From contig NC_022600.1 of the NCBI RefSeq assembly GCF_000484535.1, forward strand, positions 4,456,234 to 4,520,233: a DNA stretch of 64,000 nucleotides. Reading direction: 5' to 3'. Source of the DNA: Gloeobacter kilaueensis JS1. GTDB lineage: Bacteria; Cyanobacteriota; Cyanobacteriia; Gloeobacterales; Gloeobacteraceae. Under the pieces are notes generated by a model. It worked only from the letters and a program-made list of their open reading frames with translations, ran no database searches and was not told the DNA's origin. Below, piece after piece: positions 1 through 64,000 of the stretch. Numbering within the stretch: position 1 is the first letter of the stretch; each line of letters opens with the position of its first letter. Position numbers and translations under genes: made by a program.

Positions 1-208
1 TGTCCTCTACAGAGGCGAGATCGGCCTGGACGACCAGCCCTCTGCTACCGGCAGCTTCGACCTGGGAGAGGGTCTGCTTGGCCCCGTCCGGGTTGCTGCG
101 GTAGTTGATGACAACCGCTGCGCCTGCCTGGGCAAGGCGGATAGCGATGGCCTGGCCGATGCCCTGACTGCCGCCGGTGACGAGAGCAACTTTGCCTTCG
201 AGCTTCAT
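1..208 (-). CDS. SDR-family oxidoreductase, 3' part missing at window edge
   Basis: Only the first 69 codons lie in the window; the gene runs off the left edge. The start is fixed by the ATG at 206-208, which overlaps the rpiA stop in an ATGA arrangement. The N-terminus shows the classical short-chain dehydrogenase dinucleotide site TGGSQGIG at residues 11-18, followed by an NYRSN-type turn typical of glucose 1-dehydrogenase/3-oxoacyl reductase-like SDRs. It is translationally coupled to the pentose phosphate genes, so a sugar substrate is plausible but is inference. The catalytic Tyr-Lys pair lies outside the window. Confidence 0.85.
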
Positions 209-915
209 GGATGTTCTCCTCCTGCCTGTAAAGTCTGGATGCCTTCTGGGCGAGCAACGATGACCTGAGAGGCCATGCCGATAAAAAGACCGCTCTCGAC
301 GACGCCGATCGTGGTGGCCAGGGCGATTTCCAGCCCAGCCGGATCGGCGATGGGGCCGGTGGCACAGTCGAGAATGTAGTGGCCACCGTCGCTCAGGTAC
401 GCCTGGCCGTCGGTGCCCAATCGCAAGGTGGGCCGGAGGCCCATGTTCTGCAGGCGGGTCTGAGTTGTCCGCCAGCCAAAGGGCACAACTTCTACCGGCA
501 ACGGGGAGCGGCTACCGAGGCGATCCACCAGTTTGCCCGCGTCCACGACGATGACGAGCCTGGTGCTGGCGGCGGCGACGATCTTTTCGCGCAGCAGGGC
601 ACCGCCCAATCCCTTGACGAGAGCCAGGCTCTCGACTTCTACCTCGTCCGCGCCGTCGATGGTCAGGTCGAGGCGGGGCTGCTCCTCCAGTGTGGCGAGG
701 GGAATGCCCAGGCTGCGGGCCTGCTGAGCGGTGCGCTCGGAGGTGGGCACACCGACAATTTTCAAACCGGCCTGCACCCGCTCGCCGAGGGCGGCGACGG
801 CGAAGGCGGCGGTGCTGCCGGTGCCGAGGCCCAGTACCATGCCGTCCTGGGCAAGGGCGACAGCCTGCCGGGCGGCGGCTTCTTTGAGCTGGTCAATCTG
901 GGTCTGGGTGCTCAT
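205..915 (-). CDS. rpiA: Ribose-5-phosphate isomerase A
   Basis: A 236-residue protein of normal RpiA length that interconverts ribulose 5-phosphate and ribose 5-phosphate. Visible motifs are the phosphate-binding GLGTGST (29-35), the DGADE segment near residue 88 and the [11 protein letters not shown] segment (101-111), which carry the catalytic Asp/Lys region of the family. The reading frame stays open upstream to 1110, but the ATG at 915 gives the conserved family N-terminus and lies 4 bases after the rpe stop. It shares an ATGA overlap with the downstream SDR gene. It is part of the minus-strand pentose phosphate operon. Confidence 0.95.
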
Positions 916-919
916 AGAT

Positions 920-1606
920 TTAGCGGGTAGGGGCGGTGGCAGGTCGTCTGCTGTTGCGAATCCCGGCGATGGCAGCGGCGTAGTCGCCGGAGCCGAAGAT
1001 GGCCGAACCGGCGACGATCGCATTGGCTCCGGCTTCGATGGCTTCCCAGGCGTTGTCGGGTTTTTCGCCGCCGTCCACTTCGATCCACGGATCGAGGCCG
1101 CGCTCGTCACAGATTTGCCTGAGAGTGCGGATCTTGGGGAGCATCGGGCGGATGAATTTTTGACCGCCGAAGCCGGGGTTGACGGTCATCACCAGGATCA
1201 CATCGCACAGGTGCAGCACGTAGTCGAGAAAGTCGAGGGGAGTGGCCGGATCGACTACCGCCCCCGCCTTTTTGCCCAGTTCGCGAATCTGGGTGAGGGT
1301 GCGGTGCAGATGACCGGTTGCCTCTACCTGCACCAGGATGTGATCGGCTCCGGCGCGGGCAAAATCGGCGACGTAGCGCTCCGGTTCGACGATCATCAGG
1401 TGGACGTTGAAGGGTCTGGCGCTCAGGGGCCGGATCGCCTGGATGACCACAGGACCAATCGTGATATTCGGTACGAAGCGGCCATCCATCACATCGACGT
1501 GGATCCAGTCGGCTCCGGCGGCATCTATAGCCTGCACTTCTTCGCCCAGGCGGGCAAAGTCGGCAGAGAGAATCGACGGGGCGACGACGATCGGTTTAGA
1601 GCCCAT
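920..1606 (-). CDS. rpe: Ribulose-phosphate 3-epimerase
   Basis: A 228-residue TIM-barrel epimerase that converts ribulose 5-phosphate to xylulose 5-phosphate. The N-terminus contains APSILSADF and the metal-site strand [12 protein letters not shown] (36-47). Further on are [10 protein letters not shown] and EVDGG, all diagnostic of Rpe. The ATG at 1606 was chosen because the open frame upstream (to 1765) is an antisense-like extension inside pgl with no similarity to the family. Rpe serves both the oxidative pentose phosphate route and the Calvin cycle. The gaps are 13 bases to pgl and 4 bases to rpiA. Confidence 0.95.
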
Positions 1607-1619
1607 CGCAAAAATCTCC

Positions 1620-2366
1620 CTACAGCAATTTTGCCGCCGCTTCGTCCACCATCCAGAGCAGCGTGCCGTCGGTGGGCCGCACGATCTGGCTGGGAAACTG
1701 TTCGGGCTGAAACTCCCCTTCGAGGACGCTCTTGAGGGTCTGAGCCTTCTCCTCGCCGGTGACAAAAAAGAGGATATGGCGGGCGTTGTTGATCACAGGC
1801 GGGGTAAAGGTGATCCGGAAAGTATTGAACTTGGCCACCCAGGGAGCGGCCACCAGCCGCTCGCGCTCGTGGACGAGGGGTGTGCCCGGAAAGAGCGAAG
1901 CGGTGTGGCCGTCCGGTCCCATGCCGAGCATGATCAGATCGAAGCGGGGCAGTTCTGGACCCGTCAGCTTAAAAAATTGCCGCAACTGCGCCTCGTACTC
2001 GCTCGCGGCCTGGGCAGCATCCGGCTCCTCGGCATAGACGCGGTGGATGTTGCTGTCGGGCAGCGATAGAGGGGAGAGCAGCCGCTCGTTCGCCATCCGA
2101 TAGTTGCTATCGGGATCATCGGGAGGGACGTGCCGCTCGTCGCCCCAAAAAAAGTGGATTCTTTCCCAGTTCACCTGATCGCGATAAACGTCACTTGCCA
2201 GCAGAGCGTAGAGGGCTTTGGGGGTCGAGCCACCGGAGAGGGCGACGCTGAAGCTGCCCCGCGCCTCGATTGCCTCGCGGGCCTGCAGGACAAATTCGTG
2301 GGCAGCCCCCTTGGCGAGGGCCGCCGGGTCGGCAAAGGTCTTGATCTCAGAAGCAGGGACGGGCAT
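1620..2366 (-). CDS. pgl: 6-phosphogluconolactonase
   Basis: A 248-residue protein of the DevB/SOL family that hydrolyses 6-phosphogluconolactone to 6-phosphogluconate, the second step of the oxidative pentose phosphate pathway. Seen in the sequence are the sugar-phosphate loop ALSGGSTPK (42-50), the conserved [11 protein letters not shown] stretch (from 74) with SNYRMANE after it, and [15 protein letters not shown]. It lies 11 bases downstream of fba and 13 bases upstream of rpe, on the same strand as zwf and gnd, which supply its substrate and use its product. Confidence 0.95.
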
Positions 2367-2377
2367 GAACGAGACTC

Positions 2378-3307
2378 CTAAGGGTTGGTCTGAGCGGCGT
2401 AGATGTCGATGATCTGGCCCAACAGTTGCAGGGCGTGCTCTTTTTTGCGCTGGAAGGAGTTGCGACCGATGATCGAGCCAAAACCGCCGCCCGCCTCGAT
2501 GGCGCGGATCTCATCCAGGATCTCTTCGTCGGTATCCGCCGGTCCCCCTGAGAAGATCACGATCCGACGCCCGTTAAAGACCGACTGGACGACGTGGGCC
2601 ACCCGCTCGCTCAAGGTTTCGATCGGCACCTGGGCCGATTCGTAGACCTTGCGCGCCGCCTCCTGCTCGATGTGGCCGGAGGGCAGTTTGACTTTGATGA
2701 TGTGGGCACCGAGTTGGGCGGCGATGTGTCCGGCGTAGGCGGTGACATCGATCGCCGTCTCCCCTTCTTTGGTGAGGCCCGATCCGCGCGGGTAGGACCA
2801 GATGATCACCGCCAGACCGTTGCGCTTGGCCTCTTCGGCCAGATCGCGGATCTGACTGTACATGTGTAGCCGGTTCGAGGAGCCGGGGTAGATCGTAAAG
2901 CCGATCGCTGCACAGCCTAAGCGCAGGGCATCGGCCACCGAACCGGTGAGCGCCTGATCGGGGTCTTTTTCTTCGAGGAGAACGTCGTGGTCGTTGAGCT
3001 TGAGGATGAGCGGAATGTCTCCGGCAAATTCCCGCGCCCCGGCTTCTAAAAAGCCCAGGGGGGCGGCGTAGGCGTTGCAGCCCGCCTCGATCGCCAGCTC
3101 GAAGTGATAGCGCGGGTCGTAGGCCGGGGGGTTGGGGGCGAAGGAGCGGGCCGGGCCGTGCTCGAAGCCCTGATCGACCGGCAGAATCACGAGTTTGCCG
3201 GTGCCGCCCAGTTTGCCGTGGTTCAGGAGCCGCGAAAGATTGGTGAGGGTACCGGGATTGTCGCTGCCGTACCAGCTCAAGATTTCCTGTACGCGCTTGG
3301 TTGCCAT
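2378..3307 (-). CDS. Class I fructose-bisphosphate aldolase (archaeal/DhnA type)
   Basis: A 309-residue Schiff-base aldolase that cleaves or forms fructose 1,6-bisphosphate. It has the family segment LPVDQGFEHGPARSF (42-56) and a lysine-containing strand HIIKVKLPSG (202-211) that should carry the Schiff-base lysine. The open frame extends to 3544, but the first 79 codons are antisense to the HAD gene. The ATG at 3305-3307 overlaps the HAD stop in TAATG form and is followed by a normal N-terminus. Its presence in the operon links the pentose phosphate products back to lower glycolysis. Confidence 0.9.
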   Translation of the reverse strand: MATKRVQEILSWYGSDNPGTLTNLSRLLNHGKLGGTGKLVILPVDQGFEHGPARSFAPNPPAYDPRYHFELAIEAGCNAYAAPLGFLEAGAREFAGDIPLILKLNDHDVLLEEKDPDQALTGSVADALRLGCAAIGFTIYPGSSNRLHMYSQIRDLAEEAKRNGLAVIIWSYPRGSGLTKEGETAIDVTAYAGHIAAQLGAHIIKVKLPSGHIEQEAARKVYESAQVPIETLSERVAHVVQSVFNGRRIVIFSGGPADTDEEILDEIRAIEAGGGFGSIIGRNSFQRKKEHALQLLGQIIDIYAAQTNP

Positions 3308-4158
3308 TATTTTTCTCCAGTAGAAGAAACTGCCTGGGGGGCGAGCACGTAGCGCTCGACGGCCCTGGCAAAGCCCTCGTTCTCGTTGGTGTCGGTGACG
3401 TAGCGGGCGGTGCGCTGCACCTCGGGGCTGGCGTTGCCCATGGCGATACTCAGGCCGCTTTTGGCAAACATCAGTACATCGTTGGGCATGTCGCCGATCG
3501 TGGCGATGGCGCTGGTGGGAATCGCCAGACGGGCTGAAAGCCACTCGACGACTGCCCCTTTGTTGGCCAGCGGGTGGGTGATATCGAGGTAGTAAGGCTG
3601 GGAGCGGGCCGCCGAAACGTCGCCCGGACCGAAGGTGTAGCGGGCGTCGTTCTCCGTGCGGGCGACGAGATCAAAGTCGTCGCTCACGCCGACGACCTTG
3701 GCCACCGTCTCGAGCAGATTGTCAAAATTTTCGACGACGGTCGGCTCGAACTTGACCGTCCAGGCTTCGCGCTCGACGTGGGGCGCTTTCGGATCGCGCA
3801 CGTACCACTGGTTGCCGCTGTAGACCCAGACATCGAGGTTGTGCTCGGCGATGAGCTGGACGGAACGGCGGGCGATGTCGGGGGGCAACACCCGCTGCTC
3901 GATAATGCTCAGATCCCCCGGCTGCACGAACAGTCCGCCGTTAAATCCGGCCACCGGGGTGATGAGGGCCAGAGGCTCGATGAGCATTTTCATCCCCAAT
4001 GGCGGGCGGCCACTGGTAATCGCAAAGGCGATCCCCGCCTCGTGCAACTTGTGGACGGCGGCGCGGGCGCGCTCGGTGAGCACTTTGTCTTTGGTGACGA
4101 GGGTGCCATCTACGTCGGCTAAAAGCAGGGCGATCGAGGACGCCTGAGGTGGATTCAT
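3307..4158 (-). CDS. HAD-superfamily hydrolase, Cof type
   Basis: A 283-residue HAD phosphatase of subclass IIB. The nucleophile motif DVDGTL is at 15-20, motif II is the TSGRP stretch near residue 48, and the last acidic motif GDMPNDVLMF is in the C-terminal third. Relatives dephosphorylate sugar phosphates or other small phosphoesters; the substrate cannot be read from the sequence. It is translationally coupled to the aldolase by TAATG and starts 20 bases after zwf, so a role in trimming a pentose- or hexose-phosphate is a reasonable inference. Confidence 0.85.
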   Translation of the reverse strand: MNPPQASSIALLLADVDGTLVTKDKVLTERARAAVHKLHEAGIAFAITSGRPPLGMKMLIEPLALITPVAGFNGGLFVQPGDLSIIEQRVLPPDIARRSVQLIAEHNLDVWVYSGNQWYVRDPKAPHVEREAWTVKFEPTVVENFDNLLETVAKVVGVSDDFDLVARTENDARYTFGPGDVSAARSQPYYLDITHPLANKGAVVEWLSARLAIPTSAIATIGDMPNDVLMFAKSGLSIAMGNASPEVQRTARYVTDTNENEGFARAVERYVLAPQAVSSTGEK

Positions 4159-4178
4159 AAAGCGGTTTTCTCCAAAAT

Positions 4179-5702
4179 TCAGTCGTACAGGTGCCAGTAG
4201 CGCAGGTCGCGCTCGATGAGGGCGTTGGCCGGTCGCGGTCCCCAGCTACCGGCGGCGTAGTTGGGAAAGTCGGCGGGCGGATGGGAGGCCCAGGTCTTGA
4301 GGATCGGATCGACTACCTTCCAGCCCGCTTCGGCGTTGTCGGCGCGCTGAAAGAGAATCGCATCGCCGATCATGCAGTCGTAGATGAGGGTTTCGTAGCC
4401 GGTGCCGGGGGCAGCGCCAAAAAAGTCCTTGTAGCTAAAGTCCATCTGCACGCCGTTCATGCGCACGGCTGGACCCGGCACCTTGGCGCTAAATTGCAGC
4501 GAGATCTGTTCTTCCGGCTGGATCTTGACCACCAGGAAGTTGGGGGTCAGGCACTCGACCGGCGTGTCGCGAAACAGAGCGAACGGTGCCTGCTTGAACT
4601 GGATAGCGACCTCGGTGGCCCGCTTCGGCAGCGTCTTGCCGGTGCGCAGATAAAAGGGCACCCCCGCCCAGCGCCAGTTGTCGATGGCGAGTTTCATCGC
4701 CACGAAGGTTTCGGTGTTGGAGTCCGGGGCCACCTTGGGCGAGGCGCGGTAGGCTGCTACCGGCTTACCGGCTACTGTCCCCTCGCCGTACTGGCCGCGC
4801 ACCACCTGATGCAAGACATCCTGCTCGCTCAAGGGTTCGACCGCCTCCAGCACTTTCGCCTTCTCGGTGCGCACGGGGTCGGCGTTAAAGGCGGTGGGCG
4901 GCTCCATCGCCGTCAGGGCCAACAGTTGAAACAGGTGATTGGGCACCATGTCCCTGAGCGCTCCGGTGTGGTCGTAGAAGCCGCCGCGCTGCTCGACGCC
5001 TACGGTCTCCGCCACCGTGATCTGCACGTGATCGATGTAGTTGCGGTTCCAGATCGGCTCGAACAACCCGTTGGCAAAGCGAAAGACGAGGATATTCTGG
5101 ACCGTCTCTTTGCCCAGGTAGTGATCGATCCGGTAGGTCTGGCTCTCGGAGAGCACGCTCAAGATCTCGCGGTTGAGGGTGCGGGCCGATTCGAGGTCGT
5201 GGCCAAAGGGCTTTTCGACGATCACCCGCCGCCAGTGGCCCGCCTCTTCGCGCACCAGACCCGCCTCCCCCAAAAGCGAGACGATCTTGGCGAAGTAGTC
5301 CTCGGCGGTGGCCAGATAAAAGAGCACATTGCCGCCGGTGCCGTGCTTGTCCTCGATGTCGGCGAGCTTTTGTTGGAGCTGGCTATAAGTCGCCGGGTCG
5401 TCGAAGTTGCCCGACAGGTAGTAAAGCCGCCCCTCCAGCCAGTGCCACAGCTCCTCGTCCACACCGGCGGTGGCGAACTGGTGGATGTTCTCGTTCATCT
5501 CCGAGCGAAAGGCGTCGTCGCTTTTTTCGGAGCGGGCGACGCCGACAATCGCAAAGTCTTCGGGTAAAAGCTTGTTGCGCGCCAGATTGTAGAGCGAAGG
5601 AAACAACAGCCGCTTGGTCAGATCGCCGGAGGCACCGAAGATGACCACCGCACAGGGACCGGCGGGGCTGGGCGGGCTCATGTCTATGTTGCAGAACACC
5701 AT
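4179..5702 (-). CDS. zwf: Glucose-6-phosphate 1-dehydrogenase
   Basis: A 507-residue enzyme, the usual length, which oxidises glucose 6-phosphate with NADP as the entry step of the oxidative pentose phosphate pathway. It shows the dinucleotide site GASGDLTKR (23-31), the EKPFG loop (163-167) and the active-site signature RIDHYLGKE (191-199). A purine-rich GGGAGGA lies a few bases before the first ATG, favouring that start over the Met at residue 8. It follows gnd by 17 bases. No OpcA-like activator gene is in this operon, although Zwf and OpcA genes are adjacent in many cyanobacteria. Confidence 0.97.
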
Positions 5703-5719
5703 CGCGTTATCCTCCCTCG

Positions 5720-6742
<1,023 letters not shown>

Positions 6743-6796
6743 TGTTGACTCCCTTTTTTGATAGTGCGATCAAAGAAGCTGAACTGGATGGGGGCT

Positions 6797-9676
6797 TCAG
6801 CCCAGAGCCTGCTCGATCGCCGTCTGCAGCGCCGCGAGGCCCAGGGTGACATCCGCTCCGAGATGGACGCGCAGCGCCCGGCGCTGGCGCTGGGCCAGAA
6901 CCTCAAAGTCACCCCGCGCCTGGGCCGCTTTTACCACTCCAAAGGTATACTTCTGGCCGGGTACGTCCAGATCTTCGGCGACGTCGGCAGTGATCTGCAA
7001 GAACACACCCGTGTTCGGCCCGCCCTTGTACGCCTGGCCGGTGGAGTGCAAAAAGCGCGGACCAAAGCCCAGGCAGGTCGCGCTGTGTTTGGCGTCGCGC
7101 AACAGCTGGCGGATATTCTGAAGCAAAGTCGTGTGCTCGCCGTTGCGCTCGATGTAGGCGAGCAGCGCCAGGTAATCGCCGGGTCCAACCGTATCTAACA
7201 GCGCCCGCAGGTAGGCGGCCAGCGAAGGCGATGGGCCCACCGCCCCTTTGAGTATCCCGGCGTTGCGCTCGTCGGTGTAGAGCTTGATCCCTGCTTCCTC
7301 GAAGATGGGCGTCTCAGGCGGCAATTGGCCCGTCTTTTCGTACTCGCCGGTGAGCTTGCGGGTGGCGACTTTGCTCGCCTCGACGTCCGGCTGGTTGAAG
7401 GCGTTGATGCCGATGATCGAACCGGCAACCGCCGTCGCAATTTCCCAGCGGAAAAATTCCTGGCCGAGCTGGTACGGTTCGCTCACACCGATGCGCACCA
7501 CCGGCTGGCCTGCCCCCTCTAAAGCCGCCACCGCCGCATCCTGCACCGCATCGGGGGCCGTCTCCAGGCGAATGTAGGCAAAGAGCCGGTCCGCGCCGTA
7601 GACCTCCGGGGTGCCGAGCGGTTCGGCGGCCACGGGGATGAGCCCCTTGCCCTCCTTGCCCGTCGATTCGGCCAATAGTTGCTCAAGCCAGGCTCCCAGA
7701 TCGGCGATCCCCGGTGAGGCGACGATCGTCACCTTGTCGCGGCCTGTTTTGGCGAGCACGCCCAGGATTGCACCCAGCACGACGCCGGGATTGTCCTCCG
7801 CCGGAACGCTCGCCGCGCAGGCGTGGACCATCCGCTCGGTGACATCGAGGAAGTGGGGTACATCGATGCCCTGGATGGCACCAGGGACCATGCCAAAGTC
7901 CGACAGCACCGAGTAGCGCCCGCCGATACTGGGCAGGCCAAAGTAGGTGTGACGGAAGTGATCGCCTTCGGCCACCTGCTGCATCTTTGAGCCGGGATCG
8001 GTGACGGCGATGAAGCGCTCACCCGCTTTTTGATCCCCGATCGTTTGCCGAACGCGCTCGAAGAAGTACTGCTTGAAGATGTTCGGCTCCAGGGTGCCGC
8101 CGGATTTGCTGGAGACGATAAAAAGCGTGTTGGCGAGGTCGATGCGGTTCTCGAAGGAGCGGATCTGCTCCGGGTCGGTCGAATCGAGCACCAGCAGTTC
8201 CGGGTAGCCCGGCTGGGGGCCGAAGGTAAGCTTGAGCACCTCCGGGCCGAGGCTGGAGCCGCCCATGCCCAACAGCAGCGCCTGGCTGAAACCGGCCTGC
8301 TTGACCTCACTTGCGAGATCTTTTAGATGCCCGAGGTGGGCGAGCTGGTCGTCGGTGATCCCGAGCCAGCCCAGCCAGTTATTTTCGTCCGCTCCCGTCC
8401 AGAGGCTGGCATCCCGCGCCCAGAGGCGGCGCACCTTGCCCCCGACCTGCCAGCTTTCCAGTTCGGCCTTGACCGCCGATTCCAGTTCGGCCCCGAGCTT
8501 GTAGCTCTGGGTGTTGAGGGGCGCGGCGAGGGTTCCCTGCCGCCGCTTCTCGACGGTGCTCAACAGTTTGTCGAAGGCGTCGGCAAAGAGGCGCACGCCG
8601 TCGCTCACCAGCTGGTCTGTGACCGCAGCAAGAGAAATTTCGGCCCGCTCTTCGAGGTCTTTGAGCGTCGTGTACGCTTCTTCGAGGTGATCGTCGAGGC
8701 TCGCCCTCGGGCGTCCGTGGTCGCGGAAGGCGTCGAAGGTGGCGGGCGGAATCGTATCGACGGTGTTCGGTCCGATCAACTCTTCGACGTAGAGGACGTC
8801 GCGGTAGTTGGGATTCTTGGTGCTGGTGCTCGCCCACAAGAGTCGCTGCGGCTGGGCACCGGTCGTGTCGGCCAGGCGATGCCAGCGATCGGAGCGGTAG
8901 ATTTCTTTGTAGTGCTGGTAGGCAAGCCGGGCATTGGCGATCGCCACCTTGCCCAACAGGCCATTCAGCACCGCCCGCTCGCCGCCGCTGGTCGCGGATT
9001 TGATCTTCTCCTGCAGGAGGGCATCGACCGCCGTATCGATGCGGCTCACAAAAAAGCTCGCCACACTCGCCACCCGCGAGAGTTCTCCTCCAGAGGCGGC
9101 GAACGCCTCTAAGCCTTCGAGGTAGGCTTCTACCACCTGGGCGTAGGCTTGCTGGGCAAAAAGCAGCGTGACGTTGACGTTGATCCCTTCGCTAATCAGT
9201 TGCCGGATCGCCGGGATGCCTGCCGGGGTGGCGGGCACCTTGATCATCAGGTTCTCGCGGTTCACCGCCCCCCAGAGCCGCCGCGCCTCGGCGATCGTGG
9301 CCTCGGTGTCGTTGGCCAGATAGGGGGAAACTTCGAGGCTGATATAGCCGTCGTGCCGCTCGGTCTGCTCGTAGACGGGCCTGAGGATGTCGGCGGTCTT
9401 CTGGATATCTTCGATCGCCAGCCGCTCAAAAAGCGCCATCGCCTCCAGATCCTGCTCCTGTTCGAGGGCCGCGAGCGCTTCGTCGTAATCGTTCGATCCG
9501 GCAATCGCCTTTTCAAAAATAGACGGGTTGGAGGTGACGCCCCTGAGACCGTCCTCGTCGATCAGCCGCTGCAGCTCGCCGCTCGTGATCAAATTGCGCC
9601 GAATGTAGTCGAGCCAGACCGATTGACCGTAATCTTGCAATTTTTTTAGGGGATTTACCGTCTGTACAGCATTCAT
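6797..9676 (-). CDS. tal-pgi: Bifunctional transaldolase / glucose-6-phosphate isomerase
   Basis: A 959-residue fusion. The N-terminal part (about 1-370) is transaldolase, with TSNPSIFEKAI and the catalytic-lysine strand ENLMIKVPAT. The C-terminal part (about 390-950) is phosphoglucose isomerase, with LLGMGGSSLGPEVL, the phosphate-binding VSSKSGGTLEPN and RYSVLSDFG. The two activities return sedoheptulose/erythrose phosphates to fructose 6-phosphate and recycle that to glucose 6-phosphate for Zwf, closing the oxidative pentose phosphate cycle in one polypeptide. Such fusions are known in bacteria. It starts 21 bases after the glucoamylase gene. Confidence 0.95.
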   Translation of the reverse strand: MNAVQTVNPLKKLQDYGQSVWLDYIRRNLITSGELQRLIDEDGLRGVTSNPSIFEKAIAGSNDYDEALAALEQEQDLEAMALFERLAIEDIQKTADILRPVYEQTERHDGYISLEVSPYLANDTEATIAEARRLWGAVNRENLMIKVPATPAGIPAIRQLISEGINVNVTLLFAQQAYAQVVEAYLEGLEAFAASGGELSRVASVASFFVSRIDTAVDALLQEKIKSATSGGERAVLNGLLGKVAIANARLAYQHYKEIYRSDRWHRLADTTGAQPQRLLWASTSTKNPNYRDVLYVEELIGPNTVDTIPPATFDAFRDHGRPRASLDDHLEEAYTTLKDLEERAEISLAAVTDQLVSDGVRLFADAFDKLLSTVEKRRQGTLAAPLNTQSYKLGAELESAVKAELESWQVGGKVRRLWARDASLWTGADENNWLGWLGITDDQLAHLGHLKDLASEVKQAGFSQALLLGMGGSSLGPEVLKLTFGPQPGYPELLVLDSTDPEQIRSFENRIDLANTLFIVSSKSGGTLEPNIFKQYFFERVRQTIGDQKAGERFIAVTDPGSKMQQVAEGDHFRHTYFGLPSIGGRYSVLSDFGMVPGAIQGIDVPHFLDVTERMVHACAASVPAEDNPGVVLGAILGVLAKTGRDKVTIVASPGIADLGAWLEQLLAESTGKEGKGLIPVAAEPLGTPEVYGADRLFAYIRLETAPDAVQDAAVAALEGAGQPVVRIGVSEPYQLGQEFFRWEIATAVAGSIIGINAFNQPDVEASKVATRKLTGEYEKTGQLPPETPIFEEAGIKLYTDERNAGILKGAVGPSPSLAAYLRALLDTVGPGDYLALLAYIERNGEHTTLLQNIRQLLRDAKHSATCLGFGPRFLHSTGQAYKGGPNTGVFLQITADVAEDLDVPGQKYTFGVVKAAQARGDFEVLAQRQRRALRVHLGADVTLGLAALQTAIEQALG

Positions 9677-9697
9677 CGTGCGCCTCCTGAAAAAGTA

Positions 9698-12085
9698 CTA
9701 AATTACTTGCACCGCGTAGTCGCGGCCCTCCCACTGATTGCTCGCGATCCAGAAGAAAGTAAATCGCAGCGTTTCTCCACCCTGGCTTGTCGGCAGATCG
9801 GCGAAGGCAATGCCCAGGGCCGTACTCACAGAAGGGGTGTCCTGGACGCTCTGCCACTCGTCGGCGGACCAGTGTACCCGGAAGGCTCTGCCATCCTGCA
9901 GGATGCGCAGGGTGTCGCCCGCCTTGATCGCAGCAATCTGCCAGGCGGGCTTCCAGATCTCCAGGCGGTGGCAGGAGGCGCGCTCGCCCTGGTAGCGGTC
10001 GCGCACCTCCGGGATCAGATCGAACACCTCGCCGTCGTGGGTCGAGCGCAACAGCTTGATGTACTCGGCGTGCGCCCAGGCGAGGGGCATCGCCGAGCCG
10101 GTCGGTTTGCCCAGGTGCAGGTGCGCCTGGGGCAGATCCGGCGCGTCCCAGACCTGCTCGGGCAGGGGACCAGCTGGCGAAGCGAACGCCTCCAGCGCCT
10201 GGAGATAGCTCTGCACATCGCCGCCCGCCGCCAGTTCGTAGTGGCCCCGCTCGCCGGTCAAAAGCGGCCAGGCCCGGCCCGTGCCCCAGCCTGTAAACGG
10301 TCCACCGTCGTCTCGCTGACCGTAGCCGTCGTGGTTGTAGCGCCGCCAGACCGGTCCCATCGGCGTCTCGACTTTAAGTACGGCGTCTACGACCTTGATC
10401 GAATCGACGATGAGCGGGTCGTCGGCCCGGCGGATGCCGTAGCGCACCAGCTCCAGAAAGCCCGCATCGACGATCGTGCTGGCCGGATACGCTGCCTCAT
10501 CGCCGGGCTTTTGATTGGCAAGCCCGAGCCGCTTGCCCTCCAGATCGACGCTCAGCGGTGCGCCGCCTACCGGCTGGATGCGGATGTAGTGGCGGCGGAT
10601 ACCCGGCACCAGCGTGCCCGCGTTCGTCGCCGTCCAGGCTTCGAGGTGGCTCTCCAGGTAGTCGGCGTATTCTTCTAAAAAGCGCGCACTCGCCTCGTCC
10701 TGCCGCTCGCGGGCAAAACTCGCCGCACAGATGAGCGAAGCGATGTTGGTGGCGAGGGTAGAAGGTGACAGACCCCCCGCCTCCTCCCAGCGCTCCTGCC
10801 CGGTGGCCGGTCCCTTGCGAATCAGGCAGCCCGCCGCCTCCAGCACCATCGCGCACGGGTCGAAGCCCTGCAGGGCGTCGGCGCGCCTGAGCCGCCAGGC
10901 AAGCAGGATCGGAAAAGACACCTCGTCCAGTTGCAGCCCCTGCCAGTAGGTCTGGCCGCCGATCCAGAAATTTTGTGAAAAGCCGCCGTCCTCGCGCTGG
11001 ACCGCCGCCAGATAGATCAGTGCCCGCAGGGGCGTGTCGCGGTTACCGGCAGCGAGCAGAGCGGTGGCGGAGTTGACCATGTCCCTCGGCCAGACGAGGT
11101 GATAGCCGCCGGTGTCATCTTCGCCCTTGGCCTCGCCCCAGGGGATGGCGAGGGAGGCGATGAGCGCGCCGGAGTTGGACTTGTCCTCGTGGGCGAGCAG
11201 AATGCCGTAGCTGTTGCGGTAGAGCTTCCCGCCGTCCTTGGCCGACCCATCTAAGGGCAGAATGTGTCGGTAGGGCCGCTCCCACTGTTCAATGAAGCGC
11301 TGCAACTGCTCAGCGAAGGGCAGGCTCAAAGATTGCAGCAGTACGGTGGCGGCGTTGTTGAGGCTGTGGCCAAAGGCAAGGCCCAGGGTAAACTCCCGCC
11401 TCTCGCTTAAATCAAGCTCACCTGTGAGGGCAACGTTGCCGTCGATGGCCTGATCGAACTGCCAGTTCATCTCAAAGTTGGCCGCAAGGTCCGTCCAGCC
11501 GTCGCTGGTGCCGACGTAGCCGCAGGAGAGGCGGCAAAAGGGCACCGTCGCTCCCATCGCAAGCCAGGTGTTGCCCTTCTGGCAGACGAGCAGATCCTGG
11601 CCTGCGACGCTCACGACGTAGGCGTTGTTGCCCCAGCCGCTCACCTTCAGGTGGGGCGAGCAGAGGGCGTACAGGCGCAGCTGTGAGACAAAATCCTCCT
11701 CGCCCAACAGCTGCACGTGCTGCAGGATGCAGGGCAGGTGCGGATCGGCGATGATTTCTTTGACGATCCGGTAGCGGTCCTCGCTGTCGCGGTTGGTGGT
11801 CCGATAGCCAAGGCCCTGACCCAGACATTCGATCGTCGGCTGCAGGTGGCGCTTCTCCTCGTGCAAAAAGCTTTTGCCGTCGCTGATGAGAAATTGCAGA
11901 TCGCGGATCTGGGGCGTATCGACGGTTGGAAAGTACGTCTCGGTGAGAATGCCCCGCCAGAGCGTAAACCAGATGCGACTGGGACTGGAGTAGGCGGTTC
12001 CCACCGCGTCCTTGCTGCCGGCAGTCCACCGAGGCTCGATCCCTGGCGGCCCGAAAGCCCTTTGCTCGCCGCGAAATTTGACCAT
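9698..12085 (-). CDS. GH15 glucoamylase (glucan 1,4-alpha-glucosidase)
   Basis: A protein of about 795 residues with an N-terminal beta-sandwich domain (to about 270) and a C-terminal (alpha/alpha)6 barrel. Family landmarks include VWPRDM, the likely general acid in GLQLDEVSFP, the RRYNHDGYG stretch, WPLLTGERGHYEL and the likely general base in PLPEQVWD. It should release glucose from alpha-1,4-glucan ends. No signal peptide is seen, so glycogen or maltodextrin inside the cell is the likely substrate. I chose the ATG at 12085 over the one at 12097 because GGGAGA between them makes a good ribosome site. It is first in the pentose phosphate operon. Confidence 0.88.
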   Translation of the reverse strand: MVKFRGEQRAFGPPGIEPRWTAGSKDAVGTAYSSPSRIWFTLWRGILTETYFPTVDTPQIRDLQFLISDGKSFLHEEKRHLQPTIECLGQGLGYRTTNRDSEDRYRIVKEIIADPHLPCILQHVQLLGEEDFVSQLRLYALCSPHLKVSGWGNNAYVVSVAGQDLLVCQKGNTWLAMGATVPFCRLSCGYVGTSDGWTDLAANFEMNWQFDQAIDGNVALTGELDLSERREFTLGLAFGHSLNNAATVLLQSLSLPFAEQLQRFIEQWERPYRHILPLDGSAKDGGKLYRNSYGILLAHEDKSNSGALIASLAIPWGEAKGEDDTGGYHLVWPRDMVNSATALLAAGNRDTPLRALIYLAAVQREDGGFSQNFWIGGQTYWQGLQLDEVSFPILLAWRLRRADALQGFDPCAMVLEAAGCLIRKGPATGQERWEEAGGLSPSTLATNIASLICAASFARERQDEASARFLEEYADYLESHLEAWTATNAGTLVPGIRRHYIRIQPVGGAPLSVDLEGKRLGLANQKPGDEAAYPASTIVDAGFLELVRYGIRRADDPLIVDSIKVVDAVLKVETPMGPVWRRYNHDGYGQRDDGGPFTGWGTGRAWPLLTGERGHYELAAGGDVQSYLQALEAFASPAGPLPEQVWDAPDLPQAHLHLGKPTGSAMPLAWAHAEYIKLLRSTHDGEVFDLIPEVRDRYQGERASCHRLEIWKPAWQIAAIKAGDTLRILQDGRAFRVHWSADEWQSVQDTPSVSTALGIAFADLPTSQGGETLRFTFFWIASNQWEGRDYAVQVI

Positions 12086-12250
12086 GCATTCTCCCAAAAT
12101 GGCGGTTTTTTCGAGGCGGCAGACAGCGTGCCTGAGTCAATTCTCCCCATTCGGCGCTGTTTGGCCAGCCAATTTTGAGCAGTTAACTCCACAAGTTAGC
12201 CGGGAAGTTCAAGAAGCGATATGTCACCGGTCATGGTCGGTGAGCCTCCG

Positions 12251-12279
12251 GCCCCTGCGTATTCCTATAGTCCAGGGGC
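12251..12279. other. Inverted repeat upstream of lepA
   Basis: The 7-base arms GCCCCTG (12251-12257) and CAGGGGC (12273-12279) face each other across 15 bases, about 40 bases before the lepA start and between divergent transcription units. There is no T-run after it, so it is not a standard terminator. It could be a 5' leader structure or a protein site; nothing else supports a function. Confidence 0.3.
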
Positions 12280-12321
12280 TAGGATTGAATCTGGAGATAT
12301 TTGAACTTTTGTGACCCCGAT

Positions 12322-14130
12322 ATGACTTCCGTTCCCGTTTCGCGGATTCGCAACTTCAGCATCATCGCCCACATCGACCACGGCAAATCGACGCTGGCCG
12401 ACCGGCTCCTGCAGGTGACCGGCACCGTGAGCGACCGGGAGATGACCGCCCAGTACCTCGACAACATGGAACTGGAGCGCGAGCGGGGGATCACGATCAA
12501 GCTGCAGGCGGCGCGGATGGAGTACGCCGCCAAAGACGGCGAGACGTACATTCTCAATCTCATCGACACCCCCGGCCACGTCGATTTTACCTACGAGGTC
12601 TCGCGCTCCCTCGCTGCCTGCGAAGGGGCGCTTCTGGTGGTCGATGCGAGCCAGGGCGTCGAGGCCCAGACCCTCGCGAACGTCTACCTGGCCCTTGAGA
12701 ACAACCTCGAAATCATCCCGGTGCTCAACAAGATCGACCTGCCGGGAGCAGAGCCGGAGCGGGTGCTCGACGAGATCGAAGAAATTATCGGATTGCCCCG
12801 CGAAGGGGCGATCCTCGCCTCCGCCAAAGAAGGCATCGGTATCGCGGACATCCTCGAAGCGCTCGTCCACCGGCTGCCGCCCCCCCCCGACAAAGTATCT
12901 GAACCGCTCGCCGCTCTCATCTTCGACAGCTACTACGACGCCTACCGGGGGGTGATCGTCTACTTTCGGGTGATGAGCGGCTCGGTCAAAAAAGGCGACA
13001 AGATTCGCTTTATGGCCTCCGCCAAAGAATTTGAGATCGACGAGATTGGCGTCCTCAAGCCCTACCAGGTGCCGGTGGACGAGTTGCATGCAGGCGAGGT
13101 GGGCTATATCGCCGCTGCAATCAAGTCCGTGCAGGATGCCCGCGTGGGCGACACGATCACCCTGGTGGCGAACCCCGCCGCTGCCCCTCTACCGGGCTAC
13201 CAGGAAGCGATGCCCGTGGTCTTCTGCGGCCTCTACCCGACCGACTCCGACCAGTTCGAGGACCTGCGCGAAGCGCTCGAAAAATTGCGCCTCAACGACG
13301 CCGCGCTGCACTTTGAGCCCGAAAGCTCCGGAGCATTGGGCTTTGGTTTTCGCTGCGGCTTTTTGGGTTTGCTGCACATGGAAGTTGTCCAGGAGCGGCT
13401 GGAGCGCGAGTACGACCTGGATCTGGTCACCACCGCCCCTTCGGTCGTCTACCGTGTCACAAAGACCGACGGCAGCGTGCTCGAAGTGCAGAACCCCGCC
13501 GACCTGCCGTCCGCCCAGGTGCGCGAGCAGATCGAAGAACCCTACGTCAAAGTCGAGATCATCGCTCCCCAGGAGTACGTCGGCACTCTGATGGAACTGT
13601 GCCAGGGCCGCCGGGGCATCTTCAAGGACATGCGCTACCTGACGCCCACCCGCACCACCTTGATCTACGAAATCCCTCTGGCCGAGGTGATCACCGACTT
13701 TTTTGACTCGATGAAGTCGCGCTCGCGGGGCTACGCCTCGATGGAATACCAGCTCATCGGCTACCGGCCCGGCAATCTCGTGCGCCTCGATATCGTCCTC
13801 AACGGCGAGCCGGTCGATTCGCTCTCCTGCATCACCCACGCCGACAAGGCCGCCGAAGTCGGACGGCAGCTCACCGCCAAACTCAAAGAACTGATTCCCC
13901 GCCAGCAGTTCCAGGTGCCGATCCAGGCGGCGATCGGAGCAAAAGTTGTCGCCCGCGAGAATATCGCCCCCTTGCGCAAGAATGTGCTCGCCAAGTGCTA
14001 CGGCGGCGACATCACCCGCAAGAAAAAACTGCTCGAAAAGCAAAAAAAAGGCAAAAAGCGGATGAAGTCGATCGGCTCGGTGGACGTGCCCCAGGAGGCG
14101 TTCATGGCCGTCTTGAAGCTGGAGAGCTGA
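12322..14130 (+). CDS. lepA: Elongation factor 4 (LepA GTPase)
   Basis: A 602-residue ribosome-binding translational GTPase of normal LepA length that back-translocates or remodels stalled ribosomes. It has G1 [10 protein letters not shown] (16-25), the DTPGHVDF G3 motif and the NKIDLP G4 motif. It ends with the LepA-specific lysine-rich tail ([16 protein letters not shown]). A TTG 21 bases upstream is in frame, but the ATG at 12322 gives the usual N-terminus. It is divergent from the glucoamylase operon. Confidence 0.97.
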
Positions 14131-14159
14131 TACAACAGCAAAAACTTTGCTGGTGAAAT

Positions 14160-15737
14160 CTACTGACAGAGGTTTCTTCGCCGTTTCAAAGCGTGTCCTG
14201 CCTGAGCAATAAACAGCAGCACGGCACTCAAGGCTGCGTATCCCGTCTGCACGACGGGTGTGGCGACGCCGTACCACCCGGCAAAATCCAGCCAGCCAGT
14301 CCGCCCGCCGTCATTGAATATCAGATACAGAAGCGGAATAGCGAGCGCAATAAACGTCGTCGGACCACCGGTCCACGTCCCGAGAGCCACAGCGGCAGCA
14401 GTTACAAGGAGCAGGCCAATCGCCAGCGAGAGAGCAGCGGAGGGGTTCGAGAACAAGATTCGACAACCAGGCAGAGCGAAAAAACTCAGCGCCAGAAACA
14501 CACAGGTGCTCCACTTCCACACAACCCACCGGTCCGGCAAATTTGGCACGACAGCGATAAGCGCGCCTGTACCCGCGAGTTTTTCACGCACCGGCACATC
14601 CGCCAGCAGCAACACCAGGATCAAGAAGAGGCAGGGAAGTGCAAAGCGCTGCAGGTACTCGGGGGGAGCCAGACAGGACAGGGCTGACACTGCAAAACAG
14701 AGCGCAACTACTTTGGGCCGCATTGCCCAGGTCAACAAGCAATCAGCAATGACAACGCGCAGCAGCCAGGGCAGCCCGGCAAGTCGCCCAAAGCACAGGC
14801 TCAGCCACTGCGGGTTTTCTTTTGTACTCACTCCGCCTGCTTTTTTGAAGCCCGGCTGAGGCAGGCGGGATTTACGTTTGGTGGGGTCAAATCGATCGAA
14901 CAAAAAGTAGCCCATCCAGGCGAGGGGCACAATAACAGCTAAGGTTGCAAATCTGAGCAGGACTTGCGCAGGTTCAAAATGCAGTCCTGGAAAGATAAAC
15001 GAGGGAAGGCCAGGCTGATAAGTTACAAGCCCGATAGAATAATTCCTTCCTGCCGTTATCAGCGATAGCTGTTCTACGGCCCAACCCATTCCGCTCACAT
15101 CTATCAGTCGCGTCCAACTCAAAGAACCACCAATTACAAACTCAGCAACCGGCAAGCTGACGAGCAGTAGCCAGCATCCAAAGTAAATAAAACTTCCCAA
15201 TCGTCCTGCCAGCAGAACTGTAGCTTCAAACGCGAACGCAGCGACCGGTACAAATAGCAGAACTGGCAGGAGGATCACCAAGTAGGTAGTGATGTACACT
15301 ACCGGCTCAAAAGCAGCCTCCCCCCGCAGCCAGTGCATCCCCACAATGCTGAGGAATAAGCCGAGAGCAAGCAGCCAGAGGAAGGAGCCGCTGCCCAAAA
15401 TCGCACCAAGCACATACTGCGCGTTGGTCATCGGTGTAGCGGCAATTGTCGAATCGGTGTGACTTTCGACCTCCCGCTGCAGTGCGCCGAATACCAGATA
15501 AAATCCCCAGAGGCTGACTATTACAGCACTCAGCAGGGCGGTGGCCAGAGACAGGGTAGCAGAGTTGTAAATAAGCCGTTGTCCATCGACCTGCATCAGC
15601 GTCATGCCGCTCGATCGATCCGGGATCAGGCTGTAAGCGAGTACGGGAAGCAAAAAAAACAAGAAAACTGTCCCCGGTTGACGGAGCCGGAGCTGCAAGT
15701 GCGTCCTGGCAATCGCTGCAATTTTAGATAGAAACAT
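14160..15737 (-). CDS. ABC-2-type transporter permease, multi-spanning
   Basis: A 525-residue hydrophobic protein with about ten or more predicted membrane segments and no nucleotide-binding motifs. Its start overlaps the end of the ATPase gene by 14 bases, so the two form one transporter. The length is about twice that of a simple ABC-2 permease, suggesting two permease halves in one chain. Base composition is less GC-rich than in the flanking genes. The substrate is unknown. Its gene neighbours are a pentapeptide-repeat protein and a large acidic protein, which makes export or self-protection conceivable. Confidence 0.8.
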   Translation of the reverse strand: MFLSKIAAIARTHLQLRLRQPGTVFLFFLLPVLAYSLIPDRSSGMTLMQVDGQRLIYNSATLSLATALLSAVIVSLWGFYLVFGALQREVESHTDSTIAATPMTNAQYVLGAILGSGSFLWLLALGLFLSIVGMHWLRGEAAFEPVVYITTYLVILLPVLLFVPVAAFAFEATVLLAGRLGSFIYFGCWLLLVSLPVAEFVIGGSLSWTRLIDVSGMGWAVEQLSLITAGRNYSIGLVTYQPGLPSFIFPGLHFEPAQVLLRFATLAVIVPLAWMGYFLFDRFDPTKRKSRLPQPGFKKAGGVSTKENPQWLSLCFGRLAGLPWLLRVVIADCLLTWAMRPKVVALCFAVSALSCLAPPEYLQRFALPCLFLILVLLLADVPVREKLAGTGALIAVVPNLPDRWVVWKWSTCVFLALSFFALPGCRILFSNPSAALSLAIGLLLVTAAAVALGTWTGGPTTFIALAIPLLYLIFNDGGRTGWLDFAGWYGVATPVVQTGYAALSAVLLFIAQAGHALKRRRNLCQ

Positions 15738-16605
15738 AACCCGTGGAAGCCAGCGGTTCGTTGATTGCCAAAAATGCCTCTTCGAGGGTCGGCTCTACCA
15801 AGTGAGCGTCTTCTAATGGTTTTTGAGGACACACCAGGCGCAGATGAACACCCTCCGCCTTCTGCACAACCGAGGAAACCTTATATCGTGTTTGTACCTC
15901 CGGTAGCTGCTGCGAGGGAATAACGGCCTGCCATACCTGCCCTCTCGCTCGATCTATAAGTACTTCGGGCGAAGCGCACTCGATAATTCTGCCCTTGTGC
16001 AGCACCGCCACTTCAGAGGCAACCGTTTCGATATCCGAGACGATATGAGTAGAAAAGACAACGATCCGCTCGCTGCCGATCCTGCTCAGGATGCTTTTGA
16101 AACGGTTGCGCTCCTCCGGATCCAATCCCGCCGTCGGCTCATCCACGATCAACACTTCCGGCTCGTTGAGCAAAGCAACAGCAATACCGAGGCGTTGCTT
16201 CATTCCGCCTGAGAAAGTACCTGCCGGGCGGTGGCTGACGTCGTGCAGGTTCACCAACTCAAGCAGTTCCATCGGGCGATTGCGGCTGGAGATTCCCTTG
16301 AGTGCAGCGAAATAGCTGAGGAATTCAAGAGCGGTGAGACTGCTGTATACGCCAAAATTTTGCGGTAAATAGCCTAACTTCTGCCGCAAAAAATCAGGTT
16401 GGGCAACGACATCGACATCCCGAAAAAAGATACGTCCCGATGTTGGAGGCGTCACTGTCGCAAGCATCTGCAAAAGCGTCGTCTTACCGGCCCCGTTGGA
16501 ACCCAGCAAACCCAACACGCCCGTCTTGATTTCAAGGAATACACCAGCGACAGCAGGTTGCTGGCTTGATTTGTAGCACTTGGATAAGTTTTCCAGTATC
16601 AGCAT
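15724..16605 (-). CDS. ABC transporter ATP-binding protein
   Basis: A 293-residue ATPase with Walker A GSNGAGKTT (about 34-42), signature FSGGMKQR (a variant of LSGGQ), Walker B VLIVDEP with the D-loop GLD, and H-loop STHIV. The first 210 residues are a CcmA/DrrA-type nucleotide-binding domain; the C-terminal 80 residues are a dimer/regulatory tail common in exporters of the ABC-2 type. It pairs with the permease that overlaps its 3' end. A 108-base gap separates it from the upstream pentapeptide gene. Confidence 0.9.
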   Translation of the reverse strand: MLILENLSKCYKSSQQPAVAGVFLEIKTGVLGLLGSNGAGKTTLLQMLATVTPPTSGRIFFRDVDVVAQPDFLRQKLGYLPQNFGVYSSLTALEFLSYFAALKGISSRNRPMELLELVNLHDVSHRPAGTFSGGMKQRLGIAVALLNEPEVLIVDEPTAGLDPEERNRFKSILSRIGSERIVVFSTHIVSDIETVASEVAVLHKGRIIECASPEVLIDRARGQVWQAVIPSQQLPEVQTRYKVSSVVQKAEGVHLRLVCPQKPLEDAHLVEPTLEEAFLAINEPLASTGYVSI

Positions 16606-16713
16606 AGTATTCGCTTTTCAAATTGTACTGCTAATGTGCGGTTATTTTTGTGAAATTTTAAAATGCCGCTCGTACACATGTGCAGAATTCTATACGGTGC
16701 CAGAGTCCGTGCC

Positions 16714-17409
16714 TTACCTACCTCCTAGACGCGGGTTGCCATTTTCCTCAGTGTCATCCAGAAGATTTGCCTCACGTAAATCTGTGCAAAACAAAATGGC
16801 CTTAGAGAGAGCAGCCCTGCCAATGGAAGCACCGCTTATAAGCGTCTCATCGAATCTTGCGCCATCCAGACTAGCCTTATAAAGATTGGCTCCTCGTAGA
16901 TCCGTTGCTGCCAGATTTGCTCCTCGCAAATCTGCCTCTCGTAAGTTCGCCAGAAGCAGCGTAGCACTGTCGGCATTCACTTCGCACAGATTCGCTCTTT
17001 GCAAATTCGCCTTATCTAATCTGGCACCTTCGAGTGACGTATTTCTGAGAATGGCGTCAGATAAATCTGCCCCCTTTAAGTTGGCTCCAGATAGCACAGC
17101 ATAGGAAAGATCAGCCCCTGCTAACTGTCGCCTTTCAGTCGGTATATTGACGATTTCCCAAACCAGCCTCCATTTCGGATCTAATTGCGTCTGCTCATCG
17201 ATGAGAACTCCGTCTAGGCGGACGTGATTGAAGACCGTCCCAGACAGATTTGCACCGCGCAAGTCTGCCTGCTTCAGCAATGAGCCAGTCATAACTGCAC
17301 CGCTTAGATTAACTCCCCGTAAATCTGGGCATACAAGAGCAGCCTGCAGACCCCGATGGCCCTCGGCGTACTTCCTCAGCAACTCTCGAACGTCACGAAT
17401 GTGGGTCAA
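16714..17409 (-). CDS. Pentapeptide-repeat protein
   Basis: A 231-residue protein dominated by A(D/N)Lxx repeats in two blocks (about 27-72 and 95-210), predicted to fold as a right-handed quadrilateral beta helix. The blocks are separated by a non-repeat insert containing DPKWRLVWEIVN, seen in many cyanobacterial pentapeptide proteins. There is no signal peptide or membrane segment. Relatives include DNA-mimicking gyrase protectors (McbG, Qnr, MfpA), but most cyanobacterial members have no known function. It lies 42 bases after the large acidic protein gene and upstream of the ABC pair. Confidence 0.85.
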   Translation of the reverse strand: MTHIRDVRELLRKYAEGHRGLQAALVCPDLRGVNLSGAVMTGSLLKQADLRGANLSGTVFNHVRLDGVLIDEQTQLDPKWRLVWEIVNIPTERRQLAGADLSYAVLSGANLKGADLSDAILRNTSLEGARLDKANLQRANLCEVNADSATLLLANLREADLRGANLAATDLRGANLYKASLDGARFDETLISGASIGRAALSKAILFCTDLREANLLDDTEENGNPRLGGR

Positions 17410-17451
17410 AGCTCATCTTGCTCCATATACAATACAGTGCGCAGCGAGACC

Positions 17452-19347
17452 TTATTGCTCGGGTGACTGATAACCAGTAGCCTTTTCAGCTATAGTCTTA
17501 CCCACTTCGGAACCAGAAAAATACCCAACTGCACCACCAATCAAGCCACCAACTGCACCGCCCACAACCGTACCTAGCCCTGGCATTATAACTGTACCGA
17601 TTGTTGCTCCAAGCCCGCCCCCTGCCTCTGCTCCAGCCCAACCACCAGCCCAACCACCAGCGATCCGAGAACCCTCAACAATTGAGTTGTCCCAATTACC
17701 AGTTTGAACGCTCTCGCTGATCTCATTTCCAAGCGACCAAGTATCTAGAGCGACCCCAGTTACTAGTGCTGCCCGACCGAGAGGCTTGGCTGCTTTTAGA
17801 GTTTTGCCCAGTGCTTCTTCAAAAGGTTCCGCTAAAGTGTGATCCGACTTACCGAAAGCCTGAAAAGACTTATTTTGGTTCCAATGCCAGTTCTCTTTAT
17901 ACATGTTCTTACCAGTTACCGGATCAACTTGTGTCTTCCCAGTTGCAGGGTCGATTACGGGGGTACTAACGTTTGGTCCGTAATCGAGGCGCAAGCCTCT
18001 CCACTTGTTAGGGTTGCCAGTTAATGAATCTACTTGGTTGACATATCCATGACTAGTGGGATTTTTGAAGCCTGAAATGTCTCGGAATGACAAGTTGAAA
18101 TCAGTTGGAGTACCCTGGGAATTCGGCAACTGTTTCCAAATTGGATATGTTAATTCCTGTAGCAGTCCCGTACCAAACAGTCCTGCCTTGCCTGCATCTG
18201 CTAGAGCTGTACCACTGGGCTCAGCGTTCAGGCTTTGGTTGCCATCGTCGGCTGTTTGAGAACCGGTGGAAAGATTAGCATGTAACAGGGGAACTGCATC
18301 TTCATGAATCTGCTCTATCGGGACTGTAGGAGACTCAAGACTCATATCGGAGCAACTTGCATTTGTGTTGAATAATCCAAGTGCATCTTGAGGCAATAGT
18401 TCACCCAAGAGTTCAGACTCAACTATATTAGTGGCATACTGCCCATCACCGATAGCTTGCGTATCTAGCTGGTTGTTCTGCAAATTGCTAGATTCGTCAC
18501 CTTCGAGTGGCATATTTCTTGTAAGAGCTAACATACTGTAACCGTCATTCTGACTGGTATCCACTTCATCTTCTTCTCTGTTATTGCCAGAGAAATTTTC
18601 TAGCTCAGCATCTCCTATTAACTGCTGGTTAGTCATATCAATCTGCCAATTATTGGAAAGCAGTTCCTCCTCCCAGTTGTTTCCACTCTCCAATGGTTGC
18701 CAGATCTCACTCCTACTATCGTAAAAATATTCAGCACTCACATCTGCATCAGCCTGGCTCTGGTTCAGGTTTTGCTCCCAGTCACTAGTTTCTCCAATAT
18801 CAACATTATTCAAATCATACTCTGTGTTGTTAAAACTGTAGTTTTGCAATTCAAAAGCGTCATCTCTGACGCGCCAATCATACACGAAGCCTGGCACGTT
18901 CGGATCATCTTGTTCGTCTGTATAGCCTTCTAGCTGCTGACCTTGATTGATACCTTGCGGGTCATAGCCATTGTCTAGATCAAGATTACTAGAGTTAGAG
19001 TCGGATGAAAAATTTTCGTTGTCATAGCCTGTCTCTATGGCAGCCCAATCATCGTCTGGGTATGCATCACCAACTTGCCACTCGCTTCGGTCAGCATCAG
19101 TGCTAGTAAAGTCCGTCTCGTACTCCGACTCATCTAGCTCTCCTTCACTGTTGGCCCCACTGTCCTCAGCATATTGCGAATTTTCCTGTTCGGGGTCTGT
19201 GGTGTATTCCTGGCTCTGCTGGTCAAAAGCTGCGATGTACTCCTGGTCTGCTTGATCAAACTCTGCCATCTCGTCAGGTGGGTTTCCCTCAGCGTTAGAG
19301 CTGCTGTACTCGTCGCTGCACTCTGCAAACTCCTGCTCTTCATCCAT
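17452..19347 (-). CDS. Large acidic low-complexity protein with C-terminal glycine zipper
   Basis: A 631-residue protein that I do not recognise. Residues 1-386 are rich in Asp, Glu, Asn, Gln and Ser, contain many aromatics and hold no lysine at all; the first lysine is residue 387. Residues 440-505 (LRLDYGPN, then paired TGK motifs, then HWNQNKS and SDHT) recall small C-terminal modules of secreted polymorphic toxins, a loose resemblance only. Residues 562-612 form a GxxxG glycine zipper that could insert in a membrane. There is no signal peptide. The coding DNA is clearly AT-richer than its surroundings, suggesting transfer. It heads a minus-strand series with the pentapeptide and ABC genes. 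Confidence 0.75.
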   Translation of the reverse strand: MDEEQEFAECSDEYSSSNAEGNPPDEMAEFDQADQEYIAAFDQQSQEYTTDPEQENSQYAEDSGANSEGELDESEYETDFTSTDADRSEWQVGDAYPDDDWAAIETGYDNENFSSDSNSSNLDLDNGYDPQGINQGQQLEGYTDEQDDPNVPGFVYDWRVRDDAFELQNYSFNNTEYDLNNVDIGETSDWEQNLNQSQADADVSAEYFYDSRSEIWQPLESGNNWEEELLSNNWQIDMTNQQLIGDAELENFSGNNREEDEVDTSQNDGYSMLALTRNMPLEGDESSNLQNNQLDTQAIGDGQYATNIVESELLGELLPQDALGLFNTNASCSDMSLESPTVPIEQIHEDAVPLLHANLSTGSQTADDGNQSLNAEPSGTALADAGKAGLFGTGLLQELTYPIWKQLPNSQGTPTDFNLSFRDISGFKNPTSHGYVNQVDSLTGNPNKWRGLRLDYGPNVSTPVIDPATGKTQVDPVTGKNMYKENWHWNQNKSFQAFGKSDHTLAEPFEEALGKTLKAAKPLGRAALVTGVALDTWSLGNEISESVQTGNWDNSIVEGSRIAGGWAGGWAGAEAGGGLGATIGTVIMPGLGTVVGGAVGGLIGGAVGYFSGSEVGKTIAEKATGYQSPEQ

Positions 19348-19836
19348 GTTTCACCTCGAAGGTTGTCTATTGAAGGATTGAGTATACACGGATAAATGCT
19401 CTTCGCCAGTATAACAGCAATGACGGGAGATTAAGTACTGTCGGGGAAATCTTTTATTGTGGGAAGACAAGATCCTGGGCAGGTCCAGCAGGGGTGGAGG
19501 ATTTACTACCCACGCCAACAAGGCCGCTGAAGCAGGAGATCAAAGGCACTTGGGGTTTGCCATGGCCGACCAACCGAAACCCCGGCTCCCTGACCCTGAA
19601 ACCCGTAAGCGGCCTCGGGAGAATCTGCTTGTAGCCAGTGTAGGCTTACGCGAATGGAGCGCACAGATGCAGGCGACCACCGACGAACTTGACCGCTAGT
19701 ACAACGAGAGCCCGATCGGCCAATTGCACGTGCGCCAAAGACCTCCAGGTGAAGTGGCAGCCAGCAAGGATTAGCAGTGACAGCCTTCATGCGTTTAGAA
19801 AACCTGGTTTGGATTGGCAGCGCAGACGAGGTGAGC
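19348..19836. other. Stretch without a convincing gene
   Basis: About 490 bases between the acidic-protein gene and the Uma2-like gene. Short open frames exist, including a 45-codon ATG frame at 19561 on the plus strand, but none has a good ribosome site or recognisable protein pattern. The promoter of the leftward acidic-protein unit is probably near 19350-19440. The rest may be gene debris. Confidence 0.5.
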
Positions 19837-20586
19837 TTACAGGCTATCCGGGTCGATCCCCGCTTCCTTGAGCTTCTGTGCGAGAGCTTCGGCCCACTGT
19901 TCAGCTTCTCTAGCGCGTTGCTCTGCCAGTTCGGCTCGTTCCGGATCAGAAGGAATCCACCGCCCTTCACTGTCGTACCACCGCAACCACTGCCGCTCCC
20001 AGTCGGCAAACCTTCCCCTCCACATTCCCAGACCGATCTGCAGTTCCTCTATCCACAGACGACTCTCGGACTGCTCTCTATAAAGCCCCGCTTCCAGACG
20101 AAATATCTGCAGCATGTCGTCTACCCGGTTGAAGAGCACGTAGTAGGGCACCTGCAATAGCTGCTCGTACACTTCCCACTTCGAGGGCGGTTGCTGGCCG
20201 CGCAGCGTCAGCCCCTGGTCTTCTTCGATCGTGTTGGGGGAAAGCAGTTCGACGACGACGAGGGGCGAGCGCCCTTCCTGCCAGCGCACATAGCTGAGCC
20301 TGCCGCCCTCGACGAAGCGGGGGACACTCACCACTGCAAACCAGTCCGGGCGCTTGTAGTACTTGGGATTGTTCGGATCGTAGTAGATATTCAAATCGGC
20401 GGCGGTAAGCACCTGCTCGATGGGCACAGTTGGGGGCATGAAGGTTTGAGTGAGCAGTTGGGGCTGCCAGTCGTGGAACTGGTCGGGCAAACCAGGTTCC
20501 TTGGGGTTCTCGCTTGGTAAATCGTACATCGTGGGCAAAAGCGGGTTTGCCAGCGGCAGCGGGGATCCTGGCTTGAAGGCATTCAT
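19837..20586 (-). CDS. Uma2-family (DUF820) putative endonuclease
   Basis: A 249-residue protein of the restriction-endonuclease-like Uma2/DUF820 family, which is much expanded in cyanobacteria. Seen are NIYYDPNNPKYYKRPDWFAV, the VVVELLSPNT strand with the expected acidic residue, and YVLFNRVDDMLQIFRL. The last 50 residues are a charged coiled-coil tail rich in Arg, Ala and Glu that is usual for this family. Nuclease activity is predicted, not proven, for most members. It is a single gene. Confidence 0.85.
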   Translation of the reverse strand: MNAFKPGSPLPLANPLLPTMYDLPSENPKEPGLPDQFHDWQPQLLTQTFMPPTVPIEQVLTAADLNIYYDPNNPKYYKRPDWFAVVSVPRFVEGGRLSYVRWQEGRSPLVVVELLSPNTIEEDQGLTLRGQQPPSKWEVYEQLLQVPYYVLFNRVDDMLQIFRLEAGLYREQSESRLWIEELQIGLGMWRGRFADWERQWLRWYDSEGRWIPSDPERAELAEQRAREAEQWAEALAQKLKEAGIDPDSL

Positions 20587-20798
20587 CGCTTCACCAAGAA
20601 GCTTGTTGGCCTTCAGTTTATCTTTTTGAACACCTGACTACAGCGCTGAGGCCAGCCCTGGCTGGAACTGGGCGGACAGGAGCGAGTCGCGAACTCAGCA
20701 CAGATCGGGGGTAAAGCAAAAAGCTGGGTGCTCCTGCTCATCGACGGGGTTTTCTGTGATCGCGTAGCATTTGGTGATGGGAAGCTCTGTCATCACCG

Positions 20799-21746
20799 AT
20801 GCGCGAACTGTTTGCTGCGATTGAGCCCTACGACCAGGGGTTTTTGAAGGTTTCAGGACTTCATACGATCTACTACCAGCAGTCGGGCAACCCCAACGGC
20901 AGGCCAGTGGTCTTTCTGCACGGCGGACCAGGGGGCGGCATCGACCCCAGCTACCGCCAGTACTTCGATCCGCAGAAGTGGCGGGTAGTGCTCTTCGACC
21001 AGCGCGGCTGCGGACGGAGCACGCCCCACGCCGAGTTGCGCGAGAACACCACCTGGGATCTGGTGAACGACATCGAAAAGTTGCGCACCCACCTGGGGAT
21101 CGAGAGCTGGGTAGTCTTTGGCGGCAGCTGGGGGAGCACCCTCTCGCTCGCCTACAGCCAGAGCTACCCGCAGGTGTGCAAGGGGCTTATTTTGCGGGGC
21201 ATTTTTTTACTCAGGCAGTGGGAGCTGCTCTGGTTCTACCAGCAGGGAGCGAGCCGCATCTTTCCGGACGCCTGGGAAGAATTTGTAGCCCCGATTCCAC
21301 CCGCCGAGCGGCACGACATGATCGGAGCGTACTACCGGCGGCTCACCAGCGACGATACCCAGGTGAGTACCGAGGCCGCCCGCGCCTGGTCACTGTGGGA
21401 GGCAGCCACCAGTAAACTGCTGCCGAACCCGGATCTGATTCGCCGCTTCGGTGAGGTGAAGTTCTCGACAGCTTTTGCCCGCATCGAGTGCCACTACTTC
21501 GTCAACAAGGGCTTTCTCGACTACGAGGAACAGTTGCTTAAAAACGTCGAGATCATCCGTCACCTGCCGGCGGCAATCGTCCAGGGCCGCTACGATATCG
21601 TCTGCCCGATGGAGACGGCCTGGGAACTCTCCCGCGCCTGGCCGGAGGCAGAATTTGTGATCGTCGATGACGCCGGGCACTCGATGAGCGAACCGGGTAT
21701 CCGCTCAGCGCTCATCGACGCAACCGAGGCGTTTGCGAAACTGTGA
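20799..21746 (+). CDS. pip: Prolyl aminopeptidase
   Basis: A 315-residue alpha/beta hydrolase of peptidase family S33 that removes N-terminal proline. It has the oxyanion HGGPGGG (41-47), DQRGCGRS (67-74), the nucleophile elbow GGSWGST with Ser110, the acid in GRYDIVCP and the base in DAGHS near the C-terminus. No signal peptide is present, so it acts in the cytoplasm. The downstream holB overlaps its stop codon in GTGA form, indicating translational coupling. Confidence 0.95.
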   Translation: MRELFAAIEPYDQGFLKVSGLHTIYYQQSGNPNGRPVVFLHGGPGGGIDPSYRQYFDPQKWRVVLFDQRGCGRSTPHAELRENTTWDLVNDIEKLRTHLGIESWVVFGGSWGSTLSLAYSQSYPQVCKGLILRGIFLLRQWELLWFYQQGASRIFPDAWEEFVAPIPPAERHDMIGAYYRRLTSDDTQVSTEAARAWSLWEAATSKLLPNPDLIRRFGEVKFSTAFARIECHYFVNKGFLDYEEQLLKNVEIIRHLPAAIVQGRYDIVCPMETAWELSRAWPEAEFVIVDDAGHSMSEPGIRSALIDATEAFAKL

Positions 21747-22660
21747 ACGCGGCGGTGCGCGGCCAGCCCCTGGCGATGACGCTCCTGGAGCGCGCTCTTG
21801 CCACTGGCCGGATTGCCCCGGCGTATCTATTCAGTGGGCCGCAGGGCGTCGGTCGGGCTCTTGCCGCCCGCGCCTTTGCCGCTGCCCTGCTTGAAAGTCC
21901 GGTGGGCCGGATCGAGCGGGGCAATCACCCGGACCTGCTCTGGATGGAGCCGACTTACAAAAAAGGCGATCGCCTACTCACCCGCGCTGAGGCGATAGCC
22001 GACGGTGCGCTGCCGCGCAGTCTGCCGCAGGTGCGCCTGGAGCAAATTCGGGCGATCACGATTTTTCTGGGCCGACCGCCGGTAGAAAGAACCCGGCAGG
22101 TGATCGTCATCGACGGAGCGGAGGCAATGGGCGAGGCAGCGGCAAATGCGCTCTTAAAGACGCTCGAAGAACCGGGGGCAGGCGTGTTCGTCCTGATCGC
22201 CCAGAGTGGTGCCCGATTGCTGCCCACCGTCCGCTCGCGCTGCCAGAAGATTCCTTTTTATTGCCTGGGGGCAGATCTGGTGGCGGAGATTCTGGCGGCT
22301 CACCGGGCAACCGTCAGCGCCGAAGTGCTGGCGATGGCCCAGGGCAGCCCCGGACGCGCCCTCGAACTGGTGGCCTGGCTGGAATCGGTTCCGGCGGAAT
22401 TGCTCGCTGAGGTGCGCCAGTGGGCAAAGCAACCTGTCGATCTGCGCACCGCCCTCGGCCTCGCCCGGCGCATCGATGGCCAGCTTGCCCTCGAAGTGCA
22501 GATTCCGCTGGTCGATTATCTTGAACACCTGGTCTGGAACAGTGGGAGCTTCGACAGCACCGCCCGCCTCGAACAACTGGAGGCGCTGCGCGGCCAGCTT
22601 ACCGGCTACGTCTCGCCGCGTCTGGCCTGGGAAGTTGCCCTGGCCGGTCTCAAGCGTTGA
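21743..22660 (+). CDS. holB: DNA polymerase III delta' subunit
   Basis: A 305-residue clamp-loader subunit. It has a P-loop-like FSGPQGVGRALAARAF near the N-terminus, lacking the Lys-Thr/Ser of active ATPases as usual for delta'. It also has NALLKTLEEPG and the SRCQ sensor region, hallmarks of the DnaX/HolB AAA+ family. The start is GTG at 21743, overlapping the pip stop. The typical zinc-binding cysteines are not evident. It loads the sliding clamp with DnaX and HolA, which are not in the window. Confidence 0.9.
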   Translation: MNAAVRGQPLAMTLLERALATGRIAPAYLFSGPQGVGRALAARAFAAALLESPVGRIERGNHPDLLWMEPTYKKGDRLLTRAEAIADGALPRSLPQVRLEQIRAITIFLGRPPVERTRQVIVIDGAEAMGEAAANALLKTLEEPGAGVFVLIAQSGARLLPTVRSRCQKIPFYCLGADLVAEILAAHRATVSAEVLAMAQGSPGRALELVAWLESVPAELLAEVRQWAKQPVDLRTALGLARRIDGQLALEVQIPLVDYLEHLVWNSGSFDSTARLEQLEALRGQLTGYVSPRLAWEVALAGLKR

Positions 22661-22790
22661 ACGGGCAATTGTCCGGGAGAAAGCTATCGATTCTATCTGC
22701 CGGTAGATATCCGGTTGCGCCCCACACCTTAGATTGATGAGTAGCAGAATCCTCGTTCATCCAGCTTGGTGATTCTGCCCAGGGGAAGCA

Positions 22791-24512
22791 ATGGTCACTG
22801 AAAAGAAACTTTCTAAACCGTCCGAATCAGAGAGCAAGCCTCTTGCAGGTTCACCCAAAAAACGCAAGACAGCCAAGCTCCGCTTTCAACTGCTCGCTCC
22901 TTACAACGAAAAAGCGAGCTTGGTCGGCTCATTTTCTAACTGGGAACCGATCGAGATGAAGCGGGGCAAGAAAGGCTTTTTCTACATCGATGTGGCCCTT
23001 CCTGACGGCGAATACGAATACAAGTTCCAGACAGTATCCAAGAGTTTCTTCGCCGAAGGCCAGACGGTGACCTTTGCGGACCCCTACGCCCGCCAGGTGG
23101 ACGAAAAGAACCGCGAGAACGGCATCATCCGTATCAAAAATGGCGAGCGGATCACCGACGAATACACCTGGAAGCACGACGATGTGCCCCTGACAGCGGA
23201 CGACCGGTTGATTATCTACGAGATGCACGTCAGCGCCTTTGGCGGCAACGGCTACCAGGAGGCGATTGGCAGGCTCGATTATCTGGTCGATCTGGGCGTC
23301 AACTGCGTACAGCTGATGCCGGTCACCGAGTATCCGGGCGAGCACTACTGGGGCTACAATCCGCGCTATGCCTTTGCTCCCGAGTCCTCCTACGGCAAAC
23401 CGGAAGATCTCAAGGCGTTTATCGACGCGTGCCACGCTCGCGGCATCCGGGTAATTCTCGACATCGTCCTCAACCACTCCGAATCGGAGAGCCCCCTTAC
23501 CCGCATCGACTTTACCTACTGGTTCTACCAGCCCGGCACCGAGCCGGACGAGCCGGGCAACGTCTGGGGACCGAAGTACAACCTCGAATTTTACGACAAA
23601 AAGTTCAAGCGCAACCCGGCCCGCGAATTTCTCTACGAACTGGTCGAATACTGGGTGCGGGAGTACCACATCGACGGCTACCGCATCGACGCGGCCCGGC
23701 AGATCAAGTACTTCGACTTTTTAGCCGAAGTGGCGCGGCGCTCCAAAGAAACCGCCGGGGTCAAGCCGTTTTATATCGTCGCCGAGCACATCCCCGAAAA
23801 CCCGGCGATTACCGGCGCGGACGGCCCGGCGGACGGTGCCTACCACGAGACCTACTACTGGATGATCGACGATCTGATGGTGCGGAACATGTTCAGCACC
23901 GACCAGATCATCGACTCGATCAACCCCCTGCACCACGGCTATCCGGGACCGAGCAACGCCGTCAACTTTTACGAAAACCACGACAAGCCGCGCCTGTTAC
24001 AGCGGTTGCGCGACGCTGGGATCAACGAAGAAGGCAGCTTCAAGCGCCTCGAATGTGCGGCGGCGCTGCTGATGACCTCGGTGGGCCTCCCGATGCTCTA
24101 CCAGGGCCAGGCGATGGCCCAGGCGTATCCCCAGGACGAGCAGGTCCACCCGGTCGAGTGGGAGCTGCTGGAGCAGCAGCGCCACCAGGCTCTGCACGAG
24201 CGCTACAAGGGCCTCATCGCCCTGCGGCGCGAAAACCACGCCCTCTGGACCAACCACATCGACTTTTTCCACATCGACGAAGAAGCGCGGGTGCTCGCCT
24301 ACGTGCGCTACAACGACGAGGGGGCGCGGGTGGCAGTCGTCGCCCACCTCGGAGACGGCTTCCTCGGCAACTACCAGGTGCCCTGCTTTCCGGTGGATGG
24401 CCACTGGCACGAGTGGACGCGCAACTACGCTGTCGAGGTCGATGGCGGCATCCTCAACGTCGAGCTGAGCGACTGGGACGTGCATGTCTTCCGCTTCGAG
24501 GGCCAGGGCTAG
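22791..24512 (+). CDS. GH13 alpha-amylase-family enzyme with N-terminal CBM48
   Basis: A 573-residue glycoside hydrolase. Residues 1-27 are charged and probably disordered, about 28-105 form a CBM48 glycogen-binding sandwich (VGSFSNW, GEYEYKF), and about 135-480 form the TIM barrel. The catalytic set is visible: nucleophile Asp300 in DGYRIDAAR, Glu332 in YIVAEHI, and Asp398 in FYENHDKPR. The layout resembles branching or maltooligosyl trehalohydrolase-like enzymes, but the subfamily cannot be assigned by eye. It acts in the cytoplasm on glycogen or maltodextrin. It is separated by 130 bases from holB. Confidence 0.88.
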   Translation: MVTEKKLSKPSESESKPLAGSPKKRKTAKLRFQLLAPYNEKASLVGSFSNWEPIEMKRGKKGFFYIDVALPDGEYEYKFQTVSKSFFAEGQTVTFADPYARQVDEKNRENGIIRIKNGERITDEYTWKHDDVPLTADDRLIIYEMHVSAFGGNGYQEAIGRLDYLVDLGVNCVQLMPVTEYPGEHYWGYNPRYAFAPESSYGKPEDLKAFIDACHARGIRVILDIVLNHSESESPLTRIDFTYWFYQPGTEPDEPGNVWGPKYNLEFYDKKFKRNPAREFLYELVEYWVREYHIDGYRIDAARQIKYFDFLAEVARRSKETAGVKPFYIVAEHIPENPAITGADGPADGAYHETYYWMIDDLMVRNMFSTDQIIDSINPLHHGYPGPSNAVNFYENHDKPRLLQRLRDAGINEEGSFKRLECAAALLMTSVGLPMLYQGQAMAQAYPQDEQVHPVEWELLEQQRHQALHERYKGLIALRRENHALWTNHIDFFHIDEEARVLAYVRYNDEGARVAVVAHLGDGFLGNYQVPCFPVDGHWHEWTRNYAVEVDGGILNVELSDWDVHVFRFEGQG

Positions 24513-24555
24513 AGTAACGGCAGCTAAAGGTGGGTAAGGATGCGGAGGAGTGAGC

Positions 24556-25596
24556 ATGTCACTGCGGGAGCGGATCGAGCAGATGCCCAAGGCCGAATTG
24601 CACGTTCACCTCGAAGGGGCCACCGACGCTCTGACCGTCTGGCAGATGGCCGGGCGCAATGGGGTTGCTCTGCCGGCCCGCTCCCTTGAGGAGTGGCGCG
24701 AGTTCTATCGCTTTCGCAGCTTTGGACACTTTATCGAGGTCTACAGGACGGCAGCCGGGACGATGCAGACGCTGGCGGACTGGGCACTGATGGTCGAACG
24801 GTTTTTAGACGAGCAGGCGCGGCAGAACATCCGCTACAGCGAGGTTTTCATTTCCTGCTCGTTTCAAGCTGACAAACTGCCGATCGACCAATGGCTGCAC
24901 ACCCTGGAGGCAGCGGCTGCCGCCGGTGAAAAAAAACACGGTATCCGGATGCGCCTGATCGCCGACATTGCCCGTGAGCTACCCCAGACCGCTTCCTGGG
25001 TGCTGGAATTCGCCTCCAAAGGAAAGCAAACTGGCCTCGTCGTCGGCCTCGGGTTGGGCGGGCCGGAGGGGGGTCATCCCCCCGAGCGCTTTGCCAAAGT
25101 GTACGCCGAGGCGCGACGGCGAGGATTACGCGTGGTTGCCCATGCCGGGGAGACAGTCGGCCCAGAAAGTATCCGTGGAGCGCTCAGCGCCCTGGCAGTC
25201 GAGCGCGTCGGGCACGCAATCCGTTGCCTGGAAGATCCGCAGTTGATGGACCAATTGCGAGCAGAGCAGATTCCTCTAGAAGTGTGCCCGACCAGCAACT
25301 ATCGGCTGGGGGTAGTGGACGCCGGTACTGCCCATCCCCTGCGTCAGATGGTGGACGCTGGCCTGTACTGCACGCTCAATTCCGACGATCCAGCCATGTT
25401 TGGAACCGATCTCACCTCGGAGTACCTGCTCCTCGCAGAGCAGGGTTTTAGCTGGGAAGAACTCTGGCAGCTCAACTGCAACACACTGCAGGCCACTTTT
25501 TTGGACGCGTCGGAGAAGAACATTCTCAAAAAACAGTGGGACGGCTTTGGAGGCTGGGTGGAGACCAGCCCCCAGAGACTTCAGGACGACAATTAG
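24556..25596 (+). CDS. Adenosine/adenine deaminase-family protein
   Basis: A 346-residue metal-dependent amidohydrolase of the adenosine deaminase family. The metal and catalytic motifs are all present: HVHLEGA near the N-terminus (H16, H18), HAGE in the centre, a VGHAIR strand and SDDPAMFG near the C-terminus. The ATG at 24556 follows GGAGG at a good distance; the GTG at 24550 is also in frame. Whether it prefers adenosine, adenine or a modified nucleoside cannot be told. It is transcribed in the same direction as the GH13 gene but has its own leader. Confidence 0.88.
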   Translation: MSLRERIEQMPKAELHVHLEGATDALTVWQMAGRNGVALPARSLEEWREFYRFRSFGHFIEVYRTAAGTMQTLADWALMVERFLDEQARQNIRYSEVFISCSFQADKLPIDQWLHTLEAAAAAGEKKHGIRMRLIADIARELPQTASWVLEFASKGKQTGLVVGLGLGGPEGGHPPERFAKVYAEARRRGLRVVAHAGETVGPESIRGALSALAVERVGHAIRCLEDPQLMDQLRAEQIPLEVCPTSNYRLGVVDAGTAHPLRQMVDAGLYCTLNSDDPAMFGTDLTSEYLLLAEQGFSWEELWQLNCNTLQATFLDASEKNILKKQWDGFGGWVETSPQRLQDDN

Positions 25597-25603
25597 CTAG
25601 CCT

Positions 25604-26380
25604 CTACGCCCAGGTGCCGTCTTGCTGGAGGGTGTAAGCCTTGCGCACCGCCTCCCAGGCAGCGGCGTCCGCCTGCTCGTCGCTGCCAGAAGCGCTATGG
25701 TCGGCGTTGTAGGCGTCGATGTAGGTCTTTTGGGCCGCCGGGGAGAGGTGCTCGCGCACGTGGGGAGCAAGTTCTTCGGGGCCACTGAAGCTGCCGGGTT
25801 TTTCGCGGGGCAGGGTCTGATCGGCGACGGTAATCTCCTCGCCCCCTGCCTCGCGCAGGATGCTCTCGATCTGGTCGATCTGGGCTGCGTACCCTTCGGC
25901 GACGACGACGAATTCGCCCGCCTCAAGGCGCGTCTGGTAGGTATTGATCTTGTCCTGGCTCATGCCGATCGTGGCGAGCACCGAGGCAAGTCCACCGCCC
26001 GCAGAACCGGCAATCGCACCCCCGGCGGCCCCAAGCAACGCCGCCCCGATCGGTCCTGCTGCCACCACCGCCCCGACAAAGGGCACAAACAGCACGCCGA
26101 TACCGGTGAGAAGCGAGAGGGCCGAACCAAATAGCGCCCCGTAGATCGCCCCGTTGACCAGGCCGCCGCGAATCACATCGCCACGGGTGAGAAAACCGGA
26201 GACGCGGGTATTGCTTTGAAAGTTGCGTCCGACAATCGAGATGTCCTTGCGGTCGATGCCGCTATCGAGCAGGCGACGAACGGCCTGATCGACCTGTTGC
26301 TGGTCTTTGAAGACGGCGGTCACGGCCTTTTCGACTTCACCGGTGTAGACCGGTTTCTGCGACTCCAGACTCTGTACCAT
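25604..26380 (-). CDS. General-stress-type membrane protein with C-terminal ChaB domain
   Basis: A protein of about 258 residues. The N-terminal part (about 10-70) looks like a YflT/GSP17M-type fold (AVTAVFKDQQQVDQAVRRL). Residues about 75-155 are a glycine/alanine-rich membrane-associated segment, and the last 65 residues match ChaB (HVREHLSPAAQKTYIDAYN, then AAWEAVRKAY). The ATG at 26380 was preferred because GGGAGGGAG precedes it; an in-frame ATG at 26401 would hide that site. Relatives are induced by osmotic or envelope stress in other bacteria; the function here is unproven. It is convergent with the deaminase gene. Confidence 0.8.
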   Translation of the reverse strand: MVQSLESQKPVYTGEVEKAVTAVFKDQQQVDQAVRRLLDSGIDRKDISIVGRNFQSNTRVSGFLTRGDVIRGGLVNGAIYGALFGSALSLLTGIGVLFVPFVGAVVAAGPIGAALLGAAGGAIAGSAGGGLASVLATIGMSQDKINTYQTRLEAGEFVVVAEGYAAQIDQIESILREAGGEEITVADQTLPREKPGSFSGPEELAPHVREHLSPAAQKTYIDAYNADHSASGSDEQADAAAWEAVRKAYTLQQDGTWA

Positions 26381-26559
26381 GCGCTGTATTCTCCCTCCCA
26401 TAGGTGCCGATGCCGCGAGCGGGCAGGGGCACTGACGCCCATCAGCCTAGCAAGTCTCCATTTTGATGGTTCTATCAGACGACAGAACCAGCGGTCCTTC
26501 CAGGCTGTTCTTCGAGCGGAGTAGACAGATATCCTGGGTCTGCCCCGTCTCCAGGACCG

Positions 26560-28569
26560 TTGCCCGTGGCTATTCCCCATCGCCTGCTGTGCGTGCTTTC
26601 GCTGCTCATCGGCCTGTATCTCGCTCCGGTGGCAGCGGCAAGGCCGACGGTCCATCGGGCGGGCGAACCGCCCACGTCGGACCCTGGCGGCATCCGGGTC
26701 GGATCGCTGCAACTGCTGCCCTGCCGGGACGCCCCGGCCTACTGCGGCAACCTTGTACGGCCCCTCGATTCGGCAGCTCAGGTAGCGGGCACCATCGCCA
26801 TTCACTTCGAGTACTACCCCCGGCGGCAGAGGTCAGAGCCTGCCCTCGGAACGATCGTGGCGGTGGAGGGCGGACCTGGCTATCCTTCGACCGGCAGCCG
26901 GGGCGGCTATCTTGGCCTTTTTGGGCCATTGCTCGACCACCGCGACCTGCTGCTGGTCGATAATCGCGGCACCGGCCATTCGCAGGTGATCGACTGCGAA
27001 CCGCTGCAGACCCAGGATGTGCAGACGCAAAAGAATCTGGCACTGTGCGGCGCATCGCTGGGCCAGACTTCGGACCTCTATGGCAGCGGAGCGGCAGCCG
27101 ACGATCTAGCAGCGGTGCTCGACGCTCTCGCTGTCGGGACGATCGACCTGTACGGCGATTCCTACGGCACCTTCTTCAGCCAGACCTTCGCCGCCCGTCA
27201 CCCCGATCGGCTGCGCTCCGTCGTGCTCGATAGCGCCTACCCGGTCATCGGCGAATCGCCCTGGTACGTCGAGGACGCCCCGGCGATGCGCAACGCCTTC
27301 AACGTCGTCTGTCAGCGCTCGCCCCACTGTGCAGCGCTGGGCGGCAGTTCGATCGCCCGGATCGAGCGGCTATTAGATGCGATTCGCCTCGCCCCGATCG
27401 CCGGTACGGCTTTTGACGGCGACGGCCAGTTGCGGCACGTCCAGGTCGATCCGGGCAGTCTCGCCTACTTGATGTTCGCCAACGCCACCAGCCGGGTCGT
27501 CTACCGCGAACTCGACGCTGCTGCCCGCGCCTACCTCGATCGCAACGACAGCGCTCCCATCCTGCGACTGGTGGCGGAGAACCGGCTGGTGGGCGACGCG
27601 CGCGATCCGTCCGCCGAGGCGCGCTACTACAGCCGGGGGCTTTTTGCGGCGGTGAGCTGCAGCGACTACCCGCAGCTCTACGATATGACCGCGCCGCCAT
27701 CGGTGCGCCACCAGCAGCGCGATGCGGCCTTTGCCCTCCAGCAGCAGAGCGATCCAACGGTGTACGCGCCGTTTACGATCCGCGAATTCAACCGCCAGCC
27801 CCTCGACTACAGCGTGCTGGATCTGTGCTTGAACTGGCCGGTGCCCTCCGAAGCCCACCCGCCCGCCCAACCGGTGCCGCCGGGAGCCCGCTTCACCCCG
27901 GCCCCGGTGCTCGAACTGTCGGGCGAACTCGACTCGCTCACCGCTCCGGCGGATGGGCTGGCGGCGGCGAACCTGTTTGAGAATGGTCAGCAGGTACTGG
28001 TGGCCAACAGCTTTCATGTGACGGCGGTGGGCGATCTGGACAATTGCGCTTCAAAGCTCGTGCGCAACTTTGTCGCCAACCTCGATCCGGGCGATACCAG
28101 TTGCGCTGCTCAAATCGCCGAGGTGCGGACGGTCCCTGATTTTGTAACTGCCGTCGCCCAGGTGCAACCGGCAAGCGCCCTGCCGGGCAACCGGGCAACT
28201 GCAGCGGACCGGCGCATCGCCGCTGCCGCCGTCCTTGCTGCCGGAGATGCCTTCAGCCGCTGGTGGGTCAATTTGAGCGGTTCCGGGGTGGGCCTGCGGG
28301 GCGGCAGCTTTCGCTACGGGCTCGCCCAGCGCCATCTCTATCGCTTCTGGCTCGACAACCTGCGCTGGGTAGACGATGAAGCGGTCTCGGGCAGCCTCGA
28401 CTGGAACTTTGCCACCGGCCAGATCACGGCCCACCTGAGCGTACTGACTCCAGCAGGCGCGTCCGGTACGATCGATGTTTCCTGGCAGGACCGCCAACCC
28501 CAGGCCCAGGCCAGCCTGAGCGGTACGATCGCCGGTCGAACACTGCAGGCGACGATGCCCGCGCCTTGA
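26560..28569 (+). CDS. Secreted alpha/beta hydrolase, tripeptidyl aminopeptidase-like
   Basis: A 669-residue hydrolase with an N-terminal signal peptide (hydrophobic core about 8-24, AAA cleavage region near 27). It has the EGGPGYPS oxyanion region (103-110), DNRGTGHS (134-141), nucleophile Ser201 in GDSYGT, and a C-terminal TAP-like part with [11 protein letters not shown] and a late histidine in SFHVTAVG. This matches the S33 tripeptidyl aminopeptidases, made about 130 residues longer by a C-terminal beta-rich extension. The start is TTG at 26560, with GTG two codons later as an alternative. It should act in the periplasm or outside the cell. Confidence 0.82.
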
Positions 28570-28582
28570 GGAGGAAATTCCT

Positions 28583-28918
28583 GTGCAACTGGTGCAGTCG
28601 CTGCTGTATTTTTTGCTGGCGGGTCTATGCGAGATCGGCGGCGGCTACCTGGTCTGGCAGTGGCTGCGGGAGGGCCGGCCCTTCTGGTGGGGAGTAATCG
28701 GAGCGCTGGTGCTGGTGTTCTACGGCGTCGTGCCGACCCTGCAGCCGGTATCAGCTGGTTTTGGCCGGGTGTACGCTGCCTACGGCGGTGTGTTTATTTT
28801 TTTGAGCCTGCTTTGGGGCTGGCAGATTGATAAGAACCCCCCCGACCGCTACGACCTCATCGGCGCGGCGATCGCCCTGGCGGGGGCGGGGGTGATCATC
28901 TACTGGCCACGGGGCTAA
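28583..28918 (+). CDS. YnfA/UPF0060-family membrane protein
   Basis: A 111-residue inner-membrane protein with four transmembrane helices and the family pattern [17 protein letters not shown], then [15 protein letters not shown] and a C-terminal [11 protein letters not shown]. The start is GTG after a strong GAGGAGG. Relatives look like small multidrug-resistance transporters, but the substrate is unknown. Its 3' end overlaps the carotenoid oxygenase gene on the other strand by 23 bases. Confidence 0.92.
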
Positions 28919-30341
28919 GTCCGGCCCGCCAGGTGCCATGAAAGCCGTGGGGGATGACCGCAGGCAGAGCGAGGCGACAGACGGGCGGCGCGTCCAGGGC
29001 CGCCGCGTCAAAGATCCAGACTTCGCTTGCGTCAGCTTGGGCGTCGTAGATCACCGTGAGCACCCAGCCCTGGTCAGGTTGCTGGGCATCTGCCGCGTAA
29101 ATCGGTTCAGAAGGGTAGCGGTGTTCTCCCAGATCGGCCTCGGTGAGCTGGCCTGTGGCGTAATCGAAGCGACCAATCGACCGAAAGTGCTCGCTGCCGA
29201 TGTCGCTCTCCCGGCGCAGCAAGTTCAAGTAAAGACAGCGGGCGGACCTGCCGGTAGCGGTCGGATCGAGCGTCGGAAACTCGCAGCTGCGATCGACGAG
29301 CACTTCGCTCTCCAGCAGGCGGCCTGTGGCCACTTCGAGGCGCAGCCGCCAGAGCGCAGCGGGAGAAGCGGTGTGGGTCGAGCCGGTGGCAAATTCTTGC
29401 AAGAAGCGGTTCGAGCGAAAGTCCTCGTAGCGGCACAGATCGACCACCAGTTCTCCGGTTTTGCCGACAAAACCGTTGGCAAAGTGCCACTGAAAAAAGG
29501 GCGGCAGTTGGGAACGGCTCACCAGTTTGAGACTCCGGCGATCGACGATGTAGAGGCCCGTGCCTTTTTCGGGCTGCCATTCCATTGCTGCGCTGTAGCT
29601 CGCGAGACCCAGCACCACCGGCAATGGATTGATGCGCACCGGCGGCACGCAGAAGACCAGATAATCTCCCGCCAGGGCAAAGTCGTGAACAAGGGGAATG
29701 CCTTCTAAGGCGATGCTCGCCCTTTGCCGGACCCGGCCCCTCGCGTCGCTTTTATACAGGTGGAGGGTAGAGTTGAGGCCCAGGCCAACGCCAAAGTTAA
29801 AAATCTCTCCGGTGTCCGGGTCGCACTTGGGATGGGCCGAGTACGGGTCGGATTTCAGTGCGCCCAGGTCATCGAGGCCGTGGGTTTCGAGGGTGTCCAG
29901 ATCCAGGCTGTGGGGGAGGCCGGCTTCCCAGAGGGCGAGCAGGCGGTCGGGTAGGGCGAGGACGCTCGTATTGGCGGCATTTTTGAACGGCTTGCCCCAG
30001 CGCTCCCAGATTGCTCCGGGGGCAGTCATGCCGTAGTTGCCAAAGAGGTAGCGGCCCGCTTTTTCTTCCTGCCGGTAGCCCGCCGTCTGGACGTAGCGGT
30101 AGGTGGCCTGGGCGGTACCTGCGGCAAAGTGAACAGCAAGAATCGCCCCGTCGCCGTCGAACCAGTGCCCGACGCGCTCGCCGCCCCGCCCGAGGCGGCT
30201 CGGCCCGTTGCGGTAGAGCGAGCCGCGCAGGCCCGTGGGCAACTTGCCTGCGACAATTTCAAGCGGGGTGAGGGCAAACTCCTGCCCCGGTCGGGCGATC
30301 GCCCCCGCCCAGGGCCGCTGTTCGAGCTGCTTGACAGCCAT
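28896..30341 (-). CDS. Carotenoid (apocarotenoid) cleavage oxygenase
   Basis: A 481-residue seven-bladed propeller iron enzyme of the RPE65/ACO family. The four iron-ligand histidines can be placed at H170 (YSAHPKCD), H219 (LVHDFAL), H286 (FQWHFAN) and H468 (HGFHGTW). The N-terminus has [10 protein letters not shown] and [10 protein letters not shown]. The upstream open frame to 30548 is not conserved; the ATG at 30341 gives the family N-terminus. It cleaves carotenoids or apocarotenoids with O2, possibly giving retinal; the precise substrate is not readable. Confidence 0.92.
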
Positions 30342-30438
30342 TTTTCTTTCTCGTCTGACTCGATACATCGATCTTGCACTGCTATGGCGCGAAGACAAGC
30401 AAACCTGCCTGGCCAAAGCCTGCGTTAGCCTGGAGGAT

Positions 30439-31764
30439 ATGGAGAACCTGCGCATCAAACCGGCCCTGGTGACGGCGATCCGGACCGGATCGATCGCCGA
30501 GCAGCTCGGTTTTGAACCGGGCGATCGGCTGGTGGCGATCAACGGCACGCCACCTAGAGATCTGATCGACTACCAGTTTCTGTGCGCCGAAGAAAATCTC
30601 GCCCTCACCGTGCTCGATGGTGCCGGTCAGACCCACCAGCTTGAGATCGAAAAGGACACAGACGAAGATCTGGGCCTCGAATTTGCCACCGCCCTCTTCG
30701 ACGGGCTCATCCAGTGCAACAACGCCTGTCCTTTTTGTTTTATCGACCAGCAGCCGGATTTTTTGCGCGACACGCTGCACCTCAAGGACGACGACTACCG
30801 CCTGAGCTTTCTGTACGGCTCCTACCTGACGCTCACCAACCTGCCGCCCGCCGAATGGGAGCGCATCGCCCGGCTGCGCCTCTCGCCGCTATTTGTCTCC
30901 GTCCATGCGACCGAGCCGGAACTGCGCGCCCGCCTGCTTAAAAATCCCCGCGCCGCCCAGATTCTCAAGCAGCTCGAATGGTTCAAAAAGCAGCGGCTGC
31001 AGATCCATGCCCAGGTGGTGCTCTGTCCTGGCCTCAACGACGGTGAACACCTGGAGCGGACGATTCTGGATCTGGCCAGTTTTTCGCCGACGGTGCTCTC
31101 CGCCGCCGTCGTGCCGGTGGGCCTCACCCGCTTTCGCCCTGGGTTAGACGAGCTGAGGGCGGTTACGCCGGAGTGTGCTCAACAGGTGATCCGCCAGGTA
31201 CACAAACTGCAGCGCCGCCTGCAGCGCGAGCTGGACACCCGCTTTGTCTGGCTGGCGGACGAGTGGTATCTGCTTGCAAAAGAAGCGATCCCGGCAGCTC
31301 GCCACTACGAGGGCTATCCGCAGCTCGCCAACGGCGTCGGGGCGCTGCGCCGCTTTCTCGACGAATTTCAGCGCCACACCCGCCACCTGCCCGCCGCATT
31401 GCCGGCTCCCCGGCGCTACAGCTGGGTGGTGGGCACCGCCGTCGAGGGCTGCTTTGCGCCGATCGTCGAACGCCTCAATCAAATCGCCGGACTTGAACTC
31501 AGATTGCTGGCGGTGCCAAGCCAGTTCTGGGGCCAGCAGATCACCGTCACCGGCCTGCTTACCGGCAGCGATCTGCTCGCTGCTCTCACAGAGCAAGACC
31601 TGGGGGACGCGCTTATCCTGCCTGGCCTGATGCTCAAGGAGGGCCAAGTGTTTTTAGACGATCTGAGCGTGGAAACATTGTCGGAGCGCCTCGGCGTACC
31701 GGTGCGCGTCGTCAATGGTGGAGCCACAGCTCTGCTGGCTGCCCTCGACGTTCTTCGCCACTGA
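30439..31764 (+). CDS. PDZ/radical SAM/DUF512 protein (TIGR03279-like)
   Basis: A 441-residue protein with an N-terminal PDZ-like domain (about 8-45: GFEPGDRLVAINGTPPRD), a radical SAM cluster motif CNNACPFC (C93, C97, C100) and a C-terminal DUF512 region. This architecture is conserved in cyanobacteria and some Firmicutes. The Cys spacing C-x3-C-x2-C is that expected for a 4Fe-4S cluster binding S-adenosylmethionine. The ATG at 30439 follows GGAGG; the upstream frame overlaps the oxygenase promoter. The reaction is unknown. Confidence 0.88.
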   Translation: MENLRIKPALVTAIRTGSIAEQLGFEPGDRLVAINGTPPRDLIDYQFLCAEENLALTVLDGAGQTHQLEIEKDTDEDLGLEFATALFDGLIQCNNACPFCFIDQQPDFLRDTLHLKDDDYRLSFLYGSYLTLTNLPPAEWERIARLRLSPLFVSVHATEPELRARLLKNPRAAQILKQLEWFKKQRLQIHAQVVLCPGLNDGEHLERTILDLASFSPTVLSAAVVPVGLTRFRPGLDELRAVTPECAQQVIRQVHKLQRRLQRELDTRFVWLADEWYLLAKEAIPAARHYEGYPQLANGVGALRRFLDEFQRHTRHLPAALPAPRRYSWVVGTAVEGCFAPIVERLNQIAGLELRLLAVPSQFWGQQITVTGLLTGSDLLAALTEQDLGDALILPGLMLKEGQVFLDDLSVETLSERLGVPVRVVNGGATALLAALDVLRH

Positions 31765-31808
31765 TCTCGAAGCGAGCAAACTGTTAAAAATGGAACGTCT
31801 CAGATTTT

Positions 31809-32063
31809 CTAGATCGCTTCAGAAGTGCGGCTTTGAATTTTGACGACCGTCAGCGTCTGCATATCGCTGCGGCCCCGGCGCGCCCAATCGACGTTGAGAA
31901 CGGCGTAAGTGTCTTTTTCAGTTGAGAAAGTAGCGCCGACCGTGAGCGGTTCTACTTGCCGGTGCGTGCCAATCAGCCGCTGGCGGGCATCGACAATCAC
32001 GTATTCCATCAGTCCCTCTTTGTTATTAAAGGCATTTACCCGAACCACAATCGCTTGCAGCAC
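31809..32063 (-). CDS. Conserved hypothetical small protein
   Basis: An 84-residue protein with alternating hydrophobic strands (MEYVIVDARQRLIGT, TYAVLNVDWA, LTVVKI) that suggest a small beta barrel. It has no signal peptide, membrane helix or metal motif. It may be a cyanobacterial conserved protein; I cannot name its family. It is a single gene, convergent with the radical SAM gene. Confidence 0.6.
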   Translation of the reverse strand: MLQAIVVRVNAFNNKEGLMEYVIVDARQRLIGTHRQVEPLTVGATFSTEKDTYAVLNVDWARRGRSDMQTLTVVKIQSRTSEAI

Positions 32064-32185
32064 GGTCGGTTACTTGAGTCCCAATCTTTATAGCACTGTA
32101 AGGAACTGCACCCTTGAATATTTGCAAAATATTTCACACTCAAAACTCGAACCTCCGTCCAGCCCGGCCAGAGGGACAGATGTCC

Positions 32186-32872
32186 CTAGAGGTTGGGCAG
32201 TCCGTTCTGTAACCAGCGGGCGAACCCAACCGGATCGCTGTCCATGGGCAGGTGTCGGCAGGGCAGAAGGGTGAGCCCGGCGTCGGGCAAGCTGTCGCGC
32301 AACGTTCGCAGGGCCGAGGGCGGAGCGATGGGATCCCAGAGACCCCCGGCAATCTCGGTGCGGACGCGCAACTGCTGCCAGTCCGGCGGCTGCCAATCGC
32401 GCAGCGAGCACCAGGTGCGCCGGATCACCGCCGGCGCAATCCGAGCGGCTGTCGCCGCACGCGGAAAGGAAGCGATCAGGGGCACCAGCCAGCCGCGCTG
32501 GGCGTAGAGCAATTCCAGCGGTTGCCCGACAAACCACTCGTAGAACTGAGAGGTAACGGGCGGAATATCCACAGCCGGGCAGACCAACAGCAGCCGCGAG
32601 AGCGGTGCAATCTGGCGCAGGGCCAGCTCGATCGCGACATTGGCTCCCAGCGAATGGCCGAGGAGAACCAGGGGCCGGTACTCAGCCAGCAACGGCGCAA
32701 GATGGTCGGCACAGGCGGCTACCGAACTGTCGGCGTCGGCCTGGGCCTCCAGCGCGTGACCGGGCAGATCGACGGCAATCACCCGCCAACCGCGCTCCTC
32801 CAGCCAGCGGCCCCAGTCCTGCCAGTTGGCAGCACAGTCGGCGGTGCCGTGGATTAAGGCAATCGTCTTCAC
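32186..32872 (-). CDS. Alpha/beta hydrolase
   Basis: A 228-residue single-domain hydrolase with the HGTADCAANW oxyanion segment, nucleophile Ser74 in GHSLGAN, the acid in GGLWDPIAPP and a late histidine in CRHLPM. The cap is short. It has no signal peptide. An esterase or lipase is possible; no substrate is suggested by its neighbours. It is divergent from the lipoprotein gene. Confidence 0.82.
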   Translation of the reverse strand: MKTIALIHGTADCAANWQDWGRWLEERGWRVIAVDLPGHALEAQADADSSVAACADHLAPLLAEYRPLVLLGHSLGANVAIELALRQIAPLSRLLLVCPAVDIPPVTSQFYEWFVGQPLELLYAQRGWLVPLIASFPRAATAARIAPAVIRRTWCSLRDWQPPDWQQLRVRTEIAGGLWDPIAPPSALRTLRDSLPDAGLTLLPCRHLPMDSDPVGFARWLQNGLPNL

Positions 32873-32976
32873 ATTCGTCCGATTCGCTCTTTAACAATCA
32901 TCGTTCACCTGTCCGGCGGCTGGTTCTTTTGGCTCGGCTGTCGCTTTGCTGTACTACAGTGAAGGTGCCCTCAGCG

Positions 32977-33720
32977 ATGTCGTCGATGAAATTTCAGGCG
33001 CTGCTTGTCAGTGCGCTGTGCGCTTTTTTGGTATCCGGCTGTGTGTCCTACCGGCTCGGTGTCGCTTTTGATTGGTGGGGAGGAGGCTCAGTCGAGCAGT
33101 TGCTGACGATCGACTCTACTTTGCTGCAGGCGGGGGGCACCCAGGCCGAACAACTGATAGCCGGGCTCAGGCGACGCACAGCCGAGTTGGGCGGCACGAG
33201 CGAGCGCAGCGGCGATCAGTTGCGCCTGACGATCCCATTTACAAGCGGCGACGACCTCGAACAAAAGCTCAACCGCTTCCTCGGTCAGCCCCTCCAGACA
33301 AAAAGCCCAAGCGTAGCGCTGCCGGCTCCGACTACCTCCGCCCTCAAACAGACTCCCACTGCCCCTGCCACCGGTCCGCTGCGGCTGGTTGCCCGCGACT
33401 ACTGGCTCTGGAGCGACTATCAGATCAGCGCCGATCTCGATTTGCGCAGTCCCTTCGGTGCGGTCAGAACCGTCAACCTCGTTCCAGGGCTGTTGCAGAT
33501 CGAATTTGTTCTGAGCACACCCCTGCCCGCCCTGCGCTCCAACAGTCAGCAGCAACAGGGCCAAACCCTTATCTGGCAGATCCAGCCCGGTGAAGTCAAT
33601 CATCTGGAGGCGAGCTTCGTCGTGCCCAACCTGGCCCTCATCGGCTTGCTGGTGCTCGTCGCTGCCCTTGTGCTGTTTACCCTGCTGCGCCGCCGCCAAC
33701 TCACCTGGCAACGCAAGTAG
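32977..33720 (+). CDS. Membrane-anchored lipoprotein, DUF3153/LppM-like
   Basis: A 247-residue protein with a signal peptide ending in a lipobox (LVSGC, Cys22), a beta-rich middle and a C-terminal transmembrane helix (about 215-237) followed by a basic RRRQ tail. This lipobox plus C-terminal helix layout matches the DUF3153/LppM domain proteins of cyanobacteria. An in-frame ATG nine bases later is an alternative start. The function is unknown; it is probably attached to the plasma membrane facing outward. Confidence 0.78.
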   Translation: MSSMKFQALLVSALCAFLVSGCVSYRLGVAFDWWGGGSVEQLLTIDSTLLQAGGTQAEQLIAGLRRRTAELGGTSERSGDQLRLTIPFTSGDDLEQKLNRFLGQPLQTKSPSVALPAPTTSALKQTPTAPATGPLRLVARDYWLWSDYQISADLDLRSPFGAVRTVNLVPGLLQIEFVLSTPLPALRSNSQQQQGQTLIWQIQPGEVNHLEASFVVPNLALIGLLVLVAALVLFTLLRRRQLTWQRK

Positions 33721-33771
33721 AACAGTTTACTACTCTCTCGAATACCGTGAGGGTCTGGTAAAATTTGGCCG

Positions 33772-35052
33772 ATGGCTCTGAAGATACTGGTGATTGGCAG
33801 CGGGGGCCGCGAGCATTGTCTCGCCTGGTCACTTGCCCGCTCCGATGGGGTCGCCCAGGTCTGGATCGCCCCTGGTAACGGCGGCACGGCGGCAGAGGCC
33901 AAGTGTGCGAATCTGGCGATTGCACCGCTCGATTTTGCAGCGCTGGTCCGTTTTGCCAAAATCGAGCACATCGATCTGACAGTGGTCGGGCCGGAAGCGC
34001 CCCTCGCCGCCGGTATCGTCGATGCTTTTAAAGCAGAAGGGCTCGCGATCTTTGGCCCCACGCAGGCGGGGGCACAGCTGGAGGCGAGCAAAGTCTGGGC
34101 CAAGGCGCTGATGGCCGAGGCCGGTATACCGACGGCGGCAGCCCAGAGTTTCAACGACCTGGCCGCTGCCTGCGATCATGTGCGTGCAGTCGGTGCGCCT
34201 GTGGTCATCAAAGCCGACGGTCTGGCTGCAGGTAAGGGGGTGACGGTGGCCTTCACAACCGAAGAAGCCCTCGACGCCCTCGATGGTCTGAGCCGCTTCG
34301 GCGAAGCCGCCGCCACGATCGTCGTCGAAGAATTTATGGCCGGAGAAGAAGCCTCGGTGCTCGCCTTCACCGATGGCAGAACGATTCGGGTGATGCTCGC
34401 CGCCCAGGATCATAAGCGCATCGGCGAGGGGGACAGCGGTGCCAATACCGGCGGCATGGGAGCCTACGCTCCCACGCCGCTCGTGGGCAACGCGCTGCTA
34501 AAACAGATCGAAGCAAAGATTCTCGTTCCGACCGTCGAAGCGCTGCAGAAGCGGGGCATCGACTACCGGGGAGTGCTCTACGCCGGATTGATGATCGACG
34601 GGAGCGGACAGGCGCGGGTGGTCGAATTTAACTGCCGCTTCGGCGACCCGGAAACCCAGGTTATCCTGCCCCTACTGGAGACGCCCTTAGAAGAGGTGCT
34701 GCTGGCCACCGTCGCTGGCCGCCTTGAGGCGGTACCGCTGGTCTGGCGGACAGAAACGGCGGCCTGCGTGGTGCTGGCGGCGGCGGGCTATCCCGGCGAG
34801 TATCGCCAGGGCGATGCGATCAGCGGCCTGGAGGCGGCCCGCGCCGAGGGTGCCTGCATCTTTCATAGCGGCACCCACCAGGTGGGCGAGCGCACCCTTA
34901 CCGCCGGTGGCCGGGTGCTGGCGCTTACCCACCTGGGAGCCGATCTGCCCGCTGCTTTGAACAACGTCTACCGGGCGGTCGCCCACGTTCACTTCGACGG
35001 AGCCTACTACCGCCGCGACATCGGCTGGCGAGCGCGGAGGCTTGGGCTGTGA
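33772..35052 (+). CDS. purD: Phosphoribosylamine-glycine ligase
   Basis: A 426-residue ATP-grasp enzyme of standard length. It makes glycinamide ribonucleotide, the second committed step of purine synthesis. It shows IGSGGREHCLAW at the N-terminus, KADGLAAGKGV, the EEFMAGEEAS strand and EFNCRFGDPETQ. The exosortase gene overlaps its 3' end by 4 bases. Confidence 0.97.
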   Translation: MALKILVIGSGGREHCLAWSLARSDGVAQVWIAPGNGGTAAEAKCANLAIAPLDFAALVRFAKIEHIDLTVVGPEAPLAAGIVDAFKAEGLAIFGPTQAGAQLEASKVWAKALMAEAGIPTAAAQSFNDLAAACDHVRAVGAPVVIKADGLAAGKGVTVAFTTEEALDALDGLSRFGEAAATIVVEEFMAGEEASVLAFTDGRTIRVMLAAQDHKRIGEGDSGANTGGMGAYAPTPLVGNALLKQIEAKILVPTVEALQKRGIDYRGVLYAGLMIDGSGQARVVEFNCRFGDPETQVILPLLETPLEEVLLATVAGRLEAVPLVWRTETAACVVLAAAGYPGEYRQGDAISGLEAARAEGACIFHSGTHQVGERTLTAGGRVLALTHLGADLPAALNNVYRAVAHVHFDGAYYRRDIGWRARRLGL

Positions 35053-35927
35053 AGTCTGCGGGCCGGCTTGAAATCGCACTCTGGTGGGCGCTCGTGGGGG
35101 CGGTGGTGCTCTGTTTTGCGCCGGTTCTTCTGGTGATGGGCGGGCTTTGGGCCATCAGCGGCGGACTTGAAAACCGGGCGATTGCCCTCATCGCCGTCGC
35201 CTACCTGGTGAGCCGTCAAAAAAATCTGCTGGGCGCACCGCCCGCTGCAGCCGTCTTCCAGGCACTGGGGCTTTTTGTGCTTGCCTGCGGGCTTTTTCTG
35301 GTGCAGCTCCCTGCCCTCAGCCTGCAAAATCTCGCCTTCTGCCTCGCTCTGACGGGCCTGGCGCTGTTTCGCTGGGGACGGACGGCTGTCGATAGCCTGG
35401 CCAGGCCGCTGCTTATCGTCGCGATGATCATGAGCATCAACGGCCTGGCCGACGGCTGGCTGCCTGCCTACACCCCCGTTGTGCAGTGGCTGCAGCATCT
35501 GGTGGCTGGACTGGGAGCCTACCTGCTCTGGATGGCGGGCCTGCCGGTCGTCCTCAAGGAGACGGTGATCACCGTCGGCGGGCTGGGCGGGGTCGATGTC
35601 AACGCCAACTGCTCGGGCATCCGCAGCCTGCTGGAGGTGGGAACCCTCGCTGCCGTCGCGATCATGACCATCTCCCGCCGCTCCTGGCTTGATAATCTGC
35701 GCTACTTTTTGCTGTGCGAACTGGTAGTGCTCGCCCTCAACGTTCTGCGGATCTTGCTTCTGGCCGTCGCCATCGCCTATACCAACCCCCACACCTTCGA
35801 GGCGCTGCACGAGGGATGGGGCGCTTCGCTCTACGGCAGCGGCATCAGCGCCGTGATCGTGCTGTTTACTTCCTGGTATTTCCAGTGGAATCCCTTCGAC
35901 TCCCAGAGCGGCTCCGCCTCGGCCTGA
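35049..35927 (+). CDS. Exosortase (cyanoexosortase type)
   Basis: A 292-residue integral membrane transpeptidase with about eight helices. The catalytic triad positions of the exosortase/archaeosortase superfamily are visible: Cys188 in NANCSGIRSL, Arg234 in NVLRILLL and His254 in ALHEGWG. Enzymes of this group process proteins bearing a C-terminal PEP-CTERM-like sorting signal and attach or release them at the cell surface. The start overlaps the purD stop. The following gene encodes the usual small partner. No protein with a PEP-CTERM tail was seen in the window. Confidence 0.88.
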   Translation: MKSAGRLEIALWWALVGAVVLCFAPVLLVMGGLWAISGGLENRAIALIAVAYLVSRQKNLLGAPPAAAVFQALGLFVLACGLFLVQLPALSLQNLAFCLALTGLALFRWGRTAVDSLARPLLIVAMIMSINGLADGWLPAYTPVVQWLQHLVAGLGAYLLWMAGLPVVLKETVITVGGLGGVDVNANCSGIRSLLEVGTLAAVAIMTISRRSWLDNLRYFLLCELVVLALNVLRILLLAVAIAYTNPHTFEALHEGWGASLYGSGISAVIVLFTSWYFQWNPFDSQSGSASA

Positions 35928-36520
35928 CGGCGGGTGCGCTCGTTGTGACAATTCTGGCAGGCTGGCAGCTCTGGCGGGGGTCCGCCAACCCCCTCGTCTA
36001 CCGCAGCGGCGAGCAAAAACAGCGCAGCCAGTGGCAGCGGCTGGCCCGCGATCTACCAGGCGCGCTGGCGGGAGGCACGCTGGTGAGCGAGGACGCCAAT
36101 CAGGCAAACGTGGACTTCGCCTCCCCGGCTCCCCCGCTGCGGCAGATCCGGGTCGTTCTGCTCTATACAGGCAGCCTGCTCAACGCCGAGCACACCCAGA
36201 GCTGGGCAAAGCGCGGCTACGAAGTGGTCGAACAGCCGCCAGCGATCGCCCGCACCCGCTGCGAGCATCTGATCAAGGGTGCCGAGCACAGGGCCCTGCT
36301 GTCGTACTATCTGAGCGCGAGCGAACAGTATCCCGACTTTGCTGCGATCCAGCAACTGCTGTTGTCCCGTCGCCTCGGTGCGCGCCGCTCCGAGTGGCTG
36401 TTGCGCGTCGAGTTGCCCTTCGACGGCAACTGCCAGACGACAAAAACGATCGCCCCGCTGCAGGCAGACCTCACCGGTCACCTGCAGAACTGGCTTAAAA
36501 AAGCCGCTAAAGACTTTTAA
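35885..36520 (+). CDS. Exosortase system-associated protein
   Basis: About 211 residues, starting at GTG 35885 inside the 3' end of the exosortase gene (43-base overlap); the exact start is uncertain because no clear ribosome site is present. It has one N-terminal membrane helix (LTAGALVVTILAGWQLW) and an extracytoplasmic domain. Length, topology and position agree with the EpsI-like or cyanoexosortase-associated proteins that accompany exosortases. The exact role is unknown. Its 3' end overlaps the cytochrome gene on the opposite strand by 14 bases. Confidence 0.72.
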   Translation: MESLRLPERLRLGLTAGALVVTILAGWQLWRGSANPLVYRSGEQKQRSQWQRLARDLPGALAGGTLVSEDANQANVDFASPAPPLRQIRVVLLYTGSLLNAEHTQSWAKRGYEVVEQPPAIARTRCEHLIKGAEHRALLSYYLSASEQYPDFAAIQQLLLSRRLGARRSEWLLRVELPFDGNCQTTKTIAPLQADLTGHLQNWLKKAAKDF

Positions 36521-36866
36521 GATAGCTGAGCAGGTCCGCCATCTGGCGTTCGTTCAGCTCGAATTTGGGCATCGGCGGTGTCTGGCCGCTGGTCACCTGC
36601 CGGATGAGCTGCACGTCGGACTTGCGCTTTTTAACGTCGTGCAGATTTGGCCCGATCCAGCCGTTCGCCTCGGTGCCGTGACAACTGGAGCAGTTGCGCT
36701 CAAATAGATCCTGCCCCTGGGGCAACTGGCCGTGGATCGCGAGCACCTTTTGCTCGTAGGGAGTCTGGGCTCCCTCGGTGATCGAGTTAAAAGCGAGGCC
36801 CAGAACGCCCACCAGCAGCAGGGCGATCCCCGGAATGGCCATGGTTTTCCAAGACAGTCGGACCAT
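36507..36866 (-). CDS. Membrane-anchored c-type cytochrome (CytM-like)
   Basis: A 119-residue protein with one N-terminal membrane helix (about 10-27) and a class I c-type heme site CSSCH (C59, C62, H63). Met99 in PPMPKF is the probable sixth ligand. The uncleaved-looking anchor and small size resemble cyanobacterial cytochrome cM rather than soluble cytochrome c6. It would carry electrons on the periplasmic or lumenal side. Gloeobacter has no thylakoids, so this would be the plasma membrane. Confidence 0.82.
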   Translation of the reverse strand: MVRLSWKTMAIPGIALLLVGVLGLAFNSITEGAQTPYEQKVLAIHGQLPQGQDLFERNCSSCHGTEANGWIGPNLHDVKKRKSDVQLIRQVTSGQTPPMPKFELNERQMADLLSYLKSL

Positions 36867-36943
36867 CGGTGTTAAGGACTCTTACTATTTTTGTGTTCCT
36901 ATACATCGAAGTTTACACTTTTTAGCAGTGGCTCCGCTGCAAC

Positions 36944-37726
36944 TCACGATCTTCCTGCCAGTCCCCAGAAGCGGGCGCGCTCGGCGAGCCAGCCCTGCTT
37001 GAGCAACTGCGCTATCTGTTCGTTGACCCAGCGCCGGAGCGAATCGCTCGCCAGACCCCGGGGCATGGCGACGGCCAGACCGCTGGTGCCGAGGTCGGTA
37101 CCGAGCAGGCGGTAGGCGGGATGAAACTGTGCCCAGCCTCCGAGCACGGAGCTATCGGCGGCAAAGCCGCTGACTTGGGCTGCGGCGACAGCTTCGACGC
37201 CCTGCGCGTAAGAAGCTACCGGTACCAGCACGGCGTGGGGCAAAAAGTCGTGCAGAGCCTGCTCGCTGTTGGAGCCTGCCAGCACCGCCAACTGAGCGCG
37301 GTCGAGATCGCCCAGGGTGCGGCTGGTGTCGCCCTGCTTGAGGAGGACTGCCTGGCTGACGGTGAGATAAGGATAGCTGTAATCGACCGCCCGCGCCCGT
37401 GGCACGCTGACGCTCAAGTTGGCGATGACCAGATCGACTTGTTGTCTTTGCAAGAGCGCCAGCCGGTCCTGGTTGCGCACCGCGACGAGCTTGAGGGCGT
37501 CCGGCCTGCCAAAAAGAGCAGTGGCCAGCGCACGGGCCAGATCGATTTCAAAACCGGCCAGCTCGCCCCCACGGCTCCGAAAACCAAGAGGAAACAGATC
37601 GTCCTTGACCGCGACGATCAGATACTGGCGCTGGCGAATCGCCTCAAGGGGGGCAGCTTGAAGCGGCAGCGGCAGCGCCGCCCAGATAAGCATCGGACCG
37701 GCCAGGGCGAAAAGCCTGCGCCGCAT
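36944..37726 (-). CDS. Periplasmic solute-binding protein (amino-acid type, family 3)
   Basis: A 260-residue protein with a signal peptide (hydrophobic 6-22, cleavage near LQAAP) and a type II periplasmic binding fold. It shows FPLGFRSRGGELAGFEIDLARALA and then the DLVIANLSVSVPRARAVDYSYPY pattern of family 3 binding proteins for polar amino acids. No ABC partner genes are adjacent. Its ATG overlaps the rplT stop in TGATG form, an unusual link between a ribosomal protein gene and a transport gene. Confidence 0.87.
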   Translation of the reverse strand: MRRRLFALAGPMLIWAALPLPLQAAPLEAIRQRQYLIVAVKDDLFPLGFRSRGGELAGFEIDLARALATALFGRPDALKLVAVRNQDRLALLQRQQVDLVIANLSVSVPRARAVDYSYPYLTVSQAVLLKQGDTSRTLGDLDRAQLAVLAGSNSEQALHDFLPHAVLVPVASYAQGVEAVAAAQVSGFAADSSVLGGWAQFHPAYRLLGTDLGTSGLAVAMPRGLASDSLRRWVNEQIAQLLKQGWLAERARFWGLAGRS

Positions 37727-38085
37727 CAGTGGGACCGGGCAGCACGGGCAACCTGAGCAACGGCAGCAAATGCCTCAGTATCGGTGACCGCCAGTTGAGC
37801 CAGCATCTTGCGGTTGAGGGCGACGCCCGACTTGTGCAGTCCATCGATGAGGCGGCTGTAGGACAGACCCTCGGTGCGCGCCTGGGCATTGATGCGCACG
37901 ATCCACAGCGAGCGGAAGTCGCGCTTTTTGGTGCGACGGTGGCGATAAGCGTAGCGCAACGCCTTCATCACCTGCTGGTTGGCGGCGGTGAAGAGCTTTG
38001 AATGGCTGCCCCGGAAGCCTTTGGCAAGTTTGAGAATCTTTTTGCGGCGCTTGCGGGCGACGTTGCCGCGCTTGACACGGACCAT
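37726..38085 (-). CDS. rplT: 50S ribosomal protein L20
   Basis: A 119-residue basic protein with the L20 landmarks [21 protein letters not shown] and [15 protein letters not shown]-like stretches. It binds 23S rRNA and is needed early in large-subunit assembly. It follows rpmI by 27 bases, the usual pairing; infC, often the first gene of this operon, is not here. Confidence 0.98.
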
Positions 38086-38112
38086 GACACTACTCCAAGG
38101 GTAAAAAGCGAA

Positions 38113-38310
38113 CTACAGATAGGGGCACTGACGAGTGATCTTGTAGAGATCGCTCTCGGACGCCTCGGCCTTGACAGAGATGCTGCGCACCCGCGAACGC
38201 GACTTGTGCTGCATCAGGTGATTTTTGCCGGCGCGCAACCGGCGGATCTTGCCGCTGCCGGTGCGCTCGTAGCGCTTGGCGGCGGACTGGCGCGTCTTCA
38301 TCTTGGGCAT
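38113..38310 (-). CDS. rpmI: 50S ribosomal protein L35
   Basis: A 65-residue basic protein that starts MPKMKTRQSAAKR, the L35 signature, and contains GKIRRLRAGKNHLM. The ATG at 38310 was chosen over the longer open frame to 38367 because it gives the conserved N-terminus. It pairs with rplT. Confidence 0.97.
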   Translation of the reverse strand: MPKMKTRQSAAKRYERTGSGKIRRLRAGKNHLMQHKSRSRVRSISVKAEASESDLYKITRQCPYL

Positions 38311-38393
38311 CGGCTTTTCTCTCAGGTCACAGGTGCCCGGTGGGCACGAATATCTATAGTACTGCAAAGCGGCGCTGCTCGGCGAGGGTGCCC

Positions 38394-38807
38394 CTAGCGG
38401 GCGATCGGAATCAGCGCTGGTCCTTCGCTTGCGGCGGGCGAAAAGGTGACCTGGCGGGTATGAATGCGCCAGTGGACAGTGACATAAAAAATCTTTTGCA
38501 CCGCATCGAGGGGCACGTACAACTCTTCGCCCCGCCAGTAGGGGGCAACGCTCAAGACGATCAGCTGGCGATTGAGGGTGAGTACGGTCCCGTCGCTGAT
38601 CGACGCTTCTTGATTCGCAAATTGCAGGTTAACGGCCCGGTCCGCCGGCAGCACGCGCAGGTTGGCCCGAAACGCCTGAGCGACGGCCATCAGCGAGACA
38701 TAAGGCTGGCCCCGGCTCATCGTCACATCGAAGGGCAGGTCGTCCGCCAGAAGCGGCCACCCCCCCAAGCAGCCCAAAAGACAAAAGAGCACAACCCATC
38801 GGCGCAT
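38394..38807 (-). CDS. Secreted copper-amine-oxidase-N-like domain protein
   Basis: A 137-residue protein with a signal peptide (hydrophobic 4-18, cleavage near LLAD) followed by a small beta domain with VSLMAVAQAFRANLRVLPADRAVNL and YVPLDAVQKIF. This pattern resembles the Cu_amine_oxidN1 domain found in exported proteins, where it does not imply oxidase activity. The function is unknown. It is divergent from the epimerase gene. Confidence 0.68.
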   Translation of the reverse strand: MRRWVVLFCLLGCLGGWPLLADDLPFDVTMSRGQPYVSLMAVAQAFRANLRVLPADRAVNLQFANQEASISDGTVLTLNRQLIVLSVAPYWRGEELYVPLDAVQKIFYVTVHWRIHTRQVTFSPAASEGPALIPIAR

Positions 38808-38919
38808 GGCGTCATTATTCCTCGAAATGGCAAAAGTTGAATAGTGCCCCTGGAGAGATCGCCTGCAAATGGTATGATGTTACGTCCCCGAGGGACAGAC
38901 GGTTCATCTACAGGGATCT

Positions 38920-39981
<1,062 letters not shown>

Positions 39982-39984
39982 ATC

Positions 39985-41151
39985 GTGGACATCACCCGCG
40001 CCGTTCAAAATCTCTACGAGCGCTATCCCTTTCCGCCGGATCCGGTGAGTGCGGCCCCGCCCCCCGGCTGGAACTGGCGGTGGAGCTATAGCTTTGCCCA
40101 CAGCTTTTGTCTGGGCGCTCGGCCAGAGCCACGAGGCGATCTGCGCATTCTCGACGCCGGTTGCGGCACCGGCGTGGGCACCGAGTACCTGGCCTACCTC
40201 AATCCGGAGGCGACCGTGGTAGCGGTCGATCTAAGCGAAGCGTCCCTCGCGATTGCCCGGCGTCGCTGTACCAAATTTGCCAACGTCCAGTTTCAGCAGT
40301 TGAGCCTTACCGACCTCGATCAGCTGCCCGGTCAGTTCGATCTGATCAACTGCGTGGGCGTGCTGCACCACCTGGCCGATCCGACAGCCGGTATTCGGGC
40401 TCTCGCAGCGAAGCTGGCTCCCGGCGGGCTGTTGCACATCTTTGTCTATGGCGAGTTGGGCCGCTGGGAGATCCGGCTGATGCAGGAGGCGATCCGGCTT
40501 CTCGCCCAGCCGGACGATCGACTGGGCGACGGTCTTAAAGTGGGTCGTGCCCTGTTTGAGGCACTGCCCGACAACAACCGCATCAAGCAGGCCGACCAGC
40601 GCTGGATCTTAGAAAATCACAACGACGCCTGCTTCGTCGATATGTACCTGCAGGTCCAGGAAGTGCGCTACACCATCCCAACCCTCTTTGATCTGATTGG
40701 CGCTTCGGGTCTTAAATTTCTGGGCTTCTCCAACCCCGACTTCTGGCAGATCGATCGCCTGGTAGGGCGGGTGCCCTGGCTTGGGGAGCGGGCAGCGAGT
40801 CTGGGTGAGCAGGAGCGCTACCGGCTTATCGAACTGCTCGATCCGGTGGTGGCCCACTACGAATTTTTCTTGGGCAGGCCGCCCCTTGAGCGCACCGTCT
40901 GGAGCGACGCGGCGATCGAGGCCGCGCTCCCCTTTCGCTGCCCTTATATCCATCCCTGGCCCGAAAAGCAGGTGTTCGACCACGAGTTTCGCGTCGTCGA
41001 TCTCACTGACGCCGAATTTGCCTTCTTAGAGCGCTCCGACGGCAGGCTACCGGTTTTCCAGATTCGGGGGGAGGTCAGTCTGGAGCGCATCCGGGAACTG
41101 CTTGGGCACTTTTTGCTGCAGTTGTCCCCCTCAAGTACAATGCGTGCGTAG
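39985..41151 (+). CDS. Class I SAM-dependent methyltransferase
   Basis: A 388-residue protein starting at GTG. The Rossmann SAM site is ILDAGCGTGVGTEYLA (from about residue 54), followed by VVAVDLSEASLAIARRR and FDLINCVGVLHHL. The C-terminal 180 residues form an extra domain of unknown role. It is coupled to the epimerase gene. A rightward phycobilisome gene follows after 68 bases. Confidence 0.85.
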   Translation: MDITRAVQNLYERYPFPPDPVSAAPPPGWNWRWSYSFAHSFCLGARPEPRGDLRILDAGCGTGVGTEYLAYLNPEATVVAVDLSEASLAIARRRCTKFANVQFQQLSLTDLDQLPGQFDLINCVGVLHHLADPTAGIRALAAKLAPGGLLHIFVYGELGRWEIRLMQEAIRLLAQPDDRLGDGLKVGRALFEALPDNNRIKQADQRWILENHNDACFVDMYLQVQEVRYTIPTLFDLIGASGLKFLGFSNPDFWQIDRLVGRVPWLGERAASLGEQERYRLIELLDPVVAHYEFFLGRPPLERTVWSDAAIEAALPFRCPYIHPWPEKQVFDHEFRVVDLTDAEFAFLERSDGRLPVFQIRGEVSLERIRELLGHFLLQLSPSSTMRA

Positions 41152-41219
41152 GTGTCCGTCAGGTGGTCCGGCCTGTCTAGCAACGATACCCGACACCCGC
41201 GAGAGGATAGGAGAACACT

Positions 41220-41705
41220 ATGAGTGTCGTACTGACGACGATTCTCGGAGCCGACGAGCAGTTGCGCTACCCGAGCGTCGGTGAACTCGAACAGATCAAA
41301 AGCTTCATGGAGGATGCACCCGTCCGCCTGCAGATCGCCAAGACCCTGAGCGATGCGAGCGACCGCGTGGTCAAGCAGTCCGGCGACAAACTCTTCCAGC
41401 GCCGACCCGACCTCAATAACCCCGGCGGCAACGCCTACGGCGAGAAGCGCTTAGGTAGCTGCATCCGCGATCTGGGCTGGTACTATCGCCTGATCACCTA
41501 CTCCATCGTGGCCGGCAACAACGAACCGGTCGATCGCATCGGCCTCACCGGCATCTTCGAGATGTACCGGATGCTTGAGGTGCCGATCCCGGCGATGGTC
41601 GAGTCGGTGCGCCTGCTCAAAAAAGAAGCGCTCGATCTATTGAGCCCGACGGAGGCGGAGATCGCCTCGCCTTACTTCGATTACGTGATCAACGCCATGC
41701 AGTAG
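41220..41705 (+). CDS. apcD: Allophycocyanin alpha-family subunit, ApcD-like
   Basis: A 161-residue phycobiliprotein with the chromophore cysteine Cys81 in SCIRDLGWYYRL and the PGGNAYG turn before it. The features RYPS at 16-19 and GWY after the chromophore site favour the allophycocyanin-B alpha subunit (ApcD) over ApcA, but ApcA-type features are mixed in, so the symbol is tentative. ApcD-type subunits sit in the core and act as terminal emitters to the photosystems. A GAGGATAGGAG purine run precedes the ATG. It lies 4 bases before a CpcT-type gene, away from the rest of the core genes. Confidence 0.72.
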   Translation: MSVVLTTILGADEQLRYPSVGELEQIKSFMEDAPVRLQIAKTLSDASDRVVKQSGDKLFQRRPDLNNPGGNAYGEKRLGSCIRDLGWYYRLITYSIVAGNNEPVDRIGLTGIFEMYRMLEVPIPAMVESVRLLKKEALDLLSPTEAEIASPYFDYVINAMQ

Positions 41706-41709
41706 GGCG

Positions 41710-42312
41710 ATGGCGAACAATCTCATCACCCTCACAAGCTGGCTGGCGGGCGATTTTAGCAACCGCGAGCAAGCCTGGGCTGCCCCGGCCTTCTTTGCCC
41801 ATATCCGCCTGTGTATGCGGCCTCTGCCCTGGCACGTCTTTGAAGGCTACGGGCTCTACTCCGAGCAGGCCGACGACTACGACTGGGCCCATCCCTACCG
41901 CGTCGTCGTCCTGCACCTCGTCGAGCAGGCCGATAGCGGCATCATCGAGTGCCGCAACTACGCCCTCAAGGACGTGGCTGCCTACTACGGTGCCTGCCGC
42001 GAACCGGACCGGGCCCGGCTGCACGCCCTCAACCTCGATCAGATGGAAGCGATGCCCGGCTGCACGTTTTTATTCCGGCGCGAGGACGACCACTTTTTAG
42101 GCCGGGTCAAACCCGGCAAGGGCTGCCGGGTGCGCCGGCGGGGCCAGGACACCTACCTCGACGGCGAGGCGAAGGTGAGTGCCGAATACTACGAGAGCAT
42201 CGACCGTGGCCGCGACCTTGAAACCGATGAACAGGTCTGGGGCTCGGTCTCCGGACCCTTCCATTTTGCCAAGCAGGTAGACTTTGCCCACGAGGTCACA
42301 GCATTGCCATGA
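41710..42312 (+). CDS. CpcT/CpeT-family phycobiliprotein lyase
   Basis: A 200-residue protein of the CpcT/CpeT family, which attaches bilins to the C-terminal beta cysteine (about Cys153-155) of phycocyanin or acts as a phycoerythrin chaperone. Seen are WLAGDFSNREQA at the N-terminus, SEQADDYDWAHPYR, the GCTFLFRRE strand and LETDEQVWGS near the end. Because it sits just before cpcBA, a role in phycocyanin beta modification is the best guess. It overlaps the next small gene by four bases. Confidence 0.88.
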   Translation: MANNLITLTSWLAGDFSNREQAWAAPAFFAHIRLCMRPLPWHVFEGYGLYSEQADDYDWAHPYRVVVLHLVEQADSGIIECRNYALKDVAAYYGACREPDRARLHALNLDQMEAMPGCTFLFRREDDHFLGRVKPGKGCRVRRRGQDTYLDGEAKVSAEYYESIDRGRDLETDEQVWGSVSGPFHFAKQVDFAHEVTALP

Positions 42313-42515
42313 GCACCGAACTCCAGCGCCTCGAAGTTTTTCGCCGCCTGCCGCTCGGTGCCCAGCGCACCTTTATCGCCGCCACCCGCGCCAGCGAGTA
42401 CCTGGCCGCCGATACCGGTTATCTGGAGTCCCTCGAGCAGGTACACCGCGAGTGCCTGGCCGCTGCTACCCCCGAACAACTCGCCCGCTACCGCCAGCCC
42501 GGTATCGAGCTTTAG
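42309..42515 (+). CDS. Small hypothetical protein in phycobilisome cluster
   Basis: A 68-residue, mostly helical protein (ELQRLEVFRRLPLGAQRTFIAATRASEYL) that I do not recognise. Its ATG overlaps the CpcT-type gene stop in ATGA form, so it is very likely translated. No cysteine, signal or membrane segment is present. It could be a small partner of the lyase or of the ApcD-like subunit. Confidence 0.6.
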   Translation: MSTELQRLEVFRRLPLGAQRTFIAATRASEYLAADTGYLESLEQVHRECLAAATPEQLARYRQPGIEL

Positions 42516-42818
42516 GTAACAACTGTGTTTCGCCAATACCGCCAGGAGATTAACATTATTTAATGAATCATCAAAGTGCTTCTGTGTTAGAAAAAACAGG
42601 GAAGATTCTTTGCTGGCTGGCTTTCAGCCGTTTGCTCAGGAATAATCGTTAAAGGCAGGTAACAAAACGCCACTTGTCTTCATCGTCATCCACAGTGCGA
42701 ACGGTTTATACTGCAGGTCTTGACTGCATATACCGATGACAGCTGCCCAGAGAGTTTTCTCGAGTTAAGAAGCTGTTTCGCTCGCAAGTCACATTCGATT
42801 GTGTAAGGAGAGCATGTA
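42516..42818 (+). promoter_or_regulatory. Leader and promoter region of cpcBA
   Basis: About 300 bases without a gene precede cpcB. A TATACT box at 42708-42713 with TCGTCA 18 bases upstream is a possible promoter and would leave a leader of about 100 bases. The leader ends with GTAAGGAG eight bases before the ATG, a strong ribosome site. The assignment of boxes is by eye only. Confidence 0.35.
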
Positions 42819-43337
42819 ATGCAAGACGCATTCACCAGAACCATTGTTGCGGCGGATCTGCGCGGATCCTTTCTGAACGAGCAGGAGCTGGCTCAGCTGA
42901 CCAACCTGATTAAGGAAAGCAACAAGCGCCTCGATGCCGTCAACACCATCACCAGCTACGCAGCCGACATCATTTCTGAGGCTGGCCACAAGCTGTTCGC
43001 CGAGCAGACCGACCTGATTCGTCCGGGTGGCAACGCCTACCCCAACCGCCGCATGGCCGCCTGCCTGCGCGACATGGAAATCATTCTGCGCTATATCTCC
43101 TACGCCCTGCTTGCAGGCGATGCCAGCGTGCTCGAAGATCGTTGCCTCAACGGTCTTAAAGAAACCTACGTCGCTCTTGGCACGCCGACCCGCTCGGTGT
43201 CCCGCGCCGTGCAGCTGATGAAGGAATCGGCGGTCAACAAGATTACCAACATCCCCGGCGTCACCCGCGGCGATTGCTCCGCCCTTGTCAACGAAGCTGC
43301 GACCTACTTTGACAAGGCCGCATCCTCCATCGCCTAA
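42819..43337 (+). CDS. cpcB: C-phycocyanin beta subunit
   Basis: A 172-residue phycobiliprotein with chromophore cysteines Cys82 (AACLRDMEI) and Cys153 (GDCSALV), Cys109 as in other CpcB, and the Asn72 methylation site in PGGNAY. Some positions ([16 protein letters not shown]) are closer to phycoerythrin beta, but the absence of a Cys at the beta-50/61 positions marks it as phycocyanin. It binds two bilins and forms hexamers with CpcA in the rods. Confidence 0.95.
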
Positions 43338-43360
43338 CTTCATCAGGGAGAGCCAACATC

Positions 43361-43849
43361 ATGAAAACCGTCATTACCGAAGTCATTGCCTCGGCTGATA
43401 GCCAGGGCCGTTTCCTCAACAACACCGAGCTGCAGGCCGCCAATGGCCGTTTCCAGCGCGCCACCGCGTCCCTGGAAGCCGCCCGCGCCCTCACCTCGAA
43501 CGCCGACTCGCTCATCAAGGGTGCCGTCCAGGAAGTCTATAACAAGTTCCCCTACCTGACCCAGCCGGGCCAGATGGGCTATGGCGACACCAACCAGGCC
43601 AAGTGCGCCCGCGACATCAGCCACTACCTGCGCTTCATCACCTACAGCCTGGTTGCCGGTGGCACCGGCCCGCTCGACGATTACATCGTCGCCGGTCTGC
43701 GCGAGGTCAACCGTGCCTTCAACCTCTCGCCCAGCTGGTACATCGAGGCGCTCAAGTACATCAAGGGCCGCGTCAGCAGCCTGCTCTCCGGTCAGCCCCT
43801 GACCGAGGCCAACGCCTACATCGATTACGTGATCAACGCCCTCAGCTAG
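43361..43849 (+). CDS. cpcA: C-phycocyanin alpha subunit
   Basis: A 162-residue phycobiliprotein starting [18 protein letters not shown]. The single bilin cysteine is Cys82 in [12 protein letters not shown], the position called alpha-84. GGTGPLD and the C-terminal [10 protein letters not shown] are typical of CpcA. It starts 23 bases after cpcB, with GGGAG ahead of the ATG. A strong terminator follows its stop. Confidence 0.97.
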
Positions 43850-43873
43850 TCTGAACTGGTCGCGCAAGTGGTG

Positions 43874-43909
43874 AACCGGCCCCAGGCAGACATGCGTGGG
43901 GCCGGTTTT
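43874..43909 (+). terminator. Rho-independent terminator after cpcA
   Basis: The ten-base arms AACCGGCCCC (43874-43883) and GGGGCCGGTT (43898-43907) pair perfectly around a 14-base loop and run straight into TTTC. This lies 25 bases after the cpcA stop. It should limit read-through from cpcBA into cpeR. Confidence 0.8.
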
Positions 43910-44003
43910 CGACTGTAGACCGCTTCTGTCGTTCGTGAGTGCTTGCCAAGAGGAGTGCCTGCTTGCGCTCATTTGTTTGTTTGACTGGAACAAGGCAAGG
44001 AAG

Positions 44004-44318
44004 ATGCTGCCACCGCAAGCTTGCAAAAAGATGCAAAGCTGGATCCGCAGTCGGCACCTGATTTGTTCGGGCAACTTCTTCGTTCTCGAGACGCTAGGCT
44101 ACTCGACGGTCGAGCGCTTCGGCGAATGCGTCGCGAGCGTTGGTGGTACGCTCATCGCCGTCGATCCGGTAGACAAGATCTGGATGGGCAACCATCGCCA
44201 GGTGATTCTTTATCGGGCCCGCGCCAGTCTCAACACCCAGTTTCTCCACGATCTCAAGCAGTACTGGGTCAAGTACGGCAGCCTTTATACCCGCTTTGAC
44301 GAGCGCTGCGTGTTCTAG
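44004..44318 (+). CDS. cpeR: CpeR-like phycoerythrin operon activator
   Basis: A 104-residue protein beginning MLPPQACKKMQSWIRS and containing GNFFVLETLGYSTVERF and GNHRQVILYRA, then YGSLYTRFDERC. This matches the CpeR family, which activates phycoerythrin genes in green light in chromatically responding cyanobacteria. I chose the ATG at 44004, although the frame is open from 43896, because the family starts at this MLPP. It is downstream of the cpcA terminator and its last four bases overlap the cpeZ-like gene on the opposite strand. Confidence 0.82.
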   Translation: MLPPQACKKMQSWIRSRHLICSGNFFVLETLGYSTVERFGECVASVGGTLIAVDPVDKIWMGNHRQVILYRARASLNTQFLHDLKQYWVKYGSLYTRFDERCVF

Positions 44319-44914
44319 CGCCAGGGGGTGCTCCGCAAGCGCTCCAGAGCGTGGGCGATCGATTCGCGAATGTAGGGGTCGGTGTCCGGCTGGTCTTCGA
44401 GAGTGACGAGCGCTGCTGTGGCCCGCTGATCGCCGATCGAGGCGAGAGCGCCGATGGCGGCCATGCTCAGCAGAATATCCTCGCTCGTAATGGCCGCCAT
44501 CAAAAGCTCGACGGCGGGCGCTCCGACGGTGCTGAGGGCTCCGACAGCCGCCAGCCGCACCCCAGGGTCCGGATCCTTGAGAGCCGCCTGCAGGGCACTT
44601 AAGCCCGCCTCCAAGAAGGGCTCCTCCGAAAAATTGAGGGCAAGGGCGGCGAGGGCGCTGGCACAGGCTGTCCGCACCGCTGCTGTGGGATGGTTGCGCA
44701 GTTGGGCAGCTAGAGCCGGTACGGCGGGTGATCCGACCAGAGCGAGGGTCTGGGCAGCGGTGCGCCGGTAGTCGCTGTCTTCGCTGGTTGTGACGAGCGC
44801 GATCAGCGCGTCGATCGTCTGCTCGTCGGCGGTCTCGGCAATCTCGCGCATCGCCTTTTCGCGCAGGTGCGGGTTTTTGTGCCGGAGGTAGGGGTACTGC
44901 TCGTCGAGGGTCAT
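44315..44914 (-). CDS. cpeZ: CpeZ-like HEAT-repeat protein (bilin lyase or chaperone)
   Basis: A 199-residue protein built of HEAT/PBS-lyase repeats (for example VRLAAVGALSTVGAPAVELL, then ILLSMAAIGALASIGD). Its size and position directly after cpeY match CpeZ, the partner that helps CpeY attach phycoerythrobilin to alpha phycoerythrin. The start at 44914 is 10 bases after the cpeY stop; the open frame further upstream is inside cpeY. Its 3' end overlaps that of cpeR. Confidence 0.82.
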   Translation of the reverse strand: MTLDEQYPYLRHKNPHLREKAMREIAETADEQTIDALIALVTTSEDSDYRRTAAQTLALVGSPAVPALAAQLRNHPTAAVRTACASALAALALNFSEEPFLEAGLSALQAALKDPDPGVRLAAVGALSTVGAPAVELLMAAITSEDILLSMAAIGALASIGDQRATAALVTLEDQPDTDPYIRESIAHALERLRSTPWR

Positions 44915-44924
44915 GCTCGTAGCC

Positions 44925-46211
44925 TCAATGGGTGAGGGCGGCCTGGGCAAGGCGGCTGGCCCGCGTGCGGATGAGCCAGTCCTCATCGTCTTTGAGAACC
45001 TCACAGCCTGAAAGATCGCCCAACTGGGTGAGGGCGAGCAGGCAGCTATATTTGAGTTCCCAGATGGGCAGGCCCAGACAGCTCTTGAGTTCGGCGACCG
45101 CACGCGGATCGCCTAGTTGAGCCAGAGCAATGGCGGCGGCGGAGCGGGACTTCATAAACTGGGGCCGCCGGTCCTGCAGGGCAGAGACGATTAGATCGTA
45201 GGACGGGGTGTGGCGCAACCAGCCCAATAGTTTGACGATGTGGTAGTGGGCACCGTAGTCGTTGTGACCAGCTGCTTCGTAAGTGGCAAGCAACGCCTTC
45301 GCCGCGTCCGGGTACTGCTCGATAATCGTCTGGGTGGCCAGGTAGCAGCGCCCAAAGTCGGTGCCATACAGTTCGCTCAGCAAAAATTCGAGCACCGGCG
45401 TCTGATCGTAGCGGTGGACCAGTTTGAGGCCAGCGGGGTGGTCCTTGAGGGTGCGATCGAGGCTGGGTTCGACCGCATCGAAGAAAATTGCCCCCGACGG
45501 CACGCCTCGATCGGCCAGATGACGGATCGCCCTGAGGCGAAAGACGACCGAGACCGGGCAGGCCGCAATTTCGCTCATCGCCGGATAGTACTCGACATCC
45601 ATCAGATCCTGGAGCACGCCCCGGCGGGCATTGACGTTCGGATGCTGCAGATAGTCCATCAGGGCCGCTGCCCGGCTTTGATCGCCGGTGAGCTTGCTTG
45701 CCGCCGTGATCGCGGCGCTCGCGATCGGGGGCTCCGAAGACTGCTCGAAGGCGACGATCCGTTCGAGGGCCGGCTGGTAGTTTAATTTGGCGAGCACCTG
45801 GATAATCGTGCGGTAGCTCTGGGCTGGTCTTGTGAGCACACTGGCAATCGCTTCGAGAATTGCCGGGTCGGTGGTGCCAATCTCACCGATTGCCCAGACG
45901 GCATTCTCGACGGTGTAGCTGTCCTCTTCGCTCAGGCAGGCGCGAATATAAGGCAGCGCCCGCTCGGCTTTGAGCCGCCCCAGCGTCTCGATCGCCTTGC
46001 GGCGGGCAATGCGATGGTCGAGGGCCGGATTGGTATCTTCGATCGCCGCGATCAGGGCGCTGATCGAGCGGTCCGTCGGAAAATTGACCAGATGGGCGGC
46101 TGCGATGTAGCGGTCGGAGGTGTCCTCCATCTGCTCCAGCGGCATCGTCAAAAACGCAATCGCCTGCTCCTCGCCCAGCCCAGGAAAGATATTTGAAAAG
46201 CGGTTCTCCAT
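44925..46211 (-). CDS. cpeY: CpeY-like phycoerythrobilin lyase
   Basis: A 428-residue HEAT-repeat protein with the CpeY-type segment SDRYIAAAHLVNFPTDRS, then HRIARRKAIETLGRLKA and SYTVENAVWAIGEIGT. CpeY-type lyases attach phycoerythrobilin to alpha Cys82 of phycoerythrin. It follows cpeA on the same strand after a strong hairpin, so its expression relative to cpeBA is probably set by partial termination. The start at 46211 gives the family N-terminus; earlier in-frame Met codons fall in the hairpin. Confidence 0.87.
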   Translation of the reverse strand: MENRFSNIFPGLGEEQAIAFLTMPLEQMEDTSDRYIAAAHLVNFPTDRSISALIAAIEDTNPALDHRIARRKAIETLGRLKAERALPYIRACLSEEDSYTVENAVWAIGEIGTTDPAILEAIASVLTRPAQSYRTIIQVLAKLNYQPALERIVAFEQSSEPPIASAAITAASKLTGDQSRAAALMDYLQHPNVNARRGVLQDLMDVEYYPAMSEIAACPVSVVFRLRAIRHLADRGVPSGAIFFDAVEPSLDRTLKDHPAGLKLVHRYDQTPVLEFLLSELYGTDFGRCYLATQTIIEQYPDAAKALLATYEAAGHNDYGAHYHIVKLLGWLRHTPSYDLIVSALQDRRPQFMKSRSAAAIALAQLGDPRAVAELKSCLGLPIWELKYSCLLALTQLGDLSGCEVLKDDEDWLIRTRASRLAQAALTH

Positions 46212-46232
46212 TGCTCTGCCCACCGAAATAAC

Positions 46233-46292
46233 CGTAAAAAGCTCCCGAAGCATTCCCTTGCTTAACAAAAGCAAGGTCGCAGCGGGAGCTTT
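46233..46292 (-). terminator. Nested hairpin terminator between cpeA and cpeY
   Basis: Outer arms AAAGCTCCCG (46238-46247) and CGGGAGCTTT (46283-46292) enclose an inner hairpin with arms CCTTGCTT (46256-46263) and AAGCAAGG (46269-46276). On the minus strand the structure ends in a run of five T. This is a strong terminator or attenuator after cpeBA, 20 to 80 bases before cpeY. Confidence 0.8.
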
Positions 46293-46319
46293 CTCACTGT
46301 ATCAAAGCGACAGCGCCAA

Positions 46320-46829
<510 letters not shown>

Positions 46830-46907
46830 CTAAGACGAAAATGGCAGAATGAATGACCCTGACCCTGCCACAATGGCAGGTTCCGGTTCACAACGAGGGC
46901 GAGCGGA

Positions 46908-47654
<747 letters not shown>

Positions 47655-48239
47655 ATGGACGCAATGGAATTTTTCCGGCGCAGCGCTGGCCGCTGGCAGT
47701 CGCAGCGCACGACGCACCATCTCGCCTTTCGTCGCTCGGAGGCGGGAGAGTCGGAGATTGCGGTGGACACGCTGAGGGCCGATGCGCCCCAGGTCGTCGA
47801 ACTATGCAAGCTGCACGGGATCGATCCGGCGGGAGCGGCGGGGGCGACGCTGGTGAGCTGGCAGGGCCGCATGGGCTGGGACCGCGAAGAAGAAAACCAC
47901 AGTGGTGCAACAGTGATGGTGCTGGTTCCCGACGATGCGGGCGGGCGGACGGGGCAACTGTTGCGGGAGCGCGGCTACGCCGAGGTGGCACCGGTGGTCG
48001 GGCGCTATTTTATGGACGACGAGGACGGCCTCAATTTGATCACCGAGTACGAGACGATGAGTGTGGTCGAGCGCTTCTGGTTCATCACCCCCGATCTGCG
48101 CCTCAGGGCCAGTACCCTCAAGCGCTTCGGCGGCTTCAGCACTGCCACTTATTGCACCGAGACGCGATTGACGGACGAGGCTGAGCAGGCAGCCGATGCG
48201 TCACCAATCAGGCAGCCCGTCTCCTTGTGGAGCTGGTAG
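47655..48239 (+). CDS. CpcS/CpeS-family phycobiliprotein lyase (copy 1)
   Basis: A 194-residue lipocalin-like lyase with the family N-terminus EFFRRSAGRWQSQRTTHH and ITEYETMSVVERFWFITPDLRLR. CpcS/CpeS proteins attach phycocyanobilin or phycoerythrobilin to the Cys82-type site of beta subunits. It is next to cpeBA and first in a three-gene rightward set, which suggests beta phycoerythrin as a target. Confidence 0.9.
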   Translation: MDAMEFFRRSAGRWQSQRTTHHLAFRRSEAGESEIAVDTLRADAPQVVELCKLHGIDPAGAAGATLVSWQGRMGWDREEENHSGATVMVLVPDDAGGRTGQLLRERGYAEVAPVVGRYFMDDEDGLNLITEYETMSVVERFWFITPDLRLRASTLKRFGGFSTATYCTETRLTDEAEQAADASPIRQPVSLWSW

Positions 48240-48252
48240 ACAGGATTTTGCC

Positions 48253-48804
48253 GTGGACGTCAGGACGATCGAGCAATTTCTTGAACTGTCGATTGGCCGC
48301 TGGCGCTCGCAGCGCAGCGGTCACCATCTCGCCTTCGGCCACTTCGAGGAGGTGCGCTCGACCATCGACATCACCGCCCTGGCGGGGGACGATCCGGCGG
48401 TAATCGAGCTGTGCCACCAGCACGATGTCGCTGCCGGGGCAATCTCGCATCCGTTTGCGATGCACTGGCAGGGCGAGTCCGATTGGGACGAGAACGCTGC
48501 CTTCGAGGGCAGCAATGTGCTGGTGCCGGTTCCGGATCTGGCCGATCCGAAGGCCGGACGCCTGCTGCGCGACAAAGGCTATGCCGAGACGGTCGCGGCT
48601 GTCGGGCGCTACGCCCTCCAGCCGGACGGCACATTCTTGCTGATCACCGAGTACGACCGGGCCAGCGCTGAGGAGCGCATCTGGTTTGCCACACCCAACC
48701 TCCGCTTTCGGGTCTCGCTCATCAAGACCCGCGACGGCAACGGCGTGATGACCGCTTCTTTTTCTTCTGAAATCCGTTCCCTTCCCAGCCATGAGCAAAA
48801 GTGA
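48253..48804 (+). CDS. CpcS/CpeS-family phycobiliprotein lyase (copy 2)
   Basis: A 183-residue paralogue of the preceding gene, sharing GRWRSQRSGHH, LLRDKGYAETVAAVGRYAL and ITEYDRASAEERIWFATPNLRFR. The start is GTG at 48253, 13 bases after the upstream stop. A second lyase next to the first could form a CpcS/CpcU-type heterodimer. It overlaps the next gene by 14 bases. Confidence 0.87.
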   Translation: MDVRTIEQFLELSIGRWRSQRSGHHLAFGHFEEVRSTIDITALAGDDPAVIELCHQHDVAAGAISHPFAMHWQGESDWDENAAFEGSNVLVPVPDLADPKAGRLLRDKGYAETVAAVGRYALQPDGTFLLITEYDRASAEERIWFATPNLRFRVSLIKTRDGNGVMTASFSSEIRSLPSHEQK

Positions 48805-49387
48805 CCTGCTCCTTCTGGCCCACTGGATGGCGGGGGACTTCAGCAACCGCGATCAGGCTCTCGCCCAGCCCCAACTTTTTGCCCACATTCATATCTACTT
48901 CCGGCCTCTGCCCTCTGCTTTTTTCGGCACACCGGGCTTTTACTCCGAGCAGGTCTACGACTACGACCTGTGGAACCCCTATCGCCAGGGTGTCCACCGG
49001 CTGGTCGATCTGGGCGACAGTATCGTTGTTGAAAACTACGGTCTCAAGGAAGCCGCCCTCTACGCCGGGGCGGGCCACGACCGCGACATCCTGCTCACCA
49101 TTCCCCGAGATGGCCTGGAGCGCCGCCCCGGCTGCGCGATGGTCTTTCGCCGCGAGGGTGAGCACTTTTTGGGCAGCGTCGAACCTGGCAACCGCTGCTT
49201 GATCCAGCGCAATGGCCGTCAGACCTACCTGGTGAGCGAAGTAGAACTGAGCGAGACCACCTGGGAAAGCCTCGATCGGGGCATGGACATCGATACCGAC
49301 GAGCAGGTCTGGGGTTCAAAGGCGGGTCCGCTTGTATTTAAGAAGCACCAGAGCTTTGCCGCAGAAGTCCAGGCCGATGGCGTCTGA
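48791..49387 (+). CDS. CpcT/CpeT-family phycobiliprotein lyase or chaperone
   Basis: A 198-residue protein of the CpcT/CpeT family with HWMAGDFSNRDQA, SEQVYDYDLWNPYRQG, RRPGCAMVFRRE and DTDEQVWGS. It is clearly related to the protein at 41710-42312. Its position beside cpeBA and two CpcS-type genes points to CpeT, the protein that assists beta phycoerythrin, but the pairing is inference. Its 3' end faces the phycobiliprotein-like gene at 2 bases. Confidence 0.88.
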   Translation: MSKSDLLLLAHWMAGDFSNRDQALAQPQLFAHIHIYFRPLPSAFFGTPGFYSEQVYDYDLWNPYRQGVHRLVDLGDSIVVENYGLKEAALYAGAGHDRDILLTIPRDGLERRPGCAMVFRREGEHFLGSVEPGNRCLIQRNGRQTYLVSEVELSETTWESLDRGMDIDTDEQVWGSKAGPLVFKKHQSFAAEVQADGV

Positions 49388-49389
49388 AA

Positions 49390-49971
49390 CTATTCTTCCT
49401 GCTCGAATGGGCGCAGTTGGACGATCAGCGCCTCGAAACAGGGAGCGACTGTTGCCTGCATTTCGGGGGCAAAGCGCTGGAGGCTTGCTTTTTTGAGGCT
49501 CTCAAGGCCCAGAAGCATTGCCGGAAGCGGCACCCGCAGCTCCTGGTACAGAAGCCCCATGTAGTGCAGCCCTTCGCTGCTCGTAAAGTCGTGGCGCTCC
49601 GCAGCGACGCCGTAGCTGATGCAGCGCAAAAAATGCCAGAAATCGCGCCAGCAGGCATCGGCCCGCGCCTGGGGATAGAGATCGCCTCCCGCTTCGGCAA
49701 TGCCGGGAAAGTGGGCGAGTACCTGCTCTCTCGCCTCCGAGACGATCGCGGGTGCTTCGTCGCGCAACAGACGGGCAGCCTGAACCACTCTGGCATCGTG
49801 CGGCCCATCGGCAAGCAGCGCTTCGAGATCGGTGTCGGTCAGGTAGCGCCCTTCATCGTCGGCGGTCTGCAGGCGCTCGATCGTGGCTGGGGAGAAGCTC
49901 GTGCTCCAACTGGCAAAGCTGACGATGCGCGCTTTGCGGATGAGAGCCTGGACAGCATCACTCAGTTGCAT
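49390..49971 (-). CDS. Divergent phycobiliprotein-like protein with bilin cysteine
   Basis: A 193-residue protein with a recognisable phycobiliprotein (globin-like) region from about 60 to 185. The segment AGGDLYPQARADACWRDFWHFLRC lines up with the beta-subunit chromophore site and keeps Cys107 and Asp110. The N-terminus (KARIVSFASW) is unlike rod or core subunits. The C-terminal bilin cysteine of CpcB/CpeB is absent. It may bind a bilin as a sensor, carrier or degradation factor; its function is unknown. Its start overlaps the upstream HEAT gene by ten bases. Confidence 0.8.
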   Translation of the reverse strand: MQLSDAVQALIRKARIVSFASWSTSFSPATIERLQTADDEGRYLTDTDLEALLADGPHDARVVQAARLLRDEAPAIVSEAREQVLAHFPGIAEAGGDLYPQARADACWRDFWHFLRCISYGVAAERHDFTSSEGLHYMGLLYQELRVPLPAMLLGLESLKKASLQRFAPEMQATVAPCFEALIVQLRPFEQEE

Positions 49972-50855
49972 GGCGGTTCAGCCGATAGATGTTTTTCGAT
50001 CTGGGCGAGGGCAAGGGCGAGCACCGGTCGCACCTCCGGCTGTTCTTCCTGGGCCAGTTGCGCGCGCAGGGCAGGCAGGGCAGCGGGATGGGCAATCTTC
50101 ATCAGGGCAAGGGCCACCGTGCGGCGCACCTCCGGGCTCGGATCGGTGAGCCGGTCGATGAGGGAGGCGACAGCCGGGGTGTATTCGAGATTGCCCAGGG
50201 CGGCGGCGGCTTCAGCTCGGACCGGGGCCGCCGGATCAGCGAGGGCCGTCGTCAAAAGGGCATAGTGGTGGGGAGCGGCCAACTCCGGATCGAGTCCGGC
50301 AATCGCCCCAATCACCGCCGTGCGCACGTCGGCGGCCTCCGAATCGTAGGCGGCGCGCAATCCGTCGGCAACTTCCGCTCCCATGAAGGCCAGCGCCCAG
50401 GCGGCGTGCCCCTTGGCTGAACCGGGATGATCGGCGGCCAGCACCACCAACAAATCTGGTACAGCGGCGGCTCCGACTTTAGCCAGCGCTCCGGCAGCGG
50501 AACTGCGCGCAACGTTGTCCTCGTCGTAGAGCAGGGCTGCAATCAGTGTGGGAACGGCGCGCGGATCGCCGGTCTTGGCCAGCGCTTTGCCGCAGGAGCG
50601 GCGCACGACCGGGTTGGGATGGTGGGCCAGCCCTTCGATAAGAAGCGGCACCGCCGGGGTACCGATCTGGCCAAACGCCTCGACGATAGCCAGCCGCGCC
50701 ATGCCCCGGCTGTCGGCCAGTGCCTCGACCATGTGGGCGAGCAAAGCCGTGTCGCCCGGATCGAAGTGACCAGCCGCCAGCTGCGCGTGGACCACCTCGA
50801 GCAGTGCGTCCGTCGCCTCCGGCGGGTGCGGCAGAATCTGAGAGTGTGCCATCAC
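49962..50855 (-). CDS. HEAT-repeat protein of the CpcE/NblB type
   Basis: A 297-residue protein of about eight HEAT/PBS-lyase repeats (for example VVRRSCGKALAKTGDPRAVPTLIAAL). These repeats occur in bilin lyases (CpcE, CpcF, CpeY) and in NblB, which acts on bilins during phycobilisome breakdown. It is translationally coupled to the phycobiliprotein-like gene, so that protein is a likely partner or substrate. Met1 or Met2 may be the start. Confidence 0.82.
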   Translation of the reverse strand: MMAHSQILPHPPEATDALLEVVHAQLAAGHFDPGDTALLAHMVEALADSRGMARLAIVEAFGQIGTPAVPLLIEGLAHHPNPVVRRSCGKALAKTGDPRAVPTLIAALLYDEDNVARSSAAGALAKVGAAAVPDLLVVLAADHPGSAKGHAAWALAFMGAEVADGLRAAYDSEAADVRTAVIGAIAGLDPELAAPHHYALLTTALADPAAPVRAEAAAALGNLEYTPAVASLIDRLTDPSPEVRRTVALALMKIAHPAALPALRAQLAQEEQPEVRPVLALALAQIEKHLSAEPPCN

Positions 50856-51107
50856 CTACTCGATCTGCGCTGCGATCTCAGCGGGAATCGGAATCGGCTC
50901 ACCCGTGCGCAGTGCCTCGATCATCGCGTCGATCTGCTGCAACTCGGGATGGTTCTCGAGGTGAGCCAGGGTCAGCTTCTGCGGCAGCTTCGCCAGCTTG
51001 CCGATGCGCAGGGCGTCATCGACGATCCGTTGCCGGTACTGCTCCAATTCGGCGATGACCTGCTCGACTTCCTGCTCGGCAGCGCTCGTGGCAAGATTTT
51101 CGGACAT
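50856..51107 (-). CDS. Small coiled-coil protein
   Basis: An 83-residue, acidic, all-helical protein (EQEVEQVIAELEQYRQRIVDDALRIGKLAKLPQKL, shortened here to its character). It ends immediately before the HEAT gene start, so the three minus-strand genes form an operon. I cannot name the family. A role as adaptor for the HEAT or phycobiliprotein-like protein is plausible from position only. Confidence 0.65.
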   Translation of the reverse strand: MSENLATSAAEQEVEQVIAELEQYRQRIVDDALRIGKLAKLPQKLTLAHLENHPELQQIDAMIEALRTGEPIPIPAEIAAQIE

Positions 51108-51220
51108 GCTCTTCCTTGCAGGTTACAAAACATACCGTAGTCTGGCACGCCACCTTCCCAGATGTCCGCCCCAGCTGCTAACTTCTTAAACAAAGGTAAA
51201 AATTGGGTCAATGTGTATTC

Positions 51221-51868
51221 ATGGATACTGACGCAATCCGAGCGGCCCTGAGTAGTGCCAATCCCCAGGAGCGGATGCGGGGTCTGGTGGCACTGCGCGA
51301 CGTCGATACACAGACGGCAGTGCCGCTGCTAATCAGCAAGTTGCGCGATCCAGAATTTGTTGCCCGCTCCTTTGTGGCGATGGGCCTGGGCAGGCATCGC
51401 ACCGACGAGGCGTTTGCTGCTTTGCTGACGCTGCTGCACGAAGAAGGCGACTACAACGTGCGCGCCGAGGCGGCCAATTCACTCTCGCTCTACGGTTCCC
51501 CGGCCCTGCCGCATCTGTTGCGGGCCTTTGAGCAGGACGATCACTGGCTGGTGCGCCGCAGCATTCTCTCGGCCCTCGTCGAGATGCCCTACCCGGAGGC
51601 GCTGTACCAGGTCGCAGCGATTGCCCTGGCCGACAGCGATCCGATCGTGCGCGAATCTGGAATCGACGGCCTGAATGCTCTGGCTCAGACCAGCGAGCGC
51701 GAGCGGGCACTTCAGCTATTGCTGCCCCTGGTGAGCGACGAGTGGTGGCGGGTGCGCCTGCGCGTCACCCAGGCTCTTAAAGCTTTTTTTGAGGATGGGC
51801 GGGCGATGGCTGCCCTCGCTTACCTCGCAAAAGACGAGGACGAGCGGGTAAGAGCAGCAGCGACTTAA
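51221..51868 (+). CDS. HEAT-repeat protein, CpcF/NblB-like
   Basis: A 215-residue HEAT-repeat protein (MRGLVALRDVDTQTAVPLLIS, FVARSFVAMGLGRHRTDEAF, VRAEAANSLSLYGSPALPHLL). Size and repeat type fit bilin lyase subunits or NblB. The ATG at 51221 was preferred to the TTG at 51203. It is divergent from the three-gene unit and ends 12 bases before a convergent pentapeptide gene, so its partner is not clear from position. Confidence 0.8.
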   Translation: MDTDAIRAALSSANPQERMRGLVALRDVDTQTAVPLLISKLRDPEFVARSFVAMGLGRHRTDEAFAALLTLLHEEGDYNVRAEAANSLSLYGSPALPHLLRAFEQDDHWLVRRSILSALVEMPYPEALYQVAAIALADSDPIVRESGIDGLNALAQTSERERALQLLLPLVSDEWWRVRLRVTQALKAFFEDGRAMAALAYLAKDEDERVRAAAT

Positions 51869-51880
51869 AAAATTTCCAGC

Positions 51881-52669
51881 TCAAGATTGAACTGAAACAG
51901 CCACCTGCAGGCTTTTGCGGGTGGTCGTGCGCGTATAAGCGTTCCACGTATCGATCTCGCGGGCAGGCCGATTGCTGAGGGCAGATCGCGTCGCTCCATC
52001 CAGCCCCTGCACCCCACTGAAGTCTGCCCCGGCGATGCTGGGCAGATCGCTCAGCGTCGCGCCGGTGAGGTCGGCTCCCCGCAGATCAGCCCCCTGCAAC
52101 TCCGCGCCGTTAAGCCGGGCATTGCGCAGGCAGGCTCCGCCCAGGTACGCCCTCTGCAAGTTGGCTGCGCTTAAAATCGCACCTGTGAGATTGGCCCCAC
52201 TCAGGTCCGCGCCGCTCAGATACGCGCCCCGCAGGTTGCTATTTTGCAAGTCGCGTCGGCGCAGGTCAGCTGTATTGAGATACGCGCCGCTCAAGTTGGC
52301 GGCAGGACCGATGGCTCCACTGGTCTTATAAGCAAAGTCCCCTGGCCAGATCGTCTGCTGGTCGTAGTAGCTGCCCTGCCACTGGGCACCCGTGAGGTCG
52401 CTGCCCGTCAGATTGGCCCGCTCCAGATCCGCCCGGTTCAGACAGGCGTCTGTCAGATTGGCCCCTGTGAGGTTGGCTCCGACCAGGCTCGCCCCCCGCA
52501 GATCGGCTGCCTGCAGATTGGCCCCGGCAAGATTCGCCCCGCTCAGATCGACTGCCACCAGCACCAGTCCGCTGAGATCCGCTCCCGCAAGCTGGCTGCC
52601 CCGCAGGTCTGTGCCGTAGAGGTCCGAATTTGATCTGAGCCAGGTAAGAAGTTCAGGAGAATCGTTCAT
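51881..52669 (-). CDS. Pentapeptide-repeat protein in the phycobilisome cluster
   Basis: A 262-residue protein made almost wholly of A(D/N)Lxx repeats from about residue 17 to 225, interrupted by an insert near 102-118 (QGSYYDQQTIWPGD). The N-terminus is a short helix (SPELLTWLRSNSDLY). There is no signal peptide. It should form a long right-handed beta helix. Nothing visible ties it to phycobilisomes apart from its position. The frame upstream to 52975 was rejected as antisense to the CpcS gene leader. Confidence 0.85.
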   Translation of the reverse strand: MNDSPELLTWLRSNSDLYGTDLRGSQLAGADLSGLVLVAVDLSGANLAGANLQAADLRGASLVGANLTGANLTDACLNRADLERANLTGSDLTGAQWQGSYYDQQTIWPGDFAYKTSGAIGPAANLSGAYLNTADLRRRDLQNSNLRGAYLSGADLSGANLTGAILSAANLQRAYLGGACLRNARLNGAELQGADLRGADLTGATLSDLPSIAGADFSGVQGLDGATRSALSNRPAREIDTWNAYTRTTTRKSLQVAVSVQS

Positions 52670-52773
52670 CTTCAGGGCCAGAGAGCGGCAACTAGCTATC
52701 GTAGCGCGCCGATGGACACCTGCCCATCGCTTCAGTACGATAGCAGGTGCCCCCAAACCGGGTACAAGGAACC

Positions 52774-53355
52774 ATGCGCTTTGAGCCGCCGATGACGATG
52801 ATGGACTTCCTTCGCCGCAGCGAGGGCACCTGGTTCTCGCAGCGCACCGTCCATCACTTCGATGCGGTCGCCGACGAGTCGGGGGAATCGAACCTGATTG
52901 TCCAGGTGCTCGAAAAGGACGACCCGCGCGTGCAGGCAGTCTGCGAGCAGCAGGCGATCGAAGCACAAAGCGCACTCGGGGGAGCGGCGTTTAGCTGGCG
53001 GGACAACCTCGACGACGAGGACGAGCGGGCAAGCCGGGCGGCGGTGCTCGTCGATCTGCCCGACGCCCACAATCCGCGCACCGGCAAACTGCTGCGCAAC
53101 CAGGGTTACGTCGAGCAGATGCCCGTAATCAGCCGCTACTTTTTTGCCGAGGACGGGGTGCTCACCATCGACACCGAGTACACCAACAACCAGGGCCAGG
53201 AGCGCTGCTGGTTCGTCACCGATTACTTTCGGGTGCGCATCGGCACCGTGCGGCTGATGAGCGGCGTCAACCTCATCTCCTACAGCTCCGAGCGCCGCTG
53301 CCTCACCCCAGAGGCGATCTTGAAACTGCAGCAGCGCGCCGCCGAGCCCGCCTGA
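52774..53355 (+). CDS. CpcS/CpeS-family phycobiliprotein lyase (copy 3)
   Basis: A 193-residue CpcS-type lyase with DFLRRSEGTWFSQRTVHHF, LLRNQGYVEQMPVISRYFF and CWFVTDYFRVRIGTVRLM. It is less similar to copies 1 and 2 than they are to each other. The ATG at 52774 follows AAGGA. It lies near pebA and pebB, the enzymes that make phycoerythrobilin. Confidence 0.9.
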   Translation: MRFEPPMTMMDFLRRSEGTWFSQRTVHHFDAVADESGESNLIVQVLEKDDPRVQAVCEQQAIEAQSALGGAAFSWRDNLDDEDERASRAAVLVDLPDAHNPRTGKLLRNQGYVEQMPVISRYFFAEDGVLTIDTEYTNNQGQERCWFVTDYFRVRIGTVRLMSGVNLISYSSERRCLTPEAILKLQQRAAEPA

Positions 53356-53451
53356 TGTTACGGATCTTTGCTTAGTTTTGAGAATAAAGGGACGCGGCAG
53401 GACATCCTCCCTTATCTTCAAAAACGGTAGTCTGGGATACGTCCGCCCGTC

Positions 53452-54180
53452 ATGTACCAACCATTCCTGGAACATCTTCGGCAGGAGCTGTTTGCTCGCT
53501 TCGCCCTCGAGGCGCTGCCGATTCCTGCCGGGCTCGACTATCAGCTGAGCGAACGGGGCAGGCAGCGGACGACGATTCAAAGCTGGTGCTACCGCTCGGC
53601 GGAGTTGCGCAAGGCCCGCTACACCTACATCGATGGCGGTGAGGCGGCCCAGGTCTTCAACAGCGTCATCTATCCGGCCTACCAGTACGATCTGCCCCTC
53701 TTGGGCATCGATCTGCTGTCGTTCAACCGCAAGAAGATCCTGGTCGTCCTCGACTTTCAGCCCTTGTTTCGCGACGAAGCCTACCTGAGCCGCCATATCG
53801 AGCCGATGCGCGAGATCTACGAGCGCTACAGCGATCTGGCCCAGCCGTTCGAGATGAAGTTCTACGACGCCAACCAGTACTTCTCGCGCTACCTGCTCTT
53901 TGCGCGCGTAGGCGATCCAGATCTCGTCGCGACCCGTGTTTTTAGCGCCTACAAAGATTATCTCGACCTGTACTGGCAGATGCTGGCGGCAGCAAAGCCT
54001 TTAGAGCATCCCGAAGCGGTGCAGCGCGTCACCTGTGCCCACAGAGACTACGACCAGTACAGCGCCGAGCGCGACCCGGCCTCGGGACTTTTTAGCAGTT
54101 ACTTTGGCCACGAGTGGGCCGAGCGCTTCTTGTACGAATTTTTGTTCGCCGATGCCGTGCCCCTGGCAGTCACACCATGA
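53452..54180 (+). CDS. pebA: 15,16-dihydrobiliverdin:ferredoxin oxidoreductase
   Basis: A 242-residue ferredoxin-dependent bilin reductase. It reduces biliverdin to 15,16-dihydrobiliverdin. Family features are [34 protein letters not shown] and [12 protein letters not shown]. The [10 protein letters not shown] stretch is PebA-like and differs from the [13 protein letters not shown] stretch in the next gene. It overlaps pebB in ATGA form, the classical pebAB arrangement. Confidence 0.95.
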
Positions 54181-54914
54181 CGCTCTATCAGCCTTTTTTA
54201 GACCACGCCCTTGCCCGGTTGGGCGAGCGGCTGAACTTGCTTTCGTACCCGATTCCGGCGGGTTTTGAGTCCAAAGCGGCGACGGTGCGGGGCGAGGAGG
54301 TGTTGACGACAAGCCACGCCTTTTGCTCTGCCAGATTGCGCCAGATCCGCGCTGCCCACGTCCAGGGCGGCAAAGCGCTGCAGGTGCTCAACTTTGTGAT
54401 CTTTCCCCACCTGCACTACGATCTGCCCTTTTTTGGCGCGGACCTGGTGACACTGCCGGGGGGGCATCTGATCGCCCTCGACATGCAGCCTTTGTTCCGC
54501 GACGACCCGGACTACCAGGCGCGCTACACCGCTCCTATCCTGCCTGTCTTCGAGGCGCATCGCGTCCACCTCGAGTGGGGAGGCGATTTTCCGGAGGAGG
54601 CCCGGCCCTACTTCTCACCTGCCTTTTTATGGACGCGCCCGAGCGACACCGAAGTGGTCCGCACGCGGGTCTTCGCCGCCTTCTGCGATTATCTGGAGGC
54701 TTACCTCGATTTTGTCGCGCAGGCGGAGCCGGTGAGTGAGCCCGACAGACTCCGGGCAATCGAGGCAGCGCAGCTGCGCTACCTGCGCTATCGGGCCGAG
54801 AAGGATCCGGCGCGGGGCATGTTCCGTCGCTTCTACGGAGCGGAGTGGACGGAAGAGTACATCCACGGGTTTCTTTTTGATCTCGAGCGCCGGCGAGCCG
54901 CCGCCGGTCACTAG
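54177..54914 (+). CDS. pebB: Phycoerythrobilin:ferredoxin oxidoreductase
   Basis: A 245-residue bilin reductase that converts 15,16-dihydrobiliverdin to phycoerythrobilin. It carries [26 protein letters not shown] and [13 protein letters not shown], the PebB pattern. Coupling to pebA fits the channelling of the intermediate between the two enzymes known for this pair. The product should supply CpeA and CpeB. Confidence 0.95.
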
Positions 54915-55012
54915 ACAAAGGCTGTTTCGTGTTACGAGAGCGACTGCTAACATTGACGCGAGCAGGCTGTCTGTTTGTCGATTTTCAATTCAAAGTGTAG
55001 GGAGAACGTGCC

Positions 55013-57433
55013 ATGTCACCAGTCCTAGGAGCTCAGCCCGAGGCTGAGGCACCCGATCAGGATGCATCTTTTCAACCTTTCGTGCGGATGTCGCGCATGG
55101 TCCGGCCTGGGGTGTCCCGGAGCGAGGACACCGAAGATCTCTGGTTATCGATGGCTCGGGATCTGTTTGGCCGGGGTTACGTCGAAGAACTGAGCCAGCG
55201 GCCCCGCCTCGACTGGGAAGATCTGGTGCAGCCCGCCACCGACGCCCAGGCCGATGCTAAAGCCCAAGAAAAACTGGGCATCGCCAGCGTCGCTCCCGCC
55301 CAGCCCTTCGAACTGCGGCCCAACAGCACAGAAGCGGACAAGCAACTGGTGATCCGTGCCGCCTACAAGCAGGTCTTTGGCAACACGTACATTCTGGAAT
55401 CCGACCGGCTCATTCAGGCAGAGTCGCTTCTTAAAAACGGCAGCATCAGCGTGCGGGAGTTCGTCCGGCTTCTGGCCAAGTCCGAACTGTATAAGTCCCG
55501 TTTCTTCCACAGCACCTCCAACAACCGCTTTATCGAGCTGAACCTCAAGCACCTGCTGGGTCGTGCGCCCTACGACCAGTCAGAAATCTCCTTCCACCTG
55601 GATCTCTACTGCCAGAAGGGCTACGACGCCGAGATTGACAGCTACATTGACAGCGAAGAGTACCGGCAGCTTTTTGGCGAAGACATCGTACCCTACTACC
55701 GGAGCTTCAAGTACCAGACCGGCCAGTCCGCCTGGGCCTTCGATCGCTTCCGCACCCTCTATGGAGGCGACGCCGGCAGCGACACCGACCGCAACAAAAG
55801 CGGTCAGCGCACCCAGCTCACCACCAACATCACCCGTCCCGATCTGCCTTCCGGAGCCGACTACGCCAGTTTGAGCGCACCGAGCGCCAAAGGACCGGAC
55901 ACGGTAGCCGATATCTGGCTTGAGGCCGCCCGCGACTTGATTGCTCAGGGCAACTACACCGAAAAGTCGATCGTCGTCGAGTCCAATCTGCAGTTGCCTT
56001 CCTATCAGCGCTTTCTGGTGCCCTCCGAGGCCGCCCGGATCGACGCGGAGGCGCAGACCAAGCTGGGGATCACAAGTGTCGCACCGGCTGTAACTTTCGA
56101 ACTGCGGCCCAACAGCACAGAAGCGGACAAGCAACTGGTGATCCGTGCCGCCTACAAGCAGGTCTTTGGCAACACGTACATTCTGGAATCCGACCGGCTC
56201 ATCCAGGCGGAGTCGCTTCTTAAAAACGGCAGCATCAGCGTGCGGGAGTTCGTCCGGCTTCTGGCCAAGTCCGAACTGTATAAGTCCCGTTTCTTCCGCC
56301 CGGCTTCTAACAACCGCTTTATCGAACTCAATTTCAAGCACCTGCTGGGCCGTGCGCCCTACAGCCAGGCAGAGATCGCCGAGCACTTTGGCCGCTACCA
56401 CAAGGCCGGTTACGACGCAGAAATCGACAGCTACCTCGACAGCGAGGAGTACCGCCGCACCTTTGGCGAGGACATCGTGCCCTACTACCGGGGCTTCAAG
56501 TACCAGACCGGCCAGTCCGCCCGAGCCTTCGAGCAACTGCAGCAGCTGTGGGGCGGCGACGCCGGCAGCGACACCGATCGCGGCCAGGGACAGATAACCC
56601 AGCTCACCTACACCCTCGCCCGTCCGCTCATCGAAACCGGAGTTGTCCTCTCCGCTGCTGCCGCCGGGGGGACGGTGGGCGATGGGCTTGAAACCTTCCT
56701 AAAGTGGGCGCAGGAGCTGGGTTCGGTCGCCACTCCCCAGCCGACCGCAGCGCCCGTAGTCGAAGTTGCCAGACCGCGAAAGGCAGAAGGGTACTTTACC
56801 CGGCCCGCCGCCGACGCCCAGGCCGATGCTAAAGCCCAAGAAAAACTGGGCATCGCCAGCGTCGCTCCCGCCCAGCCCTTCGAACTGCGGCCCAACAGCA
56901 CAGAAGCGGACAAGCAACTGGTGATCCGTGCCGCCTACAAGCAGGTCTTTGGCAACACGTACATTCTGGAATCCGACCGGCTCATTCAGGCAGAGTCGCT
57001 TCTTAAAAACGGCAGCATCAGCGTGCGGGAGTTCGTCCGGCTTCTGGCCAAGTCCGAACTGTATAAGTCCCGTTTCTTCCACAGCACCTCCAACAACCGC
57101 TTTATCGAACTCACCTTCAAGCATCTTTTGGGCCGCGCTCCCTACAACCAGTCGGAGATTGCCCAGCATCTCGACCGCTATCAGAAGGCGGGCTACGACG
57201 CGGAGATCGATTCTTATATCGACAGCGAGGAGTACCGGCAGCTTTTTGGCGAAGACATCGTGCCCTACTACCGGGGTTTCAAGTACCAGATTGGCCAGTC
57301 GGCGGCAGCCTTCCCCCGCCTGCTCCAACTGTGGGGCGGCGACGCCGGCAGCGACACCGACCGCAACCAGAATGGTCAGTTGCGCCGCGTCGAACCCGAC
57401 GAACTACTGCGCTCTGGCCGTGGGATCGTTTAG
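55013..57433 (+). CDS. Large phycobilisome rod linker with three REP domains
   Basis: An 806-residue linker. Three PBS-linker domains lie at about 99-255, 362-518 and 623-780, each beginning FELRPNSTEADKQLVIRAAY and ending near IVPYYRxFKYQ. They are joined by roughly 100-residue connectors with a shared helix (DLWLSMARDL, DIWLEAARDL) and a (A)xAKAQEKLGI-type lead-in. There is no C-terminal CpcD domain. Triple-REP linkers (CpcJ/Glr2806 and Glr1262 types) are a Gloeobacter trait tied to its bundle-shaped phycobilisome, where they organise several rod hexamers. The three units are nearly identical in DNA. Confidence 0.92.
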   Translation: MSPVLGAQPEAEAPDQDASFQPFVRMSRMVRPGVSRSEDTEDLWLSMARDLFGRGYVEELSQRPRLDWEDLVQPATDAQADAKAQEKLGIASVAPAQPFELRPNSTEADKQLVIRAAYKQVFGNTYILESDRLIQAESLLKNGSISVREFVRLLAKSELYKSRFFHSTSNNRFIELNLKHLLGRAPYDQSEISFHLDLYCQKGYDAEIDSYIDSEEYRQLFGEDIVPYYRSFKYQTGQSAWAFDRFRTLYGGDAGSDTDRNKSGQRTQLTTNITRPDLPSGADYASLSAPSAKGPDTVADIWLEAARDLIAQGNYTEKSIVVESNLQLPSYQRFLVPSEAARIDAEAQTKLGITSVAPAVTFELRPNSTEADKQLVIRAAYKQVFGNTYILESDRLIQAESLLKNGSISVREFVRLLAKSELYKSRFFRPASNNRFIELNFKHLLGRAPYSQAEIAEHFGRYHKAGYDAEIDSYLDSEEYRRTFGEDIVPYYRGFKYQTGQSARAFEQLQQLWGGDAGSDTDRGQGQITQLTYTLARPLIETGVVLSAAAAGGTVGDGLETFLKWAQELGSVATPQPTAAPVVEVARPRKAEGYFTRPAADAQADAKAQEKLGIASVAPAQPFELRPNSTEADKQLVIRAAYKQVFGNTYILESDRLIQAESLLKNGSISVREFVRLLAKSELYKSRFFHSTSNNRFIELTFKHLLGRAPYNQSEIAQHLDRYQKAGYDAEIDSYIDSEEYRQLFGEDIVPYYRGFKYQIGQSAAAFPRLLQLWGGDAGSDTDRNQNGQLRRVEPDELLRSGRGIV
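55241..55536 (+). repeat. REP-domain DNA repeat, copy 1
   Basis: A 296-base block that reads the same, base for base, as 56813-57108 (offset 1572). It encodes the connector lead-in and the first half of REP domain 1. Confidence 0.9.
56096..56297 (+). repeat. REP-domain DNA repeat, copy 2
   Basis: A 202-base block that matches 55307-55508 (offset 789) with two differences by eye, both at third codon positions near 56206-56212. It encodes the first half of REP domain 2. Confidence 0.88.
56813..57108 (+). repeat. REP-domain DNA repeat, copy 3
   Basis: A 296-base block identical to 55241-55536. It encodes the lead-in and first half of REP domain 3. Confidence 0.9.
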
Positions 57434-57445
57434 ACACTTCCTCTG

Positions 57446-57472
57446 CACTCCTCCTCAAATTGGGGAGGAGTG
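57446..57472 (+). other. Intercistronic hairpin after the triple-REP linker
   Basis: Nine-base arms CACTCCTCC (57446-57454) and GGAGGAGTG (57464-57472) pair around nine bases, 12 bases after the stop. No T-run follows, so it more likely stabilises or processes the mRNA than ends it. Confidence 0.55.
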
Positions 57473-57582
57473 TGGGGTAAATCTCAGCTGAAAATGCGTG
57501 CAGAACGTTACAAATTTTGATGATCCCCGTTGCAAGATTGAACAATAATACAGAAGCAAATGTGTAGCGAGGGAGGCAGCGC

Positions 57583-58440
57583 ATGGCGATTGGACCTGCG
57601 TCTGAGCTTGGTATCAGCCTGTTTGAAGACACAGACCCTATCGAATTGTGGCCCGGCCATTCCAAAGAAGAAGTTGAAACGGTCATCCGAGCCGTCTACA
57701 GGCAGGTTCTCGGTAACGCCTATGTAATGGAAAGTGAGCGACTGGTTGTTCCCGAATCCCAACTCAAGCGCGGGGAGATTTCGGTGCGCGAGTTCGTCCG
57801 TCAGGTAGCAAAGTCCGAACTGTATAAATCGCGGTTTCTTTACAGTGTGCCGCGTTATCGGGCGATCGAACTCAACTTCAAGCATCTACTGGGTCGTGCT
57901 CCCAACGGTTACAAGGAGATGGCCTACCACAGCAGCGTCCTTGACGCCGGTGGTCACGACGCGGAGATCGATTCGTACCTCGACAGCGACGAGTACCAGG
58001 AAGCTTACGGACAGGACACGGTGCCTTTCTATCGGGGCTATCGCACCCAGCCGGGCATCAGCATGGTCGAATTTACCCACATCTTCCGCCTGCTGCGGGG
58101 TTCCTCGACCAGCGACAAGGGCAGCTACCCTGACCTCGCTACCCCGCGCCTCAACAGTTTGATCATCAACGAAAAGGCCGTTCCGGTGCTGCCGATCACC
58201 GTGGCACCGACGTCCGATCGCACCCAGTACAACGTGCTGACGCCCAACACCGAGTGGGGCCGCAAAGTGCTCAAGATCACCGTCGCCCGTTCGCCGGGCC
58301 TCGGTGCCAACCTCGACACCTACGATCCGAGCGACAGCAGCTACAGCGTAGTGGTGCCGCTCAACCGGTTACTGAGCGAGATGGAGACCATCAAGCGCAA
58401 GGGTGGCCGGATCCTCAACGTCACCTCGGTCGTGGCGTAA
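57583..58440 (+). CDS. cpcC: Rod linker, REP plus CpcD domain (CpcC type)
   Basis: A 285-residue linker. The REP domain occupies about 20-175 ([34 protein letters not shown]) and a CpcD domain about 226-285 ([37 protein letters not shown]). This two-domain layout and length fit phycocyanin rod linker CpcC. It holds stacked hexamers together and tunes their spectra. It is preceded by a 150-base gap containing a hairpin. Confidence 0.9.
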
Positions 58441-58543
58441 TCGTCTAAGGCAAGTGTACAGACCGACAGTGCTGGCGGGGGTCAAGATGGCCCTCGCGGG
58501 ATTCTGTCGTGTTCGTTCCATGTCCACTTAGGAGAACCGAATC

Positions 58544-59305
58544 ATGGCAGTCTTGACAGGAGCTGTTGCATCCGATGACCTGGGCCTATACCTTTCGCCG
58601 GATAGTTCCCCGGACGAGGTGCAGACGGTCATTCGTGCCGTCTACAAGCAGGTTCTGGGTAATCCCCACCTGATGGAATCCGAGCGGCTGGTCGTGCCCG
58701 AATCGCAGCTCAAACGCGGCGAGATCTCCGTGCGCGAGTTCGTGCGCCTCGTGGCCAAATCCGATTTTTACCGGGCCCGGTTCTTCGAGAGTGCCGCTCC
58801 TTACCGCTTCGTCGAACTCAATTTCAAGCACCTCCTGGGCCGCGCTCCGCTCGATCAAGCCGAGGTCTCGAAGCACATTCGTCTGGCGGTCGAGCAGGGC
58901 TACGATGCGGAGATTGACAGCTACATCGACAGCGACGAATACCAGGATGCCTTTGGCGAGGACACTGTGCCTTATCCCCGCACCGTGAGCCAGACCGGAC
59001 AAAAGCAGGTGGGCTTCAACCGCCTGTCGCTTTTGTTGCGCGGCGGAGCCGAGGCAGACAAGGCGATCAAAGAGTCGCAGCTGGTCTACGCCCTCGCCAC
59101 CAACAGCACCAACAAGATCGAGCCGCCCCAGAACACCCGCCGCACCGATAAGTTATTCCGCATCGTCGTCTCCGGAGCAAAGTACACTGGCCGCCTGCGC
59201 CGCAGCACGGTCGAATATCTGGTGCCCGGCGATCACATGACTGCCCAGATCCAGCGCATCAACCGCACCAGCGGCACGATCGTCAGCATCACCGAGGTGC
59301 TCTGA
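58544..59305 (+). CDS. Rod linker, REP plus short CpcD-like tail (CpeC/CpeD type, copy 1)
   Basis: A 253-residue linker with a REP domain at about 22-175 ([32 protein letters not shown]). Its C-terminal CpcD-like domain (KLFRIVVSGAKYTG, TGTIVSITEV-type end) lacks the full CpcC spacing. Its size fits phycoerythrin-associated linkers CpeC or CpeD, but which phycobiliprotein it binds cannot be told by eye. AGGAGAA precedes the ATG. Confidence 0.87.
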   Translation: MAVLTGAVASDDLGLYLSPDSSPDEVQTVIRAVYKQVLGNPHLMESERLVVPESQLKRGEISVREFVRLVAKSDFYRARFFESAAPYRFVELNFKHLLGRAPLDQAEVSKHIRLAVEQGYDAEIDSYIDSDEYQDAFGEDTVPYPRTVSQTGQKQVGFNRLSLLLRGGAEADKAIKESQLVYALATNSTNKIEPPQNTRRTDKLFRIVVSGAKYTGRLRRSTVEYLVPGDHMTAQIQRINRTSGTIVSITEVL

Positions 59306-59366
59306 CAGCGGCCTGAATGCGCTGCTGTCGTTCGACTGCGTCCGTTTTTAATAAGGAGAAACCACC

Positions 59367-60128
59367 ATGTCACTTTGGGCTATCGATTCGCCGATCGTCG
59401 AGTTGCGTCCGAATGCTACCGAGGACGACCTGCAACTGGTGATCCGGGCGGTCTACAGGCAGGTTCTGGGCAACGAGCATCTGATGGAATCCGAGCGCCT
59501 CGATTCGGCAGAATCACTGCTGCGCAACGGCGATATCACCGTCAGCCAGTTCGTGCGCCTGGTCGCCAAATCCGATCTCTACCGCGCCCTGTTCTTTGAA
59601 TCGACCTCGCAGTACCGCTTTATCGAACTCAACTTCAAGCACCTGCTGGGCCGTGCTCCGATCGATCAAGCCGAGATCTCCCAGCACGTCCGCCTCTACA
59701 ACGACGAAGGCTACGACGCAGAGATCGACTCATACATCGACAGCGACGAGTACATCCAGAACTTTGGCGAAAATATCGTTCCTTACCCACGGGCAACCCG
59801 CAGCCAAATCGGTCTCTCGAACGTCGTCTTCAACCGGACCTTCGTCCTCGATCGCGGGGCGGCGAGCAGCGACGGCGGCAGCGACGCAAGGCTCATCGCC
59901 TCCCTCGCCGCCAACCTGCCCGTTGCGATCAAAGCTCCCGCTCCCGGCAGTGCCGCCGCCGGCAACACCGCCAAGCGCTTCCGTATCCAGGTCTCAAAGT
60001 CGAACGCCGGGCCTCGCGTGCGCTACAGCAACATCGAGTACGTCGTCAACTACGAGCAACTGTCGCACCAGGTACAGAACATTCACAAAGCTGGTGGTAC
60101 AATTGTCAGCATCTCCGAAGTAGCCTGA
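59367..60128 (+). CDS. Rod linker, REP plus short CpcD-like tail (CpeC/CpeD type, copy 2)
   Basis: A 253-residue paralogue of the preceding linker, the same length. REP is at about 12-165 ([32 protein letters not shown]), followed by an Ala/Pro-rich hinge and a CpcD-like end ([22 protein letters not shown]). A phycoerythrin rod linker is likely. AAGGAGAA precedes the ATG. Confidence 0.87.
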
Positions 60129-60175
60129 CCAGCGGGGACCATTTCTTTGTTTTTCGAGCGAGAGGTGTTTTTCTT

Positions 60176-60403
60176 ATGTCTGGCATGGCAAACACCGGTG
60201 ACACGACGGCGAGCGATTACGCCAACCGTACCGTGCTGATCGAGGTGACCGGTCTGCAACAAAGCTGGCTGCGCACCAGCAACTCTACGGTCAAGGTGCC
60301 CTACAGTCGTCTGTCCCAGACGATCCAGCAGCTCAGCCGCCTGGGCGGCAAAGTTGCGAAGGTCACCCTCTATCCGTCAGGGGACAAACCGGCAGAATCA
60401 TAA
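60176..60403 (+). CDS. Stand-alone CpcD-like rod-capping protein (copy 1)
   Basis: A 75-residue protein that consists of a CpcD-type domain (TVLIEVTGLQQSW, STVKVPYSRLSQTIQQLSRLGGKVAKVTLY). Proteins of this size cap the distal ends of rods and limit rod length. The N-terminus has a short Ser/Thr-rich leader. Ribosome site GAGAGG. Confidence 0.8.
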   Translation: MSGMANTGDTTASDYANRTVLIEVTGLQQSWLRTSNSTVKVPYSRLSQTIQQLSRLGGKVAKVTLYPSGDKPAES

Positions 60404-60444
60404 ATAGAAGCGACGAACCTTGCTTCTAAGGGAGAACCGCATCC

Positions 60445-60657
60445 ATGTTCAACAACATCACAGCCAACAACGAGTGGGAACGCAAGGTATTCAAGGTTAG
60501 CGTCGCCCAGTTTCCGGCGGCGGATAGCCTCGATACCGACAACCTGAGCCAGAGCAACTACAGCGTCACCGTGCCGCTCGCCCGCCTGCTGCCCACGATG
60601 CAGGCGATTCGCAACAAAGGCGGCAAAGTGGTCTCCGTCGAGCCGGTAGTGACCTGA
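60445..60657 (+). CDS. cpcD: Stand-alone CpcD rod-capping protein (copy 2)
   Basis: A 70-residue CpcD-family protein (ERKVFKVSVAQFP, SNYSVTVPLARLLPTMQAIRNKGGKVVSVEPV). This matches the CpcD domain at the end of the CpcC linker in the same cluster ([10 protein letters not shown]...[12 protein letters not shown]). It follows AGGGAGAA and ends six bases before cpcE. Confidence 0.88.
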   Translation: MFNNITANNEWERKVFKVSVAQFPAADSLDTDNLSQSNYSVTVPLARLLPTMQAIRNKGGKVVSVEPVVT

Positions 60658-60663
60658 TAGGCG

Positions 60664-61407
60664 ATGTCGCTCATCACTCCAGATACCAGCCTCACCCTTG
60701 AGGAAGCGGTGGCCCAGCTGAGCGGCCCGGATACTAGCCAGCGGTACTACGCCGCCTGGTATCTGGGCTACCTCGAGGACCGGCGCGCCGTTCCGGCGCT
60801 CATCGCAGCGCTCGAAGACGAATCCGACCGCACCGAGCTGGGTGGTTACCCCCTGCGGCGCAAGGCGGCTGAATCCCTGGGCCGGATCGCCGACACCCGC
60901 GCCGTAGCAGCCCTCGTCGCCGTTCTCGCCTGCGAGGACTACTACGTGCGGGAGGCCGCTTGCTGGGCATTGGCCCGGATTAAGGACCGGCAGGCGACAC
61001 AGCCGCTTCTGGCTTTGCTGCGCGAGGGCGGCAACCAGCCCTACGAGGCGCTCATCGAGGCGTTGGGCGACCTGGGCGCTACTGCCGCCGAACCGCTCAT
61101 TCGGCCTTTTTTGCACAACGCTACCGGGCGGGTGCGCTACGCCGCTGCCCGCTCGCTCTTTCAGCTCACCGCTGAATCGGGTCTGATTGCGATCATCCTC
61201 GAAGGACTGGCGAGCGACGACAGTCACATCCGTCGGGGGGCTCTCTTCGATCTGGCCGACACCGGTCATCTGCCGGTCGCTCCCCACATCGTCGGAGCCG
61301 ATGTGACGACGACCCTCAAGCTGGTAGCACTCAAGCAACTGGTCGATGTCCAGGAGGACGAGCAGGAAGCGATGGCGGTGCTGCCTTTTATCGACTCGCT
61401 GCTTTGA
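60664..61407 (+). CDS. cpcE: Phycocyanobilin lyase subunit alpha (CpcE)
   Basis: A 247-residue HEAT-repeat protein with RYYAAWYLGYLEDRRAVPALIAALEDESDRTELGGYPLRRKAAESLGR-type N-terminal repeats, diagnostic of CpcE (only the character of the stretch is given). With CpcF it attaches phycocyanobilin to Cys84 of CpcA. It lies downstream of the linkers, the usual order cpcC-cpcD-cpcE-cpcF. Confidence 0.92.
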   Translation: MSLITPDTSLTLEEAVAQLSGPDTSQRYYAAWYLGYLEDRRAVPALIAALEDESDRTELGGYPLRRKAAESLGRIADTRAVAALVAVLACEDYYVREAACWALARIKDRQATQPLLALLREGGNQPYEALIEALGDLGATAAEPLIRPFLHNATGRVRYAAARSLFQLTAESGLIAIILEGLASDDSHIRRGALFDLADTGHLPVAPHIVGADVTTTLKLVALKQLVDVQEDEQEAMAVLPFIDSLL

Positions 61408-61420
61408 AGTGGCAGGGGCG

Positions 61421-61993
61421 ATGATAGGGAGTATGAAAACGTCCATCGAACCGCTGCTCGAACAGTTCGAGCGGCTCTCCAGCCCGGCTGAGTTGCTCTG
61501 TGTCGTCCGCGAGATTGCCAAAAGCGGCGATCCGGCTGGTGCCGGGCCACTGATTCGTGCCATCGGCTTCAACGACGCTGCCTTCCACGATGTCGCCGTC
61601 GATGGCCTGATTGCGGTGGGCGCACCGGCGGTCGAGCCGTTGCTCGCAAGCCTCGACGGCCTCGACTACGGTGCGCGCTACCGGGCTCTCAAGGCGCTCG
61701 TAGCCATAGGCGATCCGCGCGCCCGGCCCGCCTACGAGCACTGGCTCAAGGCAGACATCATTCCTGGTGTGCGCTGCATCTGCGTCAAAGGGCTGTCCCG
61801 CTATCCGGACACCGAGCCTTTTTTGTTGCAGGCGCTGCAGGACAGTGTCTGGGTGGTGCGCTACTACGCCATCCAGATGCTCGTCGAGCGCGGACTCACC
61901 CCCCAGACCCGCTCAGCCGTCGAGGCTCTGCGCACTGACCCGGAGCGGATCGTAAGGCTCAAACTGATCCAGGTGCTCGGCGCGTCGTCCTAG
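61421..61993 (+). CDS. cpcF: Phycocyanobilin lyase subunit beta (CpcF)
   Basis: A HEAT-repeat protein of about 190 residues (MKTSIEPLLEQFERLSS, GFNDAAFHDVAVDGLIAVGAPAVEPLL). It is the CpcE partner. The start may be ATG 61421 or ATG 61433; both have imperfect ribosome sites. It ends with a four-base overlap into the convergent PP2C gene. Confidence 0.88.
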   Translation: MIGSMKTSIEPLLEQFERLSSPAELLCVVREIAKSGDPAGAGPLIRAIGFNDAAFHDVAVDGLIAVGAPAVEPLLASLDGLDYGARYRALKALVAIGDPRARPAYEHWLKADIIPGVRCICVKGLSRYPDTEPFLLQALQDSVWVVRYYAIQMLVERGLTPQTRSAVEALRTDPERIVRLKLIQVLGASS

Positions 61994-64000
61994 GGCGTGC
62001 TCGAACTGGTCGGGGGCGGTGGGGTAGCCGCCGGGACTGGAGCGGCGACGGTCGGTCTGGCCGGTGGGGCTGGAACGGTTTCTACCGGAGCAGCGGTCGT
62101 TCCTGCCAGGCCAGTAGCGGGGACAGTCCGCTCCTGGAGAGGGTTTTCCGGCTGTTCCCCGGTGCGCCGCTGCTTGCGCCGCGACGACCTGGTAGTAGAC
62201 CCGTCGGTTGCCTTTGGCGGATCCGGTGACACCGTTGCCTGGTCGATCGTGGCAATCTCGCGATCGACGATCGTCGCGGCCTTGCGGGCGGCTTTTGCCG
62301 TAACGCCCTCGTCGAGCTTGAGCGTCGGCTCAGGGAGCGGAGCGGCCTGGGCTGCCACCTGGGGAAGCGGCGGTTTCGAGCTGCCCGTCGGCGCTGGCTC
62401 GGATTTTGGCTTGATCGAAGTTGGCGGTGCCTGTTTTGCTACCGGAGCCGGCTTCGGTGCCGGAGGCTGGACAGGCGTTTTGACAGCTGCAGCGATAGGC
62501 GGGGCACTGCGGGTTTCGGTAGCTGGGGCAGTAGGGCGCGCAGCGGAGATAACCCCCGGAGCAGGGGCGGTGGTCCGGCTCAGGCGCGGCAGCACAAAAA
62601 CAGCACCGGCGAGGACCGCCGCCATACTGCCGGCGGCGATGGGCAGCCAGGGTTTGGGCCGGGGGCGCTCGACGCTGAGGGGCTTTGGCGCAGGGGCAGC
62701 CACCGGCATCTCTGGAGGTGCTGCCGCTGCTACTGCCGGGATGGGCTCTGCCGGCTCGCTGCTTTTGGGTACGATCGTCTGGGGGCGCTCGGGCAGTTCG
62801 ACCGTCGGCAACTCAGGCTCTTTGACCGCACCGGGAACATACTTGAGCAAGACAAAAGTAATGTTGTCGTGGCCAAGTTCACGCAGGGCCAGTTCGATGA
62901 GCTTAGGTGCGGCGCTTGAGAGGTCTTGATCGAGGAAGGGCCGCAGAATGCTCTTCCAGTGGCGCTCGATCAGATCGCCGTCGCACAATCCGTCGCTGCA
63001 CAACAGCACCAGGCATTCTTCCGGCAGAACAAAGCTCTGGACGACGGGCTGGAGGGTGCCCTGGGGCATCAGGCCAAGTGCCTGGGTGAGAGTGCCACCG
63101 GTCGGGATCAAGGCGGCGGCGCTACTTGCGGCGTGGGCGCGGGAGATTTCTTTTTGGGTCAGGTCGTGATCGACGGTGAGCTGCTGGCAGTGCTTGCGGT
63201 TAATAAGATAGATGCGGCTATCGCCGACGTGGGCGACGTGCAGCAGGGCTCCGTCCTGGTAGCAGGCGACCACGGTTGTGCCCATCTTGCCGGTACCGGT
63301 GCGGCGCTGCTGCTGGTTGACCTCCCAGATCTGCAGGTTGGCTTTTTGGAGCGTCTCGATGAGCTGACTACGGATCTCGCGGGGCGTCAGTCCCTGGCTG
63401 GCCAGATTTTTGAGATCTTTTTCGAGGCTTTCGGTGGCCATGCGGCTTGCCACCTCGCCGCCGTCGTGACCACCCATCCCGTCGCAGACGATGGCAAAGC
63501 GCCCGCCCGGCTCGTAGGCAAAACAGTCTTCGTTGTTTTTGCGCCGCCGACCAACGTCGGTGGCAGCCGTCACTTCGGCGATGCGCCCCGAGGCAACCAG
63601 GATCGCAAGCGACTCGATCGCCTCAAGCAAATCGGAGGCGTTGCCGACCTGACCCGATTCGACAGCGACGATGAGCGAAGCGAGTACCGAGGAGAGGGGC
63701 TGCAGTGTGCGCCAGCAACCGACCAGATCGCTTAGAGTGACACTCTGCCCATCTGTGTCGCTTTTTAAATAAAACAGGCGAATCTGCCAGCCCTGCACGC
63801 CAATGTTGGTGGGCAAAAGCAGCGACGATGCCACTTTTTGAGCGACGCAGGGTTCCCAGAGCCTGACAATCTGAGCAAGCCAGCCTAGCTGCTGCAGCAC
63901 GTTCGCCTCGCGCCAGCCCTCGATCAAATTTTGCCAGGGCACTCCGTCATCGACCGGCACGTTGCTCAACAGCAGGCAGGGCTCACCGGGACCATTTAGA
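61990..64000 (-). CDS. PP2C-type serine/threonine phosphatase, N-terminus outside window
   Basis: The visible part is about 670 codons; the frame stays open to the window edge, so the true start is probably beyond it and the TTG at 63969 is not a convincing start. The PP2C motifs are present: the first acidic motif DVGRRRKNNED, CDGMGGHDGGE, HVGDSRIYLI, SDGLCDGD and GHDNITFVLL. After the catalytic domain come a Pro/Ala-rich stretch, one membrane helix (PWLPIAAGSMAAVLAGAVFVL) and a long Pro/Ala/Lys-rich tail. The N-terminal 130 residues resemble the cyanobacterial PP2C N-domain. It is convergent with cpcF. Confidence 0.88.
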   Translation of the reverse strand, partial: LNGPGEPCLLLSNVPVDDGVPWQNLIEGWREANVLQQLGWLAQIVRLWEPCVAQKVASSLLLPTNIGVQGWQIRLFYLKSDTDGQSVTLSDLVGCWRTLQPLSSVLASLIVAVESGQVGNASDLLEAIESLAILVASGRIAEVTAATDVGRRRKNNEDCFAYEPGGRFAIVCDGMGGHDGGEVASRMATESLEKDLKNLASQGLTPREIRSQLIETLQKANLQIWEVNQQQRRTGTGKMGTTVVACYQDGALLHVAHVGDSRIYLINRKHCQQLTVDHDLTQKEISRAHAASSAAALIPTGGTLTQALGLMPQGTLQPVVQSFVLPEECLVLLCSDGLCDGDLIERHWKSILRPFLDQDLSSAAPKLIELALRELGHDNITFVLLKYVPGAVKEPELPTVELPERPQTIVPKSSEPAEPIPAVAAAAPPEMPVAAPAPKPLSVERPRPKPWLPIAAGSMAAVLAGAVFVLPRLSRTTAPAPGVISAARPTAPATETRSAPPIAAAVKTPVQPPAPKPAPVAKQAPPTSIKPKSEPAPTGSSKPPLPQVAAQAAPLPEPTLKLDEGVTAKAARKAATIVDREIATIDQATVSPDPPKATDGSTTRSSRRKQRRTGEQPENPLQERTVPATGLAGTTAAPVETVPAPPARPTVAAPVPAATPPPPTSSSTP

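What the first reader, a model, noticed from the sequence alone, without database searches (positions are those of the whole stretch)
14160..19347. Four-gene island resembling a toxin plus McbEFG-style protection set
On one strand lie a large acidic protein with a glycine zipper, a pentapeptide-repeat protein, an ABC ATPase and an ABC permease. Microcin B17 uses an ABC exporter (McbE, McbF) and a pentapeptide protein (McbG) for export and self-protection, and pentapeptide proteins can protect gyrase. The island is AT-richer than its surroundings. The link to a toxin is by analogy only and none of the genes is a proven homologue of the microcin set.
Basis: inference. Interest (0 to 1): 0.7.

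Follow-up and report, generated by a model that had tools for sequence, protein, structure and literature searches.

The report
Gloeobacter toxin–pentapeptide immunity pair
Two of the four genes look like a bacterial weapon and its antidote (an acidic protein ending in a membrane-crossing toxin-like module, and a pentapeptide-repeat protein always encoded right after it), while the two transporter genes beside them appear to be unrelated neighbours.

Summary
The four genes are real, at the stated coordinates, on one strand, in an AT-rich stretch. They are two units, not one. (1) The 631-aa protein has a fast-changing acidic N-terminus and a conserved 250-aa C-terminal module: an LRLDYG…HWN…H domain, then a helical glycine zipper. 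At 9 of 9 loci in four Gloeobacter genomes this module is followed, 18–45 bp downstream, by one family of pentapeptide protein. In Tistrella the module is a stand-alone protein beside a T6SS vgrG gene, overlapping a downstream partner gene by 4 bp. Related acidic proteins keep the zipper, change the middle domain, and are followed by ankyrin proteins (3 of 3). This is the layout of a polymorphic toxin with cognate immunity. (2) The ABC pair occurs beside only this one locus; its relatives in two Gloeobacter species sit next to an AMP-binding enzyme, away from any toxin locus. The genome has no YcaO, so the microcin B17 analogy fails except for the general idea of pentapeptide self-protection. 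Gyrase protection has no support. The main rival is that the pentapeptide protein is a chaperone: one acidic locus with a different C-terminus also carries it. Toxicity, immunity and delivery are inferred, not shown.

The parts
17452..19347 (-). Acidic 631-aa protein: putative polymorphic toxin
   Evidence: ORF; family with a conserved C-terminus and variable N-terminus
18202..19347 (-). Acidic, probably disordered N-terminal region (putative delivery region)
   Evidence: net charge -87 over 378 residues; similar to the second own copy (shuffle z 24), not detectably similar to the G. violaceus or B-type N-termini tested
17821..18201 (-). Middle domain of the C-terminal module, with LRLDYG (about 17977-17994) and WHWN (about 17878-17889); putative toxic domain
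   Evidence: invariant L70 R71 L72 D73 G75, H106 W107 N108, F116, H121 across Gloeobacter, Tistrella and Lichenicola (A3)
17473..17820 (-). Helical glycine-zipper segment; putative membrane insertion or translocation
   Evidence: alignments; homologous to the zipper of the ankyrin-linked acidic proteins (hhalign probability 98.3); weak Pfam glycine-zipper and Colicin hits below cut-off; tape-measure and tail-lysin PHROGs
16714..17409 (-). Pentapeptide-repeat protein: putative immunity protein
   Evidence: Pfam; alignment A2; model pLDDT 84.3
17104..17205 (-). Insertion motif LIDExTQxDxKWRxxWExVN in the pentapeptide protein, hallmark of the paired family
   Evidence: all 10 matches with E<1e-20 among 242 genomes are the pentapeptide proteins of the pair loci
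15724..16605 (-). ABC ATPase (DrrA-like, below cut-off); neighbour, probably not part of the system
   Evidence: relatives at other sites
14160..15737 (-). ABC-2-type permease partner of the ATPase; neighbour, probably not part of the system
   Evidence: relatives 38-39% identical only in two other Gloeobacter; the G. violaceus relative weakly matches ABC2_membrane_5 (0.013)

Best explanation
Genes 17452-19347 and 16714-17409 form a toxin-immunity pair of polymorphic-toxin type. The acidic N-terminus takes the protein to an unidentified delivery route. The C-terminal module is the effector: a small LRLDYG/HWN/H domain does the damage, and the glycine-zipper helices insert into the target cell's membrane, either to pass that domain through or to act as a pore. 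The pentapeptide protein, translated from the next gene, binds the module and protects the producer and its kin. The ABC pair 14160-16605 is an independent operon that happens to lie next to the pair. Shown: conserved pairing, module boundaries, homology to a T6SS-linked stand-alone protein, domain and partner swapping. Inferred: toxicity, binding, delivery, target.
For: C-terminal module conserved (58-67% identity to the window) at 9 loci in 4 Gloeobacter genomes, while N-termini diverge. Pentapeptide gene directly downstream at 9 of 9, gaps 18 bp in seven, 42 and 45 bp in two. Conversely all 10 strong members of the pentapeptide family sit in those loci, one locus having two in tandem. The module, at about 33% identity, is a complete protein (234 and 244 aa) on a Tistrella mobilis plasmid, twice in a row after an annotated vgrG, and once on a Lichenicola plasmid, each overlapping the next gene by 4 bp. 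Acidic proteins with the same zipper but another middle domain are followed by ankyrin proteins at 3 of 3 loci; ankyrin immunity proteins are catalogued in polymorphic toxin systems (passages of PMC3482391). A glycine zipper was reported as needed for translocation of the T6SS DNase Tde1 (abstract of PMC10240207). Distances of middle domain and pentapeptide protein correlate across the 9 loci (r 0.78, Mantel p 0.0014), though shared ancestry alone could give this.
Against: No domain library names a toxin here (PADLOC). The AlphaFold model of the module failed (mean pLDDT 37), so the fold is unknown. A third acidic locus in the same genome (L117) has a different C-terminus, an aspartyl protease gene between, and still a 43% identical pentapeptide protein, which an immunity protein specific to this module does not predict. 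The Tistrella and Lichenicola partners are not pentapeptide proteins. No secretion gene is linked; a contractile-injection locus exists in the genome but about 1 Mb away. Three of the nine copies have the N-terminus cut off by a stop or frameshift.
Confidence: 0.62

Rival explanations
1. The pentapeptide protein is a chaperone or loading adaptor for the acidic protein, not its immunity protein; self-protection is elsewhere or not needed.
For: Pentapeptide proteins are accessory parts of some T6SS spikes (TvpB; PRP-fused DUF2169; passages of PMC13373197 and PMC11883445). One acidic protein with another C-terminus is also accompanied by it (L117).
Against: Related acidic proteins are followed by ankyrin proteins, not pentapeptide proteins (3 of 3), and another acidic protein (L144) has neither next to it. 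The order toxin-then-small-gene is the usual one for immunity.
Confidence: 0.2
2. One reading: four genes are one functional set, toxin plus ABC export plus pentapeptide self-protection, like McbEFG.
For: Same strand, short gaps (42, 108, -14 bp) and shared low GC at this locus.
Against: ABC genes absent around the other 8 pair loci; relatives at unrelated sites in two species; no YcaO in the genome; McbEF-type export of a 631-aa protein would be unusual.
Confidence: 0.06
3. Not a weapon: a Gloeobacter-specific acidic surface or structural protein with a membrane anchor (glycine zipper) and a scaffold partner.
For: No signal for a known toxin domain; glycine zippers also occur in outer-membrane and other proteins (weak hits).
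Against: Stand-alone copies beside a T6SS vgrG with overlapping partner genes; swapping of middle domain and partner; copy multiplication, tandem partner and decayed remnants.
Confidence: 0.12

Closest known systems
Polymorphic toxin systems (Zhang et al. 2012, PMC3482391; passages read)
   Same: Variable toxin region, downstream partner gene, repeat-type immunity proteins (Imm-ank, HEAT, LRR), orphan or tandem immunity genes, decayed copies
   Different: The acidic N-terminus is none of the trafficking domains named in the passages seen; 'pentapeptide' does not occur in the held text (first 300,000 of 354,187 characters); the LRLDYG/HWN module has no Pfam or NCBIfam model
Stand-alone proteins beside vgrG on Tistrella mobilis plasmid pTM1 (WP_014747145, WP_014747143)
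   Same: Same module, 33-35% identity, all key residues and the zipper; overlapping partner gene
   Different: No acidic N-terminus, partner is not a pentapeptide protein; annotated hypothetical
Tde1, T6SS DNase with a glycine zipper (PMC10240207, abstract)
   Same: Glycine zipper joined to a toxic domain
   Different: Zipper N-terminal in Tde1, C-terminal here; delivery known there, unknown here
Cdz glycine-zipper bacteriocins of Caulobacter (PMC5380434, passages)
   Same: Glycine-zipper proteins with a linked immunity gene
   Different: Type-I-exported two-protein bacteriocin with membrane immunity protein CdzI
Microcin B17 operon, McbEFG (recalled; papers seen only in search listing)
   Same: A pentapeptide protein next to a transporter
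   Different: No YcaO, no small precursor gene seen, ABC pair not conserved with the pair

Membership tests
Polymorphic toxin system | Variable C-terminal toxin region on a shared N-terminal trafficking region | tested here: inconclusive
   Middle domain varies with a constant zipper. L117 and L144 share an N-terminus (z 13.8) but not a C-terminus. The window N-terminus matches only its own-genome copy strongly (z 24), others weakly (z 1.7-3.2) or not at all.
Polymorphic toxin system | Cognate immunity gene directly downstream | tested here: met
   As gene order only: 9 of 9 pentapeptide, 3 of 3 ankyrin, 3 of 3 non-repeat partners in Tistrella and Lichenicola; function not tested
Polymorphic toxin system | Toxicity neutralised by the partner | not testable with these tools
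   needs expression experiments
Polymorphic toxin system | Link to a secretion system | tested here: inconclusive
   Relatives lie beside vgrG in Tistrella. In Gloeobacter only an unlinked contractile-injection locus (sheath, two tubes, Pvc16_N).
Microcin B17 (McbABCDEFG) | YcaO cyclodehydratase | tested here: not met
   0 matches in the whole genome, control rings in 5 of 14
Microcin B17 (McbABCDEFG) | ABC pair conserved with the pentapeptide immunity gene | tested here: not met
   1 of 9 pair loci
Gyrase-protecting pentapeptide proteins (Qnr, MfpA) | Reaches the curated score of the family | tested here: not met
   Qnr 37.3 of 240, MfpA 49.9 of 360 bits
Gyrase-protecting pentapeptide proteins (Qnr, MfpA) | Strongly acidic DNA-mimic surface | tested here: inconclusive
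   Net charge -2 for the window protein, -7 to -17 for the other nine; surface charge not mapped
Pore-forming colicin domain (PF01024) | Reaches the Pfam gathering score | tested here: not met
   14.7 of 23.4 bits; PDB Colicin Ib E 0.3, pyocin S5 0.49

The most novel reading that the evidence does not exclude
Gloeobacter species carry an undescribed class of polymorphic toxins with acidic N-terminal leaders. A new effector module (LRLDYG/HWN domain plus C-terminal glycine zipper), shared with T6SS-linked proteins of Alphaproteobacteria, is fired by their contractile injection system and neutralised by pentapeptide-repeat proteins, a scaffold not yet catalogued as toxin immunity. Swapping of the toxic domain is matched by swapping pentapeptide for ankyrin partners.
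Probability: 0.22. Interest if true: 0.72.

Novelty: new variant of a known kind. Interest (0 to 1): 0.5.

Why it matters
Pentapeptide-repeat proteins are abundant in cyanobacteria and mostly without a known role; PF00805 gave 97 matching stretches in this one genome. A conserved pairing with a toxin-like module gives one family of them a testable job as an antidote, other than gyrase protection. The module also points to the unnamed Tistrella and Lichenicola proteins as probable effectors, and would add competition weapons to the earliest-branching cyanobacteria (the branching order is recalled, not tested).

Tried and rejected
McbEFG reading: rejected on synteny and the absent YcaO. Gyrase protection: no support. 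Spread in Cyanobacteria: the A1 profile over 386 genomes of the phylum gave 74 genomes with matches. Outside Gloeobacter these fall mostly in the zipper part. The 29 loci read showed glycine-rich proteins without a pentapeptide partner, many of them from one family of small genomes (f46). The middle-domain profile A8 matched only the own genome of 386; the other Gloeobacter genomes gave no match row there and seem not to have been in that draw. Viral contigs: none of 76 candidates confirmed. Phages: no match. Genome contigs: one locus, Aphanocapsa lilacina, which is G002. AlphaFold of the module (2 rows) was too poor to search with and was not used. tRNA search for an integration site: none in the window. 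Promoter and terminator scan: promoters at chance, terminator-like sites 12 against 6.2 expected, none decisive. Rows left out of the 9-locus count: the N-terminal match of the second own copy (L022), two zipper remnants (G002:C93, G001 2274951), three B-type loci (G003, G002:C17, G005), two zipper-only matches (G056, G011). Of ten pentapeptide proteins, nine were used for the motif profile A6; that of L036 was left out.

Literature: (pentapeptide repeat protein, immunity protein, toxin-immunity together) found 0 papers. One search found 6 holding pentapeptide repeat, immunity protein and polymorphic toxin, of which I searched passages in three (PMC12419801, PMC11481896, PMC3942780); none of those passages describes a pentapeptide immunity protein. 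Searches gave further listings. One search (Gloeobacter with pentapeptide repeat) gave 12 papers, seen as a listing only. PMC11148199 (T6SS effector-immunity pairs) holds 'pentapeptide' 0 times in its main text.
Full report
What is there. The four ORFs are as described: permease 14160-15737, ATPase 15724-16605, pentapeptide protein 16714-17409, acidic protein 17452-19347, all minus strand. GC is 0.55, 0.53, 0.51 and 0.46-0.49 against 0.61 for lepA, 0.59 for the Uma2 gene and 0.61 for the hydrolase beside them. The genome is one contig of 4,724,791 bases; from memory that is the size of Gloeobacter kilaueensis JS1, and G001 (4,659,019) and G003 (4,921,229) match from memory G. violaceus and G. 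morelensis. G002 corresponds to a contig titled Aphanocapsa lilacina. No tool named the other three.

The acidic protein. It has no Pfam hit at E<=0.1 and no NCBIfam hit. A search of 59 relatives found its last 250-290 residues at 57-62% identity over the stretch matched at eight further loci, which with the window makes nine loci in four Gloeobacter genomes: two in the window's genome, three in G001, one in G002, three in G003. The N-terminal 74-455 residues before the module are very acidic (net -16 to -99 in eight of the nine; the ninth ORF is cut short at its front). The window's N-terminus resembles that of its own-genome copy strongly (z 24 against shuffles) but shows no detectable similarity to the tested G. 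violaceus copies or the ankyrin-linked proteins. The C-terminal module has two parts: a middle domain with invariant LRLD-G, HWN, F and H, and a helical glycine-zipper segment. Three of the nine copies have the N-terminus separated from the module by a stop or frameshift, yet module and downstream gene stay open.

The partner. In all nine loci the next gene on the same strand is a pentapeptide protein, 18 bp downstream in seven, 42 in the window, 45 in the second own copy, which has two pentapeptide genes in tandem. These proteins share an unusual insertion, LIDExTQxDxKWRxxWExVN, between repeats. A profile of this insertion run over 242 genomes of the class found matches in 54. The ten matches with E below 1e-20 are exactly the ten pentapeptide proteins of the nine loci; the next is 2.7e-12, and weaker matches, mostly in longer pentapeptide proteins, occur in other cyanobacteria. 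I read the neighbourhoods of ten of these weaker matches; nine showed nothing like the acidic protein, and the tenth is the L117 locus described below.

Relatives outside Gloeobacter. tblastn against 72,556 plasmids gave two records. In Tistrella mobilis pTM1 the module makes up two complete proteins of 244 and 234 aa, each with its own partner gene, downstream of an annotated vgrG and two hypothetical genes, each overlapping the following gene by 4 bp. Lichenicola cladoniae has one 235-aa protein with the same overlap. These partner genes have no pentapeptide match. Alignment shows the same LRLDYG, HWN, H and zipper (A3). This is the best evidence that the module is an effector, since effector-immunity pairs commonly follow vgrG (established knowledge; not tested here).

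Domain and partner swapping. Three further acidic proteins (G003, G002, G005) share the zipper (hhalign probability 98.3, E 2.3e-14, computed on the G003 and G005 copies) but not the middle domain, and at 3 of 3 loci the next gene is an ankyrin-repeat protein (Pfam run on the G003 one); the G002 copy is damaged. The G005 middle domain has a sub-threshold hit to DUF7587 (0.031). Imm-ank is a catalogued immunity type (PMC3482391, passages). In the window's own genome two more acidic proteins share an N-terminus (L117 and L144, z 13.8) with different C-termini; L144 has its own glycine-rich segment.

Results against the reading. L117 is the awkward case: acidic protein, then an aspartyl protease with PDZ domain, then a pentapeptide protein 43% identical to the window's. 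Its C-terminus is not the module. A similar acidic-plus-protease pair (L145) has no pentapeptide gene next to it. So the pentapeptide family is not strictly tied to the module. Either it also serves another toxin, or it acts on something the acidic proteins share, as a chaperone would. T6SS spikes do use pentapeptide accessory proteins (passages). The correlation of distances (r 0.78) does not decide, since paralogous loci would give it anyway. The window's own pentapeptide copy is shortened at both ends.

The ABC pair. It is a DrrA-like ATPase (193.7 bits, cut-off 312) with a divergent permease. Among 59 relatives the permease occurs outside the window's genome only in G001 and G003, at 39% identity. 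There the pair follows an AMP-binding enzyme (Pfam run on the G001 one) and no toxin locus is in the fetched stretch. BLAST of the window ATPase and permease against all ORFs of the stretches around the other eight pair loci found neither (only L043, L044 and a weak ATPase hit in the unrelated L042). The four-gene set is therefore found at this one locus only.

Mechanism. Most likely: acidic leader for delivery, zipper helices for entry into or through the target membrane, middle domain as the toxic part, pentapeptide protein as antidote. Zipper-driven entry has a precedent in Tde1 (abstract). The zipper also resembles glycine-rich parts of phage tail proteins and, below cut-off, the colicin pore domain, so a pore with no enzyme remains open. 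All four Gloeobacter genomes carry a contractile sheath gene, in the window's genome next to two tube genes and Pvc16_N, but genomes without the pair carry it too, and linkage is absent.

Verdict. Observation confirmed; interpretation half right. It is a probable new variant of polymorphic toxin-immunity pair with pentapeptide-type immunity; the ABC transporter and the microcin B17 parallel should be dropped.

Noticed in passing
L117:4212-7481 (G000 3.99 Mb) and L145:3137-5318 (G000 3.93 Mb): Acidic proteins with a C-terminal cysteine-containing tail followed by an overlapping gene for an aspartyl protease with PDZ domain; a pentapeptide gene follows only the first.
   Followed up: partly
L144:4130-5482 (G000 1.24 Mb): Another acidic protein with a different glycine-zipper C-terminus; a small hydrophobic protein of 108 aa is the next gene on the strand.
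   Followed up: partly
L109:14010-19001 and L110:1-258 (G000 3.51 Mb): Contractile-injection-type locus: sheath, two gp19-like tubes, Pvc16_N, DUF6760.
   Followed up: partly
L139:3469-7485 (G046): Row of coiled-coil (partly WXG-like) proteins around a 288-aa protein with a glycine-zipper C-terminus, in another cyanobacterium.
   Followed up: no
L039:5029-6288 (G002:C17): ORF in which the start of an ankyrin protein runs into a B-type acidic protein whose zipper end is lost; compare intact L033.
   Followed up: no
L048-L075, mostly G handles of family f46: Many genomes of about 2 Mb encode 300-500-aa proteins with a central glycine zipper, alone, no repeat-protein partner seen.
   Followed up: partly
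window 19837-20586: Uma2-family nuclease-like gene upstream of the acidic gene, same strand; relatives also lie near the B-type loci (L033, L039).
   Followed up: no

Follow-up and report, generated by a model that had tools for sequence, protein, structure and literature searches.

The window analysed here is a stretch of 64,000 nucleotides from the genome of Gloeobacter kilaueensis JS1, which is complete in one contig of 4,724,791 bp. Positions 55013-57433 of the forward strand hold a triple-REP phycobilisome linker gene in one open frame (806 aa), the orthologue of G. violaceus Glr1262, a linker also named CpcGm (PMC10696076). A domain search of the product found three PF00427 domains, REP1 (55328-55702), REP2 (56117-56491), and REP3 (56900-57274), and no CpcD domain (PF01383). 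The best solved relative, PDB chain 9k9w_a9 (“Glr1262 protein”), matches over the full length. By cryo-EM of the G. violaceus protein, each of the three REPs sits in one phycocyanin hexamer, and the three hexamers mark out an equilateral triangle that makes up a rod bundle (PMC12525769). A CpeS-like gene and two ferredoxin-dependent bilin reductase genes lie upstream of the triple-REP gene. Downstream on the same strand (57583-60128) are three single-REP rod linkers (57583-58440, 58544-59305, and 59367-60128), each with PF00427 and PF01383 and none of them homogenised with the triple-REP gene. The gene order is shared within Gloeobacter: the same 285-aa single-REP linker lies 3′ of the triple-REP gene in L015, L017, and L045, the last of these on a contig of Aphanocapsa lilacina HA4352-LM1.

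The three REP units of the gene share long tracts of identical DNA. An earlier note, made from the sequence alone, had reported 296 identical bases in copies 1 and 3 (55241-55536 and 56813-57108). This is true, and the maximal exact run is two bases longer, at 298 nt (55239-55536 and 56811-57108); when one mismatch is allowed (55238) the tract reaches 55231. The note had also given only two differences over 202 bases for copy 2 (56096-56297), which we confirmed against 55307-55508: ATT/ATC in the codon at 55412 and GCA/GCG in the codon at 55418, both silent. In the tract core, protein identity among the three units was 100%. A count of synonymous differences, suggested in the note as a check, showed a sharp contrast along the unit. 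Among conserved degenerate codons, copies 1 and 3 differed silently at 0/98 in the tract vs. 27/68 on its 3′ side (Fisher p = 8e-13). The corresponding counts were 2/67 vs. 17/69 for copies 1 and 2 (p = 3e-4), and 2/67 vs. 23/75 for copies 2 and 3 (p = 1e-5).

Runs of this length were not obtained by chance. With the proteins fixed and codons sampled from the antenna-gene usage of this genome (5000 trials per pair), chance runs averaged 19-20 nt and the longest were 47-54 nt per pair, vs. 298 and 107 nt observed; for copies 1 and 3 the null maximum was 50 nt. Variable codons agreeing between copies 1 and 3 formed a run of 24 among 82, a length reached in 0/3000 permutations. The longest exact match of a triple-REP unit to any other REP gene in the genome was 33 nt. 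Background matches reached 40 nt between different REP genes within one genome and 35 nt between species and gene classes. The claim that the other linkers of the cluster differ strongly also held, as the three neighbouring linkers shared less than 26 nt of exact sequence with any REP unit of the gene. A donor elsewhere in the genome was considered and rejected: no further copy of the tract was found, and the best matches outside the gene were 80% (245 nt) and 84% (174 nt) identical.

The single G. kilaueensis genome was compared with those of G. violaceus (4,659,019 bp), G. morelensis (4,921,229-bp main contig), and Aphanocapsa lilacina HA4352-LM1. All four have the triple-REP gene with three units, and the G. 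kilaueensis product was 67-68% identical in amino acids to the other three over its full length. In these other three genomes the units paired by position, with 91-97% nucleotide identity between species vs. 78-81% within the gene, and the units of one gene were 76-80% identical in amino acids without homogenisation of the core. The G. violaceus gene, with its three PF00427 domains and the same linkers by position, differs from that of G. kilaueensis in that its 5′ cores are not homogenised; 42-44 of the 190 codons of its units differ silently between units. Since the units pair by position in all three relatives, the 5′ core must have been homogenised in the lineage of the window genome.

Phylogenetic analyses revealed two ancestries within one unit. 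For unit codons 35-96 the G. kilaueensis units grouped together and the by-position tree was rejected (delta lnL 68.7, p-AU 3e-4); for codons 20-96 its delta lnL was 88.7. Position-specific ancestry is kept in codons 97-140 (55508-55639 in copy 1, with equivalents at 56297-56428 and 57080-57211). Here the best unconstrained tree was the by-position tree, monophyly of the G. kilaueensis units was rejected (p-AU 0.018), and same-position units were 78, 86, and 85% identical in amino acids vs. 59-76% to units at other positions. The mosaic breakpoint lies within this segment, the first 29 nt of which are still in the tract in copies 1 and 3. For codons 134-190 the two ancestries were not clearly separated, and for codons 97-190 neither tree was rejected. 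Outside the units, the N-terminus, the linker between units 1 and 2 (55790-56008), the linker between units 2 and 3 (56579-56791), and the C-terminus paired one-to-one with G. violaceus, with local scores of 170, 121, 84, and 93 on the diagonal vs. at most 38 off it (at most 33 for the second linker). The earlier note had named pairing by position between strains, with many synonymous differences, as a refutation; the outcome was mixed, with within-gene pairing in the 5′ core of the window genome and by-position pairing in the three relatives.

The paralogue Glr2806/CpcJ, also a multi-REP linker, is at a separate locus (1.03 Mb; G000:C1:1033105-1034439) and shows within-gene concerted evolution that is stronger than in the triple-REP gene. 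Unlike in that gene, its repeat number varies: G. violaceus and G. morelensis have three REP units each, the window genome two. PMC12525769 likewise describes the G. kilaueensis homologue as a two-REP protein with one domain missing, and gives no cause. CpcJ of G. morelensis contains a perfect 1037-nt tandem self-match at an offset of 687 nt (gene positions 269-1305 and 956-1992) that includes both inter-unit linkers, a pattern of tandem duplication of whole unit plus linker. Both linkers are of the type found in G. violaceus only between units 2 and 3, which suggests either that the array contracted and re-expanded or that the first linker was replaced. In G. violaceus CpcJ, runs of 326, 334, and 142 nt were found and the linkers differ. 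Fourteen codons are fixed for one form across the G. morelensis copies and for a different form across the G. violaceus copies (three copies in each species), all of these differences being silent, and for codons 38-133 the by-position tree was rejected (delta lnL 85.6). CpcJ has been homogenised separately in these two species. The suggestion that repeat number changes by recombination is not borne out in the triple-REP gene, with three units in 4/4 genomes, and fits CpcJ, with two units here, three in two relatives, and tandem identity in one of them. In A. lilacina HA4352-LM1, CpcJ is split at contig ends inside its first and last repeats with the middle missing (G001 C36/C37; end of L128 and start of L129), as expected of near-identical repeats.

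We make no claim of conversion between the Glr1262 and Glr2806 loci, as exact matches between the two genes (at most 40 nt) are within background. A weak hint came from the core tree, which placed the G. kilaueensis Glr1262 units beside the G. kilaueensis Glr2806 units (support 65-69). In protein, unit 2 of the triple-REP gene (56297-56428) also resembles unit 1 of G. kilaueensis CpcJ (G000:C1:1033105-1033719), and the two have a 27-residue signature in common that is absent from CpcJ of the other species; an old exchange between both loci is possible.

Exact tracts were also found in other linkers of the group. In the G. morelensis orthologue of the triple-REP gene, units 1 and 2 share a 109-nt run that lies elsewhere in the repeat, at codons 132-168. 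In genome G296, presumed to be Anthocerotibacter panamensis from its five-REP gene resembling CpcN (PMC10696076), REPs of CpcN (L153, frame from 44, 1242 aa) match each other exactly over 53, 102, and 139 nt, and those of CpcJ (L153, frame from 3762, 555 aa) over 152 nt; null maxima were 35-44 nt vs. the runs of 102, 139, and 152 nt. These five- and two-REP linkers (PDB 8imn, 8iml) resemble the triple-REP gene in their tracts and differ from it as distinct linker types, sampled in one strain. ApcE, the core-membrane linker, has four REP copies of the same domain family in one gene and, unlike the linkers above, no homogenisation, the longest exact run being 8-19 nt. Homogenisation is not a general property of multi-REP linkers: a similarity search gave 79 loci, almost all of them outside Gloeobacterales, and in their 39 frames with 2 to 7 REPs runs did not exceed 40 nt. 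In genome G297 the REPs are 84-88% identical in protein, yet runs did not exceed 23 nt. Together with ApcE, this demonstrates that protein constraint alone gives no such tracts.

The best explanation, in which we have high confidence, is intragenic gene conversion within an old three-domain linker gene in the G. kilaueensis lineage. Segments of the gene are closer to each other within the genome than to their orthologues, silent sites are identical in bounded tracts, ancestry is discordant across a breakpoint, and the pattern is lineage-specific and recurs in several genes and species at differing positions. The trees, the silent-site contrast, and the codon null all favour gene conversion over protein-level selection alone, as the earlier note had proposed. 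Its other proposal was recent tandem duplication, in which the three units would be young copies of one ancestor. The high DNA identity of the cores is what such copies would show, but the identity ends inside the domain and not at domain borders, and a unit copied together with its linker and lacking positional orthology is not what the triple-REP gene contains. Both termini are one-to-one with G. violaceus, and the linkers and the mid-domain segment (codons 97-140) pair by position across species, so the triplication, present in all four genomes, is older than the species split. Recent duplication is thereby excluded for this gene, and we give it virtually no credence. It is very improbable that the identity is an assembly artefact, with the reads of similar copies merged into one consensus. 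Repeats of this kind do trouble assemblers, as the CpcJ broken at two contig ends in A. lilacina illustrates; however, copy-specific bases flank the tract, silent divergence of 25-40% elsewhere in the unit would separate the reads, the G. kilaueensis genome is complete in one contig, and independent assemblies of other species show the same pattern. Read mis-mapping could have sharpened the near-perfect identity in part, although it would not have created it where copies differ at that many silent codons.

Selection could act on the tracts at two levels other than plain protein constraint. Antenna genes are highly expressed and may carry strong codon bias, and silent sites might be held alike by codon optimisation, mRNA structure, or a regulatory element. 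Antenna codon usage, however, predicts only 47% identical core codons vs. the 97-100% seen. When the tract is compared with the same position in G. violaceus, 33-39 of about 74 conserved codons show silent differences, and in other species tracts sit elsewhere in the repeat, as in G. morelensis. Because the silent sites of the tract diverge between species, constraint on the DNA is excluded, and we consider this reading extremely improbable. Selection might instead favour homogenisation itself, if a symmetrical rod bundle needs three equal hexamer-binding domains; the earlier note had raised such a role. The triangular arrangement of the three hexamers (PMC12525769) does imply similar demands on the REPs, the cores are identical in protein, and the REPs of ApcE, which are divergent in sequence, are not homogenised. 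But the other three genomes maintain units that are only 76-80% identical without homogenising the core, G297 keeps its REPs alike in protein without long DNA identity, and the species-fixed changes homogenised in CpcJ are all silent, as expected if protein selection acts alone. We saw no evidence that homogenisation itself is selected, and regard it as unlikely that it serves to keep three binding sites equal. Homogenisation is probably a tolerated by-product with no dedicated function.

Under gene conversion, one copying event would have made approximately 300 nt of units 1 and 3 identical. The signatures APAQ and FFH, typical of unit 3 and common to copies 1 and 3, are two short, weak pointers to copy 3 (56811-57108) as the probable donor and copy 1 (55239-55536) as the probable recipient. 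Unit 2 would have been homogenised over 202 nt or more in this event or a previous one, with two silent changes gained since. The exchange could have proceeded by RecA-type homologous pairing or by template switching, the direct repeats being separated by 783-1572 bp and lying on one chromosome or on two sister chromosomes. In the triple-REP gene it would have taken place without net crossover, leaving the repeat number at three. In CpcJ the outcomes also look crossover-like (perfect 687-bp tandem units, a replaced linker, two vs. three units), and similar exchange, between direct repeats 0.7-1.6 kb apart overall, may there have been resolved as unequal exchange that changed the unit number or linker. 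Purifying selection on the protein would hold the domains alike enough for recombination to continue. The domains stay alike through recombination as well as selection.

Repeats are known to undergo concerted evolution. In spider silk genes, for example, repeats are more alike within than between species through gene conversion or unequal crossing over (PMC3933166). The Gloeobacter case differs in that the repeats are three large globular domains, each pair separated by its own type of linker; they belong to a light-harvesting scaffold of a bacterium, and the tracts are short and mosaic. Our search of the open literature, with subscription papers outside it, found no report of gene conversion or concerted evolution in phycobilisome linkers, which is not proof that there is none; the passages naming Glr1262 in PMC12525769 and PMC10696076 do not discuss homogenisation. 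Gloeobacterales, which lack thylakoids, form the sister line to the other cyanobacteria, and multi-REP linkers underlie the unusual phycobilisome forms of this group (bundle and paddle). We tentatively propose that recombination between near-identical REPs inside single linker genes may be a general route in this group by which sites for hexamers are gained, lost, and equalised (2, 3, or 5 in one protein), setting antenna size and shape over evolutionary time. Should these linkers evolve through recombination between domains of one gene, the repeat number, and with it the number of phycocyanin hexamers bound, could change in one step, and the 2 vs. 3 repeat difference of CpcJ (PMC12525769) would gain a plausible cause. 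Phylogenies built from REP domains or from entire linkers to order antenna evolution could then mislead as well. The finding is relevant to changes of antenna size in early-branching cyanobacteria.

Multi-REP frames were also observed beyond these genomes. Xenococcus sp. MO_188.B8 has a 2010-aa open frame with seven REPs and no ApcE motif (L104, about 5920-11949, forward strand), and L046-L055 contain frames other than ApcE that have three to four REPs. Multi-REP linkers thus also exist outside Gloeobacterales.
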